A stretch of DNA of 64,000 bases from NCBI RefSeq assembly GCF_020141465.1, contig NZ_JAHSPD010000001.1, positions 2,772,374 through 2,836,373 on the forward strand, written 5' to 3'. The translations under genes were made by a program, and so were the position numbers. Source of the stretch: Roseovarius carneus (GTDB lineage: Bacteria; Pseudomonadota; Alphaproteobacteria; Rhodobacterales; Rhodobacteraceae). Positions 1-64,000 of the stretch are shown here, one piece after another (position 1 is the stretch's first letter; each line of letters starts with the position of its first letter). A model generated the notes under the pieces. It saw only the letters and a program-made list of their open reading frames with translations. It had not been told where the DNA came from and did no database searches.

Positions 1-672
1 GATTTCCTTGAGCGTGTCGGAATAGTCCTGCGCGCGGTCCAGCTCAGTTTGCGTCACGATCTCGTCATAGCGCTTTTGCGCATCCGCGTGGGATTTGCGC
101 GCACGCGTGACCTCAATGAGCGCCACAATCTTGCGGTCGAGCATGTTCTCCAGCAGCTCTTTTTCCGCCGTCGCCTGATCAAGGATGCTCTTGGCCCCTT
201 CGCTGCGTTTGACGAAATCGGCCTGACGTGCAGCCAAAAGCGCGCGCTCGGAGGCGATGATCTCGGGCGTGCGGGTGGCCATCTCGGGCGGCACGGTAAA
301 GTCGTATTGCCCGGCAAGCTCAACCTCAAGACGCAGGCGGCGGACCTCCAGCGCGTTGATCTGATCCAGAAGATCGGTCACCGAGCTTTGAAATTGCGTG
401 CCATGCAGCCGGGCCAGAACATCGCCGCGCTGCACCACATCACCCTTTTGCACCATTAGCTCCGACAGGATGCCGCCTTCGAGGTTCTGGATGATCTGCG
501 GGCGCGAGCTTGAGATGAACTCCCCATCCGCGCGCACGATCTCGTCAAGCCACGCAAATGCGGCCCAGAGGATGAAAAGCCAGACCGAGCCTGCACAGAG
601 CCAGATCGTGAGGCTCGGCCCCTGCATCCGTTCATTGAGTTGCGCGGTGAGGTTCGTGCTGCCTACGGCCAT
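1..672 (-). CDS. Type I secretion membrane fusion protein (HlyD family), partial
   Basis: Periplasmic adaptor that would bridge the inner-membrane ABC exporter and the TolC-like outer-membrane channel. The visible 224 residues begin MAVGSTNLTAQL, followed by one N-terminal membrane segment (about residues 23-42, rich in W, L and F), then the lipoyl-like half motif around IIQNLEGGILSELMVQKGD, typical of HlyD/LapC proteins, and a long Leu/Glu/Ala-rich coiled-coil stretch. The ATG at 672 lies one base beyond the stop of the ABC exporter gene, so both belong to one operon. The C-terminal half lies outside the window. Family assignment is firm; the exported partner is inferred to be the adhesin encoded upstream. 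Confidence 0.9.
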   Translation of the reverse strand, partial: MAVGSTNLTAQLNERMQGPSLTIWLCAGSVWLFILWAAFAWLDEIVRADGEFISSSRPQIIQNLEGGILSELMVQKGDVVQRGDVLARLHGTQFQSSVTDLLDQINALEVRRLRLEVELAGQYDFTVPPEMATRTPEIIASERALLAARQADFVKRSEGAKSILDQATAEKELLENMLDRKIVALIEVTRARKSHADAQKRYDEIVTQTELDRAQDYSDTLKEI

Positions 673-673
673 G

Positions 674-2884
674 TCATGCGCCCCCTTGCGTGCTGGCCAG
701 ATGCGCCAGAACCTGATCGCGCGGGCCATCGACGGCCATGCGCCCGTTTTGAAGGATCAATGTGCGCGAGGTCAGCGACAGGATCGGCACGCGGTGTGTG
801 GCGATGATCGCGGTGCGCCCGGCAAGCCATGTCTCAAGGCGGCTCACCAGCGTACGTTCCAGCGTCTGATCGAGCGCCGCCGTCGGCTCGTCCAGCAGGC
901 AGATCTTGGGATCTTGCAGCCAAAGCCGGGCCCAGCCGATGGACTGGCGTTGCCCTTGGGACAGGCCCTGCCCGCCATCAAGGATTTCCAGATCTAGCCC
1001 CTTGGCATGGCCGCGCACAAAGGGACCCAGCCCCGCAAAATCCAGCGATTGCAAGAGGCGTTCATCATCACGCTCCAGCAAATTGAGGTTGAGGTTTTCG
1101 CGCAATGTCCCGGTGAAAAGCCGCACGTCTTGGCCAAGATAGCCGATGAGGCGCCGCAGATCGCGCGGGTCAACCTGCGCCATGTCCACACCATCGAGCA
1201 TCACGCGGCCCTTGGAGGGCGCGTAAAGCCCCGACAGCACCTTCAGAAGCGTCGATTTGCCCGACCCGTTGGAGCCAAGGATCGCCACCGCTTGGCCCGC
1301 GGGCAGCTTGATCGCGGGGATGTCCAGTGTTGGAGCGTCGCCCTCCTCATAGAAAAATTGCATCTCGCTCAATTCGTATCCGCCAGAGGTGGTTTCACGT
1401 CGCAGATAGGTCCGCTCAGCCTCGGTATCTTGGGCGGCACCAGCGATGCTTTCCAGCCCGTCGAGCGCGGATTTCACGTTGCCCCAGCGCGCCATGGTCC
1501 CGGCCAGTTGGGTGAGCGGCGCGAGCGTCCGGCTGGTCAGGATCGACACCGCGATAATCGAGCCCACGGTGAGCGCGCCTGCGAAAACCATATAGGTGCA
1601 GGTGATGATCGCGGCCACGTAGGTGGCTTGCTGCCCCCCCTGGCTCCAGAAGGTAAGCGCCGAGGCGAGCTTGCGCTGATCGGAGGATTTGAGTGCGCTC
1701 AGCGTGGTCAATTCGGCCCAGAGACGGCGAAACCGGTCCTCGGCGCGCTGGGTCTTCAGGGTATCAAGCTCAAACACCGCCTCATGGAGCAGGCGCGAGG
1801 ATTTGGCACTGGCGCCTTGGGTTTCTTCCGTCAGGCGGATCATCCGCTTTTGCAGCAAAAAGCCCGGCACGATCATGATGATCCCGCCGATGATCAGCAC
1901 CCAGACCACGTTGCCGCCGATGGAGGCCACGAGCAGAAGAAACACGAATAAAAACGGGATATCGACCAGCGTGCCCACGGTGGAGGCGGTGAAAAACTCG
2001 CGCACCGACGAAAACTCGCGCATGGATGAAAAGAGCATCGACGGCGATCGGCTGGCGATTTCCGAACGCATTCCAAGCAAGCGCTCCATCAAGATGCCCT
2101 GCACCTTGACCTCGATCTGCCGCCCGGCCCCATCCATCAGGCGCGCGCGCGCGATCTTGAGAAATGCCTCCATCAAAAGCGCCAGCGCACAGCCCGCTGC
2201 GAGGACCCACAGGGTAGCCTCGGATTGATGCGGGATCACGCGGTCGTAGACCTGCAACGCAAAGAGCGCCACAGCCACGGCCAGAAGGTTGGCCACAAAA
2301 GACCCCAACGCGACTTCGGCGAAATGACGGCGAAAGGCACGGAACTGCCCCCAGAACCAATGGGGGGCAGCCTCAGCCGTGACATGGCTGCGGGTGATCT
2401 CCGCAAGGCTCGCCTCGGCGCGCACGATGATGCCGGTGAAGAAGGGCTCAAATTCCTCTACCGGCACTTCGGCGCGGTTGTCGGTACAGGTCGTGTCATA
2501 GACGATAAGCGCGCCGCGCCGCTGCTCCAGCACGAGGATGAACTGCCCGCTGGTCATCTGCGCCAGCGCGGGCCAGTGATCGCCCGCCATATGCGCAATC
2601 GTCACCACCTCGGTGAGCATCCCACAGGCCTCAAGCCCATCAGCGAGCGCTTGCGGCTGCACCTGATCGCCCACGGCAGCGCGCGCAACCATGGCGTCCA
2701 GCAGATCGCGCGGGACCACATCGACCCCGAGGATACTGGCATAGACGGCGGCCAGCCGCGCACGCGCCTCGGCCCGTTCGCCATAGCGGCTATTGGCGGG
2801 GGTGGGTTGCGGTCTTTGCACGCCCGATGGGACGGGTTTGATCCCGCCGCTCGTGATGCTCAGGGTGACGGGGGGATTGGTCAA
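674..2884 (-). CDS. Type I secretion ABC transporter (permease/ATPase, LapB/RtxB-like)
   Basis: Inner-membrane exporter of 736 residues that would power secretion of a large adhesin. It has an N-terminal C39 peptidase-like domain (about residues 30-150) in which no clear catalytic Cys is visible, six membrane segments (about 170-470) and an ATPase domain. Walker A GSNGSGKST lies near residue 538, the signature LSQGQRQ near 643 and Walker B ICLLDEPTA near 664. The start overlaps the stop of the TolC-like gene by 4 bp, which indicates translational coupling. A degenerate C39 domain fits exporters whose substrates lack a cleaved leader. The substrate is inferred from gene order. Confidence 0.93.
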   Translation of the reverse strand: MTNPPVTLSITSGGIKPVPSGVQRPQPTPANSRYGERAEARARLAAVYASILGVDVVPRDLLDAMVARAAVGDQVQPQALADGLEACGMLTEVVTIAHMAGDHWPALAQMTSGQFILVLEQRRGALIVYDTTCTDNRAEVPVEEFEPFFTGIIVRAEASLAEITRSHVTAEAAPHWFWGQFRAFRRHFAEVALGSFVANLLAVAVALFALQVYDRVIPHQSEATLWVLAAGCALALLMEAFLKIARARLMDGAGRQIEVKVQGILMERLLGMRSEIASRSPSMLFSSMREFSSVREFFTASTVGTLVDIPFLFVFLLLVASIGGNVVWVLIIGGIIMIVPGFLLQKRMIRLTEETQGASAKSSRLLHEAVFELDTLKTQRAEDRFRRLWAELTTLSALKSSDQRKLASALTFWSQGGQQATYVAAIITCTYMVFAGALTVGSIIAVSILTSRTLAPLTQLAGTMARWGNVKSALDGLESIAGAAQDTEAERTYLRRETTSGGYELSEMQFFYEEGDAPTLDIPAIKLPAGQAVAILGSNGSGKSTLLKVLSGLYAPSKGRVMLDGVDMAQVDPRDLRRLIGYLGQDVRLFTGTLRENLNLNLLERDDERLLQSLDFAGLGPFVRGHAKGLDLEILDGGQGLSQGQRQSIGWARLWLQDPKICLLDEPTAALDQTLERTLVSRLETWLAGRTAIIATHRVPILSLTSRTLILQNGRMAVDGPRDQVLAHLASTQGGA

Positions 2885-4179
2885 ATTGCGCTCCCATCAG
2901 CCAGAAGGCCCAGGAGGCGGGCAATCTCAAGCTGGCTCTTGGCAAGCTCAAATTTCAGGGCGACGCTGCGCGTTTCGCGCGCGGCAAAGGTCTCGTAGAC
3001 GCCAACCACATCCGTCACTTGGCGCTGCCCAGCCTCGTATTGCTCTTGGAAGAGATCAAGGTTCTGCTTGGCCTGCGCGGTCAATGCCTTGGCCTCACCC
3101 ACCTGACGTTCCAAAGCGGCGGTGCGTTGCGCGAGGCGGCTCAGACGACGGCTTGCGTCCTCCTCGGCCTGCGCCACACGGCGGGCGGCTGCGTCCTTTT
3201 CCATCTCGATCGCCCTGAGGCTCGCCCCTGTGCCAAAGCCCAAGAGGTCGCCACCCACATTTATCGCGCCATCGTTTGTGTCGCCCAAACTGCCGCTGGC
3301 CGACACGCCCGGCAAAAGCCCGGCGCGGCTCACTTTCGCCTCAGCGACGGAGCGGTCCTTTTCGGCTTCGGCGCGCAGAACCGACAGGGCGCGCGCGTCA
3401 GCCGCGTCCATATGCACGGGGCTGAGGCCGCTTACGTCATTCAAGGGAACCGACGACATTGCGTTAAGCTCGGCCAAGGCCGCGCTGGCCGCCTCTTGCG
3501 CCTCGGATTGCGAGGCGCGGATTTCGCCCAGTTTCTGGCTGAGGATGCTGAGATCGGAGCGGTCGGAGACACCGCCGCGCACGCGTTCCTGCATCACCCA
3601 TTCAAAATGCGCCATATCCTTGAGGGTGCGCGCATCGAGCGTGGCGCGCTCGCGCCCTTCGGCCACATCAAGATAGAGCGACAATGCCGTGAACACCCGC
3701 GCATTGGTATCGTCGGCAAGGCCCACGGCAGCCACTTCGACGTCGTGTTTGGCAAATTCCCGCTCGGCCTTGAGCCGCCCATGATCAAAAAGCACCTGCT
3801 CCACGATCAGATTGGCCACCACCTCCGACAGGCTGGTGAGGGAGATCGACGGCCCAATCCGGGGCAGCCAGTTCTTGGAGGCCGCGACCGCGCGCAGACG
3901 GGCTGCGCGAAGCTCGGCCTCGGCTGTGCGGCTGTTTGCGTCGAGCACCGCAGCGGCCACCGTGTCAAAAGGGCCGCCCTCGGGCAACGCGCTGCGCCGT
4001 GCCTGCAATGTCGTGATAATCGCGCTGGAGGCTGCCTCTTTTTGCGCAGCACTCAGCGGCGGCGTCATGCCGAAGGCAAAACGCGACACCGCGCCATCCT
4101 CACCGGCCATGCACCCTGACAGGATCAAAAGAGACGCCACACAAAGCCCCCCCCTACCCGATCCAAACCTAAACACCAT
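2881..4179 (-). CDS. TolC-family outer membrane lipoprotein of the type I secretion system
   Basis: Outer-membrane channel component, 432 residues. The N-terminus is a lipoprotein signal with lipobox L-S-G-C (Cys23), followed by alternating Ala/Glu/Arg-rich helices of the outer membrane efflux protein family, for example around LRAARLRAVAASKNWLPRIG and in the C-terminal helical repeat. Its stop overlaps the ABC transporter start by 4 bp, and the adhesin gene lies about 85 bp upstream on the same strand. The order adhesin, TolC, ABC, HlyD matches dedicated adhesin export cassettes. The family is clear; the lipoprotein form is read from the signal peptide only. Confidence 0.88.
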   Translation of the reverse strand: MVFRFGSGRGGLCVASLLILSGCMAGEDGAVSRFAFGMTPPLSAAQKEAASSAIITTLQARRSALPEGGPFDTVAAAVLDANSRTAEAELRAARLRAVAASKNWLPRIGPSISLTSLSEVVANLIVEQVLFDHGRLKAEREFAKHDVEVAAVGLADDTNARVFTALSLYLDVAEGRERATLDARTLKDMAHFEWVMQERVRGGVSDRSDLSILSQKLGEIRASQSEAQEAASAALAELNAMSSVPLNDVSGLSPVHMDAADARALSVLRAEAEKDRSVAEAKVSRAGLLPGVSASGSLGDTNDGAINVGGDLLGFGTGASLRAIEMEKDAAARRVAQAEEDASRRLSRLAQRTAALERQVGEAKALTAQAKQNLDLFQEQYEAGQRQVTDVVGVYETFAARETRSVALKFELAKSQLEIARLLGLLADGSAI

Positions 4180-4263
4180 ATGTCGCCCCTGTAACCGGTA
4201 GCTTGTTTTTATACCGCCTCATAGTATCCCCCACCCCTGCGCTGAAGGGTGAAGGTGAATACA

Positions 4264-7200
4264 TTATGTAATTATTTCAATATCTTGATCGATAATGATC
4301 TGCGCACTGTCGCCCAGTGTATAGATGCTGTGCACCTCATTATCCACGACTGTGGACCCTGTGCGCTGCGCACCGGAGATGGTGACGCGATCATCTGCCC
4401 CGCCGCGCACCACGACCGTATCGGTGGTGTTGGACAGGCTCTCAATCTGGCTCTCGGTCAGGGTCAGCTGGCTGCGATCCCCAAGCCGCAGATCAATCGT
4501 TTCGATCTGGAAGCCCGAGAGGTTTGCATTGCCCAGATCAACCACATTGGTGCTTGTCTCGTCCAGCACCAGATAGGTAGATGAGGCATTGCCCGCCGCG
4601 TCCGAGCTTGTCACGATAAGCTGCGAGCCATCGGGAATATTCTGCCGCCCGGTGCCTGCCGCATCAAGGAAGTTGTATTCCGTCTCGTTAAAGAACGGGT
4701 CGGGGCGGCCAAGGACGTTCACCTCACGCACAGCGCCGGAATTTGTCACCTGATGGAATTCCACCGGGCTATCGGGCGTCTCCAGCGAGACCGAGCGGTA
4801 GCCGGCACCTGCCTCGCGGTCATAGGCGACCACATCGGGCTGGTCCGGCACAATCGTGTCAACGACCAGTGTATCGCTCAGGCTGCGGGTGTTGCCCGCG
4901 CCGTCGGTGGCGTTGACGACCATCGTGTAGGCCTGATCACCCACGGGGATGGATGAGCCGGGGATATCCAACGTCCATGTTCCGTCATTGGCAACGACCG
5001 CCGCGAAGCTGCGGCCAAACACATCTACCGAGACGGTCGAGCCTGCTTCGACCTGTCCCCCAAGGGTCACGCCATCCATGGCCTCGGACGCGTTGATCAC
5101 GCCATCGGTCTCAACCGGCACGCCATCGCGGGCCAATGTGTTTACATTGGTGTCAACGCGGATCGTGTCATTGAGGCTGGAGGTATTTCCCGCCCTGTCC
5201 GTCACGGCCACACTAAGGGCGGCATCATATTCACCGGGGCGAATTGCACCACCGGGGAAGCTTGCCGTCCAATCGCCGTTGCTTTGCACAATCGCCGTTT
5301 GCGCGACGCCGCCGATGCTGACGGTGGCGGTCGAGCCGGGCTCAACCGTGCCTGTGATGTCAAAGCCACTGCTGGCCACATCGCCGTTGATGACGTTGGA
5401 GCCATCAGTGCTTGTCGCGAACCGTGGGGGGCTGAGGTTAAGGTTATCGACACGCGTGTCCACATTGACCGTGCCGGAGACGTCGGTGCTGTTGCCTGCG
5501 GCGTCCGTGGTCATCGCCGTCACGGTCGCTGTGCGCACACCGCCCGTAATCTCATGGGGTTGGTAAAGGGTCTGCCAGACGCCCGCGCCATTGGCGATTG
5601 CATCATGCTCGGCCCCATCAAGCGTTACCTTGACCAACGCGCCGGGATCAGCGCGGCCCGATATCACGACGCCCGTCTGGCTCTCGACGAGGTTGATCGT
5701 CCCGTCACCCGCGATGCCGCTTGTGTTGAGGTTCAGCGCGCCTGCATCGGTATCGACCTGCACGCTTTGGGTGACGGTGCTTGTGTTGCCCGCCCCATCC
5801 GTGGCCGTGGCCGCAAGGGAGGTGGTGTAGGTGCCCGCAGGGATCTGGGCGGCGGTGAAGCTCGCGGTCCAACTGCCATCGGCCTGCACTGTGGCAGGGA
5901 TCTCGACAGTGCCGAGGCGGACCATCACGCTGCTGCCCGGCTCGCCCGTGCCGTTGACCACAAGGCCCGCGCCCGCCTCTGACGCGTTGATCACGCTATC
6001 AGCGCCGCCCGCGGTGTTGGCCATCGTGAAGTTTTCGACGAAGGTATCGACGCGGATCGTGCCGGTTGTGGTGTTGAAATTGCCCGCGGCATCGGTGGTT
6101 TGCGCCACCACGGTGGCGTCATACTGCCCCTGCGCGATGGAGCCCGGCGCATAGGTCGCAGTCCACTGACCTTGATCATTGGCTGTCACCGTCCGCGCGA
6201 CCCCCTCAAGGGTCACAATCACGGTGGAACCTGGGGTCGCGGTGCCGGTCACATCAATGCCAGCCTGCATTTCGCCCGCATTTACAATGCCGTCACCTTC
6301 AATCGTCGCGGTGTTGATGCTGATCTCATTGGCCACGGTATCCACGCGCACCGTTTCGGTGATTGTGGTGCTGTTACCAGCCGCATCACGCGACACGATC
6401 GTGACCGTCTCGTCATATTCGCCGGTGCGCAGGCTGCCATTTTCGAACAGAACACTCCATGTGCCGCCGTTTGTCACGGTTGTCTCGCGGGTCACATTGT
6501 CGATGGTGACTTCGATTGTGGCACCCGCCTCGCCGGTACCCGAAAGACTCACGCCGGTTTGCATTTCATCCGCATTGGTCACGTCGCCAGAGGTCACTGT
6601 GCCGTCGGTCACATCAAGAACGGGCGGTGTGGTGTCGATTGTCACGTTCGGCCCTGTGAGGTCGGTGACCCTGCCATCGCCTTCCGTGACTTTGACCTCG
6701 ACAACATGCGTGCCATCGGGCGGGAACGTGCCGCCTTCAAACGTCACGTCCCAATCGCCGTTCTCGTCGGCGACCGTCTCTTCCGTCTCGCCCCCAATCA
6801 TCACTTCGATCTTGGAGCCGGGATCGGCCTTGCCACTTATATCAATCGGGCTGTTGGTGGGGCCTGCGCCATCGCCGCCAATGGCAATAGTGCCGCTCTG
6901 GTCGATGGAGGGCGAGATACGCGTGGGCACGCCACCTGCGCCACCACCTCCTCCTCCGCCGCCGCCATCACCACCTTCAATCACTTGGCTTGCCACGACG
7001 GCCGCTGCACCCGCGCCTGCCGCGCCCAAAAGACCGGAGCCGCCCAAAAGCGCGCCGATACCAAGCATTGAGACTTCATCATCGCCGCCGGTGCCCGTCA
7101 CGATATCGGCGGGGCCAGCCACTTCGGTGCCATCAAGGAAAATCAGATCGTCCGAAGGGCTCCATTTGCCCCACTGAGCCGTCGGCCCATACTGGCTATA

Positions 7201-7506
7201 AAGCACGCCATCGGGCCCTTCGGAAATCGTCACCTCATTGAGATAGCCATCCGCAGAGATGAAAAGACGGCTCGCATCGCCATTTTCATTAAAGTAATTC
7301 TCGAGCACCACAACACGCCCATCGGCGAGCGTGATTTGCAGATTGTCCTCGGACCGGCTGTAGCCGACGATATCCATCTGCCGCAAATTGAGAGAAATTT
7401 CTTCGCCTGAGCCTGCATCAATGCGGGTAATTCCGCCATCTGCTGAAACTGAACCATACTGAGTTGCGCCCGCATTTGTGCGGACGACGAAATCAATCAC
7501 CTTCAT
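4264..7506 (-). CDS. BapA-like surface adhesin with tandem Ig-like repeats
   Basis: Large secreted biofilm-type protein (1080 residues from the ATG at 7506; an upstream in-frame start at 7548 lacks support). The first 130 residues (MKVIDFVVRTNAGATQYGSV...) resemble the BapA prefix-like domain. A hydrophobic Ala/Gly stretch and a poly-Gly linker (near residues 190-205) follow. Then come seven Ig-like repeats of about 100 residues, each with an SGT/VTGT...PGS core, a G-W motif and an ending of the DAAGN...RVDT type. The last 150 residues are probably the secretion signal; no RTX nonapeptides are visible. The next three genes encode its likely type I exporter. Function is inferred from architecture and context. 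Confidence 0.85.
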   Translation of the reverse strand: MKVIDFVVRTNAGATQYGSVSADGGITRIDAGSGEEISLNLRQMDIVGYSRSEDNLQITLADGRVVVLENYFNENGDASRLFISADGYLNEVTISEGPDGVLYSQYGPTAQWGKWSPSDDLIFLDGTEVAGPADIVTGTGGDDEVSMLGIGALLGGSGLLGAAGAGAAAVVASQVIEGGDGGGGGGGGGAGGVPTRISPSIDQSGTIAIGGDGAGPTNSPIDISGKADPGSKIEVMIGGETEETVADENGDWDVTFEGGTFPPDGTHVVEVKVTEGDGRVTDLTGPNVTIDTTPPVLDVTDGTVTSGDVTNADEMQTGVSLSGTGEAGATIEVTIDNVTRETTVTNGGTWSVLFENGSLRTGEYDETVTIVSRDAAGNSTTITETVRVDTVANEISINTATIEGDGIVNAGEMQAGIDVTGTATPGSTVIVTLEGVARTVTANDQGQWTATYAPGSIAQGQYDATVVAQTTDAAGNFNTTTGTIRVDTFVENFTMANTAGGADSVINASEAGAGLVVNGTGEPGSSVMVRLGTVEIPATVQADGSWTASFTAAQIPAGTYTTSLAATATDGAGNTSTVTQSVQVDTDAGALNLNTSGIAGDGTINLVESQTGVVISGRADPGALVKVTLDGAEHDAIANGAGVWQTLYQPHEITGGVRTATVTAMTTDAAGNSTDVSGTVNVDTRVDNLNLSPPRFATSTDGSNVINGDVASSGFDITGTVEPGSTATVSIGGVAQTAIVQSNGDWTASFPGGAIRPGEYDAALSVAVTDRAGNTSSLNDTIRVDTNVNTLARDGVPVETDGVINASEAMDGVTLGGQVEAGSTVSVDVFGRSFAAVVANDGTWTLDIPGSSIPVGDQAYTMVVNATDGAGNTRSLSDTLVVDTIVPDQPDVVAYDREAGAGYRSVSLETPDSPVEFHQVTNSGAVREVNVLGRPDPFFNETEYNFLDAAGTGRQNIPDGSQLIVTSSDAAGNASSTYLVLDETSTNVVDLGNANLSGFQIETIDLRLGDRSQLTLTESQIESLSNTTDTVVVRGGADDRVTISGAQRTGSTVVDNEVHSIYTLGDSAQIIIDQDIEIIT

Positions 7507-7631
7507 TACACCACCACTCTTAAATCTCAAAAAAGGGCGCTTATGCACCTCTATAAATTAATTGATCTAAGCGTAACGCGGATTTCCACCTGTCGCTAGA
7601 GGGTTTTCGCGAGCTACGTGAATTTTGTCAA

Positions 7632-7688
7632 AATTAAGGCAAATCAGCGACGTAGAGGCCAGAGCTATGCCAAACTAAGCCAAATCAG
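7632..7688. repeat. Pair of 16-bp direct repeats between adhesin and argE
   Basis: AATTAAGGCAAATCAG at 7632-7647 and AACTAAGCCAAATCAG at 7673-7688 agree at 14 of 16 positions and lie 41 bp apart, close to four helical turns. They are 126-182 bp upstream of the adhesin start and 90-146 bp upstream of argE, in a 271-bp divergent intergenic region that is AT-rich for this genome. Binding by a regulator is an inference. Confidence 0.5.
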
Positions 7689-7777
7689 AGTCTTTCTTGC
7701 AACACAGCGTTGCGGCCTTGACGGCCCCCTGCCACCCACGCAATCTGGTCCGGTTGCCCCAGATAAGGTCAGGCCTC

Positions 7778-8941
7778 ATGCCCACACGACTTGAACAGAC
7801 AACCGCGATCCTTGGCGAGCTGGTGGCGTTCCCCACCATCTCGACCGACAGCAATATCGCGATCATCGCCTATCTGGCCCAAAGGCTGGAGGATGCAGGT
7901 GCGCGGGTTGAAGTGCTTCTCGACCCCGGCGGACAAAAGGCCAACCTTTTTGCCACAATGGGGCCCGAGGGTGACGGCGGCGTCGTCTTGTCTGGCCACT
8001 CTGACGTGGTGCCCGTGTCCGATCAAGTCTGGTCCAGCGATCCGTTTGAGATGCGCGCGGCAGAGGGGCGGCTTTACGGGCGCGGGACCTGCGACATGAA
8101 AGGGTTCGTCGCGGCCTGTATCGCGCTTGCACCAGAATTTGGCGCGCGGCGCCTCACGCGGCCTTTGCATTTTGCCTTCACCCATGACGAGGAAACCGGA
8201 TGCCTCGGCGCACAGAGCCTTGCTACGCATCTCACCACCTCTGGGCTGCGGCCCTCACTGGCCCTGATCGGAGAGCCGACGATGATGCGTGTGATCGAGG
8301 GGCATAAGGGATGCTACGAGTATTCAACGCATTTTCACGGGCTGGCCGGGCATGGGTCGGGACCAGACCAAGGCGTGAATGCGGTGGAATATGCGGTGCG
8401 GTTCGTCGCGCGCCTTTTGGAGCTCAAAGACAGGTTGCGCGCGCGTGCGCCCGAGGGCAGCCGGTTTGAGCCGCCTTGGACCACGATCAACACCGGCGCT
8501 TTGGAGGGCGGCGTCGCGCATAACGTGATCCCATCAAGCGCGCGAGTGGATTGGGAGATGCGGCCTGTGCAGCTCTCGGATGCGGATTTTGTGAAGGAGG
8601 ATCTGAGGCGCTATTGCGAAGACGTCCTGCTGCCTGCGATGCGCGCCGTCTATCCCGAGGCCGAGATTGACACACAGGTGATTGGCGAGGTTGCGAGCCT
8701 TGTGCCCGCCGAGCCCAACGAGGCGCGGCAGATCTTGATGGAGCTGACCGGGGCCAATGGCGCGGATGTGGTGGCCTTCGGCACCGAAGCAGGGATTTTC
8801 CAGAATTTGGGGATGTCAGCGGTGGTCTGTGGACCCGGCTCGATCGAGCAGGCGCACAAGGCCGATGAATATATCAGCCTTGCTCAGCTGAGCGAGTGCC
8901 TTGGCATGCTGGAGCGGTTGGGCGAGCAGATGACGGCCTAG
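7778..8941 (+). CDS. argE: Acetylornithine deacetylase
   Basis: Cytoplasmic M20-family metallohydrolase (387 residues) that deacetylates N2-acetylornithine in arginine synthesis. The di-zinc centre is visible: His in SGHSDVVPV (near residue 73), the GRGTCDMKG loop with the bridging Asp, Glu-Glu in THDEETGCLG (near 137), Glu in IGEPT and a C-terminal His in QAHKADEY. The dimerisation domain begins near residue 180. The ATG at 7778 is preceded by an AAGGT-like ribosome site and gives the normal family length. Divergent from the adhesin. M20 members are easily confused in function, but the overall sequence is ArgE-like. Confidence 0.88.
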   Translation: MPTRLEQTTAILGELVAFPTISTDSNIAIIAYLAQRLEDAGARVEVLLDPGGQKANLFATMGPEGDGGVVLSGHSDVVPVSDQVWSSDPFEMRAAEGRLYGRGTCDMKGFVAACIALAPEFGARRLTRPLHFAFTHDEETGCLGAQSLATHLTTSGLRPSLALIGEPTMMRVIEGHKGCYEYSTHFHGLAGHGSGPDQGVNAVEYAVRFVARLLELKDRLRARAPEGSRFEPPWTTINTGALEGGVAHNVIPSSARVDWEMRPVQLSDADFVKEDLRRYCEDVLLPAMRAVYPEAEIDTQVIGEVASLVPAEPNEARQILMELTGANGADVVAFGTEAGIFQNLGMSAVVCGPGSIEQAHKADEYISLAQLSECLGMLERLGEQMTA

Positions 8942-8963
8942 CGCCTTCCCGCTTGCAGGTGGC

Positions 8964-9677
8964 TCAACTCTTGCGAAACGTGAGGTAATGCGGCGTGCGG
9001 CCTTCGTCTATGGCCTTGGCCTCATAGCGCGTCTGGGTCCAGTCGGACCACGCCTCACGCCAATCCTGCGGACGCTCGGCCAACCACTCAAAGCCCTGTC
9101 TCGGCACCTCTTCCAGCGTTTGGCGGACATAGTCGGGAATGTCCGTGGCCACACGCAGCTCCGCGCCCGGACGCATAACGCGGGCCAGTGGGGCCAGATG
9201 CTCAGGCGTTACAAACCGGCGGCGGTGGTGGCGCTTTTTAGGCCACGGATCAGGATAGAGCAGAAAGGCGCGCGCAAGGCAGGCATCGGGCAACACATCA
9301 AAGAGGTTGCGCGCATCACCGGGGTGTATGGAGACATTATCGGCTGGTGTCTTCCGCAGCTTGGTCAGCAGCATGGCGACACCGTTGAGATAAGGCTCGC
9401 AGCCGATAAAGGCGATATCGGGGTTGAGGTGGGCCTGATGCACCAAATGCTCACCGCCGCCAAACCCGATTTCCAGCCACAGCTCGCGACCGCCAAAGAG
9501 AGCCTTGATATCCAGAGGCGTGCGGTCCGGGTTATCTTCCCATCCGATGCCGGGAGGCATACGGGCGGGCAGGTCTTCTTCCAGCAGGCGCTCTTGCGAG
9601 GCGCGCAGGGATTTGCCTTTGAACCGGCCATAGAAATTGCGCCACGGGGCGCCGGAGGGGTGTTTTAGCGTTGCCAT
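8964..9677 (-). CDS. trmB: tRNA (guanine-N7)-methyltransferase
   Basis: SAM-dependent methyltransferase (237 residues) that makes m7G46 in tRNA variable loops. The SAM-binding glycine loop IGFGGGEHL lies near residue 75, FIGCEPYLNGVA follows, and the family hallmark FLLYPDPWPKKRHHRRRF lies near residue 140. The length is usual for alphaproteobacterial TrmB, whose N-terminus carries a basic extension as here. It lies downstream of metK, which makes its cofactor, although a 197-bp gap with a stem-loop separates the two, so co-transcription is uncertain. Confidence 0.95.
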   Translation of the reverse strand: MATLKHPSGAPWRNFYGRFKGKSLRASQERLLEEDLPARMPPGIGWEDNPDRTPLDIKALFGGRELWLEIGFGGGEHLVHQAHLNPDIAFIGCEPYLNGVAMLLTKLRKTPADNVSIHPGDARNLFDVLPDACLARAFLLYPDPWPKKRHHRRRFVTPEHLAPLARVMRPGAELRVATDIPDYVRQTLEEVPRQGFEWLAERPQDWREAWSDWTQTRYEAKAIDEGRTPHYLTFRKS

Positions 9678-9799
9678 AGGCGCAGGCTTTAGCGTGGGCT
9701 GCGGCGGGGTGCAATCCTGCGGAGGTGGCGGAAGGTTTGAGTATTTTATCTAAGAAGAAAGCAGGGGCATTGCGCCAAGTCTGCGGCATGTGGGGTGCG

Positions 9800-9825
9800 G
9801 CAGCGGCCCCTCTGAGGGCCGCTGC
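9800..9825. other. Strong stem-loop downstream of metK
   Basis: A perfect 10-bp inverted repeat, GCAGCGGCCC and GGGCCGCTGC with a 6-nt loop, sits about 50 bp past the metK stop. A second small hairpin (ATGCGCC/GGCGCAT, about 9839-9856) lies between them. No clear U-tract follows on the minus strand, so it may be an attenuating or processing structure rather than a classical terminator. Confidence 0.35.
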
Positions 9826-9874
9826 TTGGCTTTAGAGCATGCGCCGCAGGGCGCATTCCTTTGTGTCAGGGCGA

Positions 9875-11056
9875 TCAGACTTCGCTTTTGAGCTTTTCCA
9901 CCAGATCCGTGCGTTCCCAGCTAAAGCCGCCATCGGCATCTGGCGTCCGGCCAAAGTGGCCATAGGCCGCCGTCCGCTGATAGATGGGGCGGTTCAGCGA
10001 GAGATGCTCGCGGATGCCACGAGGCGTGAGATCCATGGATTTCCCAATGGCTTTCTCGATCGCGGCCGGGGACACGTCATCGGTGCCGTGGCAATCCACA
10101 TAGATCGAGAGCGGTTTGCTCACTCCGATCGCGTAGCTGAGCTGGATTGTGCAACGCTCCGCCATGCCTGCGGCAACTACGTTTTTCGCGAGATAGCGCG
10201 CGGCATAGGCGGCCGAGCGGTCCACTTTCGTCGGGTCTTTACCCGAGAACGCGCCACCGCCATGGGGCGCCGCACCGCCATACGTGTCCACGATGATCTT
10301 GCGCCCCGTGAGGCCTGCATCGCCATCGGGGCCGCCGATCACGAATTTTCCGGTGGGGTTCACGTGCCATTCGGTTTGCGGCGTGATCCAGCCTTCGGGC
10401 AGGACCTCAAGGATGTAGGGCTCGACCATAGCGCGGATATCGGCGGAGGTCAGCGCCTCATCGAGGTGCTGTGTGCTGAGCACGAGCGAGCTGATGCCCA
10501 TCGGAACGCCGTCTTTGTAGATCACCGAAAGCTGGCTTTTTGCGTCCGGGCCAAGCGCGGGCTCGGTGCCATCTTTGCGCACTTCGGCAAGGCGGCGCAG
10601 GATGGCGTGGCTGAACTGAATGGGCGCGGGCATGAGCGCGTCGGTCTCTGTCGTGGCATAGCCGAACATGATGCCTTGATCGCCCGCACCTTCATCCTTG
10701 CCCGAGGCCGCATCGACCCCTTGGGCGATATGCGCGGATTGTTCGTGCAGAAGGTTGGTGATTTCACAGGTTTTCCAGTGGAACTTCTCCTGCTCGTACC
10801 CGATATCCTTGATGCAGGCGCGGGCGATGTCTTCGATCCTGCCCATGTAATCGTGCAGCTTGTCGGGGTCCGAGAGGCCCACCTCGCCGCCGATGATCAC
10901 GCGGTTGGTGGTGGCGAAGGTCTCGGTAGCCACGCGGGCTTCGGGCTCTTCTGCGATAAAAGCGTCAAGGACGGCATCGGAAATGCGGTCGCAGACTTTA
11001 TCCGGGTGCCCCTCCGAAACGGATTCGGAGGTGAGGGTGTAGTTCTGTCGTGCCAT
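9875..11056 (-). CDS. metK: S-adenosylmethionine synthetase
   Basis: Makes SAM from methionine and ATP in the cytoplasm. The 393-residue protein starting [18 protein letters not shown] has the ATP-binding [18 protein letters not shown] near residue 15, [16 protein letters not shown] near 115, and the P-loop-like [16 protein letters not shown] near 260. I chose the ATG at 11056 because it begins the family consensus and follows a GGAG ribosome site that is part of a riboswitch; the longer frame to 11086 would overlap that RNA. Regulation is by the SAM/SAH-type riboswitch immediately upstream. Confidence 0.97.
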
Positions 11057-11060
11057 GAAA

Positions 11061-11107
11061 ACGCTCCATTGGATTGAATCCGCCACGCCAGGAAGCCGTT
11101 GCGACGG
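11061..11107 (-). promoter_or_regulatory. SAM/SAH riboswitch upstream of metK
   Basis: On the minus strand the leader reads CGTCGCAACGGCTTCCTGGC, then GTGGCGGATTCAATCCAATG and GAGCG before the metK start. The CAACGGCTTCCTGGCGTG core and the TGGAGCG tail match the small SAM/SAH riboswitch class known in front of metK in Rhodobacterales. The stem CGTCGC/GTGGCG pairs with wobbles, and the downstream GGAG is the ribosome-binding site, so ligand binding should hide it and lower translation. Recognition is by recalled consensus, not by a covariance search. Confidence 0.85.
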
Positions 11108-11148
11108 TTGCGCATGGAGGTATCGGCAGGGGCCGGGCGCGTCAATCG

Positions 11149-12669
11149 TTAAAGCGCGGACCCTTTGCCACGGGCCCTGTGACGCAGGCTGAGGCCAAGG
11201 CCGAGCGCCAAGAGCAGCAACACCAAAGGACCGTCACCCATACGGGCATAGAGCGTAGGCCGCGCAGGTGGCGGCAGGCTTGCGTCGATCCAGCCCGCCT
11301 CGCCCAGCCCGATCTGCGCCGTGATCTGCCCTGCGGCATCAATCATGGCCGAGACGCCGGTATTAGCCACGCGGATCATCGGCAGGCCTTGTTCGGCGCT
11401 GCGCAGGCGGGCCTGTGCGAGGTGTTGATAGGGGCCGGAGGCCTGCCCGAACCATGCGTCATTGGTGATCAGCAGCAAGAAATCCGCCCGTGCGGGCGCG
11501 CCGCGCAGATCGCGGGCAAAAACCCCTTCATAGCAGATGAGCGGAAGCGCCGTGCCAATCCCCGGCACCTCGATCACCTGCGGGCCGGGACCGGACGAGT
11601 AGCCATGGCCCGCCCGCGCCGCGAGGCCCGAGATACCAAAACGCCCCAGCCAATCGCCGAAGGGGATATACTCGCCAAAGGGAACAAGGTGATGTTTGTC
11701 ATAAAGGGCTGCCAGATCCCCCTGCCCGTCCAACAAGATCATGGAATTGTAGAGCCGCAGCCCATCAAGCCGCTGAATGCCCAGAACCACAGGCGCGCCG
11801 CGCGCCGCGTCCTGCACAGACCCCAAGGCCCCCGCCGCCTGATTGAGCAGGCTCGGCACGGATGTCTCGGGCCAGACGATCAGATCGGGGGGCGCGTCTG
11901 CGGCGGTATAGTCAAGCTGGCGCGTGAAAAATGTGCGGATATGGTCCGGGTCCCATTTTTGATCCTGCGGCGCGTTGGGTTGCACAAGGCGCACGACGGC
12001 TGCGTCCTGCGGCATCTCCGGCGCGCGGGTGAGCATTGGCCCAACCACCAGCGCGCCAGCAAGGGTCACAAGGCCCAGCGCACCGGGAATGCGCCGCGCA
12101 TCCAGCACATGCCATGCCGCCACAGCCCCAATGAGCGTCGCGCCCGACAGCAACAGCGCCCCCCCAAGCGAGGCCCAGCCCAAAAGGCCGGTGTCGATCC
12201 AGATATGGCCCACCTGCGCCCAGGGAAAGCCGGTGAAGATCCAGCCGCGCAAGGCCTCGGTCAGCACGCCTGCTGTGATCCACGCAAGAGCGCCACCGCC
12301 GATGCCCCGCGCCCAGGCCCAGCCGATGGCCCAGAAAAGCCCCATGCCAACGCCCATAAGCATCAGCGCAAAAGGCGCCATCCAGCCATGGCGCGCCACA
12401 TCGACGAGAAACGGCTCAATGATCCAGTTGAGCGAGACCAAGAAGTATCCCGTGCCCGCGGCCCAGCCGGCCCAAAGCCCTTGGCGCAGCGTGCGCGTGA
12501 TCCGGAAGATCCCGTAAAGGGCTGCAAGCGCGATGATGCTTACCGGCCAGAGGCCCCAAGGTGCCTGCCCCAGTGCCGCCGCAGCCCCAAGTCCCACAGC
12601 AATCGCCAAACGCGCCTTCGGGCCAAGCCGCGCGAGGCGCGTCTCCAGCAGGCCTGCTGCCATCATCAT
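11149..12669 (-). CDS. lnt: Apolipoprotein N-acyltransferase
   Basis: Inner-membrane enzyme (about 506 residues) that adds the third acyl chain to lipoproteins. N-terminal membrane helices (about residues 15-205) precede a nitrilase-like domain with the catalytic triad visible: Glu in [12 protein letters not shown], Lys in [13 protein letters not shown] and Cys in [11 protein letters not shown]-terminal membrane helix ([14 protein letters not shown]) ends the protein. Of the three consecutive ATGs I take the first (12669), which starts 13 bp after the corC stop. The longer frame to 12732 overlaps corC and lacks family support. This gene is downstream of corC, as in many alphaproteobacteria. 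Confidence 0.93.
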
Positions 12670-12682
12670 GCGTTGTGACCTC

Positions 12683-13681
12683 TCACGAAGTTTTGGTCTG
12701 AGGGGCCATGCCCTGCGGGGTGGCGGGCTCAATTTTAGCCTCGGGTTTTACCTCGGCAGTGGTTTGCGCCGCATCCGCCCCCGGTGTTGGTTGCACGACC
12801 AGTTTTGACGCGCTCGGCAAGCGCACGCGCAGCCGCTTGACCCGGCGCGGGTCAGCCTCCAGCACTTCTATCACTGTGCCACTTGGATGCTCGATCAACT
12901 CGCCACGCACGGGCACACGGCCCAACATCATGAACACAAGACCACCCAAAGTTTCGATCTCTTCCTCGTCCACCGCATCCATATCGGTGAGCGAATGACC
13001 GATCTCAGCCTCAAAATCACTCAGCGGTGTCTTGGCCAGTGCAATGTAACAGCCGGGCTTTTCCTCGGTCCATGCGGTGGCCTCATCAACGTCATGCTCG
13101 TCCTCGATCTCGCCCACGACCTGCTCGATAAGATCCTCAATCGTGACAAGCCCGTCTACCCCGCCATACTCGTCAATCACCAACGCCATATGCCGCCGCT
13201 CGCTTTGCATCTTTTGCAAGAGCACCCCGATGGTCATTGAGGGCGGCACATAAAGAAGCTGCCGCAGCATGTCTTTAAGATTAAAATCGCACTCACCGGC
13301 GTTAAACCCGTGGCGCAGAGCAAAATCCTTGAGATGCGCAAAACCCACAGGCGTGTCCAGCGTGCCCTCGTAGATCGGCACGCGGGTGAGGCCCGTCTCG
13401 CGAAAGAGGCTGACCAGATCGTCCTTGGTTATGTCTGCTGGGGCCGAGACGATCTCGGCTTTGGGGATGGCTACATCCTCCACATCCATGTTGCGCAGGT
13501 TGAGAAGGCCGTGCCCTGCGCCTGTGCCGTTTCTCGTGGCCTCCGCGTCTGCGTCATCCGCTGAGGTGTCCGTGCTGAACGCCCCCATGATACGGCGGAA
13601 AAATCCGCCCTCGGTGCTTGCCTCTGTATCCGTCTGCGCGCCCTGCGCTGCGTTAGAGGAGCCGTCGTTGCTGTCGCCCAT
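12683..13681 (-). CDS. corC: CorC/HlyC-type CBS-domain protein
   Basis: Predicted regulator of Mg/Co efflux or membrane transporter partner, 332 residues from ATG 13681 (MGDSNDGSS...). The N-terminal 60 residues are acidic and low-complexity. A CBS pair follows (about 80-215), with VPIYEGTLDTPVGFAHLKD in the first CBS and MALVIDEYGGVDGLVTIEDL in the second. Next is the transporter-associated C-terminal domain with EEIETLGGLVFMMLGRVPVRGE. It sits between ybeY and lnt, the standard arrangement. The terminal Pro/Ala/Glu tail is not part of any domain I recognise. Confidence 0.9.
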   Translation of the reverse strand: MGDSNDGSSNAAQGAQTDTEASTEGGFFRRIMGAFSTDTSADDADAEATRNGTGAGHGLLNLRNMDVEDVAIPKAEIVSAPADITKDDLVSLFRETGLTRVPIYEGTLDTPVGFAHLKDFALRHGFNAGECDFNLKDMLRQLLYVPPSMTIGVLLQKMQSERRHMALVIDEYGGVDGLVTIEDLIEQVVGEIEDEHDVDEATAWTEEKPGCYIALAKTPLSDFEAEIGHSLTDMDAVDEEEIETLGGLVFMMLGRVPVRGELIEHPSGTVIEVLEADPRRVKRLRVRLPSASKLVVQPTPGADAAQTTAEVKPEAKIEPATPQGMAPQTKTS

Positions 13682-13718
13682 TGTGTCCTGTTCCAAAACG
13701 AGGCCATGCCCCTTTACG

Positions 13719-14222
13719 TCAATATGGGCTGGCAATACCCAGTTTGCCAAGTATTTGCACCTCTGTTGTTTCCATCAACGTGGCATCTTCGTCACGGATA
13801 TGGTCATAGCCCAGAAGATGCAGCACGCCGTGGACCATCAGATGGGTCGTGTGATCGGCAAGGCTCTTGCCTTGTGCGAGGGCCTCAGCGGCGCAGGTAT
13901 CATAGGAAATAGCGATATCCCCAAGCTCTGCGTCCATGTCAGAGGGGGGGGTGGGCGTCGCGCCGGGGGCCGGGGCCGCGCGCTCCTCGCTGGGCCAGCT
14001 CAGCACATTGGTGGCTTGCGATTTGTCCCGAAAATCCGCGTTGAGCCCGGAAATCCGCGTATCATCACAGCCCAGAACGGCAATCTCAAAGGCGCTTGGG
14101 TCAATATCCAGATGGCGCAACGTCGCCTCCGCCGCGCGCGCCGAGATCGCCGTCAGACCCGCGGCCTCCCAGCGTGCGTCGTCGATCACCACATCCGTCA
14201 GGGCCCTGTCAGGATCAGCCAT
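13719..14222 (-). CDS. ybeY: Endoribonuclease YbeY (rRNA maturation factor)
   Basis: Zinc-dependent endoribonuclease (167 residues) involved in 16S rRNA 3' maturation and ribosome quality control. The signature HGVLHLLGYDH with its three zinc-binding His lies near residue 130, preceded by the TNVLSWPSEE strand. A Pro/Ala/Gly-rich insertion (APAPGATPTPPSD) after that strand is typical of alphaproteobacterial versions. The ATG at 14222 overlaps the end of phoH by 8 bp, so the pair is translated together. Confidence 0.93.
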   Translation of the reverse strand: MADPDRALTDVVIDDARWEAAGLTAISARAAEATLRHLDIDPSAFEIAVLGCDDTRISGLNADFRDKSQATNVLSWPSEERAAPAPGATPTPPSDMDAELGDIAISYDTCAAEALAQGKSLADHTTHLMVHGVLHLLGYDHIRDEDATLMETTEVQILGKLGIASPY

Positions 14223-15237
14223 CGGCCTCATACGCCTCGATGATCGCGGCCACCAGCGGGTGGCGCACAACGTCCTTGGAGGTGAAGTAATTGAAGCTGA
14301 TCTTCGGGATGGTGCTGAGAAGTCGCTCGGCATCTGCCAGCCCCGACGGCACACCGCGCGGCAAATCAATCTGCGTGCGGTCGCCCGTGATCACCATGCG
14401 AGAGCCTTCGCCAAGGCGCGTGAGGAACATCTTCATCTGCATCGACGTGGCGTTTTGCGCCTCGTCCAGCACCACAAACGCATTGGCCAGCGTCCGTCCG
14501 CGCATGAAGGCGAGCGGTGCAATCTCGATCTTCTTATCCTCGATCAGCTTGGCCATCTGCTTGCCGGGCAGAAAATCATTCAGCGCATCGTAAAGCGGCT
14601 GCATGTAGGGATCGACCTTGTCCTTCATGTCACCGGGCAGATAGCCAAGCTTCTCGCCCGCCTCCACCGCCGGGCGGCTGAGGATGATACGGTCCACATG
14701 CCCTTCAATAAACATCGACACGCCCACAGCCACCGCAAGATAGGTCTTGCCCGTGCCCGCCGGACCAATGCCAAAGGCCAACTCATTGGCAAAAAGCGCT
14801 CGGACATAGGCTTTTTGTGCATCCGTGCGTGGCTCCACCAGCTTTTTGCGGGTCTTAATCTCGACCCGACCGCCCTTGAAAAGCTCCATCTGATCGCCCG
14901 TGCGCACGCCTTTGGTCATGGCGGCCCCCACCTCTGCACCGCCCATGCGCAATTCGCGGTCGATATCGCCATGCTCAACGCCGCGGCCCGCCTCAAGCCG
15001 GTCATAGAGCGCCTGGAGTACGCCAGAGGCCTCAGCGACCTGCGCCGCCTCGCCGTGGATGGCCAGTTGATTGCCACGGCGCAGAATCTGCACACCAAGG
15101 ATCTGCTCGATCTCGGCGAGGTTTTTGTCATGCTCACCGCAGAGGTCGATCAGCAGAAAGTTGTCAGGAAATTCAATCACATCCTTATGCAGGGCGGATG
15201 GATCGGCGGCGGCGGTGGGCAGCTCTGTGGGGGGCAA
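14215..15237 (-). CDS. phoH: PhoH-like ATPase
   Basis: Cytoplasmic P-loop ATPase of 340 residues. Walker A GPAGTGKTYLAVAVG lies near residue 148, Walker B VVLDEAQNAT near 245, and the GDRTQIDLP motif follows. The N-terminal KH-like segment (about 20-100) is typical of the chromosomal PhoH-like group next to ybeY. Its exact biochemical role is unsettled in the family; ATP-dependent RNA helicase or ribosome-linked activity has been proposed. It heads the phoH-ybeY-corC-lnt gene run. Confidence 0.93.
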   Translation of the reverse strand: MPPTELPTAAADPSALHKDVIEFPDNFLLIDLCGEHDKNLAEIEQILGVQILRRGNQLAIHGEAAQVAEASGVLQALYDRLEAGRGVEHGDIDRELRMGGAEVGAAMTKGVRTGDQMELFKGGRVEIKTRKKLVEPRTDAQKAYVRALFANELAFGIGPAGTGKTYLAVAVGVSMFIEGHVDRIILSRPAVEAGEKLGYLPGDMKDKVDPYMQPLYDALNDFLPGKQMAKLIEDKKIEIAPLAFMRGRTLANAFVVLDEAQNATSMQMKMFLTRLGEGSRMVITGDRTQIDLPRGVPSGLADAERLLSTIPKISFNYFTSKDVVRHPLVAAIIEAYEADG

Positions 15238-15344
15238 ACAGATCTCCGTTGCATTGGCGCGCGGATGCGCGGGTCAGGATGGATGGTGCCAAGCGCGCAC
15301 GGAAGGTGCAAGCATCATAAAGCGCCACGTGGCCCCAGAGTGTG

Positions 15345-15372
15345 AAAACCCGCAAGCGCGCGGCCTGCGGGT
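15345..15372 (-). terminator. Rho-independent terminator after the lipoprotein gene
   Basis: On the minus strand ACCCGCA and TGCGGGT form a 7-bp stem enclosing a GC-rich loop, followed directly by TTTTC. It lies 30 nt after the stop of the small lipoprotein gene and before phoH, so it would end the miaB-side transcript. Confidence 0.65.
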
Positions 15373-15402
15373 CTGTCTTTTGTGCACGGGTCGCGCAAAT
15401 AT

Positions 15403-15705
15403 TTAGATCGGGTCCGACACGACAGACCCACGCTTGAACGCGCCTGTGGCAGTGTTCGGTGGCGCTGTGCCCGAGCAGACGGGCTTGCCGTATTTGTCGA
15501 GCCGCTGCGAGAGGTAGCCCTCGATCCCGTCATCAATGATCCAATGATCGCACCCGTTGGGGTCAATCCAGATCCCGGCCTTAAGCTGGCTCAGGTGCTT
15601 GGAGTCAAAACCGCGATCTACGGTTTTGTTCTGTTTAGAGCCAGCGGCGCAGCCTGACACGGCCAGAGCGGCGCACAGGGCAACCGAAAGTTTAACGAGT
15701 TTCAT
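15403..15705 (-). CDS. Small lipoprotein with a DP-GC-HW domain
   Basis: 100-residue predicted lipoprotein: signal peptide with lipobox V-S-G-C (Cys19). It then has a compact domain containing IWIDPNGCDHWIIDDG, EGYLSQRLDKYGKPVC and a polar tail. The same domain, with closely matching positions, forms the N-terminal half of the OmpA-family protein encoded 12 bp upstream, so the two genes are probably an operon and share an evolutionary origin. Two conserved Cys (in NGC and PVC) could form a disulphide. I know no assigned function. Confidence 0.75.
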   Translation of the reverse strand: MKLVKLSVALCAALAVSGCAAGSKQNKTVDRGFDSKHLSQLKAGIWIDPNGCDHWIIDDGIEGYLSQRLDKYGKPVCSGTAPPNTATGAFKRGSVVSDPI

Positions 15706-15716
15706 AAAACGCCCCC

Positions 15717-16304
15717 CTAGCGAATACAGATGATTTCAACACGGCGGTTCTTAGCCATCCCGGCATGTGTGTTGTTGGACGCTTTCGGCAGCCGCTCGCC
15801 ATAGCCGCGAATATCCGCGATACGCGCCCCGGTGCTGGCCGCGACACGGGCCACGGAATTGGCGCGGCGCAGGGACAGGTCCATGTTGTAGGCGTCCGAT
15901 GCGCGACTGTCGGTGTGACCCGTAATAATGTAGGACACGGCCCCAGTCTGGCGGAAGAAATTCGCCAACTGCTGCTGACCCGCGCTGGTAATGCGCGCGC
16001 TGTCGGTGTGGAAATACTGATCCGAGTTCATGACACCACAAACATTGCCCCGGCGGCAGACCGGAATGCCCTGGCGGCTGACATGGGGGGTCATATAGCC
16101 CTCCCAGCCGTCATCCATGACCCAATGCTCACACCCATCCGGATCAACCCAGATTGTCGGTGTATAATTTTCGCCCACTACCGTCGTTTGCTGAGCGGTG
16201 GCAGCGCTCCCGGCAAACATGAATACCGCGCCAAACGCAGCAGCGGCGACACCGCCCCAAACCTTGCGCGCCGACGTGAGAAATCCCTCAGTCACAGCTC
16301 TCAT
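15717..16304 (-). CDS. OmpA-family peptidoglycan-binding protein
   Basis: 195-residue exported protein. After a signal peptide (cleavage near ATA-QQ, about residue 37) comes the IWVDPDGCEHWVMDDG domain shared with the neighbouring lipoprotein. The OmpA C-terminal domain spans about residues 95-195, with ITGHTDSRASDAYNMDLSLRR and the peptidoglycan-binding NRRVEI signature. It probably anchors the outer membrane or a surface complex to the cell wall. The shared domain pairing with a lipoprotein suggests that they act together. The first 20 residues, before the hydrophobic core, are longer than usual, so the true start could be further in. Confidence 0.85.
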   Translation of the reverse strand: MRAVTEGFLTSARKVWGGVAAAAFGAVFMFAGSAATAQQTTVVGENYTPTIWVDPDGCEHWVMDDGWEGYMTPHVSRQGIPVCRRGNVCGVMNSDQYFHTDSARITSAGQQQLANFFRQTGAVSYIITGHTDSRASDAYNMDLSLRRANSVARVAASTGARIADIRGYGERLPKASNNTHAGMAKNRRVEIICIR

Positions 16305-16533
16305 CCTTTTTTCTGTTCCCCCAAGGGCACACGCTGTTTACGCACTGTGCCCAGACACTAGATAACCAGTTAATCTTACCAGACTTACCTAGGGTGTGAA
16401 GCATAAATAAGGCCCAAAGACAGGGGTCAAACCCCATCTATCGCGGCACGCGGAGCGCTAGACACAAAATGAAGGCGCACAGGGACGTGTGCCGAGCCAG
16501 GGGCGAATCGGCCTAGCTGCGCGTGATGACCTT

Positions 16534-17856
16534 TCAGATCAGATCACCCGCAAGTGAATTGGTCTGGCTTTGCATGATCCGGACACGGGCCAGATCCCCC
16601 GCCTTGAGGCTGGGGGCTGTCACGTGAACTGCGTGCAGATACTCGGACTTGCCGGTCATCTGGCCGTCCATCCGTCCGGGCTTTTCAAACAAAACGCTCA
16701 CTTCGCGGCCCACCATCGCGTCCTGAATCTCGCGCTGATGCTGTGTGATCAGCGCCTGAAGCCGGGACAGCCGGTCGCTGGCGGCGTCCGCATCTACCTG
16801 CGCGCGGTCTGCGGCGGGTGTGCCGGGGCGGGTGGAGTATTTGAATGAGTAGGCATAGCCATAGCGCACCTCCTCCACGAGGCGCAGAGTGTCTTGGAAA
16901 TCCGCCTCGGTCTCTTCTGGAAAGCCCACGATGAAATCACCCGAGAGCACGATATCAGGGCGCGCGGCGCGGATACGCTCGATCACACGCAGATAGCTTT
17001 CGGCGGTGTGTTTGCGGTTCATCCGTTTCAGAATACGGTCGCTGCCCGATTGCACAGGCAGATGCAGATAGGGCATCAGCTTGGCACAGCTTCCATGGGC
17101 ATCGATCAGGTCGTCGCTCATGTCATTGGGGTGGGATGTGGTGAAGCGGATACGCTCCAGCCCGTCCACGTCATTCAGCGCCCAGATGAGCTTGGCCAGC
17201 GTCCAGTCGGCCCCATCGGGCCCCGCGCCGTGATAGGCGTTGACGTTCTGGCCCAAGAGGGTGATCTCGCGCACGCCGCGCTCCACCAGCCCTTTGGCCT
17301 CGTCCACGATGCGCTGCACCGGGCGGCTGACTTCGGCCCCACGGGTATAGGGCACCACGCAAAAGGCGCAGAACTTGTCACACCCCTCCTGCACGGTCAA
17401 AAACGCCGTGGGGCCACGCATGGCCTTGGGCCGCGCTTTCAGCCTCTCAAACTTGTCTTCTTCCGGGAAATCCGTGTCGAGCGCCTTGGCCCCGCCCCCG
17501 GCGCGGGACTCCATCTCGGGCAGGCGGTGATAGCTTTGCGGGCCCACGACCAGATCGACCATAGGCTGACGGCGGATGATCTCCGCGCCCTCGGCCTGCG
17601 CCACACAGCCCGCCACGCCAATCTTGAGGTCAGGATTGGCCTCTTTATGCACCCGCATCCGCCCCAGCTCGGAATATATCTTCTCCGCCGCCTTCTCACG
17701 GATGTGGCAGGTGTTCAGCAGGATCATATCCGCGCCCTCGGGGCTGGAGATTTCCTCGTAGCCCGCGCCGCCCAAAGCTTCCGCCATACGCTCAGAGTCG
17801 TAGACGTTCATTTGACATCCATAAGTCTTGATGTAGAGCTTTTTCGCGCCTGCCAT
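16534..17856 (-). CDS. miaB: tRNA-2-methylthio-N6-dimethylallyladenosine synthase
   Basis: Radical-SAM methylthiotransferase (440 residues) that modifies A37 of tRNAs reading UNN codons. Three N-terminal cluster Cys are seen in [18 protein letters not shown] and [11 protein letters not shown]. The radical-SAM motif CDKFCAFC lies near residue 158, and a C-terminal TRAM domain ends with [16 protein letters not shown]-like residues. The protein is full length. It lies upstream of the OmpA and lipoprotein genes, with 229 bp in between that hold no gene, and is divergent from the next plus-strand gene. Confidence 0.97.
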
Positions 17857-17968
17857 GGACCTGCCTCGGATGGTGTGGAACTCGGGGCTTGCCTATACCA
17901 CAAGGGCCGCGTCTTGCAATGCGCGGCGAATTGGCCAAACTGGCGCGAAAACCCAAATGAGGGCAGGA

Positions 17969-18838
17969 ATGCAGTATAGCAGTCTCGACGATTTTCTGGC
18001 CCGTGGGCAGGCGCATCTTGCCAAAGGGCCGATTGGCCTCGTCTTTGCCGAGGATCAGGTGGAGCTGGGCAGCACCCTGCGCCACCATCTTGATGCGGGG
18101 TTCAAATCGCTCGTGATCTTCGCGCCCGATGACTTCAAGCTGCCTGCGGACGTGGGCGAACGCGTGGTCCGCGTCCGATATGACGTAACGGGCGGCGACA
18201 GCTACATCGCGGCGGTGAACGCGGTGATCAAGGCCGCGGCTGGTCAATGGCTCTATTATTGCTTCAACGCCGAATATCTTTTTTATCCCTTCATCGAAAC
18301 GCGCAGCGTGGGCGAGATGCTGACCTATCACGCGGAAGAGCGGCGCGATGCCATGCTCAGCTACGTGGTGGACCTTTATGCGGGCGATCTGGATGCGCAT
18401 CCCAATGCGGTGCATCTGGAAGACGCGCATATGGACAAATCGGGCTATTACGCCCTCGCCCGCGCCGATCCGGCCAACCACAACCACCCCAAGGAGCGGC
18501 AGCTTGATTTCTTCGGCGGCCTGCGCTGGCGCTATGAGGAGCATATTCCCGCCGCGCGCCGCAAGATCGACCGGATTTCGCTTTTTCGCTGCAAGGACGG
18601 GCTGGAGCTGCGCGCGGATCACACATTCAATGATGAAGAATACAACACCTATGCCTGCCCGTGGCACAACAACCTGACCTCGGCCGTGGTGTCGTTCCGC
18701 ACCGCCAAGGCGCTGAAAAGCAACCCCGGCTCGATGTTCGATATCCACACATTCAAATGGCACAACTCGACGCAGTTCGAATGGCATTCACGGCAATTAC
18801 TGGACCTTGGCCTGATGGAACCGGGGCAGTGGTTTTAG
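17969..18838 (+). CDS. Conserved Rhodobacterales glycosyltransferase-2-like protein
   Basis: 289-residue soluble protein, known in Rhodobacterales next to miaB and usually labelled glycosyltransferase family 2. I see no signal peptide or membrane helix. Conserved stretches include GQWLYYCFNAEYLFYPF, EERRDAMLSYVVDLYAGDL, ERQLDFFGGLRWRYEEH and a C-terminal HNSTQFEWHSRQLLDLGLM. I chose ATG 17969 because GAGGGCAGGA precedes it; an in-frame ATG at 17957 is possible. It is divergent from miaB. Substrate and reaction are unknown, and the canonical GT2 DxD is not obvious. Confidence 0.75.
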   Translation: MQYSSLDDFLARGQAHLAKGPIGLVFAEDQVELGSTLRHHLDAGFKSLVIFAPDDFKLPADVGERVVRVRYDVTGGDSYIAAVNAVIKAAAGQWLYYCFNAEYLFYPFIETRSVGEMLTYHAEERRDAMLSYVVDLYAGDLDAHPNAVHLEDAHMDKSGYYALARADPANHNHPKERQLDFFGGLRWRYEEHIPAARRKIDRISLFRCKDGLELRADHTFNDEEYNTYACPWHNNLTSAVVSFRTAKALKSNPGSMFDIHTFKWHNSTQFEWHSRQLLDLGLMEPGQWF

Positions 18839-19065
18839 AAGGGTGCGGGCGCGGGTTTTTGTCGGGGGAGGTTGCTCTGTGCGATGGCGTGGGGTTTTAG
18901 GTTGGGATTGGGTCGGTGGTGGTCTGCTTTGAGGACGAAGCTTCCTTTCAGTGTAACGTGACCCAAGTCCGCTTTAGGGAGGGTGTTCAACTGGTTGACA
19001 CAAATCCATTACGTGGAGCGCGTACCGTGGACAATGACTGAATCCACCTTACCGAGAGGAACCTT

Positions 19066-19926
19066 ATGCACATTGCCATTGCTGCCTGCAGGACAAACCC
19101 ACAGCTTTCTTTGTCAAACAAAACCCTGCAATCAGCTTTGGAAACTTGTGGTGCGCGTGTCTCAGTTTTGAACTGGAATGAACACTCTGCTGCGGATTTT
19201 CTCTCGTGTGATCTTACACTGCTCAGACAGACTTGGGACTACCAGAATGACCCCGGCGGTTTTGCAGCTTGGTTGATAAGGCTCAATGCAATGGGTGGTC
19301 AAATCGAAGCGCGTCCCGACCTGGCCATATGGAACAATGACAAGCGCACGCTGATCGAAATAAAGGCTGCTGGAGTGGAAATTCCGGAAACTTACCGGTC
19401 GGTCGAAGACGCCATTGCAAGCCAAGGTGATCGGGGCTCGACGGAAAAACTTGTGCTAAAACCCGCGTTTGGCGGCGACGGTGTAGGCGTAGAAGAAACG
19501 TGTCTCTCTGAGATTGAAGCGACACGTACAAAGATTGAGCGAGACGTGCCGGGACGCCCAATTTTGGTGCAAGAGTTTTTGCCTGAAATTGATGACGGCG
19601 AGTGGAAAATGACGTGTATCGACGGCAAAGTCGAACTCGCAGTGCAGGCGAAGCCAATGACTGGAGAATTTCGTATCAATTCGCGCTTCGGTCCAACCAT
19701 TGCAGCTGCAGAGCCACCTGCTGCGGCTCGATCAGCGGCGGAAAAAATCATGGCATTTGTGGGAGCGCCTCTTTGTGCCCGTGTGGACGGTGTCATGCGC
19801 GAGGACAGGTTCATCTGCACTGAGCTAGAGCTTTGCGATCCTGACCTACACCTACATTACGCGCCAGAGGTCGCGACGATACTCGCAGAAGCAACACTCC
19901 GGCGAATTGACGGTGAGCAAGCCTGA
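19066..19926 (+). CDS. ATP-grasp domain protein (RimK/DcsG-like)
   Basis: 286-residue predicted ATP-dependent ligase. The central ATP-grasp elements are visible: KLVLKPAFGGDGVGVEE (phosphate-binding loop), PILVQEFLPEIDDGEWKM and a late C-terminal ELELCDPDLHLHY that may supply metal-binding acids. A clear ribosome site (GAGAGGAA) precedes the ATG. Codon use is more AT-rich than in the neighbouring genes, which hints at acquisition. Similar proteins are annotated as glutathione-synthetase or cycloserine-synthesis-like ligases; the substrate cannot be read from the sequence. No operon partner is present. Confidence 0.75.
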   Translation: MHIAIAACRTNPQLSLSNKTLQSALETCGARVSVLNWNEHSAADFLSCDLTLLRQTWDYQNDPGGFAAWLIRLNAMGGQIEARPDLAIWNNDKRTLIEIKAAGVEIPETYRSVEDAIASQGDRGSTEKLVLKPAFGGDGVGVEETCLSEIEATRTKIERDVPGRPILVQEFLPEIDDGEWKMTCIDGKVELAVQAKPMTGEFRINSRFGPTIAAAEPPAAARSAAEKIMAFVGAPLCARVDGVMREDRFICTELELCDPDLHLHYAPEVATILAEATLRRIDGEQA

Positions 19927-20031
19927 CTACAGACATTCGTTTGCGGCGCAGAATTTCGCACTTTGGGCTCAAAGCAGACGCTCTCCCGGCGCCCGCCCCA
20001 AAGTCAGACCCTCACCAAACTCCAACCCCCT

Positions 20032-20823
20032 TCAGATGTTTTCCGCCTGCGGCATGCCCAGCACGTGAAATCCGCCATCGACGTGGATGATCTCTCCGGT
20101 CGTGCACGCACCCGCGTCGGAGGCGAGGTAAACCGCCGTGCCGCCCACTGCCTCCAGCGTGGCATTGGCGCGCAGGGGCGCGTTCATGTCGGTATGCTTG
20201 TAGGTCTTGCGCGCGCCCCCGATGGCGGCCCCGGCGAGGGTTTTCATCGGGCCGGGGCTGATCGCGTTGACGCGGATGCCTTCGGGGCCGAGATCATTGG
20301 CCAGATAGCGCGTGGCGCTCTCAAGGGCGGCCTTGGCCACGCCCATGACGTTGTAATTGGGCGCCACGCGGTTCGAGCCCTGATAGGTCAGCGTCAGAAG
20401 CGTGCCGCCCTTCTCCACCATCATCGGATGCGCGCGGCGCGCCACCTCGATGAAGGAATAGCATGAGATATCCATCGAGTTCTTGAAATTGGCCCGGCTG
20501 GTGTTCAAGAACCGGCCCGTCAGCTCGGATTTGTCGGAAAACGCCACCGCATGCACGACGAAATCAAGGCTGTCCCAGCGCGCGGCGAGGGCCTCGAACG
20601 CCGCATCGAGCGAGGCATCGTCGGTCACGTCCACATCGACCATGAAATCCGAACCCACGCTCGCCGCCAGAGGCTCCAGCCGTTTGCCGAATGCCTCGCC
20701 CTGATAGGTGAAGGCAAGCTCGGCCCCGGCCCCGTGCATGGCCTTTGCGATGCCCCATGCGATCGAGCGGTCATTGGCGACCCCCATGATCAGGCCGCGT
20801 TTTCCGGCGAGTGCGTGTGTCAT
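20032..20823 (-). CDS. fabI: Enoyl-[acyl-carrier-protein] reductase I
   Basis: NADH-dependent last step of fatty-acid elongation (263 residues). It has the SDR-type cofactor region GVANDRSIAWGIAKAM near residue 15 and the catalytic pair Tyr-x6-Lys in NYNVMGVAKAAL near residue 160. SPGPMKTLAGAAI forms the substrate-binding lid, and the C-terminus ends IIHVDGGFHVLGM. It starts 5 bp after the fabB stop, so fabB-fabI form one transcript. Confidence 0.95.
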   Translation of the reverse strand: MTHALAGKRGLIMGVANDRSIAWGIAKAMHGAGAELAFTYQGEAFGKRLEPLAASVGSDFMVDVDVTDDASLDAAFEALAARWDSLDFVVHAVAFSDKSELTGRFLNTSRANFKNSMDISCYSFIEVARRAHPMMVEKGGTLLTLTYQGSNRVAPNYNVMGVAKAALESATRYLANDLGPEGIRVNAISPGPMKTLAGAAIGGARKTYKHTDMNAPLRANATLEAVGGTAVYLASDAGACTTGEIIHVDGGFHVLGMPQAENI

Positions 20824-20828
20824 CTGGC

Positions 20829-22058
20829 CTATCCTTCAAACTTGCTCAGAAGCATCGAGCCATTCGTGCCGCCGAAACCGAAACTGTTGGTCATCACCGT
20901 GTCGAGGCCCGCATTCTCGCGTAGCTCGGTCGCGATCTCTGCGGGGGCGAGCGCCGGATCAAGCGTGTCCACGTTGATCGACGGAATGATGAAGTCATTC
21001 TTGAGCGCCAGCAGGCAATAGATCGCCTCTTGCGCGCCGGTCGCCCCCTGGCTGTGGCCCGTCATGGATTTGGTCGAGCTGATGGGCGGCGTGCTGCCTT
21101 GGCCAAACACCCGCCGCACCGCTTCGACCTCGCCCACATCGCCCACGGGGGTCGAGGTGCCATGGGCGTTGATATAGCTCACCTTTCGGTCGGGGCTGAG
21201 CGTGCGCAGCGCGCCACGCATGGCCCGTTCCCCGCCCTCACCCGACGGCGCGACCATATCCGCACCATCCGATGTGGCGGCAAAGCCCGTCACTTCGGCA
21301 TAGATTTTCGCACCCCGCGCCTGCGCGCGCTCAAGGCTTTCCAGCACCAGTATCGCGCCTCCCCCCGAGATCACAAACCCATCGCGATCCGCGTCAAACG
21401 CGCGCGAGGCTTTCTCGGGCGTGTCGTTATACTTGGACGACATCGCGCCCATCGCGTCAAAGAGGCACGACAGCGTCCAGTCAAGCTCCTCCCCGCCGCC
21501 TGCAAACATCACGTCCTGCGTGCCAAGCGCCACCTGTTGCGCCGCCATCCCGATGCAATGCAGCGAGGTCGAGCAGGCCGAGGTGATCGAGAAATTCATG
21601 CCCTTGATCTGGTAAGCTGTGGCAAGGTTTGCAGACACTGTGGACGACATGCATTTGGGCACCGCAAAGGGCCCGATCCGTTTGGTCGCGCCGGTTTTCA
21701 GCACCACCTGATGCGCGGCCAGCATGGCCGACGTGCTTGGTCCACCAGATCCCGCGATCAGACCCGTCATCGGGTCCACAACCTCGGACGGCTCCAGCCC
21801 CGCATCGGCAATGGCCTGCCCCATCGCGATATGGGCATAGGCGGATCCCGGCCCCATGAAGCGCAGGGTCCGCTTGTCCACATGCTCGGACACATCAAGA
21901 TCGACGGCGCCCGCGATCTGGCTGCGGAACCCGTGTTCCTTCATTGCCTCATTGGCGGTGATGCCAGAGCGGCCTGCCTTGAGCGCGGACAAAACCTCGC
22001 CCGCGTCATTTCCGATGGATGATACGATGCCCAAACCTGTCACGACCACGCGGCGCAT
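20829..22058 (-). CDS. fabB: 3-oxoacyl-[acyl-carrier-protein] synthase I
   Basis: Condensing enzyme (409 residues) required for unsaturated fatty-acid synthesis together with FabA. The catalytic Cys is in SACSTSLHC (near residue 162) and the two His are in [11 protein letters not shown] and GHSQGATG. The C-terminal [12 protein letters not shown] is typical. The ATG at 22058 ([10 protein letters not shown]) has a GGGGAG ribosome site 7 nt upstream and is preferred over an upstream TTG. Followed by fabI; its usual partner fabA lies 2.3 kb away on the same strand. Confidence 0.95.
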
Positions 22059-22285
22059 GTGCAATCTCCCCTAGCGGTTCTCGGCCCTTGTGTAGGACAG
22101 CACGGGGCGCAGGAGCAAGCAGTTAGGCGCGCATGTCTCGCGCGGAACCTTCCGTGGCTTTCTTACATGGCTTTCTTCCGTGGCTTTGCTGAAACGCTTG
22201 GTGCGAAACTTTGTGGCGGCGCTTGCAATCGGGCGCGGGCTGCACACACTGTGGCGCAGTGTACCCCCACCGACTGGATTGTCTC

Positions 22286-22555
22286 ATGCGTTTGAAGATT
22301 TGTGGCCTGACCCTCGTTGCCTCGCTTGCCTTGAGTGGCTGCACCGAACCGGGAGCGGGCCCTCAAGGAGGCTTCGTTCAGACCCTGCCTGAAGAAATCA
22401 TCGCCATGGCCGGACCCAATCAGGACCTCGATGCCGTGCGCGTGCGCGAGGATGGGTGCCTCTGGTATCGCCATCAAGGCCCCGTGGAGACCACAATGCT
22501 GCCCCTGCGCACGGGCGAAGGTCGCCCGATCTGCACACAGACCGCAGAGGGCTGA
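22286..22555 (+). CDS. Small lipoprotein, unknown function
   Basis: 89-residue predicted lipoprotein with a basic start, hydrophobic core and lipobox L-S-G-C (Cys19). The mature part contains EDGCLWYRHQGPVETTMLPL and GRPIC, with two Cys that could pair. The combination of a GC near an aromatic and a terminal GxPxC faintly recalls the small domain of the proteins near 15.5 kb, but the similarity is too weak to claim homology. It lies alone between the divergent fabB promoter region and the convergent L,D-transpeptidase gene. Confidence 0.65.
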   Translation: MRLKICGLTLVASLALSGCTEPGAGPQGGFVQTLPEEIIAMAGPNQDLDAVRVREDGCLWYRHQGPVETTMLPLRTGEGRPICTQTAEG

Positions 22556-22569
22556 TCCCTCAGCTCATC

Positions 22570-23241
22570 TCAGCTCTGGGCGGTGGCGTAGGTCTCGGAC
22601 GGGTAGAGAACCGCCGTCGATCCAGTCTGCACCTTGCCGTAGAGCCCGTTGATATGGGCCATCACCATGCGCACGCAGCCCGAGCTTGCCCGCCCGCCGA
22701 TAGACCGTGGGCTTGGCGTTCCGTGGATGCGCAGATAGGTGTCGCGATTGCCCACATAGAGATAGAGCGCGCGGCTCCCCAGAGGGTTGGTCGGCCCGCC
22801 CGGCACGCCATCGGCGAATTGTTCATATGTGGCTGGCTCGCGCTTGATCATGGACGCGGTGGGCGTCCAAGTGGGCCATTTGGCCTTGCGCCGGATCGTA
22901 TAGGTGCCGGGCTCATAAAGGTTGCCGCGCGCAATCGCCACGCCATAGCGCATCGCAGTCCCTTCAGGCTCGATAAAGTAAAGATAGCGGGCAACCGCGT
23001 CCACATGGATATCTCCAGGGCGCAGGCCAGCATTCGCCTCCACCCGCGTGGGTAGGAAACGCGGTGCGATGCCCCAAGGGTTCGACGTCTCAGGCACGTA
23101 ATTGGCGGGCGTGACGCGCGCATCCCATTTGGACCAGCTTCCTTGGGCCGAAGCAGACGCAGCGCTTGGAAGGATGCCCGGCAAAGCCGCTGCCCCGAAA
23201 AGCGCGGTTGATGTCTGGATGAAATGGCGTCTGGTCAGCAT
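22570..23241 (-). CDS. L,D-transpeptidase (YkuD domain), Tat-exported
   Basis: Periplasmic peptidoglycan cross-linking or lipoprotein-attaching enzyme (223 residues). The N-terminus MLTRRHFIQ plus a hydrophobic Ala-rich core is a twin-arginine type signal. The YkuD catalytic motif is complete: IHGTPSPRSIGGRASSGCVR, with catalytic Cys near residue 188 and the upstream His. The YLYFIEPEGTAMRYGVAI strand is also typical of the family. The 3' end converges on the small lipoprotein gene with 14 bp between the stops. Confidence 0.9.
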   Translation of the reverse strand: MLTRRHFIQTSTALFGAAALPGILPSAASASAQGSWSKWDARVTPANYVPETSNPWGIAPRFLPTRVEANAGLRPGDIHVDAVARYLYFIEPEGTAMRYGVAIARGNLYEPGTYTIRRKAKWPTWTPTASMIKREPATYEQFADGVPGGPTNPLGSRALYLYVGNRDTYLRIHGTPSPRSIGGRASSGCVRMVMAHINGLYGKVQTGSTAVLYPSETYATAQS

Positions 23242-23467
23242 TGGGTCGTCTCTCCTTGCCCGTTTCGGGCGTCATATGGGCATTTTGAGCGTTATAGCCC
23301 AGTTTACGCCGATTCGCTGAATAACGGGCAAGACTCACGCAATTGTGCGGCTGAGGGTGGCGGATTGGCCATATTGGAGCGGCTCTGACGCATCAGGAGC
23401 GGGTGCTTGGCACGCAGATCGCCCCCAAGGTTCCCTTTGACGCTCACGGCCAAGCTGTGCAGTGTGA

Positions 23468-24304
23468 TTGAAATTCATCGCGCGGGGTCATGCAGTGGCG
23501 CAACACGAGGTCTTTGGGGCCGCCGATCAACAAGCCGTGCTGAGGCGCGGCCGGGCGATGGCCGAAGTGCTCGGCGATGACCCCCGCTTCAGTTATTATG
23601 GCCGCGTCGTGGGTTTGGTCGGCCCGGATGACGGGCCTATTGATCAACTCGCGGCATTGTCCATCGTTCAGGGCAATTCGAACTATTCCGCCGTGCCAGC
23701 GCATCAGGCTGCATCGGTGGTGGCCGATCTGGAACGGCGCGGCCTTATCCCGATGCACTATGCCAAATGGGAGGGCGGCACCGAGAGCTTGGCGGCGACG
23801 CGCGCCGTGATAGACGCCTTTCCCCTGCCACAAGACTTGAGGTTGACCCGCCTGGAGGCCTCAACACCGGGTCACCACCTCGCATCCATGGCCGAAATGG
23901 CGTTGCGCTGCGGGGTATTGCCGCTCTGTGGTGAGGTTCTGCGCGGCCTCTACAAACCAGCCGTTTGCATGATCGCCCTCGACAAGGACGACAAGGTTGT
24001 GTCCTGCGCCGCCACGTCCGCCTTCGCGCAGGCCTCCCACGCCACACTTGGCCAGCAGGCATGGTGGGGGATGCTCGCCACCGATCCTGCGCGGCGCGGA
24101 GAGCGGCTTGCGCTCATTCTGGGCGCTCATGCGATGCTGGAAATGGAGGCGCGCTTTGGCTTTCAGGACGTCATGACCGGGGTGGAGCCGGGAAACGCAC
24201 CGTCGGAGGCGCTGTGCGCCCGGATGGGGATGGCGCCGGGTGCGTTCGCAATCATCAGCTGCGCCGATCCGCGTGCGCTGACCTCGGGGCGCATGACGAA
24301 ATAG
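23468..24304 (+). CDS. GNAT-family acetyltransferase
   Basis: About 278 residues. The C-terminal half has a GNAT-like fold signature (WWGMLATDPARRGERLALILGAHAM, an acetyl-CoA loop region, then GFQDVMTGVEPGNAPSEALCARMGM). The N-terminal half is a less recognisable domain with YYGRVVGLVGPDDGP. The reading frame begins with TTG at 23468; a GTG at 23495 is an alternative and neither has a strong ribosome site, so the start is uncertain. It stands between the L,D-transpeptidase and fabA. Substrate unknown. Confidence 0.7.
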   Translation: MKFIARGHAVAQHEVFGAADQQAVLRRGRAMAEVLGDDPRFSYYGRVVGLVGPDDGPIDQLAALSIVQGNSNYSAVPAHQAASVVADLERRGLIPMHYAKWEGGTESLAATRAVIDAFPLPQDLRLTRLEASTPGHHLASMAEMALRCGVLPLCGEVLRGLYKPAVCMIALDKDDKVVSCAATSAFAQASHATLGQQAWWGMLATDPARRGERLALILGAHAMLEMEARFGFQDVMTGVEPGNAPSEALCARMGMAPGAFAIISCADPRALTSGRMTK

Positions 24305-24373
24305 CGCCTTTGAAGTCCGCTCTGGCAATACGAAGGGCTGGCCCGCGTCATTCAGGACGAAACCCCTGCCCGC

Positions 24374-24883
24374 TCAACTTTCGCTGAGCGCGACTTTCAT
24401 ATCCTTGACCATATAAATCACCTCACCATCCGCCTCAACGATGCCATCGGCCACACCCATCGTCAGGCGACGTGTCTGGATCGCCTTGGTGAAATCAATC
24501 TTGTAGGTCAGCATCTTGCGATCAGGCCGCACCATGCCCGTCAGCTTGACCTCACCCACGCCCAGCGCATAGCCCCGCCCCTGCCAGCCACGCCAGCCGA
24601 GGTTGAAGCCCGTAAGCTGCCACAGACCATCAAGGCCAAGGCAGCCGGGCATGATCGGGTTGCCGGGAAAGTGGCAATCGAAGAACCAAAGCGACGGGTC
24701 GATATCGAACTCGGCCAGAACATGCCCTTTGCCATGTGCGCCGCCATCGCCGGAAATCTCGGTGATGCGGTCCATCATCAGCATGGGCGGCTCGGGCAAT
24801 TGCGCGTTGCCGGGGCCGAAAAGTTCGCCGCGCGCACATTTGAGCAGGTCTTCTTTTCCGAAAGAAGTGGGGTATTCGGACAT
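24374..24883 (-). CDS. fabA: 3-hydroxydecanoyl-[ACP] dehydratase/isomerase
   Basis: Introduces the cis double bond in anaerobic unsaturated fatty-acid synthesis (169 residues). The active-site His lies in [16 protein letters not shown] (near residue 70) and Asp in [11 protein letters not shown] (near 84). The hot-dog core and length match FabA. It is divergent from irr, with 186 bp between the starts. In many Rhodobacterales fabA is directly followed by fabB-fabI; here three unrelated genes intervene. Confidence 0.95.
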
Positions 24884-25069
24884 GGAGGAGGCCTTTCTGG
24901 TGGTGTCTTGAATTGCTCCTCCCCCTCTAGCACCGCCCCCAGCACAGGAGCAAGCCCGCCGGAACGCGCGGAGGCATAGCAGCGGCCCATACGTGCCCTC
25001 GCAGCGTCACGGCGCGACATTTGAGAATTTTATTTGAAATCCACCCCCTAAGCGCCCTATATCTATCTC

Positions 25070-25519
25070 ATGGAAGATATTGCTCAAAACACCCTCGCGG
25101 ACGGCCCACTGACCCCATCCGAGCGCGGAACCGCGTGGCTGGCGGGGGCAGGGTTGCGCCCGACACGGCAGCGCGTGGCGCTTGCCGCCCTTCTGATTGG
25201 CGATGGGCAGCACCGTCACGTCACGGCCGAAAGCCTTTTTGGCTCGGTGCAGAGCGAGGGGGAAAGCGTGTCATTGGCCACGGTCTACAACACCCTGCGC
25301 GCGTTTTGCGATGCGGGGCTGATGCAGGAAGTTCTGGTGGACGGTGCCAAGAGCTATTTTGACACCAACACGCATGATCACCCCCATTTTTTCTGGGAGG
25401 ATGAGAACCGGCTGACCGACGCGCCAGCGGATCAGCTTGAGATTACGCGCCTGCCCGATGCGCCCGAGGGGGCAGAGATTGCGTCAGTTGATGTGGTGAT
25501 CCGCCTGCGCCGCCGCTGA
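25070..25519 (+). CDS. irr: Iron response regulator Irr (Fur family)
   Basis: 149-residue Fur-superfamily transcription factor of alphaproteobacteria that senses haem status and represses or activates iron genes. Winged-helix DNA-binding part: LRPTRQRVALAALL, then HVTAESLF and VSLATVYNTLRAFCDAGL. The metal/haem region NTHDHPHFFWEDENRL carries the His cluster typical of Irr. The promoter region shared with fabA contains an AT-rich stretch (about 25019-25042) that could hold operators, but I cannot match a defined box. The stop overlaps the next gene by 1 bp. Confidence 0.93.
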   Translation: MEDIAQNTLADGPLTPSERGTAWLAGAGLRPTRQRVALAALLIGDGQHRHVTAESLFGSVQSEGESVSLATVYNTLRAFCDAGLMQEVLVDGAKSYFDTNTHDHPHFFWEDENRLTDAPADQLEITRLPDAPEGAEIASVDVVIRLRRR

Positions 25520-26505
25520 TGCGCGCAGCGAGTTATGCGCGCTTTGGCGCAGCCTCCGACGTTCTAGAAATCACCGAGATAGAGATGCCGACACCCGGCC
25601 CCGGTGAGGTGCGCGTGCGGCTGGCCTTCAGCGGCGTGAACCCGTCGGATGCCAAGGCCCGCGCCGGGGCGCGTCCCGGTGTGACCAAGCCCGCCTTCCC
25701 GCGCATCATCCCCCATTCCGACGGCGCGGGCGAGATCGATGCCGTGGGCGCAGGCGTGGACGCCGCGCGCATCGGCAGCCGCATTTGGATCTGGAACGGT
25801 CAGTGGCAGCGCGCCTTTGGCACGGCGGCGCAGTTTATCTGCCTGCCCAGCGCCCAAGCCGTGGATATACCCTCCAGCGTCTCTCTGGAAACCGGGGCCA
25901 CTTTGGGTATTCCCGGCCTCACGGCGGCGCAGGTTGTCTTTGGCGGCGGCGATATCGCCGGCAAGACCCTGCTGATCTCTGGTGGAGCGGGTGCTGTGGG
26001 CCATAACGCTGTGCAACTGGCCAAATGGGGCGGGGCCAAGGTCATCGCCACGGCGCGCGGTGCAGGTCTGGCCCGCGCGCTGGAGGCGGGCGCAGATTCG
26101 GCGCTGGATTACACCAACGCCGATCTCGCGGCGGAAATTCTGGAAGCCTCAGGTGGTGGCATAGACCGCGCCATCGAGGTGGAGTTTGGGGCCAACATCC
26201 CGCTTCTGGCTGAAGTAATGCGCCCTCTTGGGACCATCGCGGCCTATGGCTCGGGCGCGGAGATGATGCCCACGCTGCCCTTTGGCCCGTTTCTCTTCAA
26301 GGCGCTCAAGATTGATATCACGCTGATCTATCTGCTGCCCGAAGCAGAGCGTGCGGTGATCATAGAGCGGTTGCACTCTGCGCTCACCACAGATGCGCTG
26401 CGACCAGCGATCCAAGCGGTGCTGCCGCTTGAGAACTGCGCCGAGGCCCATGACGCCGTGATGACGCCGGGCAGATCCGGCGCCATCCTGTTGGACATGG
26501 CTTAA
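25519..26505 (+). CDS. NADPH:quinone reductase-like MDR oxidoreductase
   Basis: 328-residue zinc-free medium-chain dehydrogenase/reductase. Rossmann motif LLISGGAGAVGHNAVQLAKWGGAKV (read in two halves) lies near residue 155, the N-terminal GroES-like domain has FSGVNPSDAKARAGA, and the catalytic zinc ligands of alcohol dehydrogenases are absent. Its ATG overlaps the irr stop (TGATG), so it may be co-transcribed with irr. The 3' end overlaps the convergent FKBP gene by 4 bp. The physiological substrate is not evident. Confidence 0.85.
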   Translation: MRAASYARFGAASDVLEITEIEMPTPGPGEVRVRLAFSGVNPSDAKARAGARPGVTKPAFPRIIPHSDGAGEIDAVGAGVDAARIGSRIWIWNGQWQRAFGTAAQFICLPSAQAVDIPSSVSLETGATLGIPGLTAAQVVFGGGDIAGKTLLISGGAGAVGHNAVQLAKWGGAKVIATARGAGLARALEAGADSALDYTNADLAAEILEASGGGIDRAIEVEFGANIPLLAEVMRPLGTIAAYGSGAEMMPTLPFGPFLFKALKIDITLIYLLPEAERAVIIERLHSALTTDALRPAIQAVLPLENCAEAHDAVMTPGRSGAILLDMA

Positions 26506-26930
26506 CCGATCGCCACGACCTCAATCGCGAAGGTCAGGTCTTTGCCCGCAAGCGCGTGATTGGCGTCAAGCGTCACTTCCGTTTCCGTGACCTCCACAAC
26601 CGTCACAGGCATGACTTGCCCCTCTTGCGTCTGCACCTGAAGCATCGTGCCTGGATCGAGCGGGATATCGTCGGGGATACCCTCACGCGGCACGACTTGC
26701 AGCGCCTCGGGGTTGGTGGGGCCGTAAGCCTCATCGCACGGCACCTCGACCACTTTCTTGTCGCCAAGGGTCATGCCCGGAAGCGCCTTGTCGAGACCCG
26801 GAATGATCTGGCCCGAGCCCACCTCAAAGCGCAGCGGATCGCGCCCCTCGCTGCTGTCAAAGACGGTTCCGTCCTCCAGCGTGCCTTTATAGTGAATTTG
26901 CACAGTATCGCCGGGTTTCACCTCGGACAT
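26502..26930 (-). CDS. FKBP-type peptidyl-prolyl isomerase (SlyD-like)
   Basis: 142-residue cytoplasmic prolyl isomerase and chaperone. Motifs: VQIHYKGTLEDGTVFDSSEG, FEVGSGQIIPGLDKALPGM and DEAYGPTNPEALQ, with an IF (insert-in-flap) region near residues 70-120 as in SlyD. The His-rich C-terminal metal tail of enterobacterial SlyD is missing, as usual in alphaproteobacteria. The ATG at 26930 has GGAG 7 nt upstream; the GTG two codons earlier is less likely. Confidence 0.92.
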   Translation of the reverse strand: MSEVKPGDTVQIHYKGTLEDGTVFDSSEGRDPLRFEVGSGQIIPGLDKALPGMTLGDKKVVEVPCDEAYGPTNPEALQVVPREGIPDDIPLDPGTMLQVQTQEGQVMPVTVVEVTETEVTLDANHALAGKDLTFAIEVVAIG

Positions 26931-27110
26931 GGTCACTCCAGTTCTGATTGGGGGATGGGTTGCAAGGCCGCGCCGCGCGCAGGTGCTTGGATTCGCAACA
27001 CGCTAACAAGCGTGCGCGCGGGATGCAAACCGGCCCTTCCATCGCCTCGCGCGCCGTGCAACTCTACGCGTCAAACACCCCCCGGAATTGCGCCAGAAGG
27101 GAAGGCCCGG

Positions 27111-27800
27111 ATGCCCATCACCACCTGCATATTTGACGCCTATGGCACGCTTTTTGATGTGGCCGCGGCCGCCCGCAACGCCGCCGCCGAGCCGGGGCGC
27201 GAGGCGTTTGCCGCTAAATGGCCCACGATTGCCGAGCATTGGCGGCTCAAACAGCTGCAATATTCATGGCTGCGCGCGATCACGGGAGAGTATTGCCAAT
27301 TCTGGCAGGTCACGGAAGAGGCACTTGATTGGACGCTGGAGGCCGAAGGGTTGGACGGGGACGCCGCTCTGCGCGACCGGCTTTTGCAACTATACTGGGA
27401 GCTTGAAGCCTATGCTGAAGCCCCGGCGATGCTCATGGCCCTGAAAAATGCAGGCCTGAACAGAGCGATCTTGTCCAACGGATCGCCCGCCATGCTGGGG
27501 GCGGCGGTGCATTCAGCAAAGCTCGGCGATCTGTTGGATGGCACCTTGTCGGTGGAATCTGTGCGCATCTTCAAGCCCGCCGCACTCGTCTATGACATGG
27601 TCGGCACGCGCTTCGGCTGCGCCCGCGACGAGGTGCTCTTTGTATCAGCCAATGGCTGGGACGCGGCGGCGGCGGCGGGATATGGCTTTCACGTCGCATG
27701 GATCAACCGCAAGGGCGAGCCTGTGGACCGCCTGCCCGCCCGGCCCGGCCATGTGCTGCCCGATCTCAGCGGCATTCCCGCCCTCGCAGCGGCGCTGTAA
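27111..27800 (+). CDS. Haloacid dehalogenase, type II
   Basis: 229-residue HAD-superfamily hydrolase resembling (S)-2-haloacid dehalogenases. The nucleophile is Asp9 in CIFDAYGTLFDV, motif II is ILSNGSP, the motif III Lys is in FKPAALVYDMV and motif IV lies in FVSANGWDAAAAAGYGF with its conserved Asp. A GAAGGGAAGG ribosome site supports ATG 27111. The stop overlaps the start of the following hydrolase, so these genes and the PLP enzyme form an operon. Dehalogenation itself is inferred from family membership. Confidence 0.88.
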   Translation: MPITTCIFDAYGTLFDVAAAARNAAAEPGREAFAAKWPTIAEHWRLKQLQYSWLRAITGEYCQFWQVTEEALDWTLEAEGLDGDAALRDRLLQLYWELEAYAEAPAMLMALKNAGLNRAILSNGSPAMLGAAVHSAKLGDLLDGTLSVESVRIFKPAALVYDMVGTRFGCARDEVLFVSANGWDAAAAAGYGFHVAWINRKGEPVDRLPARPGHVLPDLSGIPALAAAL

Positions 27801-28630
27801 TGGCAGGCTTTACCACTTCCGACGGGCTGCGCCTGCATTACACTGACGAGGGCACAGGCGATCCGGTCCTGTGCCTTGCGGGCCTCACGCGCAACAGCGC
27901 AGATTTCAAATTTGTCCTGCCGTTTCTTGCCGGGCACCGCGTCATCCGCATGGATTATCGCGGGCGGGGCCTGTCAGATCATGCGCAAGATTACATGACC
28001 TACTCCATCCCGCAGGAGGCGGCAGATGCCGTGGCCCTTATGGATCATCTGGGGGTGGCACGCGCCACGATCCTCGGCACGTCGCGCGGTGGCCTTATTG
28101 CCATGGTGCTGGCCGCAACTGTGCCGGACCGTCTCAACGGGGCAATCCTCAATGATATCGGCCCCGAGATATCCCCCGAGGGGATGGAGCGGATCATGGA
28201 TTATCTGGGCACACGGCCCCGGTTCGCGGATTACGATTCTGCCGCCACGGGGCTCCGCACCGCTTATGCCACGCAGTTTCCCGGCGTGCCCGAGACACGC
28301 TGGCGCGTGCAGGCCGAGATGATGTGGTGCGAGGCCGAGGATGGTCTTGATCTGCGCTATGATGCCCGCCTGCGGGACGCGATGGTTGCGCAGCGGGATG
28401 CCGGGCCTGCGCCCGATCTCTGGCCGCTTTTTGATACGCTCGCGTCTGGCCCGCTGACCGTGATCCGGGGGGCGAACTCGGACTTGCTGACGGCCCAAAC
28501 CCTCGCCAAAATGCACGCCCGCGCGCCCAGTATGCGCAGCGCCACGGTGCCGGATCGCGGCCATGTCCCGTTTTTGGACGAGGCAGAGGCGCTGGCGGCC
28601 ATCCATGAGCATTTGAAGGATTTTGCATGA
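27800..28630 (+). CDS. Alpha/beta hydrolase
   Basis: 276-residue alpha/beta-fold hydrolase. The nucleophile elbow is LGTSRGGLIAM (Ser near residue 94), the oxyanion strand has LAGLTRNSADF, and the catalytic His sits in VPDRGHVPFLDE near the C-terminus. No signal peptide. Its start overlaps the dehalogenase stop (TAATG) and its stop overlaps the threonine dehydratase start (ATGA), a tight three-gene operon. Ester or lactone hydrolysis is likely, but the substrate is unknown. Confidence 0.88.
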   Translation: MAGFTTSDGLRLHYTDEGTGDPVLCLAGLTRNSADFKFVLPFLAGHRVIRMDYRGRGLSDHAQDYMTYSIPQEAADAVALMDHLGVARATILGTSRGGLIAMVLAATVPDRLNGAILNDIGPEISPEGMERIMDYLGTRPRFADYDSAATGLRTAYATQFPGVPETRWRVQAEMMWCEAEDGLDLRYDARLRDAMVAQRDAGPAPDLWPLFDTLASGPLTVIRGANSDLLTAQTLAKMHARAPSMRSATVPDRGHVPFLDEAEALAAIHEHLKDFA

Positions 28631-29610
28631 ATATCGAGCGTATCCGCGCGGCGGCCACCCGGCTTGCGGGCCATGCCCGGCAAACCCCGCTCCTCGGGTC
28701 GCCCTTTCTGGACGAGATCGCCGGGCGGCGGGTCTTGGTGAAGGCGGAATGTCTGCAACATACCGGCAGTTTCAAATATCGCGGCGGGCGGGCGGCAGTC
28801 TCGGCCCTTGGCTCAGAGGTCCGCGCGCGCGGCGTGCTCGCGTTCTCCTCGGGCAACCATGCCCAAGGTGTGGCGCTGGCGGCCCGCGAAATGGGTGTGC
28901 CTTGCGTGATCATCATGCCGATGGATGCGCCCGCGCTCAAGATTGCCAACACGCGCGCCCTGGGGGCCGAGGTGATCCTTTATGATCGCGCAGGCGGCGA
29001 GAGCCGCGAAGCCTTGGGCGAGGCGGTCCGAACCGAGCGCGGCATGACCCTGATCAAACCTTATGACGAGCCGGAGGTGATCGCGGGCCAAGGCACCACA
29101 GGCCTTGAGATCGCAGCCCAAGCCGCGACGATGGGCATCCGCGCGGCGGAGGTTCTCGCGTGCTGTGGTGGCGGGGGCCTAACCTCCGGGATCGCGATGG
29201 CGCTGGAGGCGGACGCGCCCGAGATGCGTGTGCGACCAGTGGAGCCTGAAGGGTTTGACGACGTGGCCCGCTCGCTTAAATCAGGCCAGATCGAGAGCAA
29301 TGAGGGTCCGGCGAAAGGCCTCTGCGATGCGATCCTGACGCCTGCGCCGGGCGAGATCACATTCCCCATCATGCAGCGCCTCTGCGCGCCGGGGATCGTG
29401 GTGAGCGACGACGAATGCCTGCGCGCCATGGCGCTGGCTTGGGGGCGGCTCAAACTGGTGGTGGAGCCGGGTGGCGCTGCTGCGCTGGCCGGTGCCTTGT
29501 TCCATAACGACAGCTTTGAAGGCGATACCGTGATTGCAACCATCTCTGGCGGCAATGTCGATGCGGATGTGTTCCAGACCGCGCTCACACGCTTCGGCAC
29601 GCTCGTCTAG
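28627..29610 (+). CDS. Threonine/serine dehydratase-like PLP enzyme
   Basis: 327-residue fold-type II PLP enzyme. The Schiff-base Lys50 lies in HTGSFKYRGG, and SSGNHAQGVALAA and the phosphate-binding CCGGGGLTSG (near residue 182) are in place. The C-terminal ACT regulatory domain of biosynthetic IlvA is absent, so this is a catabolic-type threonine/serine dehydratase or a serine racemase-like enzyme; sequence alone does not decide. It overlaps the preceding hydrolase gene by 4 bp. Confidence 0.88.
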   Translation: MNIERIRAAATRLAGHARQTPLLGSPFLDEIAGRRVLVKAECLQHTGSFKYRGGRAAVSALGSEVRARGVLAFSSGNHAQGVALAAREMGVPCVIIMPMDAPALKIANTRALGAEVILYDRAGGESREALGEAVRTERGMTLIKPYDEPEVIAGQGTTGLEIAAQAATMGIRAAEVLACCGGGGLTSGIAMALEADAPEMRVRPVEPEGFDDVARSLKSGQIESNEGPAKGLCDAILTPAPGEITFPIMQRLCAPGIVVSDDECLRAMALAWGRLKLVVEPGGAAALAGALFHNDSFEGDTVIATISGGNVDADVFQTALTRFGTLV

Positions 29611-29722
29611 GGCGCCCCCATGCCTGCGGCGTACCCCCACGTGGACGCCCGCGCCCGGTTGCAAACATCCCCGCCCACCCGCATAACGGGATGAGCGCAG
29701 CCGCGCGCCGCCCGGAGCCTTG

Positions 29723-30928
29723 ATGCAATCCCGCCTGCCCCTCCTCTTTATCCTGATGACTGTGACGATAGATTCCATGGGGATCGGCCTGATCATGCCC
29801 GTGATGCCGGATCTGATAACCGAGGTGAACGGCGGCACATTGGCCAATGCGGCGATCTGGGGCGGGATCCTCTCAGCCAGCTATGCGGTGATGCAATTTG
29901 TCTTCGGGCCAATATTGGGCAGCCTCTCGGATCGCTTTGGGCGGCGCAGGGTGCTGCTCGTGTCGCTTGCGGTGATGACGGTGGATTACGTTGTGATGGC
30001 GCTGGCGGGCTCAATCTGGCTTTTGCTCCTTGGGCGGCTCATTGGCGGGATCACAGCCGCCACGCAGGCCACCGCAGCCGCATACATTGCCGACATCACA
30101 CCCGCCAATGACCGTGGCGCACGCTTTGGCCTCTTAAGTGCGGCGTTTGGGATGGGCTTCATCCTCGGCCCGCTCATCGGCGGCCTGTTGGGGGATCTGG
30201 GCACGCGTGCGCCGTTTTGGGCGGCAGCGGCCCTTGCGGGCGCGAACCTTATATTCGGGATGATCATCCTGCCCGAAACCCTAAAACCTGAGAACCGCCG
30301 CGCCTTCTCGCTTGCCCGCGCCAATCCGCTGGGCGCGCTGCGCAGCGTGCGCAAGCTGCCGGGGCTCGCGCCGCTTTTGGTAGTGCTTTTCCTCTATCAG
30401 GTCTCGTTTCACGTCTACCCGGTGATCTGGTCCTATTTCACCCAAGCACAGTTCAGCTGGGACCCCGGCATGATCGGCCTGTCGCTGGCCGCTTTTGGCG
30501 TCTCTATCGCAATCGTTCAGGCGGGGGTGATCCGCCTCAGCCTGCGCCACTTGGGCGAGGTGGGCACGGTCATCGCAGGGCTTTGCTTTGCGGCGCTGTC
30601 TTTTGTGCTGCTGACGGTTGTGACAAGTGGCGCACTGGCCCTTGCGCTTACGCCCATTGCGGCGCTTGCTGCCATTGCCACACCTGCGCTGCAATCCATC
30701 ATGTCGGCCAAATGCGCCGATGATGCGCAGGGCGAATTGCAAGGCGTGATCGCCTCGGTCAATGCGCTCGCGCTGATCACCTCGCCCTTGTTGATGACAA
30801 GTGTGTTCGCAAAATTCACGAGCCCCGGCACAGCGTATTACCTGCCCGGCGCGCCGTTTCTGGCCTCGGCCGCGCTTTGCGTCTTGGGCCTTGCGCTTTT
30901 CCTGCGGGCGCGGCGGCGCAAGGGCTGA
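29723..30928 (+). CDS. MFS efflux transporter, TCR/Tet family
   Basis: 401-residue inner-membrane antiporter with 12 predicted helices. Motif A is GSLSDRFGRRRVLLVSL after helix 2. The antiporter motif C region is LLSAAFGMGFILGPLIGG. The start MQSRLPLLFILMTVTIDSMGIGL closely resembles TetA-type pumps. Chromosomal TetA-like proteins of this kind export varied drugs or metabolites, so resistance should not be assumed. It stands alone; no TetR gene is adjacent. Confidence 0.88.
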   Translation: MQSRLPLLFILMTVTIDSMGIGLIMPVMPDLITEVNGGTLANAAIWGGILSASYAVMQFVFGPILGSLSDRFGRRRVLLVSLAVMTVDYVVMALAGSIWLLLLGRLIGGITAATQATAAAYIADITPANDRGARFGLLSAAFGMGFILGPLIGGLLGDLGTRAPFWAAAALAGANLIFGMIILPETLKPENRRAFSLARANPLGALRSVRKLPGLAPLLVVLFLYQVSFHVYPVIWSYFTQAQFSWDPGMIGLSLAAFGVSIAIVQAGVIRLSLRHLGEVGTVIAGLCFAALSFVLLTVVTSGALALALTPIAALAAIATPALQSIMSAKCADDAQGELQGVIASVNALALITSPLLMTSVFAKFTSPGTAYYLPGAPFLASAALCVLGLALFLRARRRKG

Positions 30929-31006
30929 GGCGCGGGTCGTCTCAATTCCTCCTTGCAGCGGCGCGCGAATCCGGGTCAGCCTTGGGCAACAGCATACGGA
31001 GACATC

Positions 31007-33840
<2,834 letters not shown>

Positions 33841-33844
<4 letters not shown>

Positions 33845-35070
33845 AACTGCAAGACCTTGATATCATTGTCACTGCACCGCCTGCGCCGGGCTGGGGCGGG
33901 CGCTACTGGATCCTTGTGAAGCTGACCACAGCTTGCGGCATCACCGGCTGGGGCGAGGTCTATGCCGCGTCCGTGGGACCGGAGGCAATGCGCGGTGTGA
34001 TCGCGGATGTGTTCGCGCGCCATATGCAAGGCGAGAGCCCTGAAAATATCGAGCTGATGTTTCGCCGGGCCTATTCTTCGGGCTTCACCCAGCGGCCCGA
34101 CCTGACCGTAATGGGCGCGTTCTCAGGGCTGGAAATTGCCTGCTGGGATATTTTGGGCAAGGCGCGCGACCGGCCCGTCTGGGCGCTTCTGGGGGGCAAG
34201 GTGACGCCCCGCGTGCGCGCCTACAGCTATCTCTACCCCCTGCCCCATCATGATCTGACCGCCTTCTGGTCCTCGCCTGAGATGGCAGCCGAAAGCGCTG
34301 TTGATCTGGTTGCACGCGGCTATACGGCGGTGAAGTTCGACCCCGCAGGCCCTTACACATTGCGCGGCGGCCATAGCCCGGCGCAAAGCGATATCACCCT
34401 CTCGGTGGCCTTCTGCAAGGCGATCCGTGCGGCCGTGGGCGACCGTGCGGACCTGCTCTTTGGCACCCATGGGCAGTTCACCACCCAAGGTGCGATCCGT
34501 ATGGGCAAGGCTATCGCACCTTATGATCCGTTGTGGTTTGAGGAGCCTGTGCCACCTGATAACGTTGGTGCGCTGGCCCGTGTGGGGGCAGCCACGGGCC
34601 TGCCTATCGCGGTGGGAGAGCGCCTGACGACGAAGGCCGAATTCGCACCCGTGTTGCGCGATGGTGGGGCCGCGATCCTGCAACCCGCCCTTGGGCGCGC
34701 GGGCGGCATCTGGGAGATGAAGAAGGTCGCGGCGATTGCCGAAGTCTATAACGCGCAGATGGCCCCGCATCTTTATGCGGGCTCCATGGAGTGGGCCGCG
34801 AACGTGCAGTTCGCCGTCTCCATCCCCAATCTTCTGATGGCCGAGACGATCGAAAGCCCGTTCCATGATGCGCTGATCAAAGGCAGTATCCGTGTCGAGA
34901 ACGGCTATATCGAAGCGCCTGAGGCGCCGGGCCTGGGCATTGACGTGGACGAAGATCTGGCCCGTGCGCATCCCTATACCGGCACGGGTCTGCATCTGGA
35001 AATGACGCAAACACCGTGCAGCTATCACGCGCCCAACGCCTTCACGGGAGGCGCGCCGCCCGAAGAGTGA
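33841..35070 (+). CDS. Mandelate racemase/muconate lactonizing (enolase superfamily) enzyme
   Basis: 409-residue enolase-superfamily protein. It has the N-terminal capping domain, then a barrel with YTAVKFDPAGP, DPLWFEEPVPPDN (metal-binding Glu), IAVGERLTTKAEF and IAPHLYAGSMEW with a C-terminal His. Where most members have an Asp metal ligand at the end of the third strand, I read LLFGTHGQF, so the ligand set is atypical. It is coupled by an ATGA overlap to the HD oxygenase. It may be an acid-sugar dehydratase or cycloisomerase; how that fits a phosphonate operon is unclear. Confidence 0.8.
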
Positions 35071-35096
35071 TCTAGGGTCGTTTGGAAAGAATGCCC

Positions 35097-36026
35097 TTAG
35101 GGCAGAAGGCCCAGCCAGACCCAAGCGCTCAGCACCGAGAGCGCTGTGCCGATCAGCACCGCCGAGGCCGCTACCCGCCGCGCTGCGCCATACATATTGG
35201 CGAAGATATAGGCATTCACCCCCGGTGACATGGCCGCGGTGATCACGGCCGAGCGCATGGCGGCATCGCTCACTTCAAGCGCCCCTCCGAGGGTCAGTGT
35301 GATCGCCGGATGCGCCACGAGTGCCACCGCGCAGACATAGAGGATGACGCGCAGGTCGCCCTCGGGACGGTAGCGCACCAGCACCCCCCCAAGGCCAAAG
35401 AGCGCCGCCGGAAGAGCCGCCGCCGCCAAAAGCGTGAACCCGTCGCGCAGAAACTCCGGCAAGGGCAGCCCGCTGAGGTTCACCATAAGGCCAAGCACGA
35501 TACCGATGATCAGCGCGTTAGAGAACATCGCCTTGAGCACTTTTACCGCCACCTGTCCGCCGGGCGCGCCGCGCGCGCGGGCAAGCTCCATCGCGGTGAT
35601 GCCAACGCCATAGCAAAACGGCGAATGGAGCGCGATGATGGCGAAGTTCGCACTCAGCGCGTCTGCCCCATAAGCCCGCTCGGTCAGGGGCAGGCCCAAG
35701 AGAACCGAGTTGGAGAAGAGGCAACAAAACCCGATGGCGATGGAATCCTCCCATCCGCGCCCAAAGATAAAGCGCGCACCAAGAAGGCCCAAACAGAAAC
35801 CGCCAAACGCACCTGTGTAAAAGGCGGTGAGCAAGCGCCAGTCAAAGACCTGCCCCAGATCAAGCCGGGTGAGTGCGAGAAAAAGCAGGCAGGGGATCGC
35901 GAAATTCTGCGTAAACCGCATGAGCCCATCGACGCCCGCCTCGCTGAACCAGCCCTTCCAGACTGCGAGGTAGCCCGCGCCGATCACGACGAAAACCGGC
36001 AAGATGACGTCCAGAAGCGCTTGCAT
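35097..36026 (-). CDS. AEC-family transporter (auxin efflux carrier type)
   Basis: 309-residue inner-membrane carrier with about ten helices starting MQALLDVILPVFVVIGAGYL. The fold repeats are visible as two hydrophobic halves split by a polar loop near residue 160 (ARARGAPGGQVAVKV). Family members move malonate, malate or other organic anions. It converges with the plus-strand operon that ends 26 bp away and lies 5 bp after the MBL hydrolase gene, so it is probably the last gene of the minus-strand operon. Substrate not predictable. Confidence 0.85.
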   Translation of the reverse strand: MQALLDVILPVFVVIGAGYLAVWKGWFSEAGVDGLMRFTQNFAIPCLLFLALTRLDLGQVFDWRLLTAFYTGAFGGFCLGLLGARFIFGRGWEDSIAIGFCCLFSNSVLLGLPLTERAYGADALSANFAIIALHSPFCYGVGITAMELARARGAPGGQVAVKVLKAMFSNALIIGIVLGLMVNLSGLPLPEFLRDGFTLLAAAALPAALFGLGGVLVRYRPEGDLRVILYVCAVALVAHPAITLTLGGALEVSDAAMRSAVITAAMSPGVNAYIFANMYGAARRVAASAVLIGTALSVLSAWVWLGLLP

Positions 36027-36031
36027 AGGGG

Positions 36032-36844
36032 TTAGAGTGCCACCCGCAGCACCATGCCGTCATAGGCCGGGCGCACGGTCTCGGGCAGTTCGGCCTCCAG
36101 CGTGCGATAATCCATATCCACATGCATATTGGTCAGCACGGCCGCTTTGGGAGCGGCGCGCGCGATCCATTCCAGCGTGCGCTCCAGATGCGCGTGGCTG
36201 GGATGTGGCGTGCGGCGCAGAGCGTCAACGATCCACGTATCCAGCCCGTCGAGAACCGGCCAGACATCCTCGGGAATTTCCGCCGCATCAGGCAGATAGG
36301 CGATATCGCCCACGCGAAAGCCAAGCGCGTCGATTGAACCGTGATTGACCTCAAAAGGCGTCAGCACAATCGCCCCGCCTGCGCCCTCAATCGTTACGTC
36401 GCCGTTGATCGTATGCATGTTGAGAATTGGCGGATAGGGTGAGCCTTCGGGCTGCACAAACGCATATCCAAAGCTGGAAAAGAGCTTGTTCTGCGTATCG
36501 CCATCGGCCCAGACAGGCAGCCGCTCGCGCCGGTTGAAGACGACCATGCGCAGATCATCCAACCCGTGGACATGGTCCGCATGCCCATGCGTGAAGAGCA
36601 CCGCATCCAGCGTGCCGACCCCTGCGGTCAAAAGCTGTTGGCGCATATCGGGCGAGGTGTCGATCAACACGCGAGTGATGCCGCCCGGCCCTTCTTGCTC
36701 GATCATCATGGAGCAGCGCAGGCGACGATTGCGCGGCTCATTCGGGTCGCAATCGCCCCAAAGCCCGCCAAGGCGCGGAACGCCGCCCGACGAGCCGCAG
36801 CCAAGTATAGTGAAGCGGCGCTCAGAGACTGCATTGGACGTCAT
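36032..36844 (-). CDS. MBL-fold metallo-hydrolase (PhnP-like)
   Basis: 270-residue metallo-beta-lactamase-fold phosphodiesterase. Metal motif FTHGHADHVHGLDDLR lies near residue 85, with a later LPDAAEIP, NMHVDMDY and C-terminal Asp-containing strand. The opening ILGCGSSGGVPRLGG is typical of the PhnP-type cyclic phosphodiesterase group found next to tatD in Rhodobacterales. The start overlaps the tatD stop by 4 bp. The resemblance to PhnP need not mean phosphonate use here, since the gene travels with tatD and holB. Confidence 0.85.
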   Translation of the reverse strand: MTSNAVSERRFTILGCGSSGGVPRLGGLWGDCDPNEPRNRRLRCSMMIEQEGPGGITRVLIDTSPDMRQQLLTAGVGTLDAVLFTHGHADHVHGLDDLRMVVFNRRERLPVWADGDTQNKLFSSFGYAFVQPEGSPYPPILNMHTINGDVTIEGAGGAIVLTPFEVNHGSIDALGFRVGDIAYLPDAAEIPEDVWPVLDGLDTWIVDALRRTPHPSHAHLERTLEWIARAAPKAAVLTNMHVDMDYRTLEAELPETVRPAYDGMVLRVAL

Positions 36845-37638
36845 GATGCCCCCTCATAGGCCGCAGCCTTCCAAAAAAGCCGGTCAAAATTTGCCTGCGT
36901 CTGGGCTGCGAAATCAGCCCAGTCCATGCCGAACACGTCGGCCCCTTTTTGCGCGGTATGAACCGTATAAGCAGGCTCGTTGCGCTTGCCGCGATAGGGG
37001 GGCGGCGCAAGGTAGGGCGCGTCGGTCTCCACCAAGATGCGCTCCACCGGGGCGGCGGCGAAAATCTCGCGCAGCTCTGCGGATTTGGGGAAGGTGGCGA
37101 TACCCGACATCGACAGATAAAACCCAAGGTCCAGCGCCGCCTCCGCCAATGCGGGCGAGGACGAAAAACAGTGCATGACGCAAGAAAACGCGCCCGCCGC
37201 ATGCTCCTCACGCAGGATCTTTGCCATATCGTCATCGGCGGCGCGGGCATGGATGATCAAAGGCAGGCCCGTCCGGCGCGCGGCCTCGATATGCACAAGC
37301 AGGCTTTCACGCTGCACGGCGGCGCTCTCGGCGGTATAGTGGTAATCAAGCCCCGTCTCGCCAATGCCGACAAATTTGGGATGCGCGGCCAAGGTCACAA
37401 GCGCCTCCAGCGCCACAACACCCTCGTCTGCCACGCTCATAGGGTGGGTGCCTGCGGCATAGAACACAGGGCCATGCGCCTCGGCAATCGCACGCACCTG
37501 AGGCTCGCAGCGCAGCTTGGTGCAGATCGTGACCATCCGCGTGACGCCTGCGTCTACGGCGCGTGTCACCACGGCTGGAAGCTCCTCTGCGAAATCGGGG
37601 AAATCAAGGTGGCAATGGCTGTCTGTGATCTGGATCAT
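36841..37638 (-). CDS. TatD-family metal-dependent hydrolase (DNase)
   Basis: 265-residue TIM-barrel deoxyribonuclease. Metal ligands: His-x-His in ITDSHCHLDF at the N-terminus, Glu in GIGETGLDYHY near residue 97, His in LIIHARAAD and in VMHCFSS, and Asp in LVETDAPYLAPP. ATG 37638 is preferred because family members begin right at the SHCHLD strand; ATG 37647 is also in frame. It lies in the conserved tmk-holB-tatD-MBL gene run, linked by a 4-bp overlap to the next gene. Confidence 0.92.
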   Translation of the reverse strand: MIQITDSHCHLDFPDFAEELPAVVTRAVDAGVTRMVTICTKLRCEPQVRAIAEAHGPVFYAAGTHPMSVADEGVVALEALVTLAAHPKFVGIGETGLDYHYTAESAAVQRESLLVHIEAARRTGLPLIIHARAADDDMAKILREEHAAGAFSCVMHCFSSSPALAEAALDLGFYLSMSGIATFPKSAELREIFAAAPVERILVETDAPYLAPPPYRGKRNEPAYTVHTAQKGADVFGMDWADFAAQTQANFDRLFWKAAAYEGAS

Positions 37639-37673
37639 GTCGCGCATATTGGCCCCGCCAGCATGGGGCAGGA

Positions 37674-38795
37674 TCAGCCCGCCGCCGTCTTTTGAATGTT
37701 GAATACGGTATCTAGGACGAGGGCCGCAGGGTCAAGGTTCACCGCCCTGCCGCGACGCACACGCGCCAGCGTATCGGCACCACAATCGGCATAGGCGCGC
37801 GCCTCGGCCACACTCGGTGCGATGCGTGCGAGCAACGCCGCCTCGCCCGGTGCCGCCTCGGGGCTGGGGGGGGTGCCCGTTGTACCCGTGCGCGCGGCGC
37901 GGGCCAGAAAGAGATCAATCAGCGCGATCAGCAGGTCGAGCTTTTGCTCTGCGCCACGCCCTGCCGCCGCATTGGCCAGCGCCAACGCGCGGGGCCGATC
38001 AATCTGCGGCAATTGCGCAAAGAGGCCAATGATCTCGGCGTAGATCTCAAGCCCGCCTTGGAGCGTCATCTGCACCGCCGTGCCGACCGAGCCATCCGCC
38101 AGAACGGCAAGCGCCTCTTGCGCCGCACGAGTCTCTGGCAAAGCGACCTCGGCCTGAGCCAGTGCGGCGGCCATATCATCGGCCCCGAGGGGGGCAAGGC
38201 GCAACACCCGGCAGCGCGAGCGGATCGTGGGCAAGAGCCCTGAGGGCTGGTGCGAGATCAGCAGCAAAGTTGTGCGCGCAGGCGGCTCTTCCAACATTTT
38301 CAGAAGCGCGTTGGCAGCTTGGGTGTTCATTTCATCGGCGGCGTCGATGATCACCACGCGGCGGCCCCCATCGGCGGCGCTGAGATGCAGGAACTGCCCC
38401 AATGCGCGCACGTCATCGGCCACGATCTGATCACGCAGCCGCCCGGTTTTATCGTTCACACTCCGGCGGATGTGGAAAAGGCCAGGTTCCGCCCCGGCGG
38501 CCACACGGCGCGCGACCGGATGCTCGGGGTCCACCCCGAGCGACGTGTGCACGGGCGCGTCAAACATGCCGCCCGTCTCATCCATTGGCGTGGCCAGCAA
38601 AAACCGCGTGATACGCCATGCGAGCGTCGCCTTGCCCACGCCACGCGGTCCAGTGATCAGCCACGCGTGGTGCAACCGCTCGGCGCCGTAAGCCTCAAGG
38701 AAGGCCGCCTCGTGCGCGTCCTGCCCGATCAGGCGGGGCGTGTCGCGCGGATGGGGCGCGCCTTCAAGGCGGTCCGGCTCAGGCGCGTCGCTCAT
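37674..38795 (-). CDS. holB: DNA polymerase III subunit delta'
   Basis: 373-residue clamp-loader subunit. N-terminal RARL-IGQDAHEAAFLEAY and the modified Walker A GPRGVGKATLAWR lie near residue 55. The sensor-type region VVIIDAADEMNTQAANALLKMLEEPP near residue 165 (read as two adjacent blocks) and a following S-x-R motif in LLPTIRSRCRVLRL complete the AAA+ core. No zinc-binding Cys cluster is seen, which is common for delta' in this group. It overlaps tmk by 4 bp. Confidence 0.93.
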   Translation of the reverse strand: MSDAPEPDRLEGAPHPRDTPRLIGQDAHEAAFLEAYGAERLHHAWLITGPRGVGKATLAWRITRFLLATPMDETGGMFDAPVHTSLGVDPEHPVARRVAAGAEPGLFHIRRSVNDKTGRLRDQIVADDVRALGQFLHLSAADGGRRVVIIDAADEMNTQAANALLKMLEEPPARTTLLLISHQPSGLLPTIRSRCRVLRLAPLGADDMAAALAQAEVALPETRAAQEALAVLADGSVGTAVQMTLQGGLEIYAEIIGLFAQLPQIDRPRALALANAAAGRGAEQKLDLLIALIDLFLARAARTGTTGTPPSPEAAPGEAALLARIAPSVAEARAYADCGADTLARVRRGRAVNLDPAALVLDTVFNIQKTAAG

Positions 38796-39433
38796 ATCCC
38801 GCGCGCCTTCAAGGCTTTGCGCACACGGGCGGCCACATCTGCCTCGGAGCCAGTGCCGTCCACAACCTCAAAGCGCGGATGGGCGCGGGCAAGCTCAAGA
38901 AACCCGGCGCGCAGCCGCTCTTGCAGGCCCAGCCCAAAAGACTCAAACCGCTCCTCCCCGGCCCCGCGCCCAAGGGCGCGTTCCAGACCCGCCTTGGGAT
39001 CAATGTCGATCAAAACGGTCACATCCGGCTCTTGCCCGATCATCAGATCATGGAGCGCATCGACCTGCGCGCGGATATCTTCGCCACGCAAGCCCTGATA
39101 CATCCGCGTGCTGTCGGCAAACCGGTCACAAATCACCACCTGCCCCGCTGCCAGAGCGGGCTGGATCGTGCGCTCCAGATGGTCGTGCCGCGCGGCGGTA
39201 AAAAGAAGAAGCTCCGTCTCGGGCGACCAACGGTCGGCGGCCCCCTCAAGCACCAATGCGCGGATCTCTTCCGCACCCGAACTGCCCCCCGGCTCACGCG
39301 TGAGGATCGTGGCGCGCCCCTCGGCCTCAAGCGCCGCGTGGAGACGGCGCGCTTGGGTGGATTTACCGGAGCCGTCGATACCCTCAAAGGAAATGAACAC
39401 GCCCGATTTAGGATCAGCCGCAGGCGAAGACAC
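38792..39433 (-). CDS. tmk: Thymidylate kinase
   Basis: 213-residue dTMP kinase. P-loop FEGIDGSGKSTQARRL near residue 15, the DR motif in CDRFADSTRMYQGLRG near residue 95, and a lid region DPKAGLERALGRGAGEERFES. I chose GTG 39433 because the family starts about 10 residues before the P-loop and this start is adjacent to the end of the upstream carboxypeptidase gene. The much longer open frame to 39805 is only the shadow of that gene. Confidence 0.95.
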   Translation of the reverse strand: MSSPAADPKSGVFISFEGIDGSGKSTQARRLHAALEAEGRATILTREPGGSSGAEEIRALVLEGAADRWSPETELLLFTAARHDHLERTIQPALAAGQVVICDRFADSTRMYQGLRGEDIRAQVDALHDLMIGQEPDVTVLIDIDPKAGLERALGRGAGEERFESFGLGLQERLRAGFLELARAHPRFEVVDGTGSEADVAARVRKALKARGI

Positions 39434-39435
39434 TG

Positions 39436-40599
39436 TCAAAGCGCGCCCTCGGGCCCCTGTTGCAGCCGCTTGAGCAGAAGGTTGGACACGGTTTTGAGCC
39501 GTACACCAAATCCGCCCCGCGCTACATCCGTGCCCGCCAGAAGCGGCACGCGCGCCTCGGGCAGACCTTCCGGACGGATCACCAATTCCGCCAGACGGTC
39601 GCCCGCCGCAATGGGGGCCTCGAACGGCCCGGCATAGATCACCTCGGCCTGCACAGTCTCTCCGCCCAGCACAGGCAAAAGCATGGTCACATCCTGCGCC
39701 GCCACAAGCGGCACCTGCGTTTTTTCTCCCATCCACACATCGGCGCGGGCAAGCTCCGCACCGCTTGTTATCAGCCGGTTCTCGGTGAATTGGCGAAAGG
39801 CCCAAGACACAATCGCCTCGGCCTCGCGCGCGCGGCCTGCTGCCGTCTCAATGCCGGAGATCACGAAAATCACCCGCCGCCCGTCCTGCGCCGCCGAGCC
39901 GACAAGGCCGAAGCCCGCCTCGCGCGTGTGCCCCGTCTTGAGCCCGTCCGCGCCGATGTTCAAACCCAAGAGCGGATTGCGGTTACGCGTATTTTGCGGC
40001 GCGCGCCCGTCAAAGGCGAACTCCGTCTCGGCGAACATCGGGTAATATTCGGGAAAGTCCTCAATGATCCGGCGCGCCAGCAAGGCCAGATCACGCATGC
40101 TCATCCGGTGGCCCGCTTCGGGCCATCCGCTGGAATTGGTGAAGACGGAGCTTGTCATCCCCATCTGCTGCGCGCGCTGGGTTGAGAGGCGCGCAAAGCC
40201 CGCCTCGGTTCCATCAGGGCTCAGCGCCTCGGCCAAAACCACGCAAGCGTCATTGCCGGACAGCACGATAATGCCGCGCAGAAGATCCTCGACGCTGACC
40301 CGGTCGGTGGTGTCGAGAAACATGGTCGAGCCGCCAAAACTCATCGCGTGCTCAGATACCGGCAGCTTCTCATCAAGGCTGAGCCGCCCATCGCGGATCG
40401 CCTCAAACGTCACATAAAGCGTCATGAGCTTGGACATGGACGCAGGCGGCAAAGGCACATCCGCGTTCTTGTTGAGAAGCACTGTGCCCGTACCAACATC
40501 CATCACAAAGGCCGAGCCTGCCTCTGTCTCAAACGCCTGGGCCGGGGCGGCGCTGGCGAGGATCAATGCGGCAAGACCCGCTTTCAAAGTGCGGAACAT
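39436..40599 (-). CDS. D-alanyl-D-alanine carboxypeptidase (PBP5/6 type)
   Basis: 387-residue periplasmic penicillin-binding protein that trims peptidoglycan stem peptides. Signal peptide MFRTLKAGLAALILASAAPAQAF is read in two parts. Catalytic motifs are SMSKL (Ser-x-x-Lys near residue 57), SGN (near 117) and KTG (near 220), and a C-terminal beta domain ends in an amphipathic anchor NLLLKRLQQ. GGGAG upstream favours ATG 40599 over 40617. It lies between a SPOR lipoprotein gene and tmk. Confidence 0.94.
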   Translation of the reverse strand: MFRTLKAGLAALILASAAPAQAFETEAGSAFVMDVGTGTVLLNKNADVPLPPASMSKLMTLYVTFEAIRDGRLSLDEKLPVSEHAMSFGGSTMFLDTTDRVSVEDLLRGIIVLSGNDACVVLAEALSPDGTEAGFARLSTQRAQQMGMTSSVFTNSSGWPEAGHRMSMRDLALLARRIIEDFPEYYPMFAETEFAFDGRAPQNTRNRNPLLGLNIGADGLKTGHTREAGFGLVGSAAQDGRRVIFVISGIETAAGRAREAEAIVSWAFRQFTENRLITSGAELARADVWMGEKTQVPLVAAQDVTMLLPVLGGETVQAEVIYAGPFEAPIAAGDRLAELVIRPEGLPEARVPLLAGTDVARGGFGVRLKTVSNLLLKRLQQGPEGAL

Positions 40600-40620
40600 G
40601 GGCAGCTCCCGTTTCATGGC

Positions 40621-41508
40621 CTAGTTGGTCACAGCATAGGCATCGTCAAAGCCCACGCCCTTGATTTTCTTCAAAAGCGCCGCACGCTCGGAGGTCGAGG
40701 TGGCGGGGCCGACAACCACACGCCAGAAAGTCTTGCCTTGCGAGGATTGCTTGATCACGGTCGGCACCATACCCGCCTGTCGCATCGCGGTGGCGGTGTT
40801 GTTGGCGTTTTGCTCAACGCTGAAAATGCCGATCTGGATGAAGGGCCGCGTGAGGCTGCTGGCCGCGCGAGGTGCGGGGGCCGCGGCAGGAGCCGTCGCC
40901 GGTGTCGGGTCGGCTGTGGCCGTGCTGTCGTCAATCTCGGCGCTTTCAATCGCGGCGGCGGCGGCCCCGGCCACCGGATCAAGCGTGGTGGCTTCAATCT
41001 CTGCGGGGGTCAGCGCCTCAGCTTCTGGCGCGAGCTCACCTTCGGGCGTGGGGGCCGGGGCGGCCTCACGGCGCAGCGCGGTCACGTTGAGCTGACCTGG
41101 CGCGCCCGCGAGCATCCCGAGGGCTGCGGCGGCATCCGATGACATCTGAAATGCCGGGCCGGGTGCAGATCGCTCGCGCTTGAACAGCGCGCCGATCACG
41201 AATTTGGAATTGGCCGTGTTGCGGATGATCACCCGCTCAGGCTCGATCACATCAGGATGGGCTACCCAGACACCGCCAAGCGACGGCCGCCCGTCCCAGA
41301 GACCCATATCGGTTTTCTGGAACACATCAGGCGCTTCGACGTCGCGCTCGACCAGACGGGTCGACAATGTATCAGCCGCGTTCGCCTGTGCCTCGGGGCG
41401 GGTTTGAAACGCGCCCTCTAGGCCCTGACAGCCCGCCAAAGCCATCACAGCGGCGCTGCACAACAGCGCGACACGCCCCTGCCTGTAGCCCAGTTGTAGA
41501 GTTGTCAT
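40621..41508 (-). CDS. SPOR-domain lipoprotein (RlpA-like region)
   Basis: 295-residue exported protein with lipobox L-A-G-C (Cys27). A central part contains GLWDGRPSLGGVWVAHPDV and RVIIRNTANSKFVIGALFKRE, similar to a truncated double-psi barrel. A Pro/Ala/Glu-rich linker (about 150-215) leads to a C-terminal SPOR domain with FIQIGIFSVEQNANNTATAM and WRVVVGPATSTSERA, which binds denuded septal glycans. It is followed within 22 bp by the carboxypeptidase gene, so both serve cell-wall remodelling. Confidence 0.85.
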   Translation of the reverse strand: MTTLQLGYRQGRVALLCSAAVMALAGCQGLEGAFQTRPEAQANAADTLSTRLVERDVEAPDVFQKTDMGLWDGRPSLGGVWVAHPDVIEPERVIIRNTANSKFVIGALFKRERSAPGPAFQMSSDAAAALGMLAGAPGQLNVTALRREAAPAPTPEGELAPEAEALTPAEIEATTLDPVAGAAAAAIESAEIDDSTATADPTPATAPAAAPAPRAASSLTRPFIQIGIFSVEQNANNTATAMRQAGMVPTVIKQSSQGKTFWRVVVGPATSTSERAALLKKIKGVGFDDAYAVTN

Positions 41509-41748
41509 GCCCCTGCCCCTTGCCTTTAACCTCTAATGAAAGCCCATTTTAGGACCCCGCTCCGCCGGTTGGCCCGGCCTGTTATCGTCACACCAAATTG
41601 CGCGCGCAGACAGATCATAGCTGCAACCCATAGCCAAGAAAAGTCCGCAGACAATCATTCGGCGGAATTCCCCTTCTTTCGGGCCCCAAAGCACCACATC
41701 AGACAACACTTTCAGAATCGCTCAGGCCACGCTAGGGACAGTTTACGC

Positions 41749-41838
41749 GGAGGAGTGGCAGAGTGGTCGAATGCACCGGTCTTGAAAACCGACGTAGGTG
41801 AAAGTCTACCGTGGGTTCGAATCCCACCTCCTCCGCCA
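41749..41838 (+). tRNA. tRNA-Ser (anticodon TGA)
   Basis: 90-nt type II tRNA with a long variable arm. Acceptor GGAGGAG pairs with CTCCTCC, the anticodon loop reads CTTGAAA, the T-arm is GGGTTCGAATCCC-like, and the CCA end is encoded. It lies at the border between the housekeeping block and the polysaccharide region. Confidence 0.97.
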
Positions 41839-42416
41839 CTGAGCATTGTTTAATTATCGTTATTTAATTTCAGCTGCTTTGCTGCGCAGCGTAATCCTGA
41901 ACCACGCAGGCTCTGTCTCTATAAAGCGGCGCGCTTGAAGCGTTTAACACTTCATAACCCATTAAATTCAAATTTAGCTAACATATCAGACAAGCTGCGC
42001 GGCGATGCGACCACGGCTAGAATGCTAGATGGTGTTCAAGCCGCACAAAATATCTGTTGGTTTGAAACAGGAGTAACCTTCTTTCGTTTTCTCAAGACAC
42101 CCGGTCTGGAATTGGCTTTGAGGTTGCCCCGCCCCTGTCACCTTGGCTAAACAACCTTGTCCGAACCATTGCGCCCGGAAGAAAAGGGGTCTATTTTCTG
42201 CGGGCGCAGTGCGATGCTGTTTAACGGCAAGCCTTTTAAATCTGATTAAGCTTGGAGTCATCTGGTTCACACATGAGCCGACTCTGACACAAGCTTGACC
42301 TGAAAGATGAAACGCCACATATCACCTCCTATCGTCAAAGGGACGTATATCTTTCGCTGGCCTTGCGTTAAGGCTCTGGAGATATCGCAGAGATATGACT
42401 TAGAGATTGGCTGAAA
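41839..42416. other. 578-bp AT-rich intergenic region, no gene seen
   Basis: Composition falls well below that of the preceding housekeeping genes. Short open frames on both strands have no family resemblance. The stretch begins right behind a tRNA, a common junction for acquired DNA, but I found no repeat of the tRNA 3' end downstream. Promoters for the polysaccharide genes probably lie near its right end. Confidence 0.5.
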
Positions 42417-43187
42417 ATGTTCCGTATCTTCAAGAAACGCGTATGCAATGCTTTGGCGTTGCAAAATACAACACAAGGTGCTCATCGCTTGACCGAGCAC
42501 GACAAACGGCAACAGCTTCTCTCTTCACCAACCGGCAGACTGTTTAGCACGCTTGCGTCGCTAGATTTTGCCCCCACTCATATCGTGGACATAGGCGCCA
42601 ATCATGGAAACTGGACCCGCACAGCTCGTGCCGCCTTTCCAGATGCTAATATCAGCGCCTTTGAACCACAAAATATGTTGGCAGACAAACATACAGATCT
42701 GGCACGCGACCCACGCATAGAGCTTCACTACAAAGGCGTTGGCGATTTTGATGGCACTGCACCCTTTACCATCCACGGGCGAGACGATAGTTCTAGTTTC
42801 ATCTACTCCGCGAGCGAAGCAGAGGGTCAGGGTCTCACCCGGGGTGAGGTCGCAATATGCAGGCTCGATACAGCGATGGCTGAGTCCGCCTTTGGGGCGC
42901 CGGATATCGTAAAAATTGATGCAGAAGGCTTGGATCTGAACGTTTGCGAGGGCGCGCCTGAAACGCTCGCACAGGCTCAGATTTTACTGATCGAAGCGAC
43001 TGTAGCTTGTCCAACATATCCCAACACAGCAAACGCTGTATTTGCAAAAATGGAGTCACTTGGGTATCGACTATTCGACATCACAGACCTGAATAGACTC
43101 CCAGAAAACGGTGTGTTGTGGTTGATCGAAGCCGTCTTCGTTCGGAAGGGCACGCAGCTTGATATAGCGTCCAAAGCTTATGACTGA
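42417..43187 (+). CDS. FkbM-family methyltransferase
   Basis: 256-residue SAM-dependent methyltransferase. The SAM motif is IVDIGANHGNWTRTA near residue 60, followed by ISAFEPQNM and the acidic strand VKIDAEGLDLNVCEGA near residue 165. The FkbM family commonly O-methylates sugars in surface glycans. It opens a short run with a family-2 glycosyltransferase, a DegT aminotransferase and a WbqC protein, all in the same direction, so sugar methylation is the probable role. Codon use is more AT-rich than the core genes. Confidence 0.85.
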   Translation: MFRIFKKRVCNALALQNTTQGAHRLTEHDKRQQLLSSPTGRLFSTLASLDFAPTHIVDIGANHGNWTRTARAAFPDANISAFEPQNMLADKHTDLARDPRIELHYKGVGDFDGTAPFTIHGRDDSSSFIYSASEAEGQGLTRGEVAICRLDTAMAESAFGAPDIVKIDAEGLDLNVCEGAPETLAQAQILLIEATVACPTYPNTANAVFAKMESLGYRLFDITDLNRLPENGVLWLIEAVFVRKGTQLDIASKAYD

Positions 43188-43208
43188 TAAATTTAGGGGT
43201 ACATCGCA

Positions 43209-44159
43209 ATGACGGCGCAACTCCGTGACCGTGAATTTTCCGCTGATGAACCAGTCAAGGTCTCAATTTGCGCTATTACCTTCAACCATCAAGACTATAT
43301 CGCTCAATGCATTGAAGGCTTTTTGGATCAGGTTTCTGATTTCCGCATCGAGGTTTTGATCCATGACGATGCCTCGACAGACGGCACAGCCGATATCATT
43401 CGCGACTATGCCGCTCGGCACCCGACAATCTTTCGGACAGTTCTTCAGACCGTAAATCAGTACTCCAAGGGCGTGAATCCCTATTCAGCATATTTAATTC
43501 CCGATGCCGCAGGCAAATACATCGCATTTTGCGACGGCGACGATTACTGGTGCGACCCACACAAGTTGGCTACACAAGCAGCTGCTCTCGATGCTGAGCC
43601 GGACGTCGTTCTTACATATGGCCCTGCCCAAGGCATTTCAGAGGTTGGCGACCCGGTGCCGTATTTGGGAGGCATTACGCACGACCTATCCCCAGCGGCA
43701 TTGAAGAAAGCGCCGCCGATCAACACGCTCACGGCCTGCTTTCGAAACGTATTTCGTGGCACCAAAGGCTCGCTGTTTACAAACACGGCCACAATTGGAG
43801 ATCTCATGGTCTGGGGGATGTTGGGGTATCATGGTGGCGGGCGCTACCTAAGCAATCTAAAGCCCGCTTTCTATCGCATCCGTCCCGATGGTTTGCTTTC
43901 CATGAAGACACCCGAACGGCAAAACAGCATGACAGCGGTTGCGCATATGCACCTTGCTGCATACCACGAGGAACAATCCGACCCTGAGGCCGCCACCGCA
44001 GCCTTCAATGCGATGCTACAACATAGCGGGTCGCTCCTACACGATCTGCCCGCAGATCAAATAATACAGCACTTCGAAACACAACTGCGAGAAATGTCTC
44101 CGCGCCAGTTGTTCACGCTTTGGCGCCGTTCCGTTAAAAACAAACTGCTCGGAGGTTAA
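43209..44159 (+). CDS. Glycosyltransferase family 2
   Basis: 316-residue GT-A fold glycosyltransferase. N-terminal VSICAITFNHQDYIAQCIEG, then VLIHDDASTDGTADIIRDY (first Asp motif) and YIAFCDGDDYWCDPHKL (the DxD-type motif, near residue 105). The C-terminal part has RIRPDGLLSM. No membrane helices. It would transfer a sugar during surface polysaccharide or glycoconjugate assembly. It lies 21 bp downstream of the FkbM gene and 7 bp upstream of the aminotransferase gene. Confidence 0.9.
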   Translation: MTAQLRDREFSADEPVKVSICAITFNHQDYIAQCIEGFLDQVSDFRIEVLIHDDASTDGTADIIRDYAARHPTIFRTVLQTVNQYSKGVNPYSAYLIPDAAGKYIAFCDGDDYWCDPHKLATQAAALDAEPDVVLTYGPAQGISEVGDPVPYLGGITHDLSPAALKKAPPINTLTACFRNVFRGTKGSLFTNTATIGDLMVWGMLGYHGGGRYLSNLKPAFYRIRPDGLLSMKTPERQNSMTAVAHMHLAAYHEEQSDPEAATAAFNAMLQHSGSLLHDLPADQIIQHFETQLREMSPRQLFTLWRRSVKNKLLGG

Positions 44160-44166
44160 GGCCACC

Positions 44167-45276
44167 ATGATGGATGATATCTTCGTAACCAAACCGTTTC
44201 TTCCGCCACTTGAGGACTTCACACCCTACTTGCAGGACATATGGGACACTGGAGTTTTGTCGAACTGCGGGCCATTCCACCAAGAGCTCGAAAGACAGTT
44301 GGCAGAATATCTTGGCGTTCCTCAAATCTCTCTTTTCAACAACGGGACTATTGCCTTGGTGACCGCCCTTCAGGCGATGGAAACCGATGGTGAAGTCATC
44401 ACCACTCCGTTTTCATTTGTGGCCACCTCACATGCTGTTTTGTGGACCCGTCAAACCCCGGTCTTTGTAGATATTGAAGCAGACAGCATGAACTTGGACC
44501 CTGAAAAGGTTGAGGCCGCGATCACGCCACGTACCAAAGCAATTTTGCCGGTGCACTGTTATGGAAACGTTGCCCGCGTAGCGGAATTTGCCGACATCGC
44601 AAAGCGACACAACCTAAAGCTGATATATGATGCCTCACATGCGTTTGGGGTCGAAGATGCACAAGGGAGTATTTTGAATTACGGTGATTTGTCGACGCTC
44701 AGCCTGCATGCGACAAAGGTGTTCAATACTTTTGAAGGCGGGGCTATCATCAGCAAGACGCCTGAAATGAAAGATAAAATCGACAAGCTCAAGAACTTTG
44801 GCCACCAGGGTGAAACCAGTGTTGTTGCAACCGGTATCAACGGCAAGATGAGTGAGATCAACTCCGCATTTGGCCTCTTGCAACTCAAGCATATCGACGG
44901 CGTCATCAACCGCCGTGCGGAAATATCTACCCACTTCCGCAGAGAGATCGACACGATTAAAGGGCTCGACTATCCTGCACCTAGCCTGGGTGGAACCCGG
45001 CCAAACCACGCCTATTTTCCTATTCTAGTGCGACCAGATTATCATATGCATCGCGATGAGCTGTATCACTGGATGAAAAGCAAAGGTGTTCACCCACGAC
45101 GCTATTTTTATCCTTTGATCACCGACTTCGACATGTACAAAGATTTGCCGTCCGCCAAACCAGAAAATCTACCCATCTCGAAATCTATTGCAGATCAAGT
45201 GCTCTGTCTGCCAATCTATCCAGACCTGAGCACGGCAGATATGTCCCGGATTGTTGATCTTCTTCGGCCCACATAA
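44167..45276 (+). CDS. DegT/DnrJ/EryC1 sugar aminotransferase
   Basis: 369-residue PLP-dependent aminotransferase acting on nucleotide-linked 4- or 3-ketosugars. Catalytic Lys lies in LSLHATKVFNTFEGGA (near residue 184), cofactor residues are in LFNNGTIALVTAL and DASHAFGVE, and the C-terminal HPRRYFYPL block is typical. Start MMDDIFVTKPFLPPLEDF resembles VioA/FdtB-type enzymes. It implies that the glycan contains an amino-deoxysugar, although no dehydratase gene for its precursor is present nearby. Confidence 0.9.
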   Translation: MMDDIFVTKPFLPPLEDFTPYLQDIWDTGVLSNCGPFHQELERQLAEYLGVPQISLFNNGTIALVTALQAMETDGEVITTPFSFVATSHAVLWTRQTPVFVDIEADSMNLDPEKVEAAITPRTKAILPVHCYGNVARVAEFADIAKRHNLKLIYDASHAFGVEDAQGSILNYGDLSTLSLHATKVFNTFEGGAIISKTPEMKDKIDKLKNFGHQGETSVVATGINGKMSEINSAFGLLQLKHIDGVINRRAEISTHFRREIDTIKGLDYPAPSLGGTRPNHAYFPILVRPDYHMHRDELYHWMKSKGVHPRRYFYPLITDFDMYKDLPSAKPENLPISKSIADQVLCLPIYPDLSTADMSRIVDLLRPT

Positions 45277-45299
45277 GATACCGCGTGAGAGAGCCCCCT

Positions 45300-46004
45300 A
45301 TGCAAGCCGCGATCATGCAACCTTATTTCCTGCCCTATCTTGGATATTTCCAACTGATCAAGGCAGCAGATGTTTTTGTTGTTTATGACACGATCCAATA
45401 TACTAAAAAGGGCTGGATAAATCGAAATCGCCTGTTGCGAAACGGTGAAGCGGCAGTATTTTCGATCCCACTCAAGAAGGGATCTGACTATCTAGACGTG
45501 GTAGACCGCCAGCTTTCTGAGTCCTTTGATAGAAAGAAGCTGTGCTCCCAAATCGAAGGGGCCTACCGCAAGGCACCCTTCTTCGCAGAAACTATGCCCC
45601 TCATTACGGAAATTGTTTCATACTCCGCAGGCAATCTATTTGATTACATTCAGAATTCTCTTCGTCTCACCTGCGCACATCTAAGTATCCTGACACCTGT
45701 CAGAATATCGTCGGAGATTGAAGTGGGCGCATCGAATCTGCGCAATGCAGACAGAGCTATCGACATCTGCACACGCCTTCAGGCCACAGGCTACATTAAT
45801 CCCCCCGGCGGCCGCGCCCTCTACGAAGCAGAGGAGTTCCGCGCGCGCGGGCTTGATCTGCGCTTTCTTGAACCGCAGCTTGCGACCTACACCCAATTTG
45901 GCGCAGATTTCGTCCCGGCACTTTCGGTTCTTGATGTGCTGATGTTTAATGGTCAGAACCACACGTCGAATGTACTGCTAAAGGAATACAAACTCGCTGA
46001 TTGA
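45300..46004 (+). CDS. WbqC-like family protein
   Basis: 234-residue protein of the WbqC-like family, frequently seen in O-antigen and capsule clusters. The N-terminus AAIMQPYFLPYLGYFQLI and the block YTKKGWINRNRLL are hallmarks; the later KLCSQIEGAYRKAPFF and a C-terminal LDVLMFNGQN also match. ATG 45300 begins directly at the family start. The biochemical role is unknown; it is presumed to take part in sugar modification with the adjacent aminotransferase. Confidence 0.85.
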   Translation: MQAAIMQPYFLPYLGYFQLIKAADVFVVYDTIQYTKKGWINRNRLLRNGEAAVFSIPLKKGSDYLDVVDRQLSESFDRKKLCSQIEGAYRKAPFFAETMPLITEIVSYSAGNLFDYIQNSLRLTCAHLSILTPVRISSEIEVGASNLRNADRAIDICTRLQATGYINPPGGRALYEAEEFRARGLDLRFLEPQLATYTQFGADFVPALSVLDVLMFNGQNHTSNVLLKEYKLAD

Positions 46005-46056
46005 TAGTTCCAGGCCACCGCTTAAATAGGAAAAACTCGGCAAGGTCTTTAGTCCT

Positions 46057-46235
46057 ATGGATTACACGCTGGCAGACGCCTGTAGAGAGTTTGCCCAAAG
46101 CCCTCAGGCGCTGGAGTTTAACGACTTCATCCGGGTCTATTTCTGCACCGGATCAATCGAGCCTGATAACGAAACCTTTCGCAGCTATGTTTCATACGCC
46201 AACATGGAAAAGGACTTCTCTTCAGTTCTTCGTGT
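46057..46235 (+). pseudogene. 5' fragment of a gene cut by the IS3 element
   Basis: An open frame starts at ATG 46057 (MDYTLADACREFAQSPQAL) and runs 59-60 codons before entering the left inverted repeat of the IS3 element, where it ends within six codons. The native part has the base composition of the polysaccharide genes before it. I do not recognise the family. It was probably the fifth gene of the cluster. Confidence 0.55.
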
Positions 46236-46273
46236 TGGACCTGTCACGCTTTAGTGCCGCCCCAAGTGCTCGT

Positions 46274-47170
46274 TTAAGCGACCTTTCGCTCGAAGGCGAC
46301 AGGGCTTTGCCAGCCCAGTGCTGAATGACGGCGGCGCGGATTGTAGAAGCCATTGATGTATTCTAAGATCGCCATCTCAGCCTTCCGCCGCGTTTCCCAA
46401 GTATGCCGCCAGATCAGTTCGGCCGTGTTGGTTTTGAAGAAAGTCTCGACGGCCGCGTTGTCATAGCAATTACCCTTGCCGCTCATCGATACCTTGAAGC
46501 CGTGCTTGCGTAGGATCTTCTGGTAATCGTGCGAACAGTATTGCGATCCACGGTCCGTGTGATGGATGCAGTCTTTGGGCGGTTGCCGCAATGCGATGGC
46601 CATCTCCAATGCCCGGATTGCGAGGTCCCGTTTCATCCGGTTCGAGACCGCCCAACCAATCACGCGCCTTGAATGCAGGTCGAGGATCACGGCCAGATAC
46701 AGCCATCCCTCACGCCCCTCTCATCGTTTGCAAGCAAACGACTGCCGGGCAATGGTCCAGACATAGCTGATGTCACCAGCCCACTTCTGATTTGGCGCAT
46801 CAGCTTTGAAGTCCCGATCCAGCAGGTTTGGGGCGATGTTGAACTTGTGGTCACTGTCCGTGGTGACCTTGTGTTTGCGGGTTCTCACCACGGATATGCT
46901 GTTCTGGCGCATCAGTCGTCCGACGCTGCGGTGACCCACGTTCAGGCCGATCTTTTTCAGCTCTGCAGTCATGCGCGGCCTGCCATAGCTGCCCAGACTG
47001 AGACGCGACTGCTCTTTGATATGCGCCAGCGTTACCAAATCAGAACGTTGCCTGCGGCTGGCAGGGCGGTTGCGGAACGCACGCAAGCCGCGCGAACTGA
47101 CATCCATGACATGGCACAACCGATCTGTTGGAAAGCTGCCTGCTTGTTCTTCGATGAACTTGAACCTCAT
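46274..47170 (-). pseudogene. IS3-family transposase OrfB, interrupted
   Basis: DDE integrase of an IS3 element. The N-terminal half reads MRFKFIEEQAGSFP... through GDISYVWT, and the C-terminal half resumes at REGWLYLAVILDLHSRRVIG and ends FYNPRRRHSALGWQSP. Between them 39 bp (46715-46753) add 13 codons, including a TGA. Removing those bases restores the family reading exactly. The conserved D-D-E residues are otherwise present (DISYVW, HHTDRGSQY, AAVETFFKT). Confidence 0.85.
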
Positions 47171-47463
47171 GGCTTTTGGCCCGCGAAGAACTGCGTTGTT
47201 TTTTTTAAGATTTCCCTCTCCTCCTTGAGAATGCGGTTCTCACGTCGAAGCCGATCATTCTCTTGGGCGAGGCTCAAATCCTCTTTCGAAACCACATCGG
47301 TATCTCGGTGTGCTGTGATCCATTTGTTCAGCGTCGACATCCCAACGCCAAGGTCATGGGCCACCTGCTTACGCGTTAGCCCGCTGGTCAGTGCGATACG
47401 CACCGCATCCTGGCGGAATTCGTCCGTCCGTTTCAGTCCTATAGTCAGTCTCCTTTGTTGCAA
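47167..47463 (-). CDS. IS3-family transposase OrfA
   Basis: 98-residue helix-turn-helix protein: DEFRQDAVRIALTSGLTRKQ followed by a leucine-zipper-like LAQENDRLRRENRILKEEREI. It ends ILKKTTQFFAGQKP over an A8 run that allows -1 slippage into OrfB. The initiation codon is unclear (TTG at 47463 or a later alternative start after AAAGGAG). It would bind the IS ends and, fused to OrfB, form the transposase. Confidence 0.85.
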   Translation of the reverse strand: MQQRRLTIGLKRTDEFRQDAVRIALTSGLTRKQVAHDLGVGMSTLNKWITAHRDTDVVSKEDLSLAQENDRLRRENRILKEEREILKKTTQFFAGQKP

Positions 47464-47505
47464 TAAATGCTATCAAAGGAGCGGCATCAAACCGTGACAG
47501 GTCCA

Positions 47506-47759
47506 ATGTGGGGTCAGGCGCATACCGGGGATCACGTAACCACTTGAAGATCATGTTTGCGTTCATCGCATAGCGGCGGGCAAACTGCGCCACCGAAACA
47601 CCCGCTGCCGTCGTCTGAAAGCAGATCGACCGCTTCTCTTCATCCGTCCAAAGCCGCTTCGTTCGACGCGCCATCCTTTGCTCCATAGTGTCCGCTATCC
47701 TAAGTAGACACTATCGATCACTCTCTATGCGCGGCAGAGCAGTCAGGCCGGACGCTTAC
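47506..47759 (-). mobile_element. IS66-family remnant (left end and truncated tnpA)
   Basis: The minus strand begins at 47759 with GTAAGCGTCCGGCC, the characteristic terminal sequence of IS66 elements. It is followed by the start of tnpA (ATG 47674 or 47686: MARRTKRLWTDEEKRSICFQ...). The tnpA frame is cut after about 57 codons, at the IS3 right end. The rest of the IS66 element is missing. Confidence 0.8.
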
Positions 47760-47837
47760 AGTCTGGGGCTATACATGCGGCTGGAACCGCCGCGTGTCGG
47801 CCCCGGCTCAATCCTGGGCCCCTCCCTGCGTGAGCTG

Positions 47838-48120
47838 TTTTTGGTGGCTGCTATCACATTATTTTCTGTTATCAGGACGTGCACAGGTTTCGAACCGGTC
47901 CCACAAAGGGATATCGCATCGGCTATGCACAAAGTGATGACCTGATCACTTGGGTGCGGGATGACACCGCATTGGGGTTCGAAACAGAGCCTGAAACGTT
48001 GGATTGCGAGATGCAATGCTACCAACACTTAACCGCTTCACCAGACGAGCCCTATATGCTCTACAACGCAATGCATTTGGCCGATACGGGCTTGGAGCAG
48101 CAAAGTTATCTTTGCTTAAA
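47838..48120 (+). pseudogene. Internal fragment of a glycoside-hydrolase-43/32-like protein
   Basis: Frame fragment with CYQDVHRFRTGPTKGYRIGY, AQSDDLITWVRDD, LDCEMQCYQHL and PYMLYNAMHL, the five-bladed propeller type of pattern seen in GH43-like proteins of surface polysaccharide clusters. There is no start codon or 5' part; the region before it is IS66 sequence. The frame then runs into an acetyltransferase remnant. Clearly non-functional. Confidence 0.6.
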
Positions 48121-48122
48121 TT

Positions 48123-48570
48123 CTGACCTACACCCAAAATCTGGCAAGCGAAGAAGATATTCTGAACCATCTTGCCGCGTATAATAAAATTTTCGCTCTT
48201 CCGTTGAGTACACAAACAGGTTTGCACACTTATGCCAGAAAGCTGCACGCCAACGCTATTAGGTTCGAAGTCTGGAGCGAAACGCTCCTGGTCGGGCTCG
48301 TTGCCGCATATTTCGATACTGCGCATCACGGCACCGGCTTTATATGCAATGTGAGTGTTCTCCCGGAACTTTACCGGCCAAGGTATCGCAAAAAAGATCA
48401 TGTCAAACGGTATCGCGCATGCCCTCAATCTGGGGTTCACACGGCTCGAATTGGACGCCAGCATTGATGCACATGCTGCGATGAAGCTTTACGATGGGCT
48501 TGGCTTTGCTACGGCCAGTGAGCTTCCGACGGGCAGCCAGAGCCGACGTCTGGTACGCGTTATGGCCTGA
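48123..48570 (+). pseudogene. Frameshifted GNAT acetyltransferase
   Basis: The frame begins at codon CTG 48123 (LTYTQNLASEEDILNHLAAY; the expected ATG is absent) and continues to ICNVSVLPEL. A one-base insertion near 48369 then shifts it, and the next frame continues FTGQGIAKKIMSNGIAHAL through AAMKLYDGLGFATASEL to the stop. Together they make a typical N-acetyltransferase of the type found in sugar clusters. Loss of both start and frame indicates decay. Confidence 0.7.
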
Positions 48571-48686
48571 AACCTGTCAACTGTGGCAGAACACGCAGGC
48601 CCGGCCGGTATTGCGTAGACAAGCACGGCTGGCCCCGTGCATTATGCATGAAATACAATTTGTTATGCCCCACAAGGAGCGCCCCC

Positions 48687-49970
48687 ATGCCTGACCAGAA
48701 GATTATCATCCTGGGGGCAGGTTTCTGTGGCCTCGGTGCGGCGCGCGCTCTTGCGGAGGTCGGCATGCCGGCCACAGTTATCGAGGCGAAAGACAGGATC
48801 GGGGGGCGCGCTTGGACGAGTGATCTTTGGCCCGACCTGCCCGTTGATATGGGGGCAAGCTGGATTCACGGGGTGACGGGCAATCCTCTGACGGAGCTGA
48901 CCGAGACGCTCGGCATAAAGCAGTTCCCCACCAGCTCTGAAAATGCGGTCGCCTTTGACGCAACGGGCCGCAAGATCGACTATATTGCAGCACTTGAGGA
49001 AATCGAGACGCTTATCGAGAAGGCGCGCGACGCCATTGATGACAATGACGACGATATGTCACTGAAAGCCGCCGTGGAGCAATCCACCGGGTGGCTGGCG
49101 CTTTCGCCGGAGCGGCGCAAGCTTTTGCGCTTGGCCCTCCATACCAGCGTTGAGCATGAGTATTCGGGTGATTGGGCGCGGCTGTCGGCGTGGTACTATG
49201 ATGACGGGGATGATTTTCCCGGTGGTGATGCGGTGATGCAGACGGGCTATGCGCCGCTGATCGCGCATCTTGCCGAAGGTCTGGACATTCATCTGGGCGA
49301 GCCCGTGTTGCGGCTTGAGCCGTCGGGTGACGGTGTGCGTCTGGAGACGACGCGTGAGAGCTATTTCGCGGATAAGGTCATCATGACCCTGCCGCTGGGC
49401 GTGTTGAAATCAGGGGATATTCAGTTTGGCGCGCCTCTGAAGAAAAAGCGGCAAAAGGCTATCAACCGGCTGGAAATGGGTCTGCTCAACAAATGCTGGC
49501 TGCGGTTTGATGCCGCGTTTTGGCCAGAGGGCTTTGACTGGATCAATTACCTCGGCGATTGGCAGGACGACACGCCGGGACATTGGACAGAATTCACGAA
49601 TTTCTCCGGCGCGGCTGGCGTTCCCTTGCTGGTCGGCTTCAACGCAGCGGCCTCTGCGCAGACGTTGGAAAAGCTGTCGGATGAGGCCACAGCCGCGTCG
49701 GCGATGGCAGCGCTGCGGTCGATGTTTGGGAGCGCTATCCCCGACCCTATCGGCTATCAGATCAGCCGCTGGCAACAGGACCCATTTGCCCAAGGTGCCT
49801 ACTCCTTTCAGCCGGTCGGCACGCGGTCCAAAACGCGCAAGGCCCTCTTTGGCAGCGATTGGGACGACCGCTTGTTCTTTGCCGGAGAGGCAACATCGCA
49901 CGAGTATCCCGGAACCGCCCATGGCGCGCTGATGACAGGCCGCGCGGCAGCCGCGCTGAGCATTACGTAG
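48687..49970 (+). CDS. FAD-dependent amine oxidase
   Basis: 427-residue flavoprotein of the monoamine/polyamine oxidase family. FAD dinucleotide motif IIILGAGFCGLGAARAL at the N-terminus, then GGRAWTSDLWPDLPVDMGAS with the flavin-contacting GGR, and C-terminal FFAGEATSHEYPGTAHGALM. No signal peptide, so cytoplasmic. CAAGGAG precedes ATG 48687. Polyamines or aromatic amines are likely substrates. It marks the return to core-like composition between the decayed region and the second tRNA-Ser. Confidence 0.88.
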   Translation: MPDQKIIILGAGFCGLGAARALAEVGMPATVIEAKDRIGGRAWTSDLWPDLPVDMGASWIHGVTGNPLTELTETLGIKQFPTSSENAVAFDATGRKIDYIAALEEIETLIEKARDAIDDNDDDMSLKAAVEQSTGWLALSPERRKLLRLALHTSVEHEYSGDWARLSAWYYDDGDDFPGGDAVMQTGYAPLIAHLAEGLDIHLGEPVLRLEPSGDGVRLETTRESYFADKVIMTLPLGVLKSGDIQFGAPLKKKRQKAINRLEMGLLNKCWLRFDAAFWPEGFDWINYLGDWQDDTPGHWTEFTNFSGAAGVPLLVGFNAAASAQTLEKLSDEATAASAMAALRSMFGSAIPDPIGYQISRWQQDPFAQGAYSFQPVGTRSKTRKALFGSDWDDRLFFAGEATSHEYPGTAHGALMTGRAAAALSIT

Positions 49971-50283
49971 ATCGGCTTCTGCGGCGTGCGCTCACTAATC
50001 TCGCAAAGGCGTCAGATGAACCACTTGAGACAGGTCGCCATCCACAAACCCTCCTCGGAGCTTTGAGCGCGGGCCAGGTCTCCCGCTTAGGTGCTTTGCA
50101 GAGGCCGGGACATTGAGGCCGCAGAAACCCGCCCCGATAGTCGCAGCCTCAAGCCACCTCACCCATGCTCAGAAAGCCCCATAACCTCCTGCGCTTTTCA
50201 AAATACAGCCCTTGGCGCACTCTTTTTGACCGAAGGCGATTTCTGCCTTGTTTCTCAGACATCACATCTCTAAACGGATCAGC
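49971..50283. other. 313-bp intergenic region, no gene seen
   Basis: Between the amine oxidase stop and the tRNA-Ser. No open frame with family similarity and no strong repeat; the last 100 bp probably hold the tRNA promoter. Confidence 0.5.
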
Positions 50284-50373
50284 GGAGACGTGGCCGAGTG
50301 GTCGAAGGCGCTCCCCTGCTAAGGGAGTAGGCCCGGAAGGGTCTCGAGGGTTCGAATCCCTTCGTCTCCGCCA
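50284..50373 (+). tRNA. tRNA-Ser (anticodon GCT), integration target
   Basis: 90-nt type II tRNA. Acceptor GGAGACG pairs with CGTCTCC, the anticodon loop is CTGCTAA, the variable arm is long, the T-arm is GGGTTCGAATCCC, and CCA is encoded. Its last 18 bases recur at 54652-54669 and, with one internal mismatch, at 58457-58473. An integrase gene starts about 120 bp downstream. Confidence 0.97.
50356..50373 (+). repeat. attL core in the tRNA-Ser 3' end
   Basis: ATCCCTTCGTCTCCGCCA, the T-arm and acceptor end of the tRNA including CCA. Identical 18 bases occur at 54652-54669, the expected product of site-specific integration that restores the tRNA. Confidence 0.85.
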
Positions 50374-50411
50374 CCATACATAAGTCATTGATTTTGTTGG
50401 TTGTTGCACCC

Positions 50412-50437
50412 TGTGGTACAGGGTATCTTGTGGTACA
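50412..50437 (+). repeat. Direct repeats TGTGGTACA ahead of integrase 1
   Basis: Two exact 9-bp copies (50412-50420 and 50429-50437), 17 bp apart, lie between attL and the integrase gene. This placement suits integrase arm-type or excisionase binding sites. Function is inferred from position only. Confidence 0.4.
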
Positions 50438-50490
50438 TGACGGACCACAAACCCAAGCGATTATCACCAACGCCAACGGAAGGCGCTGAC

Positions 50491-51909
50491 ATGCGGAACC
50501 TCAAGAGGCCGCGTGGCAAAGGCTATTCGCTTCGTATGGCAACACCCGAGGCTCTTGTCGGCACGGAAAGCCCGTGGACAGGGAAGGCATTTGGCAGGGA
50601 GATCACGCTGGGCCTGAACACGCGCGGACACGCTGAGGCATTGCGCATTCGGGACGTGAGGATTGGCCAGATCAGACAGCTGGAAGCGGAGGCGCTGGCG
50701 GCAGGTGGCATTGGCGGCATCATCGACTTGTCCCCAGAAGCCGCCGAAGAATGGCGGCAGATGCGGGCGGACGCGAGCGACGATGAACGCGGGGGAATGG
50801 ACCACGTGCTTGTTGACCAGCTGGAGGCAGCAGCTAAGGCAGGGCAGGGCAGCGAGGCAAAGGCGTTCGGGGCAAGGGTCTTCAAAGGCGCGATGCCGTT
50901 GCAGGATGCGCTGGAGAAGTACCTGACTGAGCGCGAACCGGGAAACGTCTTTGGGTTTGATCCGCTGGCCAAGACTACTGCATTGAATGTCCGTTCGACT
51001 GTCCGACACCTCAGGGAATTCTTGGGTGGCCAGCAAGCGCACTTGCAAGACGTGACGCCAGATCAAGCATTCAGGTTCCGCATCGAGTACTTGCCTGTTG
51101 AGAAAGGCTTAGCTGCAGGCACGGTGGCGAAGCATGTCACGTTGCTGCGGGGGATGTGGGCATGGGCTATCAGGGACAAGGGGTATCTTAAGACCCGCTC
51201 AGGGAAGCCCATCAGGAACCCTTGGGATGTCGCGCCGGGAGGGACGCCAAAGAAGGCAGCTTCGCGAAGAGAGGAAACTAAGCGATCCATCTATGCGCCA
51301 GAACAGGTCACGAAGCTGCTTGAAGGGTACCCAGAGTGGGGAACACGACAAGGCGACATCCTAAGGCTGCTATTGGTCACTGGGTGCAGGGCTGACGAGA
51401 TCGGGGCGCTCGCCCTGCGCGACGTGGCAGAGGACGGCACAGGTTTCGACATTGTGAAGGGCAAGACTATGAACGCGACCCGGCACGTCCCGCTGGCAAG
51501 CAAAGCACAAGACCTCCTGAGATACCGGATAGGGGTAGCTATGGAGTTGCAGGTTGAGTTGGACAACGACGAGCGAAGGCTGTTTCCTGAGTGGTCATTG
51601 AAGCCATCAACGGGGAAGGCGAACGGGCTGTCCCAGTGGTTCACACGGTACCGCCGTCAGAGGCTTGGCGCACAGAGTGACGGAGTTCTGGCGCTGCATT
51701 CGTTTCGACACACGTGGCGAACCGTAGCACGGAGGGCTGGTGTGGCCGATGATCGGGTCCGAGACTTGGGTGGTTGGGGGGACGGGACCGACGACAGGCG
51801 AAGCTCGGCAAACACCTATGACCACGGTCTCGAACGGCAGCAGCTTCACGATGCGCAGCAGTCAATCTGGGACGGTCTGGAGGAACGCGGATACCTCGGA
51901 GCTTTCTGA
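50491..51909 (+). CDS. Tyrosine recombinase (integrase) of element 1
   Basis: About 472 residues. N-terminal arm-binding region (MRNLKRPRGKGYSLRMATPE), a core-binding SAM-like domain (about 150-290) and a catalytic domain. Catalytic residues: Arg in LLVTGCRADEIGALALRD, His-x-x-Arg in LHSFRHTWRTVAR, and Tyr in SSANTYDHGLERQQ. ATG 50491 has GGAAGG 7 nt upstream; an in-frame ATG at 50437 is possible but would overlap the repeats. Adjacent to attL, so it is the enzyme for insertion at tRNA-Ser. Confidence 0.9.
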   Translation: MRNLKRPRGKGYSLRMATPEALVGTESPWTGKAFGREITLGLNTRGHAEALRIRDVRIGQIRQLEAEALAAGGIGGIIDLSPEAAEEWRQMRADASDDERGGMDHVLVDQLEAAAKAGQGSEAKAFGARVFKGAMPLQDALEKYLTEREPGNVFGFDPLAKTTALNVRSTVRHLREFLGGQQAHLQDVTPDQAFRFRIEYLPVEKGLAAGTVAKHVTLLRGMWAWAIRDKGYLKTRSGKPIRNPWDVAPGGTPKKAASRREETKRSIYAPEQVTKLLEGYPEWGTRQGDILRLLLVTGCRADEIGALALRDVAEDGTGFDIVKGKTMNATRHVPLASKAQDLLRYRIGVAMELQVELDNDERRLFPEWSLKPSTGKANGLSQWFTRYRRQRLGAQSDGVLALHSFRHTWRTVARRAGVADDRVRDLGGWGDGTDDRRSSANTYDHGLERQQLHDAQQSIWDGLEERGYLGAF

Positions 51910-52209
51910 GCGACCGAGAGCTTGAAAGGTGACACCATTGAGAAGAACGACGACGAGATGCTGCCATACGCAACCATGCCAGCGTCTCAAGTCACTCCTT
52001 TGACTGGTCCGCAGTCTCGTGTCCCCGTGGGTCTCTTCTGAGGTCTGCGGGGGCGCAACAGTGCTTCTTGGGTTGTCATGGGCTACCCTTGGTCTTGTCG
52101 ACGAGGTGAAGCCTCATGAGGGACACTTGCGTATGCAACTATGGGGCATGCAAATTGCACAGGCGTTCTGGACCAGTTTCAACAAGCAACAGCAACCGGA
52201 CCAGAACAA
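51910..52209. other. 300-bp gap in element 1, no gene seen
   Basis: Between integrase 1 and the ParB-like gene. The only open frames are short and lack recognisable similarity. It may hold a promoter for the ParB-like gene. Confidence 0.45.
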
Positions 52210-53073
52210 ATGACCACTCCAAAACAATGGCTTAAGAAGCCCAAAGTTACACTTGTGGCGCTTGGCGACATAAGCACCGACACCAGCACCTTCCAGTTTC
52301 GTGACGAAGACCTTTTCGAGCCACATGCGGAAGAACTGCGCTCTCACCTGAGGCCCGGCGAACCTTTGGACGCGATGACGCTATGGCGAAACCCAGAGAC
52401 ATCGGCATTGGTCGTAATCGACGGCCACCACAGGCTGGAAGCATACAGGCGTTTCGGCTGGCGCGGGAAGGTGCCTGCGCAGGTGTACTCGTGCAGCCTA
52501 AGCGAGGCTCGCAAACTGGCACTTGAGGAAAACGCCAAGACCCGACTTCCAATGACACCGCAGGAGCGAAAGAACGCTGCGTGGCGCTTCGTCTGCACCT
52601 GCGATGGAAAGGGACTGGTGTACTCCAAGAGCGAGATTGTGGCTTTGCGTCTGGCAGGTGACGGCACGATAGCGAAGATGCGCCGGACGCGACTGCAGCT
52701 GATTGAAGCAGAGGAGACTCTACCAGACACTTGGTTGGAGGCGGTGGAATTGCTCAAGGGCTTGGTGCGGACGGACAAAGACTGGGATGCTGATGAGTGG
52801 GTGCAGGCAAGAGCGGCGGCATTCGACAGTGTCGCGGGAAAGTCTATCGGAGATGAGTTTCAAAAGTGCGGGGACGCTGCAGCGATGGTCATTGACAAGA
52901 GGGCCGGGCGGCAGGGGCAGCGACGCATGTTGGAGCATTGGGGTGGCGCGGTGGTCAGTGGTGACGCTGAGGCCATGCTGACTTTAGCTGCGCTGATGGC
53001 CGAGAACTTGACGCCCGCGCAGCTCAAGCAAGTTGTGGAGATGGCGCAAACACAGACGGAGTTATCCATATGA
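52210..53073 (+). CDS. ParB/Srx-domain DNA-binding protein
   Basis: 287-residue protein with an N-terminal ParB/sulfiredoxin-like domain containing VVIDGHHRLEAYRRFGW (the GHHR box, near residue 80). KLALEENAKTRLPMTPQERK follows, and then a helical region (about 120-200) with a possible helix-turn-helix. No ParA partner is present in the element. Stand-alone proteins of this kind serve as regulators or DNA-bound factors in phages and islands. ATG 52210 is chosen because the upstream extension lacks domain content. Its exact role is unknown. Confidence 0.75.
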   Translation: MTTPKQWLKKPKVTLVALGDISTDTSTFQFRDEDLFEPHAEELRSHLRPGEPLDAMTLWRNPETSALVVIDGHHRLEAYRRFGWRGKVPAQVYSCSLSEARKLALEENAKTRLPMTPQERKNAAWRFVCTCDGKGLVYSKSEIVALRLAGDGTIAKMRRTRLQLIEAEETLPDTWLEAVELLKGLVRTDKDWDADEWVQARAAAFDSVAGKSIGDEFQKCGDAAAMVIDKRAGRQGQRRMLEHWGGAVVSGDAEAMLTLAALMAENLTPAQLKQVVEMAQTQTELSI

Positions 53074-53651
53074 GAACAGGCCTCATTTTGGGTCACACAT
53101 CTGAGGGGCTTACTACTAACGGCGCAGGACGGCGATTGCCCCCACCGCTTTAAGGGGGGGTGTGTCCCCGCTATGATCATCAGTACCATAGCAGGGCCAC
53201 AGGGGCTGTTAGAGGGGCCGTGCAGCGCGGGCCACATACAGCGAAGCCGAACACACGGACAGGCGCAGTTCATCACCCATTGGACCCCTCAGGCGCTCTA
53301 CGGCTGGACAGGAGGGTGACAGTAGCGGGTCATAGCGAATGAACGTCAGTGTGACTGGGGGGAGAAAGGGTAGTTGGATAGTCATCGGGGTGGTGTTCCT
53401 TGCGTGTTGATAGTCCGCAAGGTCTTGTTATCAATGCCACTTTGCATAAGATTGCCTTGCTTTCGTGGCTATCGCCTTCCAATACACAGTGCAACAGCCA
53501 ATCGGCACGACCACTTGAGTGTCTCACAGGGCTTGCCCATGTGGGACGTCTCAAGGCGCTCGCCGAAGTGTCTCACTGAAATGGATGTTGACACTGTGAG
53601 ACGGATCGTCTCTAACGTTTAAGACTTCATTGAGACACAGGAGAAGCACAG
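53074..53651. other. 578-bp non-coding stretch in element 1
   Basis: No credible gene. It contains a C5/G6 stem-loop (about 53138-53160) soon after the ParB-like gene, and the repeated octamers described separately just ahead of the serine recombinase. Candidate content: transcription end, recombination site, possibly an origin. Confidence 0.5.
53519..53638. repeat. res-like cluster of GTGTCTCA/TGAGACAC octamers
   Basis: GTGTCTCA occurs at 53519-53526 and 53568-53575, and its inverse TGAGACAC at 53631-53638. Near copies are TGAGACGG (53597-53604) and ACGTCTCA (about 53547-53554). The last copy lies 14 bp before the serine recombinase start. Several dyads ahead of a resolvase gene is the layout of a res or invertase site. 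Confidence 0.55.
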
Positions 53652-54218
53652 ATGATCGTCGGATACGCACGAACCAGCACCACAGAACAAGAGGCGGGTC
53701 TGTCCGCTCAGTTGCGAGACCTCGAAGCGGCGGGGTGCGACAAGGTCTTTCGAGAGCAAGTATCCTCCGTTGACCGCGAAGCGAGGCGCGAATTGGAGGC
53801 GGCGATTGATTACGTCCGCGACGGGGACACACTGATTGTCACAAAGCTGGACAGGCTGGCGCGGTCGGTCCCGCATCTGCTGGAGGTGATCGACGGGCTA
53901 AAGGCAAAGGGCGCGACCCTGCGCATTCTGGCCATGGACATCGACACCGGGACGCCTACCGGGAAGCTGATGGTGTCTGTGCTTGGCAGTGTCGCGGCGT
54001 TTGAACGTGAGATAATGCTGGAGCGCCAGCGAGAAGGCATCGCCAAGGCGAAGGCGGAGGGGAAGTACAAGGGTCGCAAGCCCACGGCGCAGGCGAAGTC
54101 TGAGGAGGTCTTAAGGCTGCTTGGTGAGGGCCACGGAGCGACTGAGGTGGCAAAGCTTACGTGCATTGCTAGGGCGTCGGTGTATCGGATCAAGAACGGA
54201 GGCGACGCGGCGCGATGA
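53652..54218 (+). CDS. Serine recombinase (resolvase/invertase family)
   Basis: 188-residue small serine recombinase. The catalytic domain begins MIVGYARTSTTEQEAGLSAQ with the nucleophile Ser9 in the R-x-S motif. LIVTKLDRLARSVPHLLEV carries the conserved Arg pair, and the E helix reads AAFEREIMLERQREGI. A C-terminal helix-turn-helix (GHGATEVAKLTCIARASVYR) binds DNA. It could resolve multimers or invert a segment at the repeats just upstream. Having both tyrosine and serine recombinases in a 4-kb element is noteworthy. Confidence 0.92.
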   Translation: MIVGYARTSTTEQEAGLSAQLRDLEAAGCDKVFREQVSSVDREARRELEAAIDYVRDGDTLIVTKLDRLARSVPHLLEVIDGLKAKGATLRILAMDIDTGTPTGKLMVSVLGSVAAFEREIMLERQREGIAKAKAEGKYKGRKPTAQAKSEEVLRLLGEGHGATEVAKLTCIARASVYRIKNGGDAAR

Positions 54219-54320
54219 GGGTTCCAAATGCGCGACGAACCGAGGGGCTTGCATTGATAGGCGTCATGCGTTTCCTTCGCATTTATGTTTCGTGTCGCAA
54301 ATGAAAGGAACGGAAGTTCA

Positions 54321-54545
54321 ATGGCTAGAGCAATGATAATTCTTGGGTGGGTACTATTGGCGGGGGGCGTCAGTTTGGTGTTGCTAGGCCTCTTTGGCAT
54401 TGCGATGGCTGACGGTGTTTGGGCAGCGTTGCAAACCCTCAGCCCCTTCAATATCGCCAACTTCATTGTGACAGCTATTACCCTTGCTCCCGGCATTCTT
54501 TTGATCACTTGGGGGCAGAAGCTAAAGGACGCACGGGGAAGCTAA
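54321..54545 (+). CDS. Small membrane protein, unknown
   Basis: 74 residues with two predicted membrane helices (MIILGWVLLAGGVSLVLLG and FIVTAITLAPGILLITWG) joined by a short loop. A GGAACGGAAG ribosome site supports ATG 54321. It is the last gene before attR of element 1. No family is recognised; immunity or superinfection functions are common for such proteins but not shown here. Confidence 0.6.
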   Translation: MARAMIILGWVLLAGGVSLVLLGLFGIAMADGVWAALQTLSPFNIANFIVTAITLAPGILLITWGQKLKDARGS

Positions 54546-54651
54546 CCCGGAAGAAGGAGTTTCTGTGGTCCGGGAAGGCATACATGCTAGTCTGGACCAC
54601 ATTTCAACGCTAACACCAAGATATATAAGGATTTCTTTTAATTGAGATCGT

Positions 54652-54669
54652 ATCCCTTCGTCTCCGCCA
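54652..54669 (+). repeat. attR of element 1 / attL of element 2
   Basis: Exact 18-bp copy of the tRNA-Ser(GCT) 3' end, including CCA. No full tRNA precedes it. It forms the boundary between the two tandem elements. The inverted decamers TAAGTCATTG (50381-50390) and CAATGACTTA (54683-54692) follow the two core copies at similar distances. Confidence 0.85.
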
Positions 54670-54736
54670 TAACACGCTAAAACAATGACTTAGGTCTTGG
54701 ACAGGCAAGTGCGACACAAAGTGGAACGCACAGCCA

Positions 54737-56308
54737 ATGAAACTCTCCGCCTATCTGTCACCATCACGTCACGGGGTTTACTACTTCCGCTGGCCCCTTC
54801 CTCGGGCTGAGGATCACAAGCGCCGCACAGTCAGGATATCCTTACGCACAAAGTGCCCGGATCGGGCTGGCGATCTTGCCCGACATCTTGCATCCTGTGG
54901 CAGATTGGTGCGCGAGAACAAGACTTTGGCTAGGCTCAGACAAGACGAGATGCGGGACATCGTGCGGAGTTACTTTGCAGCTTCGCTGGATCGGTATTTG
55001 GAACGGTTGAACGACACCGGCCTGCCAGATCGGTCCCTTGAGGCCCTACGCCAAGAGTTGGACGTCCACGAGGACGCTATAGGCGGCTTTGACGACCTGT
55101 CAGACCTCTACCTTGACGCGGGCACCTTGGACAGCTTCCGGGCCTCAGCGGGCGTGACAGACGCTCAGTGGGCCGAAAATGCGTCGTCCCTTCGCCAAGA
55201 GATGCGCAAGGCCCGCCGGGATCAGATCAAAGCCATTCTGAGCGCCGCTGAGAGCCTTGAGGGCTATTCCTTCACCAAGCATTCCGAGACAGCGCCAGCG
55301 CCGTCACAGGCCCGCTCTGCGTCTCTGGGAGAGGCAATCGAAGATTTCATGGCTGAGCCGCAATGGTCCGACCAGGTGGCCGCGAAAGCAAGAGCCTTCT
55401 TGTCTGTGCTGTTGGAGTATTTCGGGCCGGATCGCAGGATGGCGGATATAACGCGCCATGACGCTGCCGAAGTCAAAAAGGTGGTGCAGTCCCTGCCGCT
55501 CAATCGGAAAACTAAGACTGAAACGAAAGACTTAACGCTGCTTGAGGCGATAGAAGTGCCGGGAATGAAAAAGGTATCTGTTGAGACGGTGAATAACCAT
55601 ATGGCCATGTTCTATCGCTTCTGGAAATGGGCGGTTACGCATGGACAGGCAACTGAGAAGCTGTTTGAAGAAATGAAAATCACGGCGCGGAAAAAGCCGG
55701 ATGACGGACGCAAGGCATTCTCGCCAGCCCAAACCAAGCGATTGTTTCAAGAACTGACTGAGAACAGGTCCGGGTTTGTGAAGTCAGACGAGTACAAGTG
55801 GGCAACGCTTCTGGCGCTTTATACAGGCGCAAGACGAGGAGAAATCGCGCAGCTATTCCTCACAGACGTTCAGCAGGAAGGCGACATTTGGTATCTGGAC
55901 ATCAATGCAGATGGAAAGAACAAGAGCCTCAAGACAACCGCTGCAAAGCGCCGGGTTCCCATCCATTCTGAGTTGATCCGGCTTGGCTTCCTTGACTGGG
56001 TACAAGCCTTACCGCGACAAGAGCGCCTGTTTATGTCCTTCTCATACAACGTCAAAGAAGGCTATGGCCGCAATCCGGGCCGATGGTTCGGCACCTTCCT
56101 AAAGCGGCTTGAGATGAAAGAACCGGGCTTGGTACTGCATAGCTTCCGTCACACGATGATAACGCGACTGGCGCAGGCTGGTGTGCCCGAGCCGCTTTAT
56201 CAGGACATTGTGGGCCATGAACGCGAAGGCGTGGCGCAGCAGGTCTATTTCAAGGAAGGGCATACGCTGGCACAAAAGCAGGAAGCCCTTGAGAAGTTTG
56301 AGGTTTAG
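54737..56308 (+). CDS. Tyrosine recombinase (integrase) of element 2
   Basis: 523 residues. The N-terminal region begins MKLSAYLSPSRHGVYYFRW, typical of the DUF6538-type integrases of proteobacterial islands. The catalytic domain has Arg in LALYTGARRGEIAQLFL, His-x-x-Arg in LHSFRHTMITRLAQAG, His in DIVGHEREG and the nucleophile Tyr in QQVYFKEG. It is unrelated in length and N-terminus to integrase 1 although both sit behind the same att core. Its 3' end overlaps the convergent xre gene by 4 bp. Confidence 0.92.
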   Translation: MKLSAYLSPSRHGVYYFRWPLPRAEDHKRRTVRISLRTKCPDRAGDLARHLASCGRLVRENKTLARLRQDEMRDIVRSYFAASLDRYLERLNDTGLPDRSLEALRQELDVHEDAIGGFDDLSDLYLDAGTLDSFRASAGVTDAQWAENASSLRQEMRKARRDQIKAILSAAESLEGYSFTKHSETAPAPSQARSASLGEAIEDFMAEPQWSDQVAAKARAFLSVLLEYFGPDRRMADITRHDAAEVKKVVQSLPLNRKTKTETKDLTLLEAIEVPGMKKVSVETVNNHMAMFYRFWKWAVTHGQATEKLFEEMKITARKKPDDGRKAFSPAQTKRLFQELTENRSGFVKSDEYKWATLLALYTGARRGEIAQLFLTDVQQEGDIWYLDINADGKNKSLKTTAAKRRVPIHSELIRLGFLDWVQALPRQERLFMSFSYNVKEGYGRNPGRWFGTFLKRLEMKEPGLVLHSFRHTMITRLAQAGVPEPLYQDIVGHEREGVAQQVYFKEGHTLAQKQEALEKFEV

Positions 56309-56571
56309 GGGCGTTGTTCTTCGGCGTGCGAGCCGCTTGCAAGTACTGTGATGGTCTGGTGTGCCTCGTCAATACCATCGCAAGCCATCATCCACTTGGC
56401 GAACTCGATCACGTCCAACCTGCGTTCCTGTGTCTCGACCTTGGCAACAAAAGACTGTGGCTTGTCCAAACGCTCTGCCAAGTCAGCTTGGGTCAGACCT
56501 GCATCAAGGCGCACCTGCCTGAGCCGCTGGCACAGATAAACTGTGTTCAGGTGTGCGAAGTGTTTTGTCAA
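56305..56571 (-). CDS. Xre-family helix-turn-helix regulator
   Basis: 88-residue DNA-binding protein. The HTH is LRQVRLDAGLTQADLAERLD followed by KPQSFVAKVETQERRLDVIE, a standard Cro/C1-type fold. The C-terminal 20 residues are polar. It is transcribed against the integrase with overlapping 3' ends and divergent from the downstream gene (56695), so it may regulate the latter's promoter. It probably controls excision or cargo expression, or acts as an antitoxin-like repressor. Confidence 0.88.
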   Translation of the reverse strand: MTKHFAHLNTVYLCQRLRQVRLDAGLTQADLAERLDKPQSFVAKVETQERRLDVIEFAKWMMACDGIDEAHQTITVLASGSHAEEQRP

Positions 56572-56694
56572 GTGACTGCCTGTTGATCGAATGCAGGCAG
56601 TCGGGTAATCCCAAGTCAGGATAATACCATTTTGGGATAACCGTGTTCAGAAGCGCGGCGTATAACTCTGCACCTTCAAATGTCGGGATTTGAT

Positions 56695-57708
56695 ATGAAA
56701 ACGGTTTACAAAGTCGCCGTTGCCGCCACCGCGTTCGTGCTGGTTGGCGTTGCCACTAACAGACTGAATAACGATGGGGGCATTCAGCCCGTCATGAAAG
56801 ACGAAGTGCCCGCGCTTCTCGATGAATGGGGCTGGGCAAATGAAAGCGAGTTTGCCCGTTATGCTGCGCATATTCCAGCCAGCTTGGCTGTAATCGTCGG
56901 ACTTCGCGCCGGTAATGCTGACTATGATCGAGCAGAACATAGGGATGCATTGACAAATGGTATTCCATTGCACCTTCACCGCAATGTCATGCGCCACGAC
57001 AACTTAGCTGCCGCACAACGTGCGAGAAGTCGCCAGTTGCGGAGGCTAGCCGCTCAAGATACCGAACAACGCTTCTACGATTTATTCCCCGAATGGCGGG
57101 CATCACATACCGCCTGCATGACGGACGCCGAAGCCTTTGAGAGCCTTCAGCAGTTTGCACCAGACATCGCATCGCGGATTGAGGCCACGAATGCGGAGTT
57201 TGCGGCATTGGCGGCAAGAGAAGCCGATGGTACTTTGACAGTCTCAGAACGAGAAGCCTACCTTGCTCACCCGTTCCGGGTGCCGCATTTAGTCCAGACC
57301 GGATCAGAATGGTACCAATGGACCGAAGTTGACCCTAGCGAGCCGCTTGCTCTGCACCGAAGCGAAGGGCCACTTGTGCGAGAATGCCCCAGTGACGACC
57401 ATTCATACGGCTGGCACATCAAAGCGTGTTTTGGCTATGTCAACATTGACTTGGGATATGTCGGATCGCATCCCGGAGGCGGGCATCTCGCTCCAACGGT
57501 TGTGGGTAGAGAGGTATACCGCAACTTAGAACAATCGGGCCAAACCCTAGATTTCGTGTTTCAGATGATGGACCATCAAGCTGAGCAAGCGGCATTGCGC
57601 AGACAGGCTGAACAAATCGTGGCCAGTTTGCCTGCACAAAACGTGTCGGCTGCGTCGGTCGAATGGCGCGTTCGGGCTGAGTATGAAAGGCTTCGTTGCT
57701 CACAATAG
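56695..57708 (+). CDS. Exported protein of unknown function (element 2 cargo)
   Basis: 337 residues from ATG 56695, which has GGGA upstream; ATG 56680 is in frame. The N-terminus MKTVYKVAVAATAFVLVGVA is a signal peptide or anchor. The rest is soluble and mostly helical, with RSRQLRRLAAQDTEQRFYDL, a C-x45-type scattering of Cys (HTACM, VRECPSD, KACFGY, LRCSQ) and a distinctive HSYGWHIKACFGYVNIDLGY near residue 235. The C-terminal third is rich in Gln and Ala. I recognise no family. It is the only non-recombination, non-regulatory gene of the element. Confidence 0.65.
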   Translation: MKTVYKVAVAATAFVLVGVATNRLNNDGGIQPVMKDEVPALLDEWGWANESEFARYAAHIPASLAVIVGLRAGNADYDRAEHRDALTNGIPLHLHRNVMRHDNLAAAQRARSRQLRRLAAQDTEQRFYDLFPEWRASHTACMTDAEAFESLQQFAPDIASRIEATNAEFAALAAREADGTLTVSEREAYLAHPFRVPHLVQTGSEWYQWTEVDPSEPLALHRSEGPLVRECPSDDHSYGWHIKACFGYVNIDLGYVGSHPGGGHLAPTVVGREVYRNLEQSGQTLDFVFQMMDHQAEQAALRRQAEQIVASLPAQNVSAASVEWRVRAEYERLRCSQ

Positions 57709-58456
57709 CATTTTGCGGCTCATTTTTCTGAGCGCGTATCTCTGTATTGGCAAGGCCACAACTTCCCCCGTGGCCCCTTTTCTCTTTGGGCCTAACCCTA
57801 CGCCTTGGCGGAGCATTAGCAGCTTCTCCCGTGCGGTATCTGTCTGTTTTCCATTGGCTTCACTTGCCCGCCCACATGGCAGCGGGGCGAGAGGTGGGGG
57901 CTTTTCCTCACATATAGACAGAGAAAGCCCGTCTACGTACACCACTCGCGCCACCTATAGGATAGAACGAGGTCGGGCAATCTTGCGCCCCTCGGATTAT
58001 CCGTTTGTTTTTCTTGGATAAATCTATCGCCCTACCTATAGGACAAGAGGCGGGGCATATTCTGAGATTATTTATCAAATACAATAACTTAGCCAAAGCC
58101 GAGTATCTGTCTGGCCAGATAATCAATCTTCTTTCTTATTAAATCATTTATAATCAATATCTTAAAATATATACTCAAAACCGATTGCTTTCCTGCCTCA
58201 TCTCAATCTTCGATGTATTCAGCTTTCCAATAAGCAATCCGAAACGAATATCATGCTAATATGTTTTAAAAAATGCTCATATCCTTCATATACTTACCCT
58301 GATACCATGAAAAATATCCACTCTGGTTGCCAACACAGATACCTTTGACTTCTTCCTAACATCCGGGTTATAAACCGGAACACAAAGTGAGACACACAAG
58401 CAACCTTCGCTCTTGTATGTCCAGTTAAGTCAAAGACTTAGATTTGTGGTGGAGCC
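57709..58456. other. 748-bp AT-rich gene-free region at the right end of element 2
   Basis: No open frame with codon bias. The palindromic ACCTATAGGA occurs twice (about 57953-57962 and 58034-58043). The stretch 58120-58320 is strongly AT-rich. Near the right end ACACAAAGTG (58380-58389) and GACTTAG (about 58434-58440) repeat motifs found just inside the left end. Confidence 0.55.
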
Positions 58457-58473
58457 TCCCTTCGTCGCCGCCA
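58457..58473 (+). repeat. Degenerate tRNA-Ser 3' end (attR of element 2)
   Basis: TCCCTTCGTCGCCGCCA differs from the tRNA end by one T-to-G change, and the following CC also agrees with the tRNA flank. It is placed where the right boundary of a second integration is expected. Confidence 0.65.
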
Positions 58474-58514
58474 CCTATCTTTATCAAGCTTTATTGCAAT
58501 ATATTAGATCGATT

Positions 58515-59110
58515 TGCGTTAATCTGAGTTATATCCGGCAGTCTTGATAAAGCTCCAACCTTCTTGCGATCGCAGAGATCGCATATGCCTCCAAGGGCTT
58601 CTAACAAGGCGTAGAAGGTTCTGATCCCAATCCACCGCAAGTGGGCTTTAAGCTTTGAGAAGACCATCTCGGTAGGATTGAGGTCGGGGCTCTAGGGCGA
58701 CAGGAACCAGAGCCAGCTACTATGTCTTCTCAGGACCTCGGCGGCGCGCGGGCTCTTGCGGGTGGAAAGGGTACCCCTTGCCCGGCAACCGCTGCTTGCC
58801 GCCATGAAAGTTGCACCAGCACCCCTTTCGTTTCAGACAGTGCGGCGGCCAGTTCCTTCAAAGTAATGTCAGGTTCAGCACGCAAGATGACGAGAAAGAC
58901 GTCGCGATGCGGGGCAAGCCTGCCAAAACGTCCCAGCGACCTGCCTTGTCGTTTTGCAGCGACCAAGCCCCGCGTCCGATACTCCGCCGCAAACCGCACA
59001 GCCGTAGCAGGACTGGCACAAAACACCCGTCCGGCAGTGCGCGCCGAGTGCCCTTTCGCCACATAATCACAAATCCGTTGCCGAAGGTCCAAAGAATAAG
59101 GCTTGCCCAT
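58515..59110 (-). pseudogene. IS630-family transposase remnant
   Basis: The N-terminal part (MGKPYSLDLRQRICDYVAKG, helix-turn-helix, RSLGRFGRLAPHRDVF) runs from ATG 59110 to about 58730. The C-terminal part (SPDLNPTEMVFSKLKAHLR, GGICDLCDRKKVGALSRL) lies at about 58515-58700. The central catalytic region is missing, and a TAG replaces the Tyr codon of the usual PYSPDLNP motif. The element lies between the att-like site and the left end of the CRISPR array, about 90 bp from the first repeat. Confidence 0.85.
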
Positions 59111-59202
59111 GATCCACCTTCCAAAGGAAGTGGAGCAGAAAATGCCACATTGTGAATCCCCGTTCGCCTCACATCAAACGCAAAACGCTTTAGAAGACGG
59201 AC

Positions 59203-62200
59203 GGGGCGGCTGGACCGCGGATTTTGAACAGCTACAATTTGTTTGCGTTAAGGCCAATCACACTCATTGTTGCGGCTGGACCGCGGATTTTGAACAGCTA
59301 CAATACCGGAATGACGCGAAGCGTTCACTGGTCAGTTGCGGCTGGACCGCGGATTTTGAACAGCTACAATGGTGTCTCAGCGCATCGCGGAGGTTGATAC
59401 GTTGCGGCTGGACCGCGGATTTTGAACAGCTACAATGACCACCCCGCCGATCCCAGTGATGAGCTCGTTGCGGCTGGACCGCGGATTTTGAACAGCTACA
59501 ATACGCGACATCGCGGGCCAATATTCTGAATGGTTGCGGCTGGACCGCGGATTTTGAACAGCTACAATGTTCTTCATCTACACGGGACAATGCGGTTTGT
59601 TGCGGCTGGACCGCGGATTTTGAACAGCTACAATCTCAGCGCCCGTGCGAAACAGCGCATCAGTGTTGCGGCTGGACCGCGGATTTTGAACAGCTACAAT
59701 AGATGCAAATGCAGCTCGCGAGTGTCACGGGTTGCGGCTGGACCGCGGATTTTGAACAGCTACAATCTTGACGGGCTGCACGGCCCAGCCGGTCCAGTTG
59801 CGGCTGGACCGCGGATTTTGAACAGCTACAATAGATTGAACCGCAGACCGTTGTGAAGATCAGTTGCGGCTGGACCGCGGATTTTGAACAGCTACAATTT
59901 GATCTTTGTCGTGGATGAAATCGCTTCAGTTGCGGCTGGACCGCGGATTTTGAACAGCTACAATTTGAAAAGCTGGTCCCCGCGCACCTGCCCGTTGCGG
60001 CTGGACCGCGGATTTTGAACAGCTACAATGACGGTCCCAGAGGTCGCGGTAGAGCCTTTGTTGCGGCTGGACCGCGGATTTTGAACAGCTACAATGACGT
60101 GGTAATCAATGCCACCGCCCTCGTCGTTGCGGCTGGACCGCGGATTTTGAACAGCTACAATAGCGTTTTATAACCGGCGTCGGTGACTTCAGTTGCGGCT
60201 GGACCGCGGATTTTGAACAGCTACAATGGTCATGCCCAGCGGAAGCTGCACCGATGGTTGCGGCTGGACCGCGGATTTTGAACAGCTACAATCGGCGGCG
60301 GTGTGATCAGGTGTTTCATGAGGTTGCGGCTGGACCGCGGATTTTGAACAGCTACAATTTATTCATGCGGTCGCCAGCGGTCCAGCCAGTTGCGGCTGGA
60401 CCGCGGATTTTGAACAGCTACAATCTGGCGAGGCTCACATGATCTACCGCACCAGTTGCGGCTGGACCGCGGATTTTGAACAGCTACAATCCACGGGAGC
60501 AGCTCCTCGGGGCACGTGTCGTTGCGGCTGGACCGCGGATTTTGAACAGCTACAATGCCACCCGCAAAGTGACATTCACGGCCGGCGTTGCGGCTGGACC
60601 GCGGATTTTGAACAGCTACAATATACGCCGAGGAGGATGCGCAGTTTAGCGCGTTGCGGCTGGACCGCGGATTTTGAACAGCTACAATGGTCGAGCCTCA
60701 AACCGTTGTGAAGATCGGTTGCGGCTGGACCGCGGATTTTGAACAGCTACAATCGCCTACCAAGAGGGCCGTATGAGCGATACGTTGCGGCTGGACCGCG
60801 GATTTTGAACAGCTACAATTTCGCAGATGATGAGGAGGATGCCTAATGCAGTTGCGGCTGGACCGCGGATTTTGAACAGCTACAATCGCAAAGCGCGGCT
60901 GATGGAGCTGGAGCCAGTTGCGGCTGGACCGCGGATTTTGAACAGCTACAATGACACCCGCAAAGTGACATTCACGGCCTGCGTTGCGGCTGGACCGCGG
61001 ATTTTGAACAGCTACAATTGCAGTCCAGCCATCATGCTACTCCGTGTGGTTGCGGCTGGACCGCGGATTTTGAACAGCTACAATTCGAACCGATCCGCAG
61101 CGGCCCTGGCAAAATGTTGCGGCTGGACCGCGGATTTTGAACAGCTACAATCGGCAATGATCGCGGCGGTGCGCCGCTTGCGTTGCGGCTGGACCGCGGA
61201 TTTTGAACAGCTACAATGAAGGCCCCGTGCGGCGGAAAGATCGCGCTGTTGCGGCTGGACCGCGGATTTTGAACAGCTACAATTAAATTATGGCGCGCAG
61301 GGCGCAGGCGATCGTTGCGGCTGGACCGCGGATTTTGAACAGCTACAATCACGAGCCTGTAGACATAGCTGCGCCCCTTGTTGCGGCTGGACCGCGGATT
61401 TTGAACAGCTACAATTGGCGCTTCACACTGATCGCTGGACGGGGGGTTGCGGCTGGACCGCGGATTTTGAACAGCTACAATCGACCACCCTCCTCGTGGG
61501 ACTTGCCCTCAGTTGCGGCTGGACCGCGGATTTTGAACAGCTACAATACCATGCAACTGAAAGACGCGAAACCCGGTGTTGCGGCTGGACCGCGGATTTT
61601 GAACAGCTACAATGCGCGGGGTGCAGGAGCTCGAGGCTCACCTGTTGCGGCTGGACCGCGGATTTTGAACAGCTACAATCCGCGAGGTTGTCTCAAGAGC
61701 AACCGCCCCGTTGCGGCTGGACCGCGGATTTTGAACAGCTACAATGGCGGCTGATAGCATCCGCCAGTGGGCGCAGTTGCGGCTGGACCGCGGATTTTGA
61801 ACAGCTACAATACATGAAGGCGACCGTCTATGCTGACGGCAGTTGCGGCTGGACCGCGGATTTTGAACAGCTACAATCACGCCCCTGCGCCTCCAGTGCC
61901 TCGCGCAGTTGCGGCTGGACCGCGGATTTTGAACAGCTACAATGGTAAAGGCCGGTGATGCAGCGGCATCGCTGTTGCGGCTGGACCGCGGATTTTGAAC
62001 AGCTACAATAGTGATCGCACTGGATCAGGGCACCTATCAGTTGCGGCTGGACCGCGGATTTTGAACAGCTACAATCTGGCGTGTAATATTCAGCAAGGCG
62101 CTTGGTTGCGGCTGGACCGCGGATTTTGAACAGCTACAATCCCATAATCTCCGATTCTTCGGTCTTGCCGTTGCGGCTGGACCGCGGATTTTGAACAGCT

Positions 62201-63194
62201 ACAATAGTTGTCTAATGGCAAAACCGACTAAACCTGTTGCGGCTGGACCGCGGATTTTGAACAGCTACAATCGCCGTGAAACCATCATCTTCGGCACTGG
62301 CGTTGCGGCTGGACCGCGGATTTTGAACAGCTACAATAAGGCATTTGTCCCGGCCACGTTGCAGACCGTTGCGGCTGGACCGCGGATTTTGAACAGCTAC
62401 AATTGGATGAAGAACGGCAGATCCGTCGATGAGTTGCGGCTGGACCGCGGATTTTGAACAGCTACAATCCGAAATGCAGCCTTTACATGTGCGCGCGCGT
62501 TGCGGCTGGACCGCGGATTTTGAACAGCTACAATAAGTGCATCCCTTTCCCGTTGCAGTGCCAGGTTGCGGCTGGACCGCGGATTTTGAACAGCTACAAT
62601 GCGCAAAACGGTGATGCTGTCGGGTCGGAAGTTGCGGCTGGACCGCGGATTTTGAACAGCTACAATCGAATCACCAGCGAATCGGGGGTGTTTCTAGTTG
62701 CGGCTGGACCGCGGATTTTGAACAGCTACAATGGCGCCTTGGGAAAACTGCACGAACTTATAGTTGCGGCTGGACCGCGGATTTTGAACAGCTACAATTT
62801 TGATCGGGCGCGCAACGATATGCAGACGGTTGCGGCTGGACCGCGGATTTTGAACAGCTACAATTTTTCGTTTGTGCGGTCCTTCTATGTGGTTGTTGCG
62901 GCTGGACCGCGGATTTTGAACAGCTACAATTGTGACGGTTGACCAGTTTCTTGGCGAGGCGTTGCGGCTGGACCGCGGATTTTGAACAGCTACAATGCAA
63001 AAAATCCAGGCAAGTCAGCTCATCAAGTTGCGGCTGGACCGCGGATTTTGAACAGCTACAATGCCTCTAACGCCCGCACCGGCGGCTGGTCAGTTGCGGC
63101 TGGACCGCGGATTTTGAACAGCTACAATCAATGGTCTCCGCATGGCTCATTTCTGGAAGTTGCGGCTGGACCGCGGATTTTGAACAGCTACAAT
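59203..63194 (+). CRISPR. CRISPR array, 61 repeats / 60 spacers, type II-C-like
   Basis: Repeat of 36 bp beginning GTTGCGGCTGGACCGCGG and ending GAACAGCTACAAT. I counted 61 units; spacers are 30 bp (52), 29 bp (six) and 31 bp (two). All repeats read identical except the first, whose positions 2-3 are GG instead of TT. The ends are partly complementary (GTTGCGGCTG against CAGCTACAAT). GTTG start and GCTACAAT end match Neisseria-type II-C repeats in orientation, so crRNA transcription should run rightward, towards cas2. Each repeat contains TGGACC-16 bp-TACAAT, a promoter-like pair. Frames such as CGWTADFEQLQ across it are repeat artefacts. Confidence 0.97.
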
Positions 63195-63200
63195 AGATCG

Positions 63201-63236
63201 CCCGCTATCTTCTTGGAGTTAAAAGAAAATAGCGGG
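63201..63236. terminator. Stem-loop between the array and cas2
   Basis: CCCGCTAT (63201-63208) pairs with ATAGCGGG (63229-63236). After one mismatch TTCT pairs with AGAA, leaving a 10-nt loop. It sits 6 bp after the last repeat and 32 bp after the cas2 stop on the other strand, so it could end convergent transcripts. No long U-tract is present on either strand, so termination is only one possibility; a leader-type integration signal is another. Confidence 0.4.
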
Positions 63237-63267
63237 GGTCTATTGTGGTTAATCCAAGCGAATCGCA

Positions 63268-63612
63268 TCAAAACATTACCAGTTGTTCCGGATTCTTTCG
63301 GGCCTTACGTCGACCCTGATCCGAGAAGTGAACGATATCACGATATTGTCGATCCGTAAAATTCAGAATCTGCACGTCCCCCGAATCGGGTAAATGGCGT
63401 GAAATCCGGTTCACACGGGTCTGAAACGCCTCTTTGCCGTTTACGAAACGGGCATAGACGGAAAACTGGCTGCGCTCGAAGCCCTCATCCAGCAAAAAAT
63501 TACGGAATTTTCCGGCGGCCTTGCGCTGAGGTTTGGTGTCGGTCGGAAGGTCGAACATCACAAGAATCCACATCAGACGATACCCCGATAAAACTTTGAT
63601 TTCATGGTTCAT
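63268..63612 (-). CDS. cas2: CRISPR-associated endonuclease Cas2
   Basis: 114-residue adaptor subunit of the Cas1-Cas2 spacer integrase. It starts MNHEIKVLSGYRLMWILVMF with the ferredoxin-fold strand ending in the conserved Asp of MFDLPTDTK, then FRNFLLDEGFERSQFSVYAR and GDVQILNFTDRQY. The form with an N-terminal LSGYR extension is typical of type II-C loci. The ATG overlaps the cas1 stop (ATGA), so both are co-translated. The longer open frame upstream is the shadow of cas1. Confidence 0.95.
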   Translation of the reverse strand: MNHEIKVLSGYRLMWILVMFDLPTDTKPQRKAAGKFRNFLLDEGFERSQFSVYARFVNGKEAFQTRVNRISRHLPDSGDVQILNFTDRQYRDIVHFSDQGRRKARKNPEQLVMF

Positions 63613-64000
63613 GCCCCCAACCCCGCAAGTGTCAGTGGGCCGGGCGTGTTTGGCAGGGCCAGCGCAAGCCTGCCCTCCTCGAAACTTTGGCCCAGTGACG
63701 TGGCCAGCTTCATTACCGCCACAGAGACAGGCGTGACACCCTCCCCCAAAGGCAGGTCCGTGGCAATCAGGCGTGCGAGTGCCTGCTTCGCCGCTGTGTC
63801 GACCTCTGCACCACGCGTCACGACGATGTTGCGCACCGCGCAATCCACCAGCGGGCGGAAGGGTTCCATCAGGTCATCGGCAAGTGCAAAGGCGTTGGAT
63901 CTGTTGGAATGAAACAACCCGATCGTCGGGTGCAAACCGGCAGCAACAACAGCTCGCGCAGTGGCAGCGCGCAGCACGGTATAGCCATAGTTCAGCAGAG
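63609..64000 (-). CDS. cas1: CRISPR-associated endonuclease Cas1, C-terminal part
   Basis: The last 129 residues are in the window; the 5' part lies beyond 64000. The C-terminal catalytic helices are visible: LLNYGYTVLRAATARAV, AGLHPTIGLFH with the metal-binding His, and ALADDLMEPFRPLVD with the metal-binding acid. Cas1 cuts and joins new spacers into the array with Cas2. In type II-C loci cas9 normally precedes cas1, so it is expected immediately to the right. Confidence 0.95.
   Translation of the reverse strand, partial: LLNYGYTVLRAATARAVVAAGLHPTIGLFHSNRSNAFALADDLMEPFRPLVDCAVRNIVVTRGAEVDTAAKQALARLIATDLPLGEGVTPVSVAVMKLATSLGQSFEEGRLALALPNTPGPLTLAGLGA

Follow-up and report, generated by a model that had tools for sequence, protein, structure and literature searches.

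Near the end of the 64,000-nt stretch of Roseovarius carneus DNA analysed here (the window), one spacer of a CRISPR array carries an exact complement of the repeat that follows it, which raises the question of whether this spacer is a captured piece of a tracrRNA, a selected regulator, a guide disabled by its own sequence, or an ordinary spacer that matches its repeat by accident. Bases 60377-60387, within spacer 18, are the exact reverse complement of 60394-60404 (11 nt), and the loop between them (60388-60393, AGTTGC) is 6 nt long. The earlier note had described this complementarity, and its coordinates, letters and loop length are all exact. The parts of the hairpin are as follows:

60359..60388, plus strand: spacer 18, from a Mu-like phage transposase gene (array parsing, viral contig matches)
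60377..60387, plus strand: hairpin 5' arm, GCGGTCCAGCC, in the PAM-proximal (seed) part of spacer 18
60394..60404, plus strand: hairpin 3' arm, GGCTGGACCGC, at positions 6-16 of the repeat that follows spacer 18, which pair with the tracrRNA across the lower stem and into the upper stem

When all 60 spacers were compared, spacer 18 was the sole one to match the reverse complement of the repeat over at least 9 nt, the second-longest match in the array being one of 8 nt in spacer 28. It is highly probable that spacer 18 is an ordinary phage-derived spacer and its complement a coincidence, with the predicted side effect that crRNA 18 can fold back on its own repeat, which would lower its activity, perhaps without abolishing it.

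The array and its cas genes

The final part of the window is a CRISPR array with the repeat sequence GTTGCGGCTGGACCGCGGATTTTGAACAGCTACAAT, from which a single copy, the first, deviates by two changed bases. The main features of the region are:

59203..63194, plus strand: type II-C CRISPR array made up of 61 repeats (36 nt each) and 60 spacers (29-31 nt)
59203..59238, plus strand: first ('extra') repeat, with two changes within its first four bases
60353..60358, plus strand: TACAAT box, the final six bases of the repeat preceding spacer 18 (consensus match only)
60389..60424, plus strand: repeat downstream of spacer 18, with the promoter-like pair TGGACC-16-TACAAT
63268..63612, minus strand: cas2, 114 aa, start codon picked by inspection within a longer open frame
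63609..64000, minus strand: 3' part of cas1, type II form, running past the window end and followed by cas9, with the tracrRNA upstream of cas9

The first (extra) repeat, 59203-59238, starts GGGG and not GTTG, and the changed bases fall within the part that pairs with tracrRNA; this is in line with published II-C arrays, whose extra repeats tend to be mutated (PMC12080349). A 126-aa frame (58730-59110) shortly before the array resembles the N-terminal part of IS630-type transposases, scoring above the cut-off in Pfam and below it in NCBIfam.

Beyond the array, the gene order on the minus strand is cas2, cas1 (type II form) and cas9, the last with a product of 1071 aa that has HNH and RuvC matches. 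Cas9 (TIGR01865, 546 bits versus a curated cut-off of 100), Cas1 of the type II form (TIGR03639, 232 versus 120) and Cas2 (TIGR01573, 71 versus 24.5) all score above their cut-offs, which bears out the earlier assignment to type II. No cas family match (NCBIfam, E 0.001), and so neither csn2 (II-A) nor cas4 (II-B), was found in nine neighbouring frames, two left of the array and seven beyond cas9; for the ninth, the best 25 of 183 families were all transporter ATPases or alike. With cas9, cas1 and cas2 in a single cluster, as type II-C requires, a tracrRNA candidate, and no csn2 or cas4 in the nine frames, the system is classed by its gene content as type II-C.

The tracrRNA candidate and the direction of the crRNAs

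The tracrRNA candidate, located through matching to the repeat, lies upstream of cas9 on the plus strand, beyond the window (L002, about 10274-10366). An anti-repeat matching the repeat, also required of type II-C, is present in this predicted stretch as TGTTCAAAATCCGCGTCGAGCTGTTAAC; it has a 15-nt perfect block against repeat positions 14-28, and the whole tracrRNA:repeat duplex is predicted at -43.0 kcal/mol. A search of Rfam returned two weak, irrelevant matches and no tracrRNA family for the candidate. In the predicted duplex, repeat positions 6-16 take up most of the imperfect lower stem and extend three pairs into the upper stem.

All 61 repeats (61/61) carry the promoter-like pair TGGACC-16-TACAAT on the plus strand, and the promoter scan gave 62 promoter-like sites for the region versus 2.3 in shuffles; the repeats being copies, these amount to one motif 61 times. 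Promoters carried within II-C repeats have been described (PMC12080349), and the TACAAT box at 60353..60358 is, by consensus match, the likely -10 element of a promoter for crRNA 18. The common flank of the targets is on the 3' side, the PAM side. Because of the tracrRNA strand, the promoter-like pair in the 61 repeats and the 3' target flank, the crRNAs are taken to be read from the plus strand, with the hairpin lying over the seed side. The earlier note had this direction right, and also the placement of the complement in the PAM-proximal 3' part of the spacer and its overlap, in the predicted duplex, with the segment that pairs with tracrRNA.

Phage origin of spacer 18

An exact scan with the 24-nt core of spacer 18 led to four viral contigs, each of which matches 29/30 bases over the whole spacer. 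A 759-aa frame (L004) that matches phrog_310, a transposase, contains the site and is adjoined by a frame for a phrog_296 DNA transposition protein; from this pair the phage family is read here as 'Mu-like'. The complementary strand at the protospacer encodes GWTAGDRMNK, and the word common to the phage and to repeat positions 6-16 is GGC TGG ACC GC, that is, codons for Gly-Trp-Thr-Ala, the spacer being the opposite strand. In some related phages, synonymous changes disrupt the common word.

When the phage family (317 kb) was scanned with all spacers, 11 of the 60 matched with at most 5 mismatches (spacers 1, 4, 5, 7, 8, 17, 18, 19, 21, 22 and 27). A reversed-spacer control gave 0 matches at this threshold and, with 6 mismatches, a single match that came from the array of a relative, and 136 spacers of relatives gave none at up to 7 mismatches and add nothing to the PAM. 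Spacers 12, 20, 25, 26 and 44, with matches at 6-7 mismatches only, were omitted from the PAM count. The 11 flanks, spacer 18 included, give a PAM of NNGATT(G), with 3' flank agreement of 9/11 for G at position 3, 8/11 for A at position 4, 11/11 for T at position 5, 8/11 for T at position 6 and 7/11 for G at position 7; they are not all independent, as spacers 21 and 27 use one site. The flank of spacer 18, GGGATTGT, fits this motif.

Spacers 21 (60557-60586) and 27 (60953-60982) are identical at 28/30 bases, as if acquired twice from variants of the one phage site. Spacers 10 (59833-59862) and 23 (60689-60717) have 15 nt in common towards their 3' ends, ACCGTTGTGAAGATC, which may reflect a second instance of repeated acquisition. 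The spacers matching the phage family all fall within the first 27 (59239-60982), with none among spacers 28-60 at up to 5 mismatches. New spacers join II-C arrays at the last repeat (PMC12080349); by that rule spacers 1-27 would be the oldest part of the array, and spacer 18 would therefore have persisted while some 42 more were acquired, provided that none was lost. Such persistence is no proof for or against activity, since the phage family is also covered by ten further spacers.

The search of phages and plasmids with spacer 18, proposed earlier, thus found a protospacer in four viral contigs and nothing convincing in the record collections, where E-values were at least 2 in the best 20 of 33 phage records and in the best 20 of 28 plasmid records. 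Arthrobacter phages, the best phage row among the matches listed (whole spacer, 83% identity), were not used. The whole array returned three phage records, at E 4. A search of the organism's own genome for the transposase gave no match, an empty answer that is by itself weak proof. The spacer 18 core has no other occurrence in the host genome at up to 3 mismatches, the array copy being the only one.

Spacer 18 therefore has a full-length protospacer (29/30) and a flank agreeing with those of other spacers in the array, as expected of an ordinary spacer; a full-length phage match of this kind, here with the array's common PAM, is the first half of what had been named beforehand as marking the complementarity a coincidence. 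An exact 11-nt complement of the repeat is also what a captured piece of a tracrRNA, or of the anti-repeat of another CRISPR locus, would carry, and the earlier note had considered a tracr-like fragment. That origin has next to no probability. The 11-mer GCGGTCCAGCC is absent from the system's tracrRNA stretch, including its anti-repeat, which refutes a source in the system's own tracrRNA, and the phage gene covers all 30 bases with one mismatch, so that another CRISPR source is unnecessary. Spacer 18 is canonical and not a tracrRNA piece, because of the phage match (29/30), the flank fitting NNGATT(G) and a core found nowhere else in the host genome.

As an ordinary spacer, it would have been taken by Cas1-Cas2 from the transposase gene of a Mu-like phage, adjoining a normal PAM. 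The phage codons for Gly-Trp-Thr-Ala would then happen to spell repeat positions 6-16, and the spacer, bearing the opposite strand, would become their complement.

The last 12 bases of spacer 18 also match the reverse strand of the repeats at 11/12, which would suit a crRNA that targets or binds the repeats of its own array. Over the whole spacer 14/30 bases match, however, the PAM-adjacent base is mismatched, and NNGATT is found at 0/60 repeat sites (the loose form NNRNTK at 18/60). Self-targeting of the array is rejected on PAM and identity, and any such action on the repeats is very unlikely.

Rarity of the complement

A 60-spacer array is expected to contain 0.008 spacers with an anti-repeat match of at least 11 nt when judged from shuffled spacers, 0.009 from host 30-mers and 0.013 from a first-order Markov model. 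The earlier estimate of well under once per array thus holds, at about 0.01 under three nulls. PAM-adjacent 30-mers of the targeted phage family, computed with the commoner repeat variant, give 0.00037 per spacer or about 0.02 per array, a null that is partly circular as it contains the spacer 18 site. The match is rare, yet it was chosen after the fact among many possible oddities.

Arrays with related repeats were gathered from two sources: a family search, in which 11/394 genomes (the organism's own included) had a repeat match and from which ten further stretches were taken (two of them a single match and no array), and a scan of genome contigs, which gave 35 stretches. Of these 46 loci (the own array, the 10 and the 35), those with fewer than three spacers were excluded, repeat intervals outside 60-75 nt were omitted and duplicate spacers discarded, leaving 583 distinct spacers from 29 array loci, some genomes contributing two. 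One spacer among the 583 has a match of at least 11 nt, versus 0.07 expected from shuffles, and 6.5% of 200 shuffles reach one.

Anti-repeat matches of at least 8 nt number 13 versus 5.3 from shuffles, and 0/200 shuffles reach 13. This excess is probably mostly a matter of composition, because PAM-adjacent phage DNA gives a higher expectation (about 7.6, or 0.0131 x 583) and sense matches of at least 8 nt, of which there are 10, also exceed shuffles. The match lies 1 nt from the spacer end in spacer 18 and 7 to 21 nt from it in the other twelve, so that among the 583 spacers no other match of at least 8 nt adjoins the repeat.

This last result bears on whether selection has made the hairpin a regulator, comparable to the leader-repeat hairpins by which extraneous crRNA is silenced. 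The complement does sit just upstream of a repeat, in a geometry similar to that described for II-A and type VI leaders. Those inhibitory hairpins stand upstream of the first repeat and recur in relatives, whereas this one belongs to an ordinary phage-derived spacer in the array interior (spacer 18 of 60), and no other of the 583 spacers has a match of at least 8 nt adjoining the repeat; earlier work moreover did not observe leader-repeat hairpins in II-C systems (PMC12080349). Selection for regulation is accordingly judged highly improbable. The hairpin is followed by GGATTTTG, which invites a reading as terminator; the terminator scan lists none at the site, and the idea was rejected.

Some considerations count against coincidence. 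A chance origin means accepting roughly a 1-in-100 event, picked after the fact. The excess of anti-repeat matches of at least 8 nt over shuffles is another. Shorter or imperfect pairing of seed and repeat is also predicted elsewhere, and spacer 9 of the same array may be a shorter version of the spacer 18 geometry. Spacer 9 (59767-59796) also ends in a repeat-complementary word, with a predicted helix of 8 pairs, one of them via the first base of the repeat, and has the fourth lowest MFE of the 583.

Predicted effect on crRNA 18

Guides were folded as 24 nt of spacer plus 24 nt of repeat, and the energies take no account of Cas9 or RNase III. Both among the 60 and among the 583, spacer 18 ranks lowest in MFE (-27.2; mean of its own array -14.5, sd 4.1) and in predicted seed accessibility (0.08). 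In the best fold predicted with tracrRNA added, 9 hairpin pairs and 14 contiguous upper-stem pairs remain and the lower stem is lost. Imposing the canonical duplex on crRNA 18 costs 4.9 kcal/mol at full length (2nd of 60) and 4.5 kcal/mol in the processed form (1st, the largest, of 60). The self-blocking that had been suggested earlier is upheld as a prediction: crRNA 18 would fold onto the repeat it carries, so that the seed is covered and the lower crRNA:tracrRNA stem gives way to the hairpin, and this may lower its activity without abolishing it.

The predicted misfold is not unique, which counts against the explanation favoured here. Spacer 23 has a higher full-length penalty (5.3) and spacer 21 a nearly equal seed accessibility (0.09); across the 583 spacers, the seed is less than 20% open in 3.95%. 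There is no depletion of structured spacers among the 583. Compared with shuffled sequences, natural spacers show slightly more structure (Mann-Whitney P 0.029 for energy, 0.007 for seed), but they show no more than their own reverse complements (P 0.70 and 0.16), and no claim is made of selection for or against structured spacers.

A stronger effect would be that the hairpin forms co-transcriptionally and blocks both the lower-stem pairing and the seed, leaving crRNA 18 a self-silenced, dead memory that gives no protection. The origin of the complement would still be accidental, so that this overlaps with the ordinary-spacer explanation and differs from it in degree. The extreme energy, seed accessibility and scaffold penalties point in this direction, as do several published cases. 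Spacer-backbone interactions can inactivate guides (PMC8789806). Poor clearance by an FnCas12a array was associated with a hairpin that spanned two spacers, and mutations that broke this hairpin improved clearance (PMC6610086). For an extraneous RNA of the C. jejuni II-C system, a guide hairpin stopped targeting in a cell-free assay and a hairpin-breaking version silenced 4-fold (PMC12080349); that hairpin, however, joins guide and upstream RNA and not spacer and repeat, and may also be a terminator according to its authors. Loading of crRNA 18 may still start at the 14 tracrRNA upper-stem pairs that survive in the predicted fold, and the energies leave out the proteins that would act on it. 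With SpCas9, editing still reached 22.6% for a spacer made as the perfect complement of the crRNA 3' end (PMC8789806), and 1.9% in the same report for one forming a perfect hairpin with itself. Complete silencing is thus a real possibility, though not the expected one. The published tests point both ways, and we infer partial impairment of crRNA 18. It can be held only tentatively that one guide of this natural array is put out of action by its own sequence, that acquisition runs without a screen against repeat-complementary spacers, and that a dead memory was kept through ~42 acquisitions while neighbouring spacers against the same phage carry the immunity.

Comparison with known systems

Spacer 18 resembles other phage-derived II-C spacers of Rhodobacteraceae: its repeat belongs to a family common to arrays in records named Rhodobacteraceae and in genera of that group, and these arrays, recognised by their repeats, have spacers of ~30 nt. 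The array also follows the II-C pattern in its adjoining cas9-cas1-cas2 genes, the promoter-like pair in every repeat and the phage protospacers with a common 3' flank. Spacer 18 differs in that it happens to contain an 11-nt complement of the adjoining repeat. Among the titles listed by literature searches on spacer-repeat hairpins and self-complementary crRNA, none described a natural spacer with such repeat complementarity, which is not to claim its absence from print. Spacer 18 serves mostly as a control, showing how a phage gene can by chance yield a spacer with a striking complement to the repeat. Spacers 17, 18 and 19 match one phage family and only spacer 18 of the three is among the most structured listed; the array is in this respect a small natural experiment on whether native Cas9 immunity is weakened when a spacer pairs with its repeat.

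One likeness for the fold is with self-structured or misfolded Cas9 guides (Riesenberg et al. 2022, PMC8789806), which likewise involve pairing of a spacer with the constant crRNA region; the worst-case target III of that study is a spacer complementary to the crRNA 3' end. Those guides were designed, for genome editing in human cells, whereas spacer 18 is natural and type II-C, with an effect that is predicted only. A second likeness is with the leader-repeat hairpins and guide hairpins that silence extraneous crRNA (PMC12080349, PMC13187072), where upstream sequence folds onto repeat or guide and can block the formation or use of a crRNA. They are found at the array start and recur across systems, while the spacer 18 hairpin is in the array interior and belongs to one phage-derived spacer. 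The complement in spacer 18 looks like a coincidence and not a new device, one that may weaken a single guide RNA.
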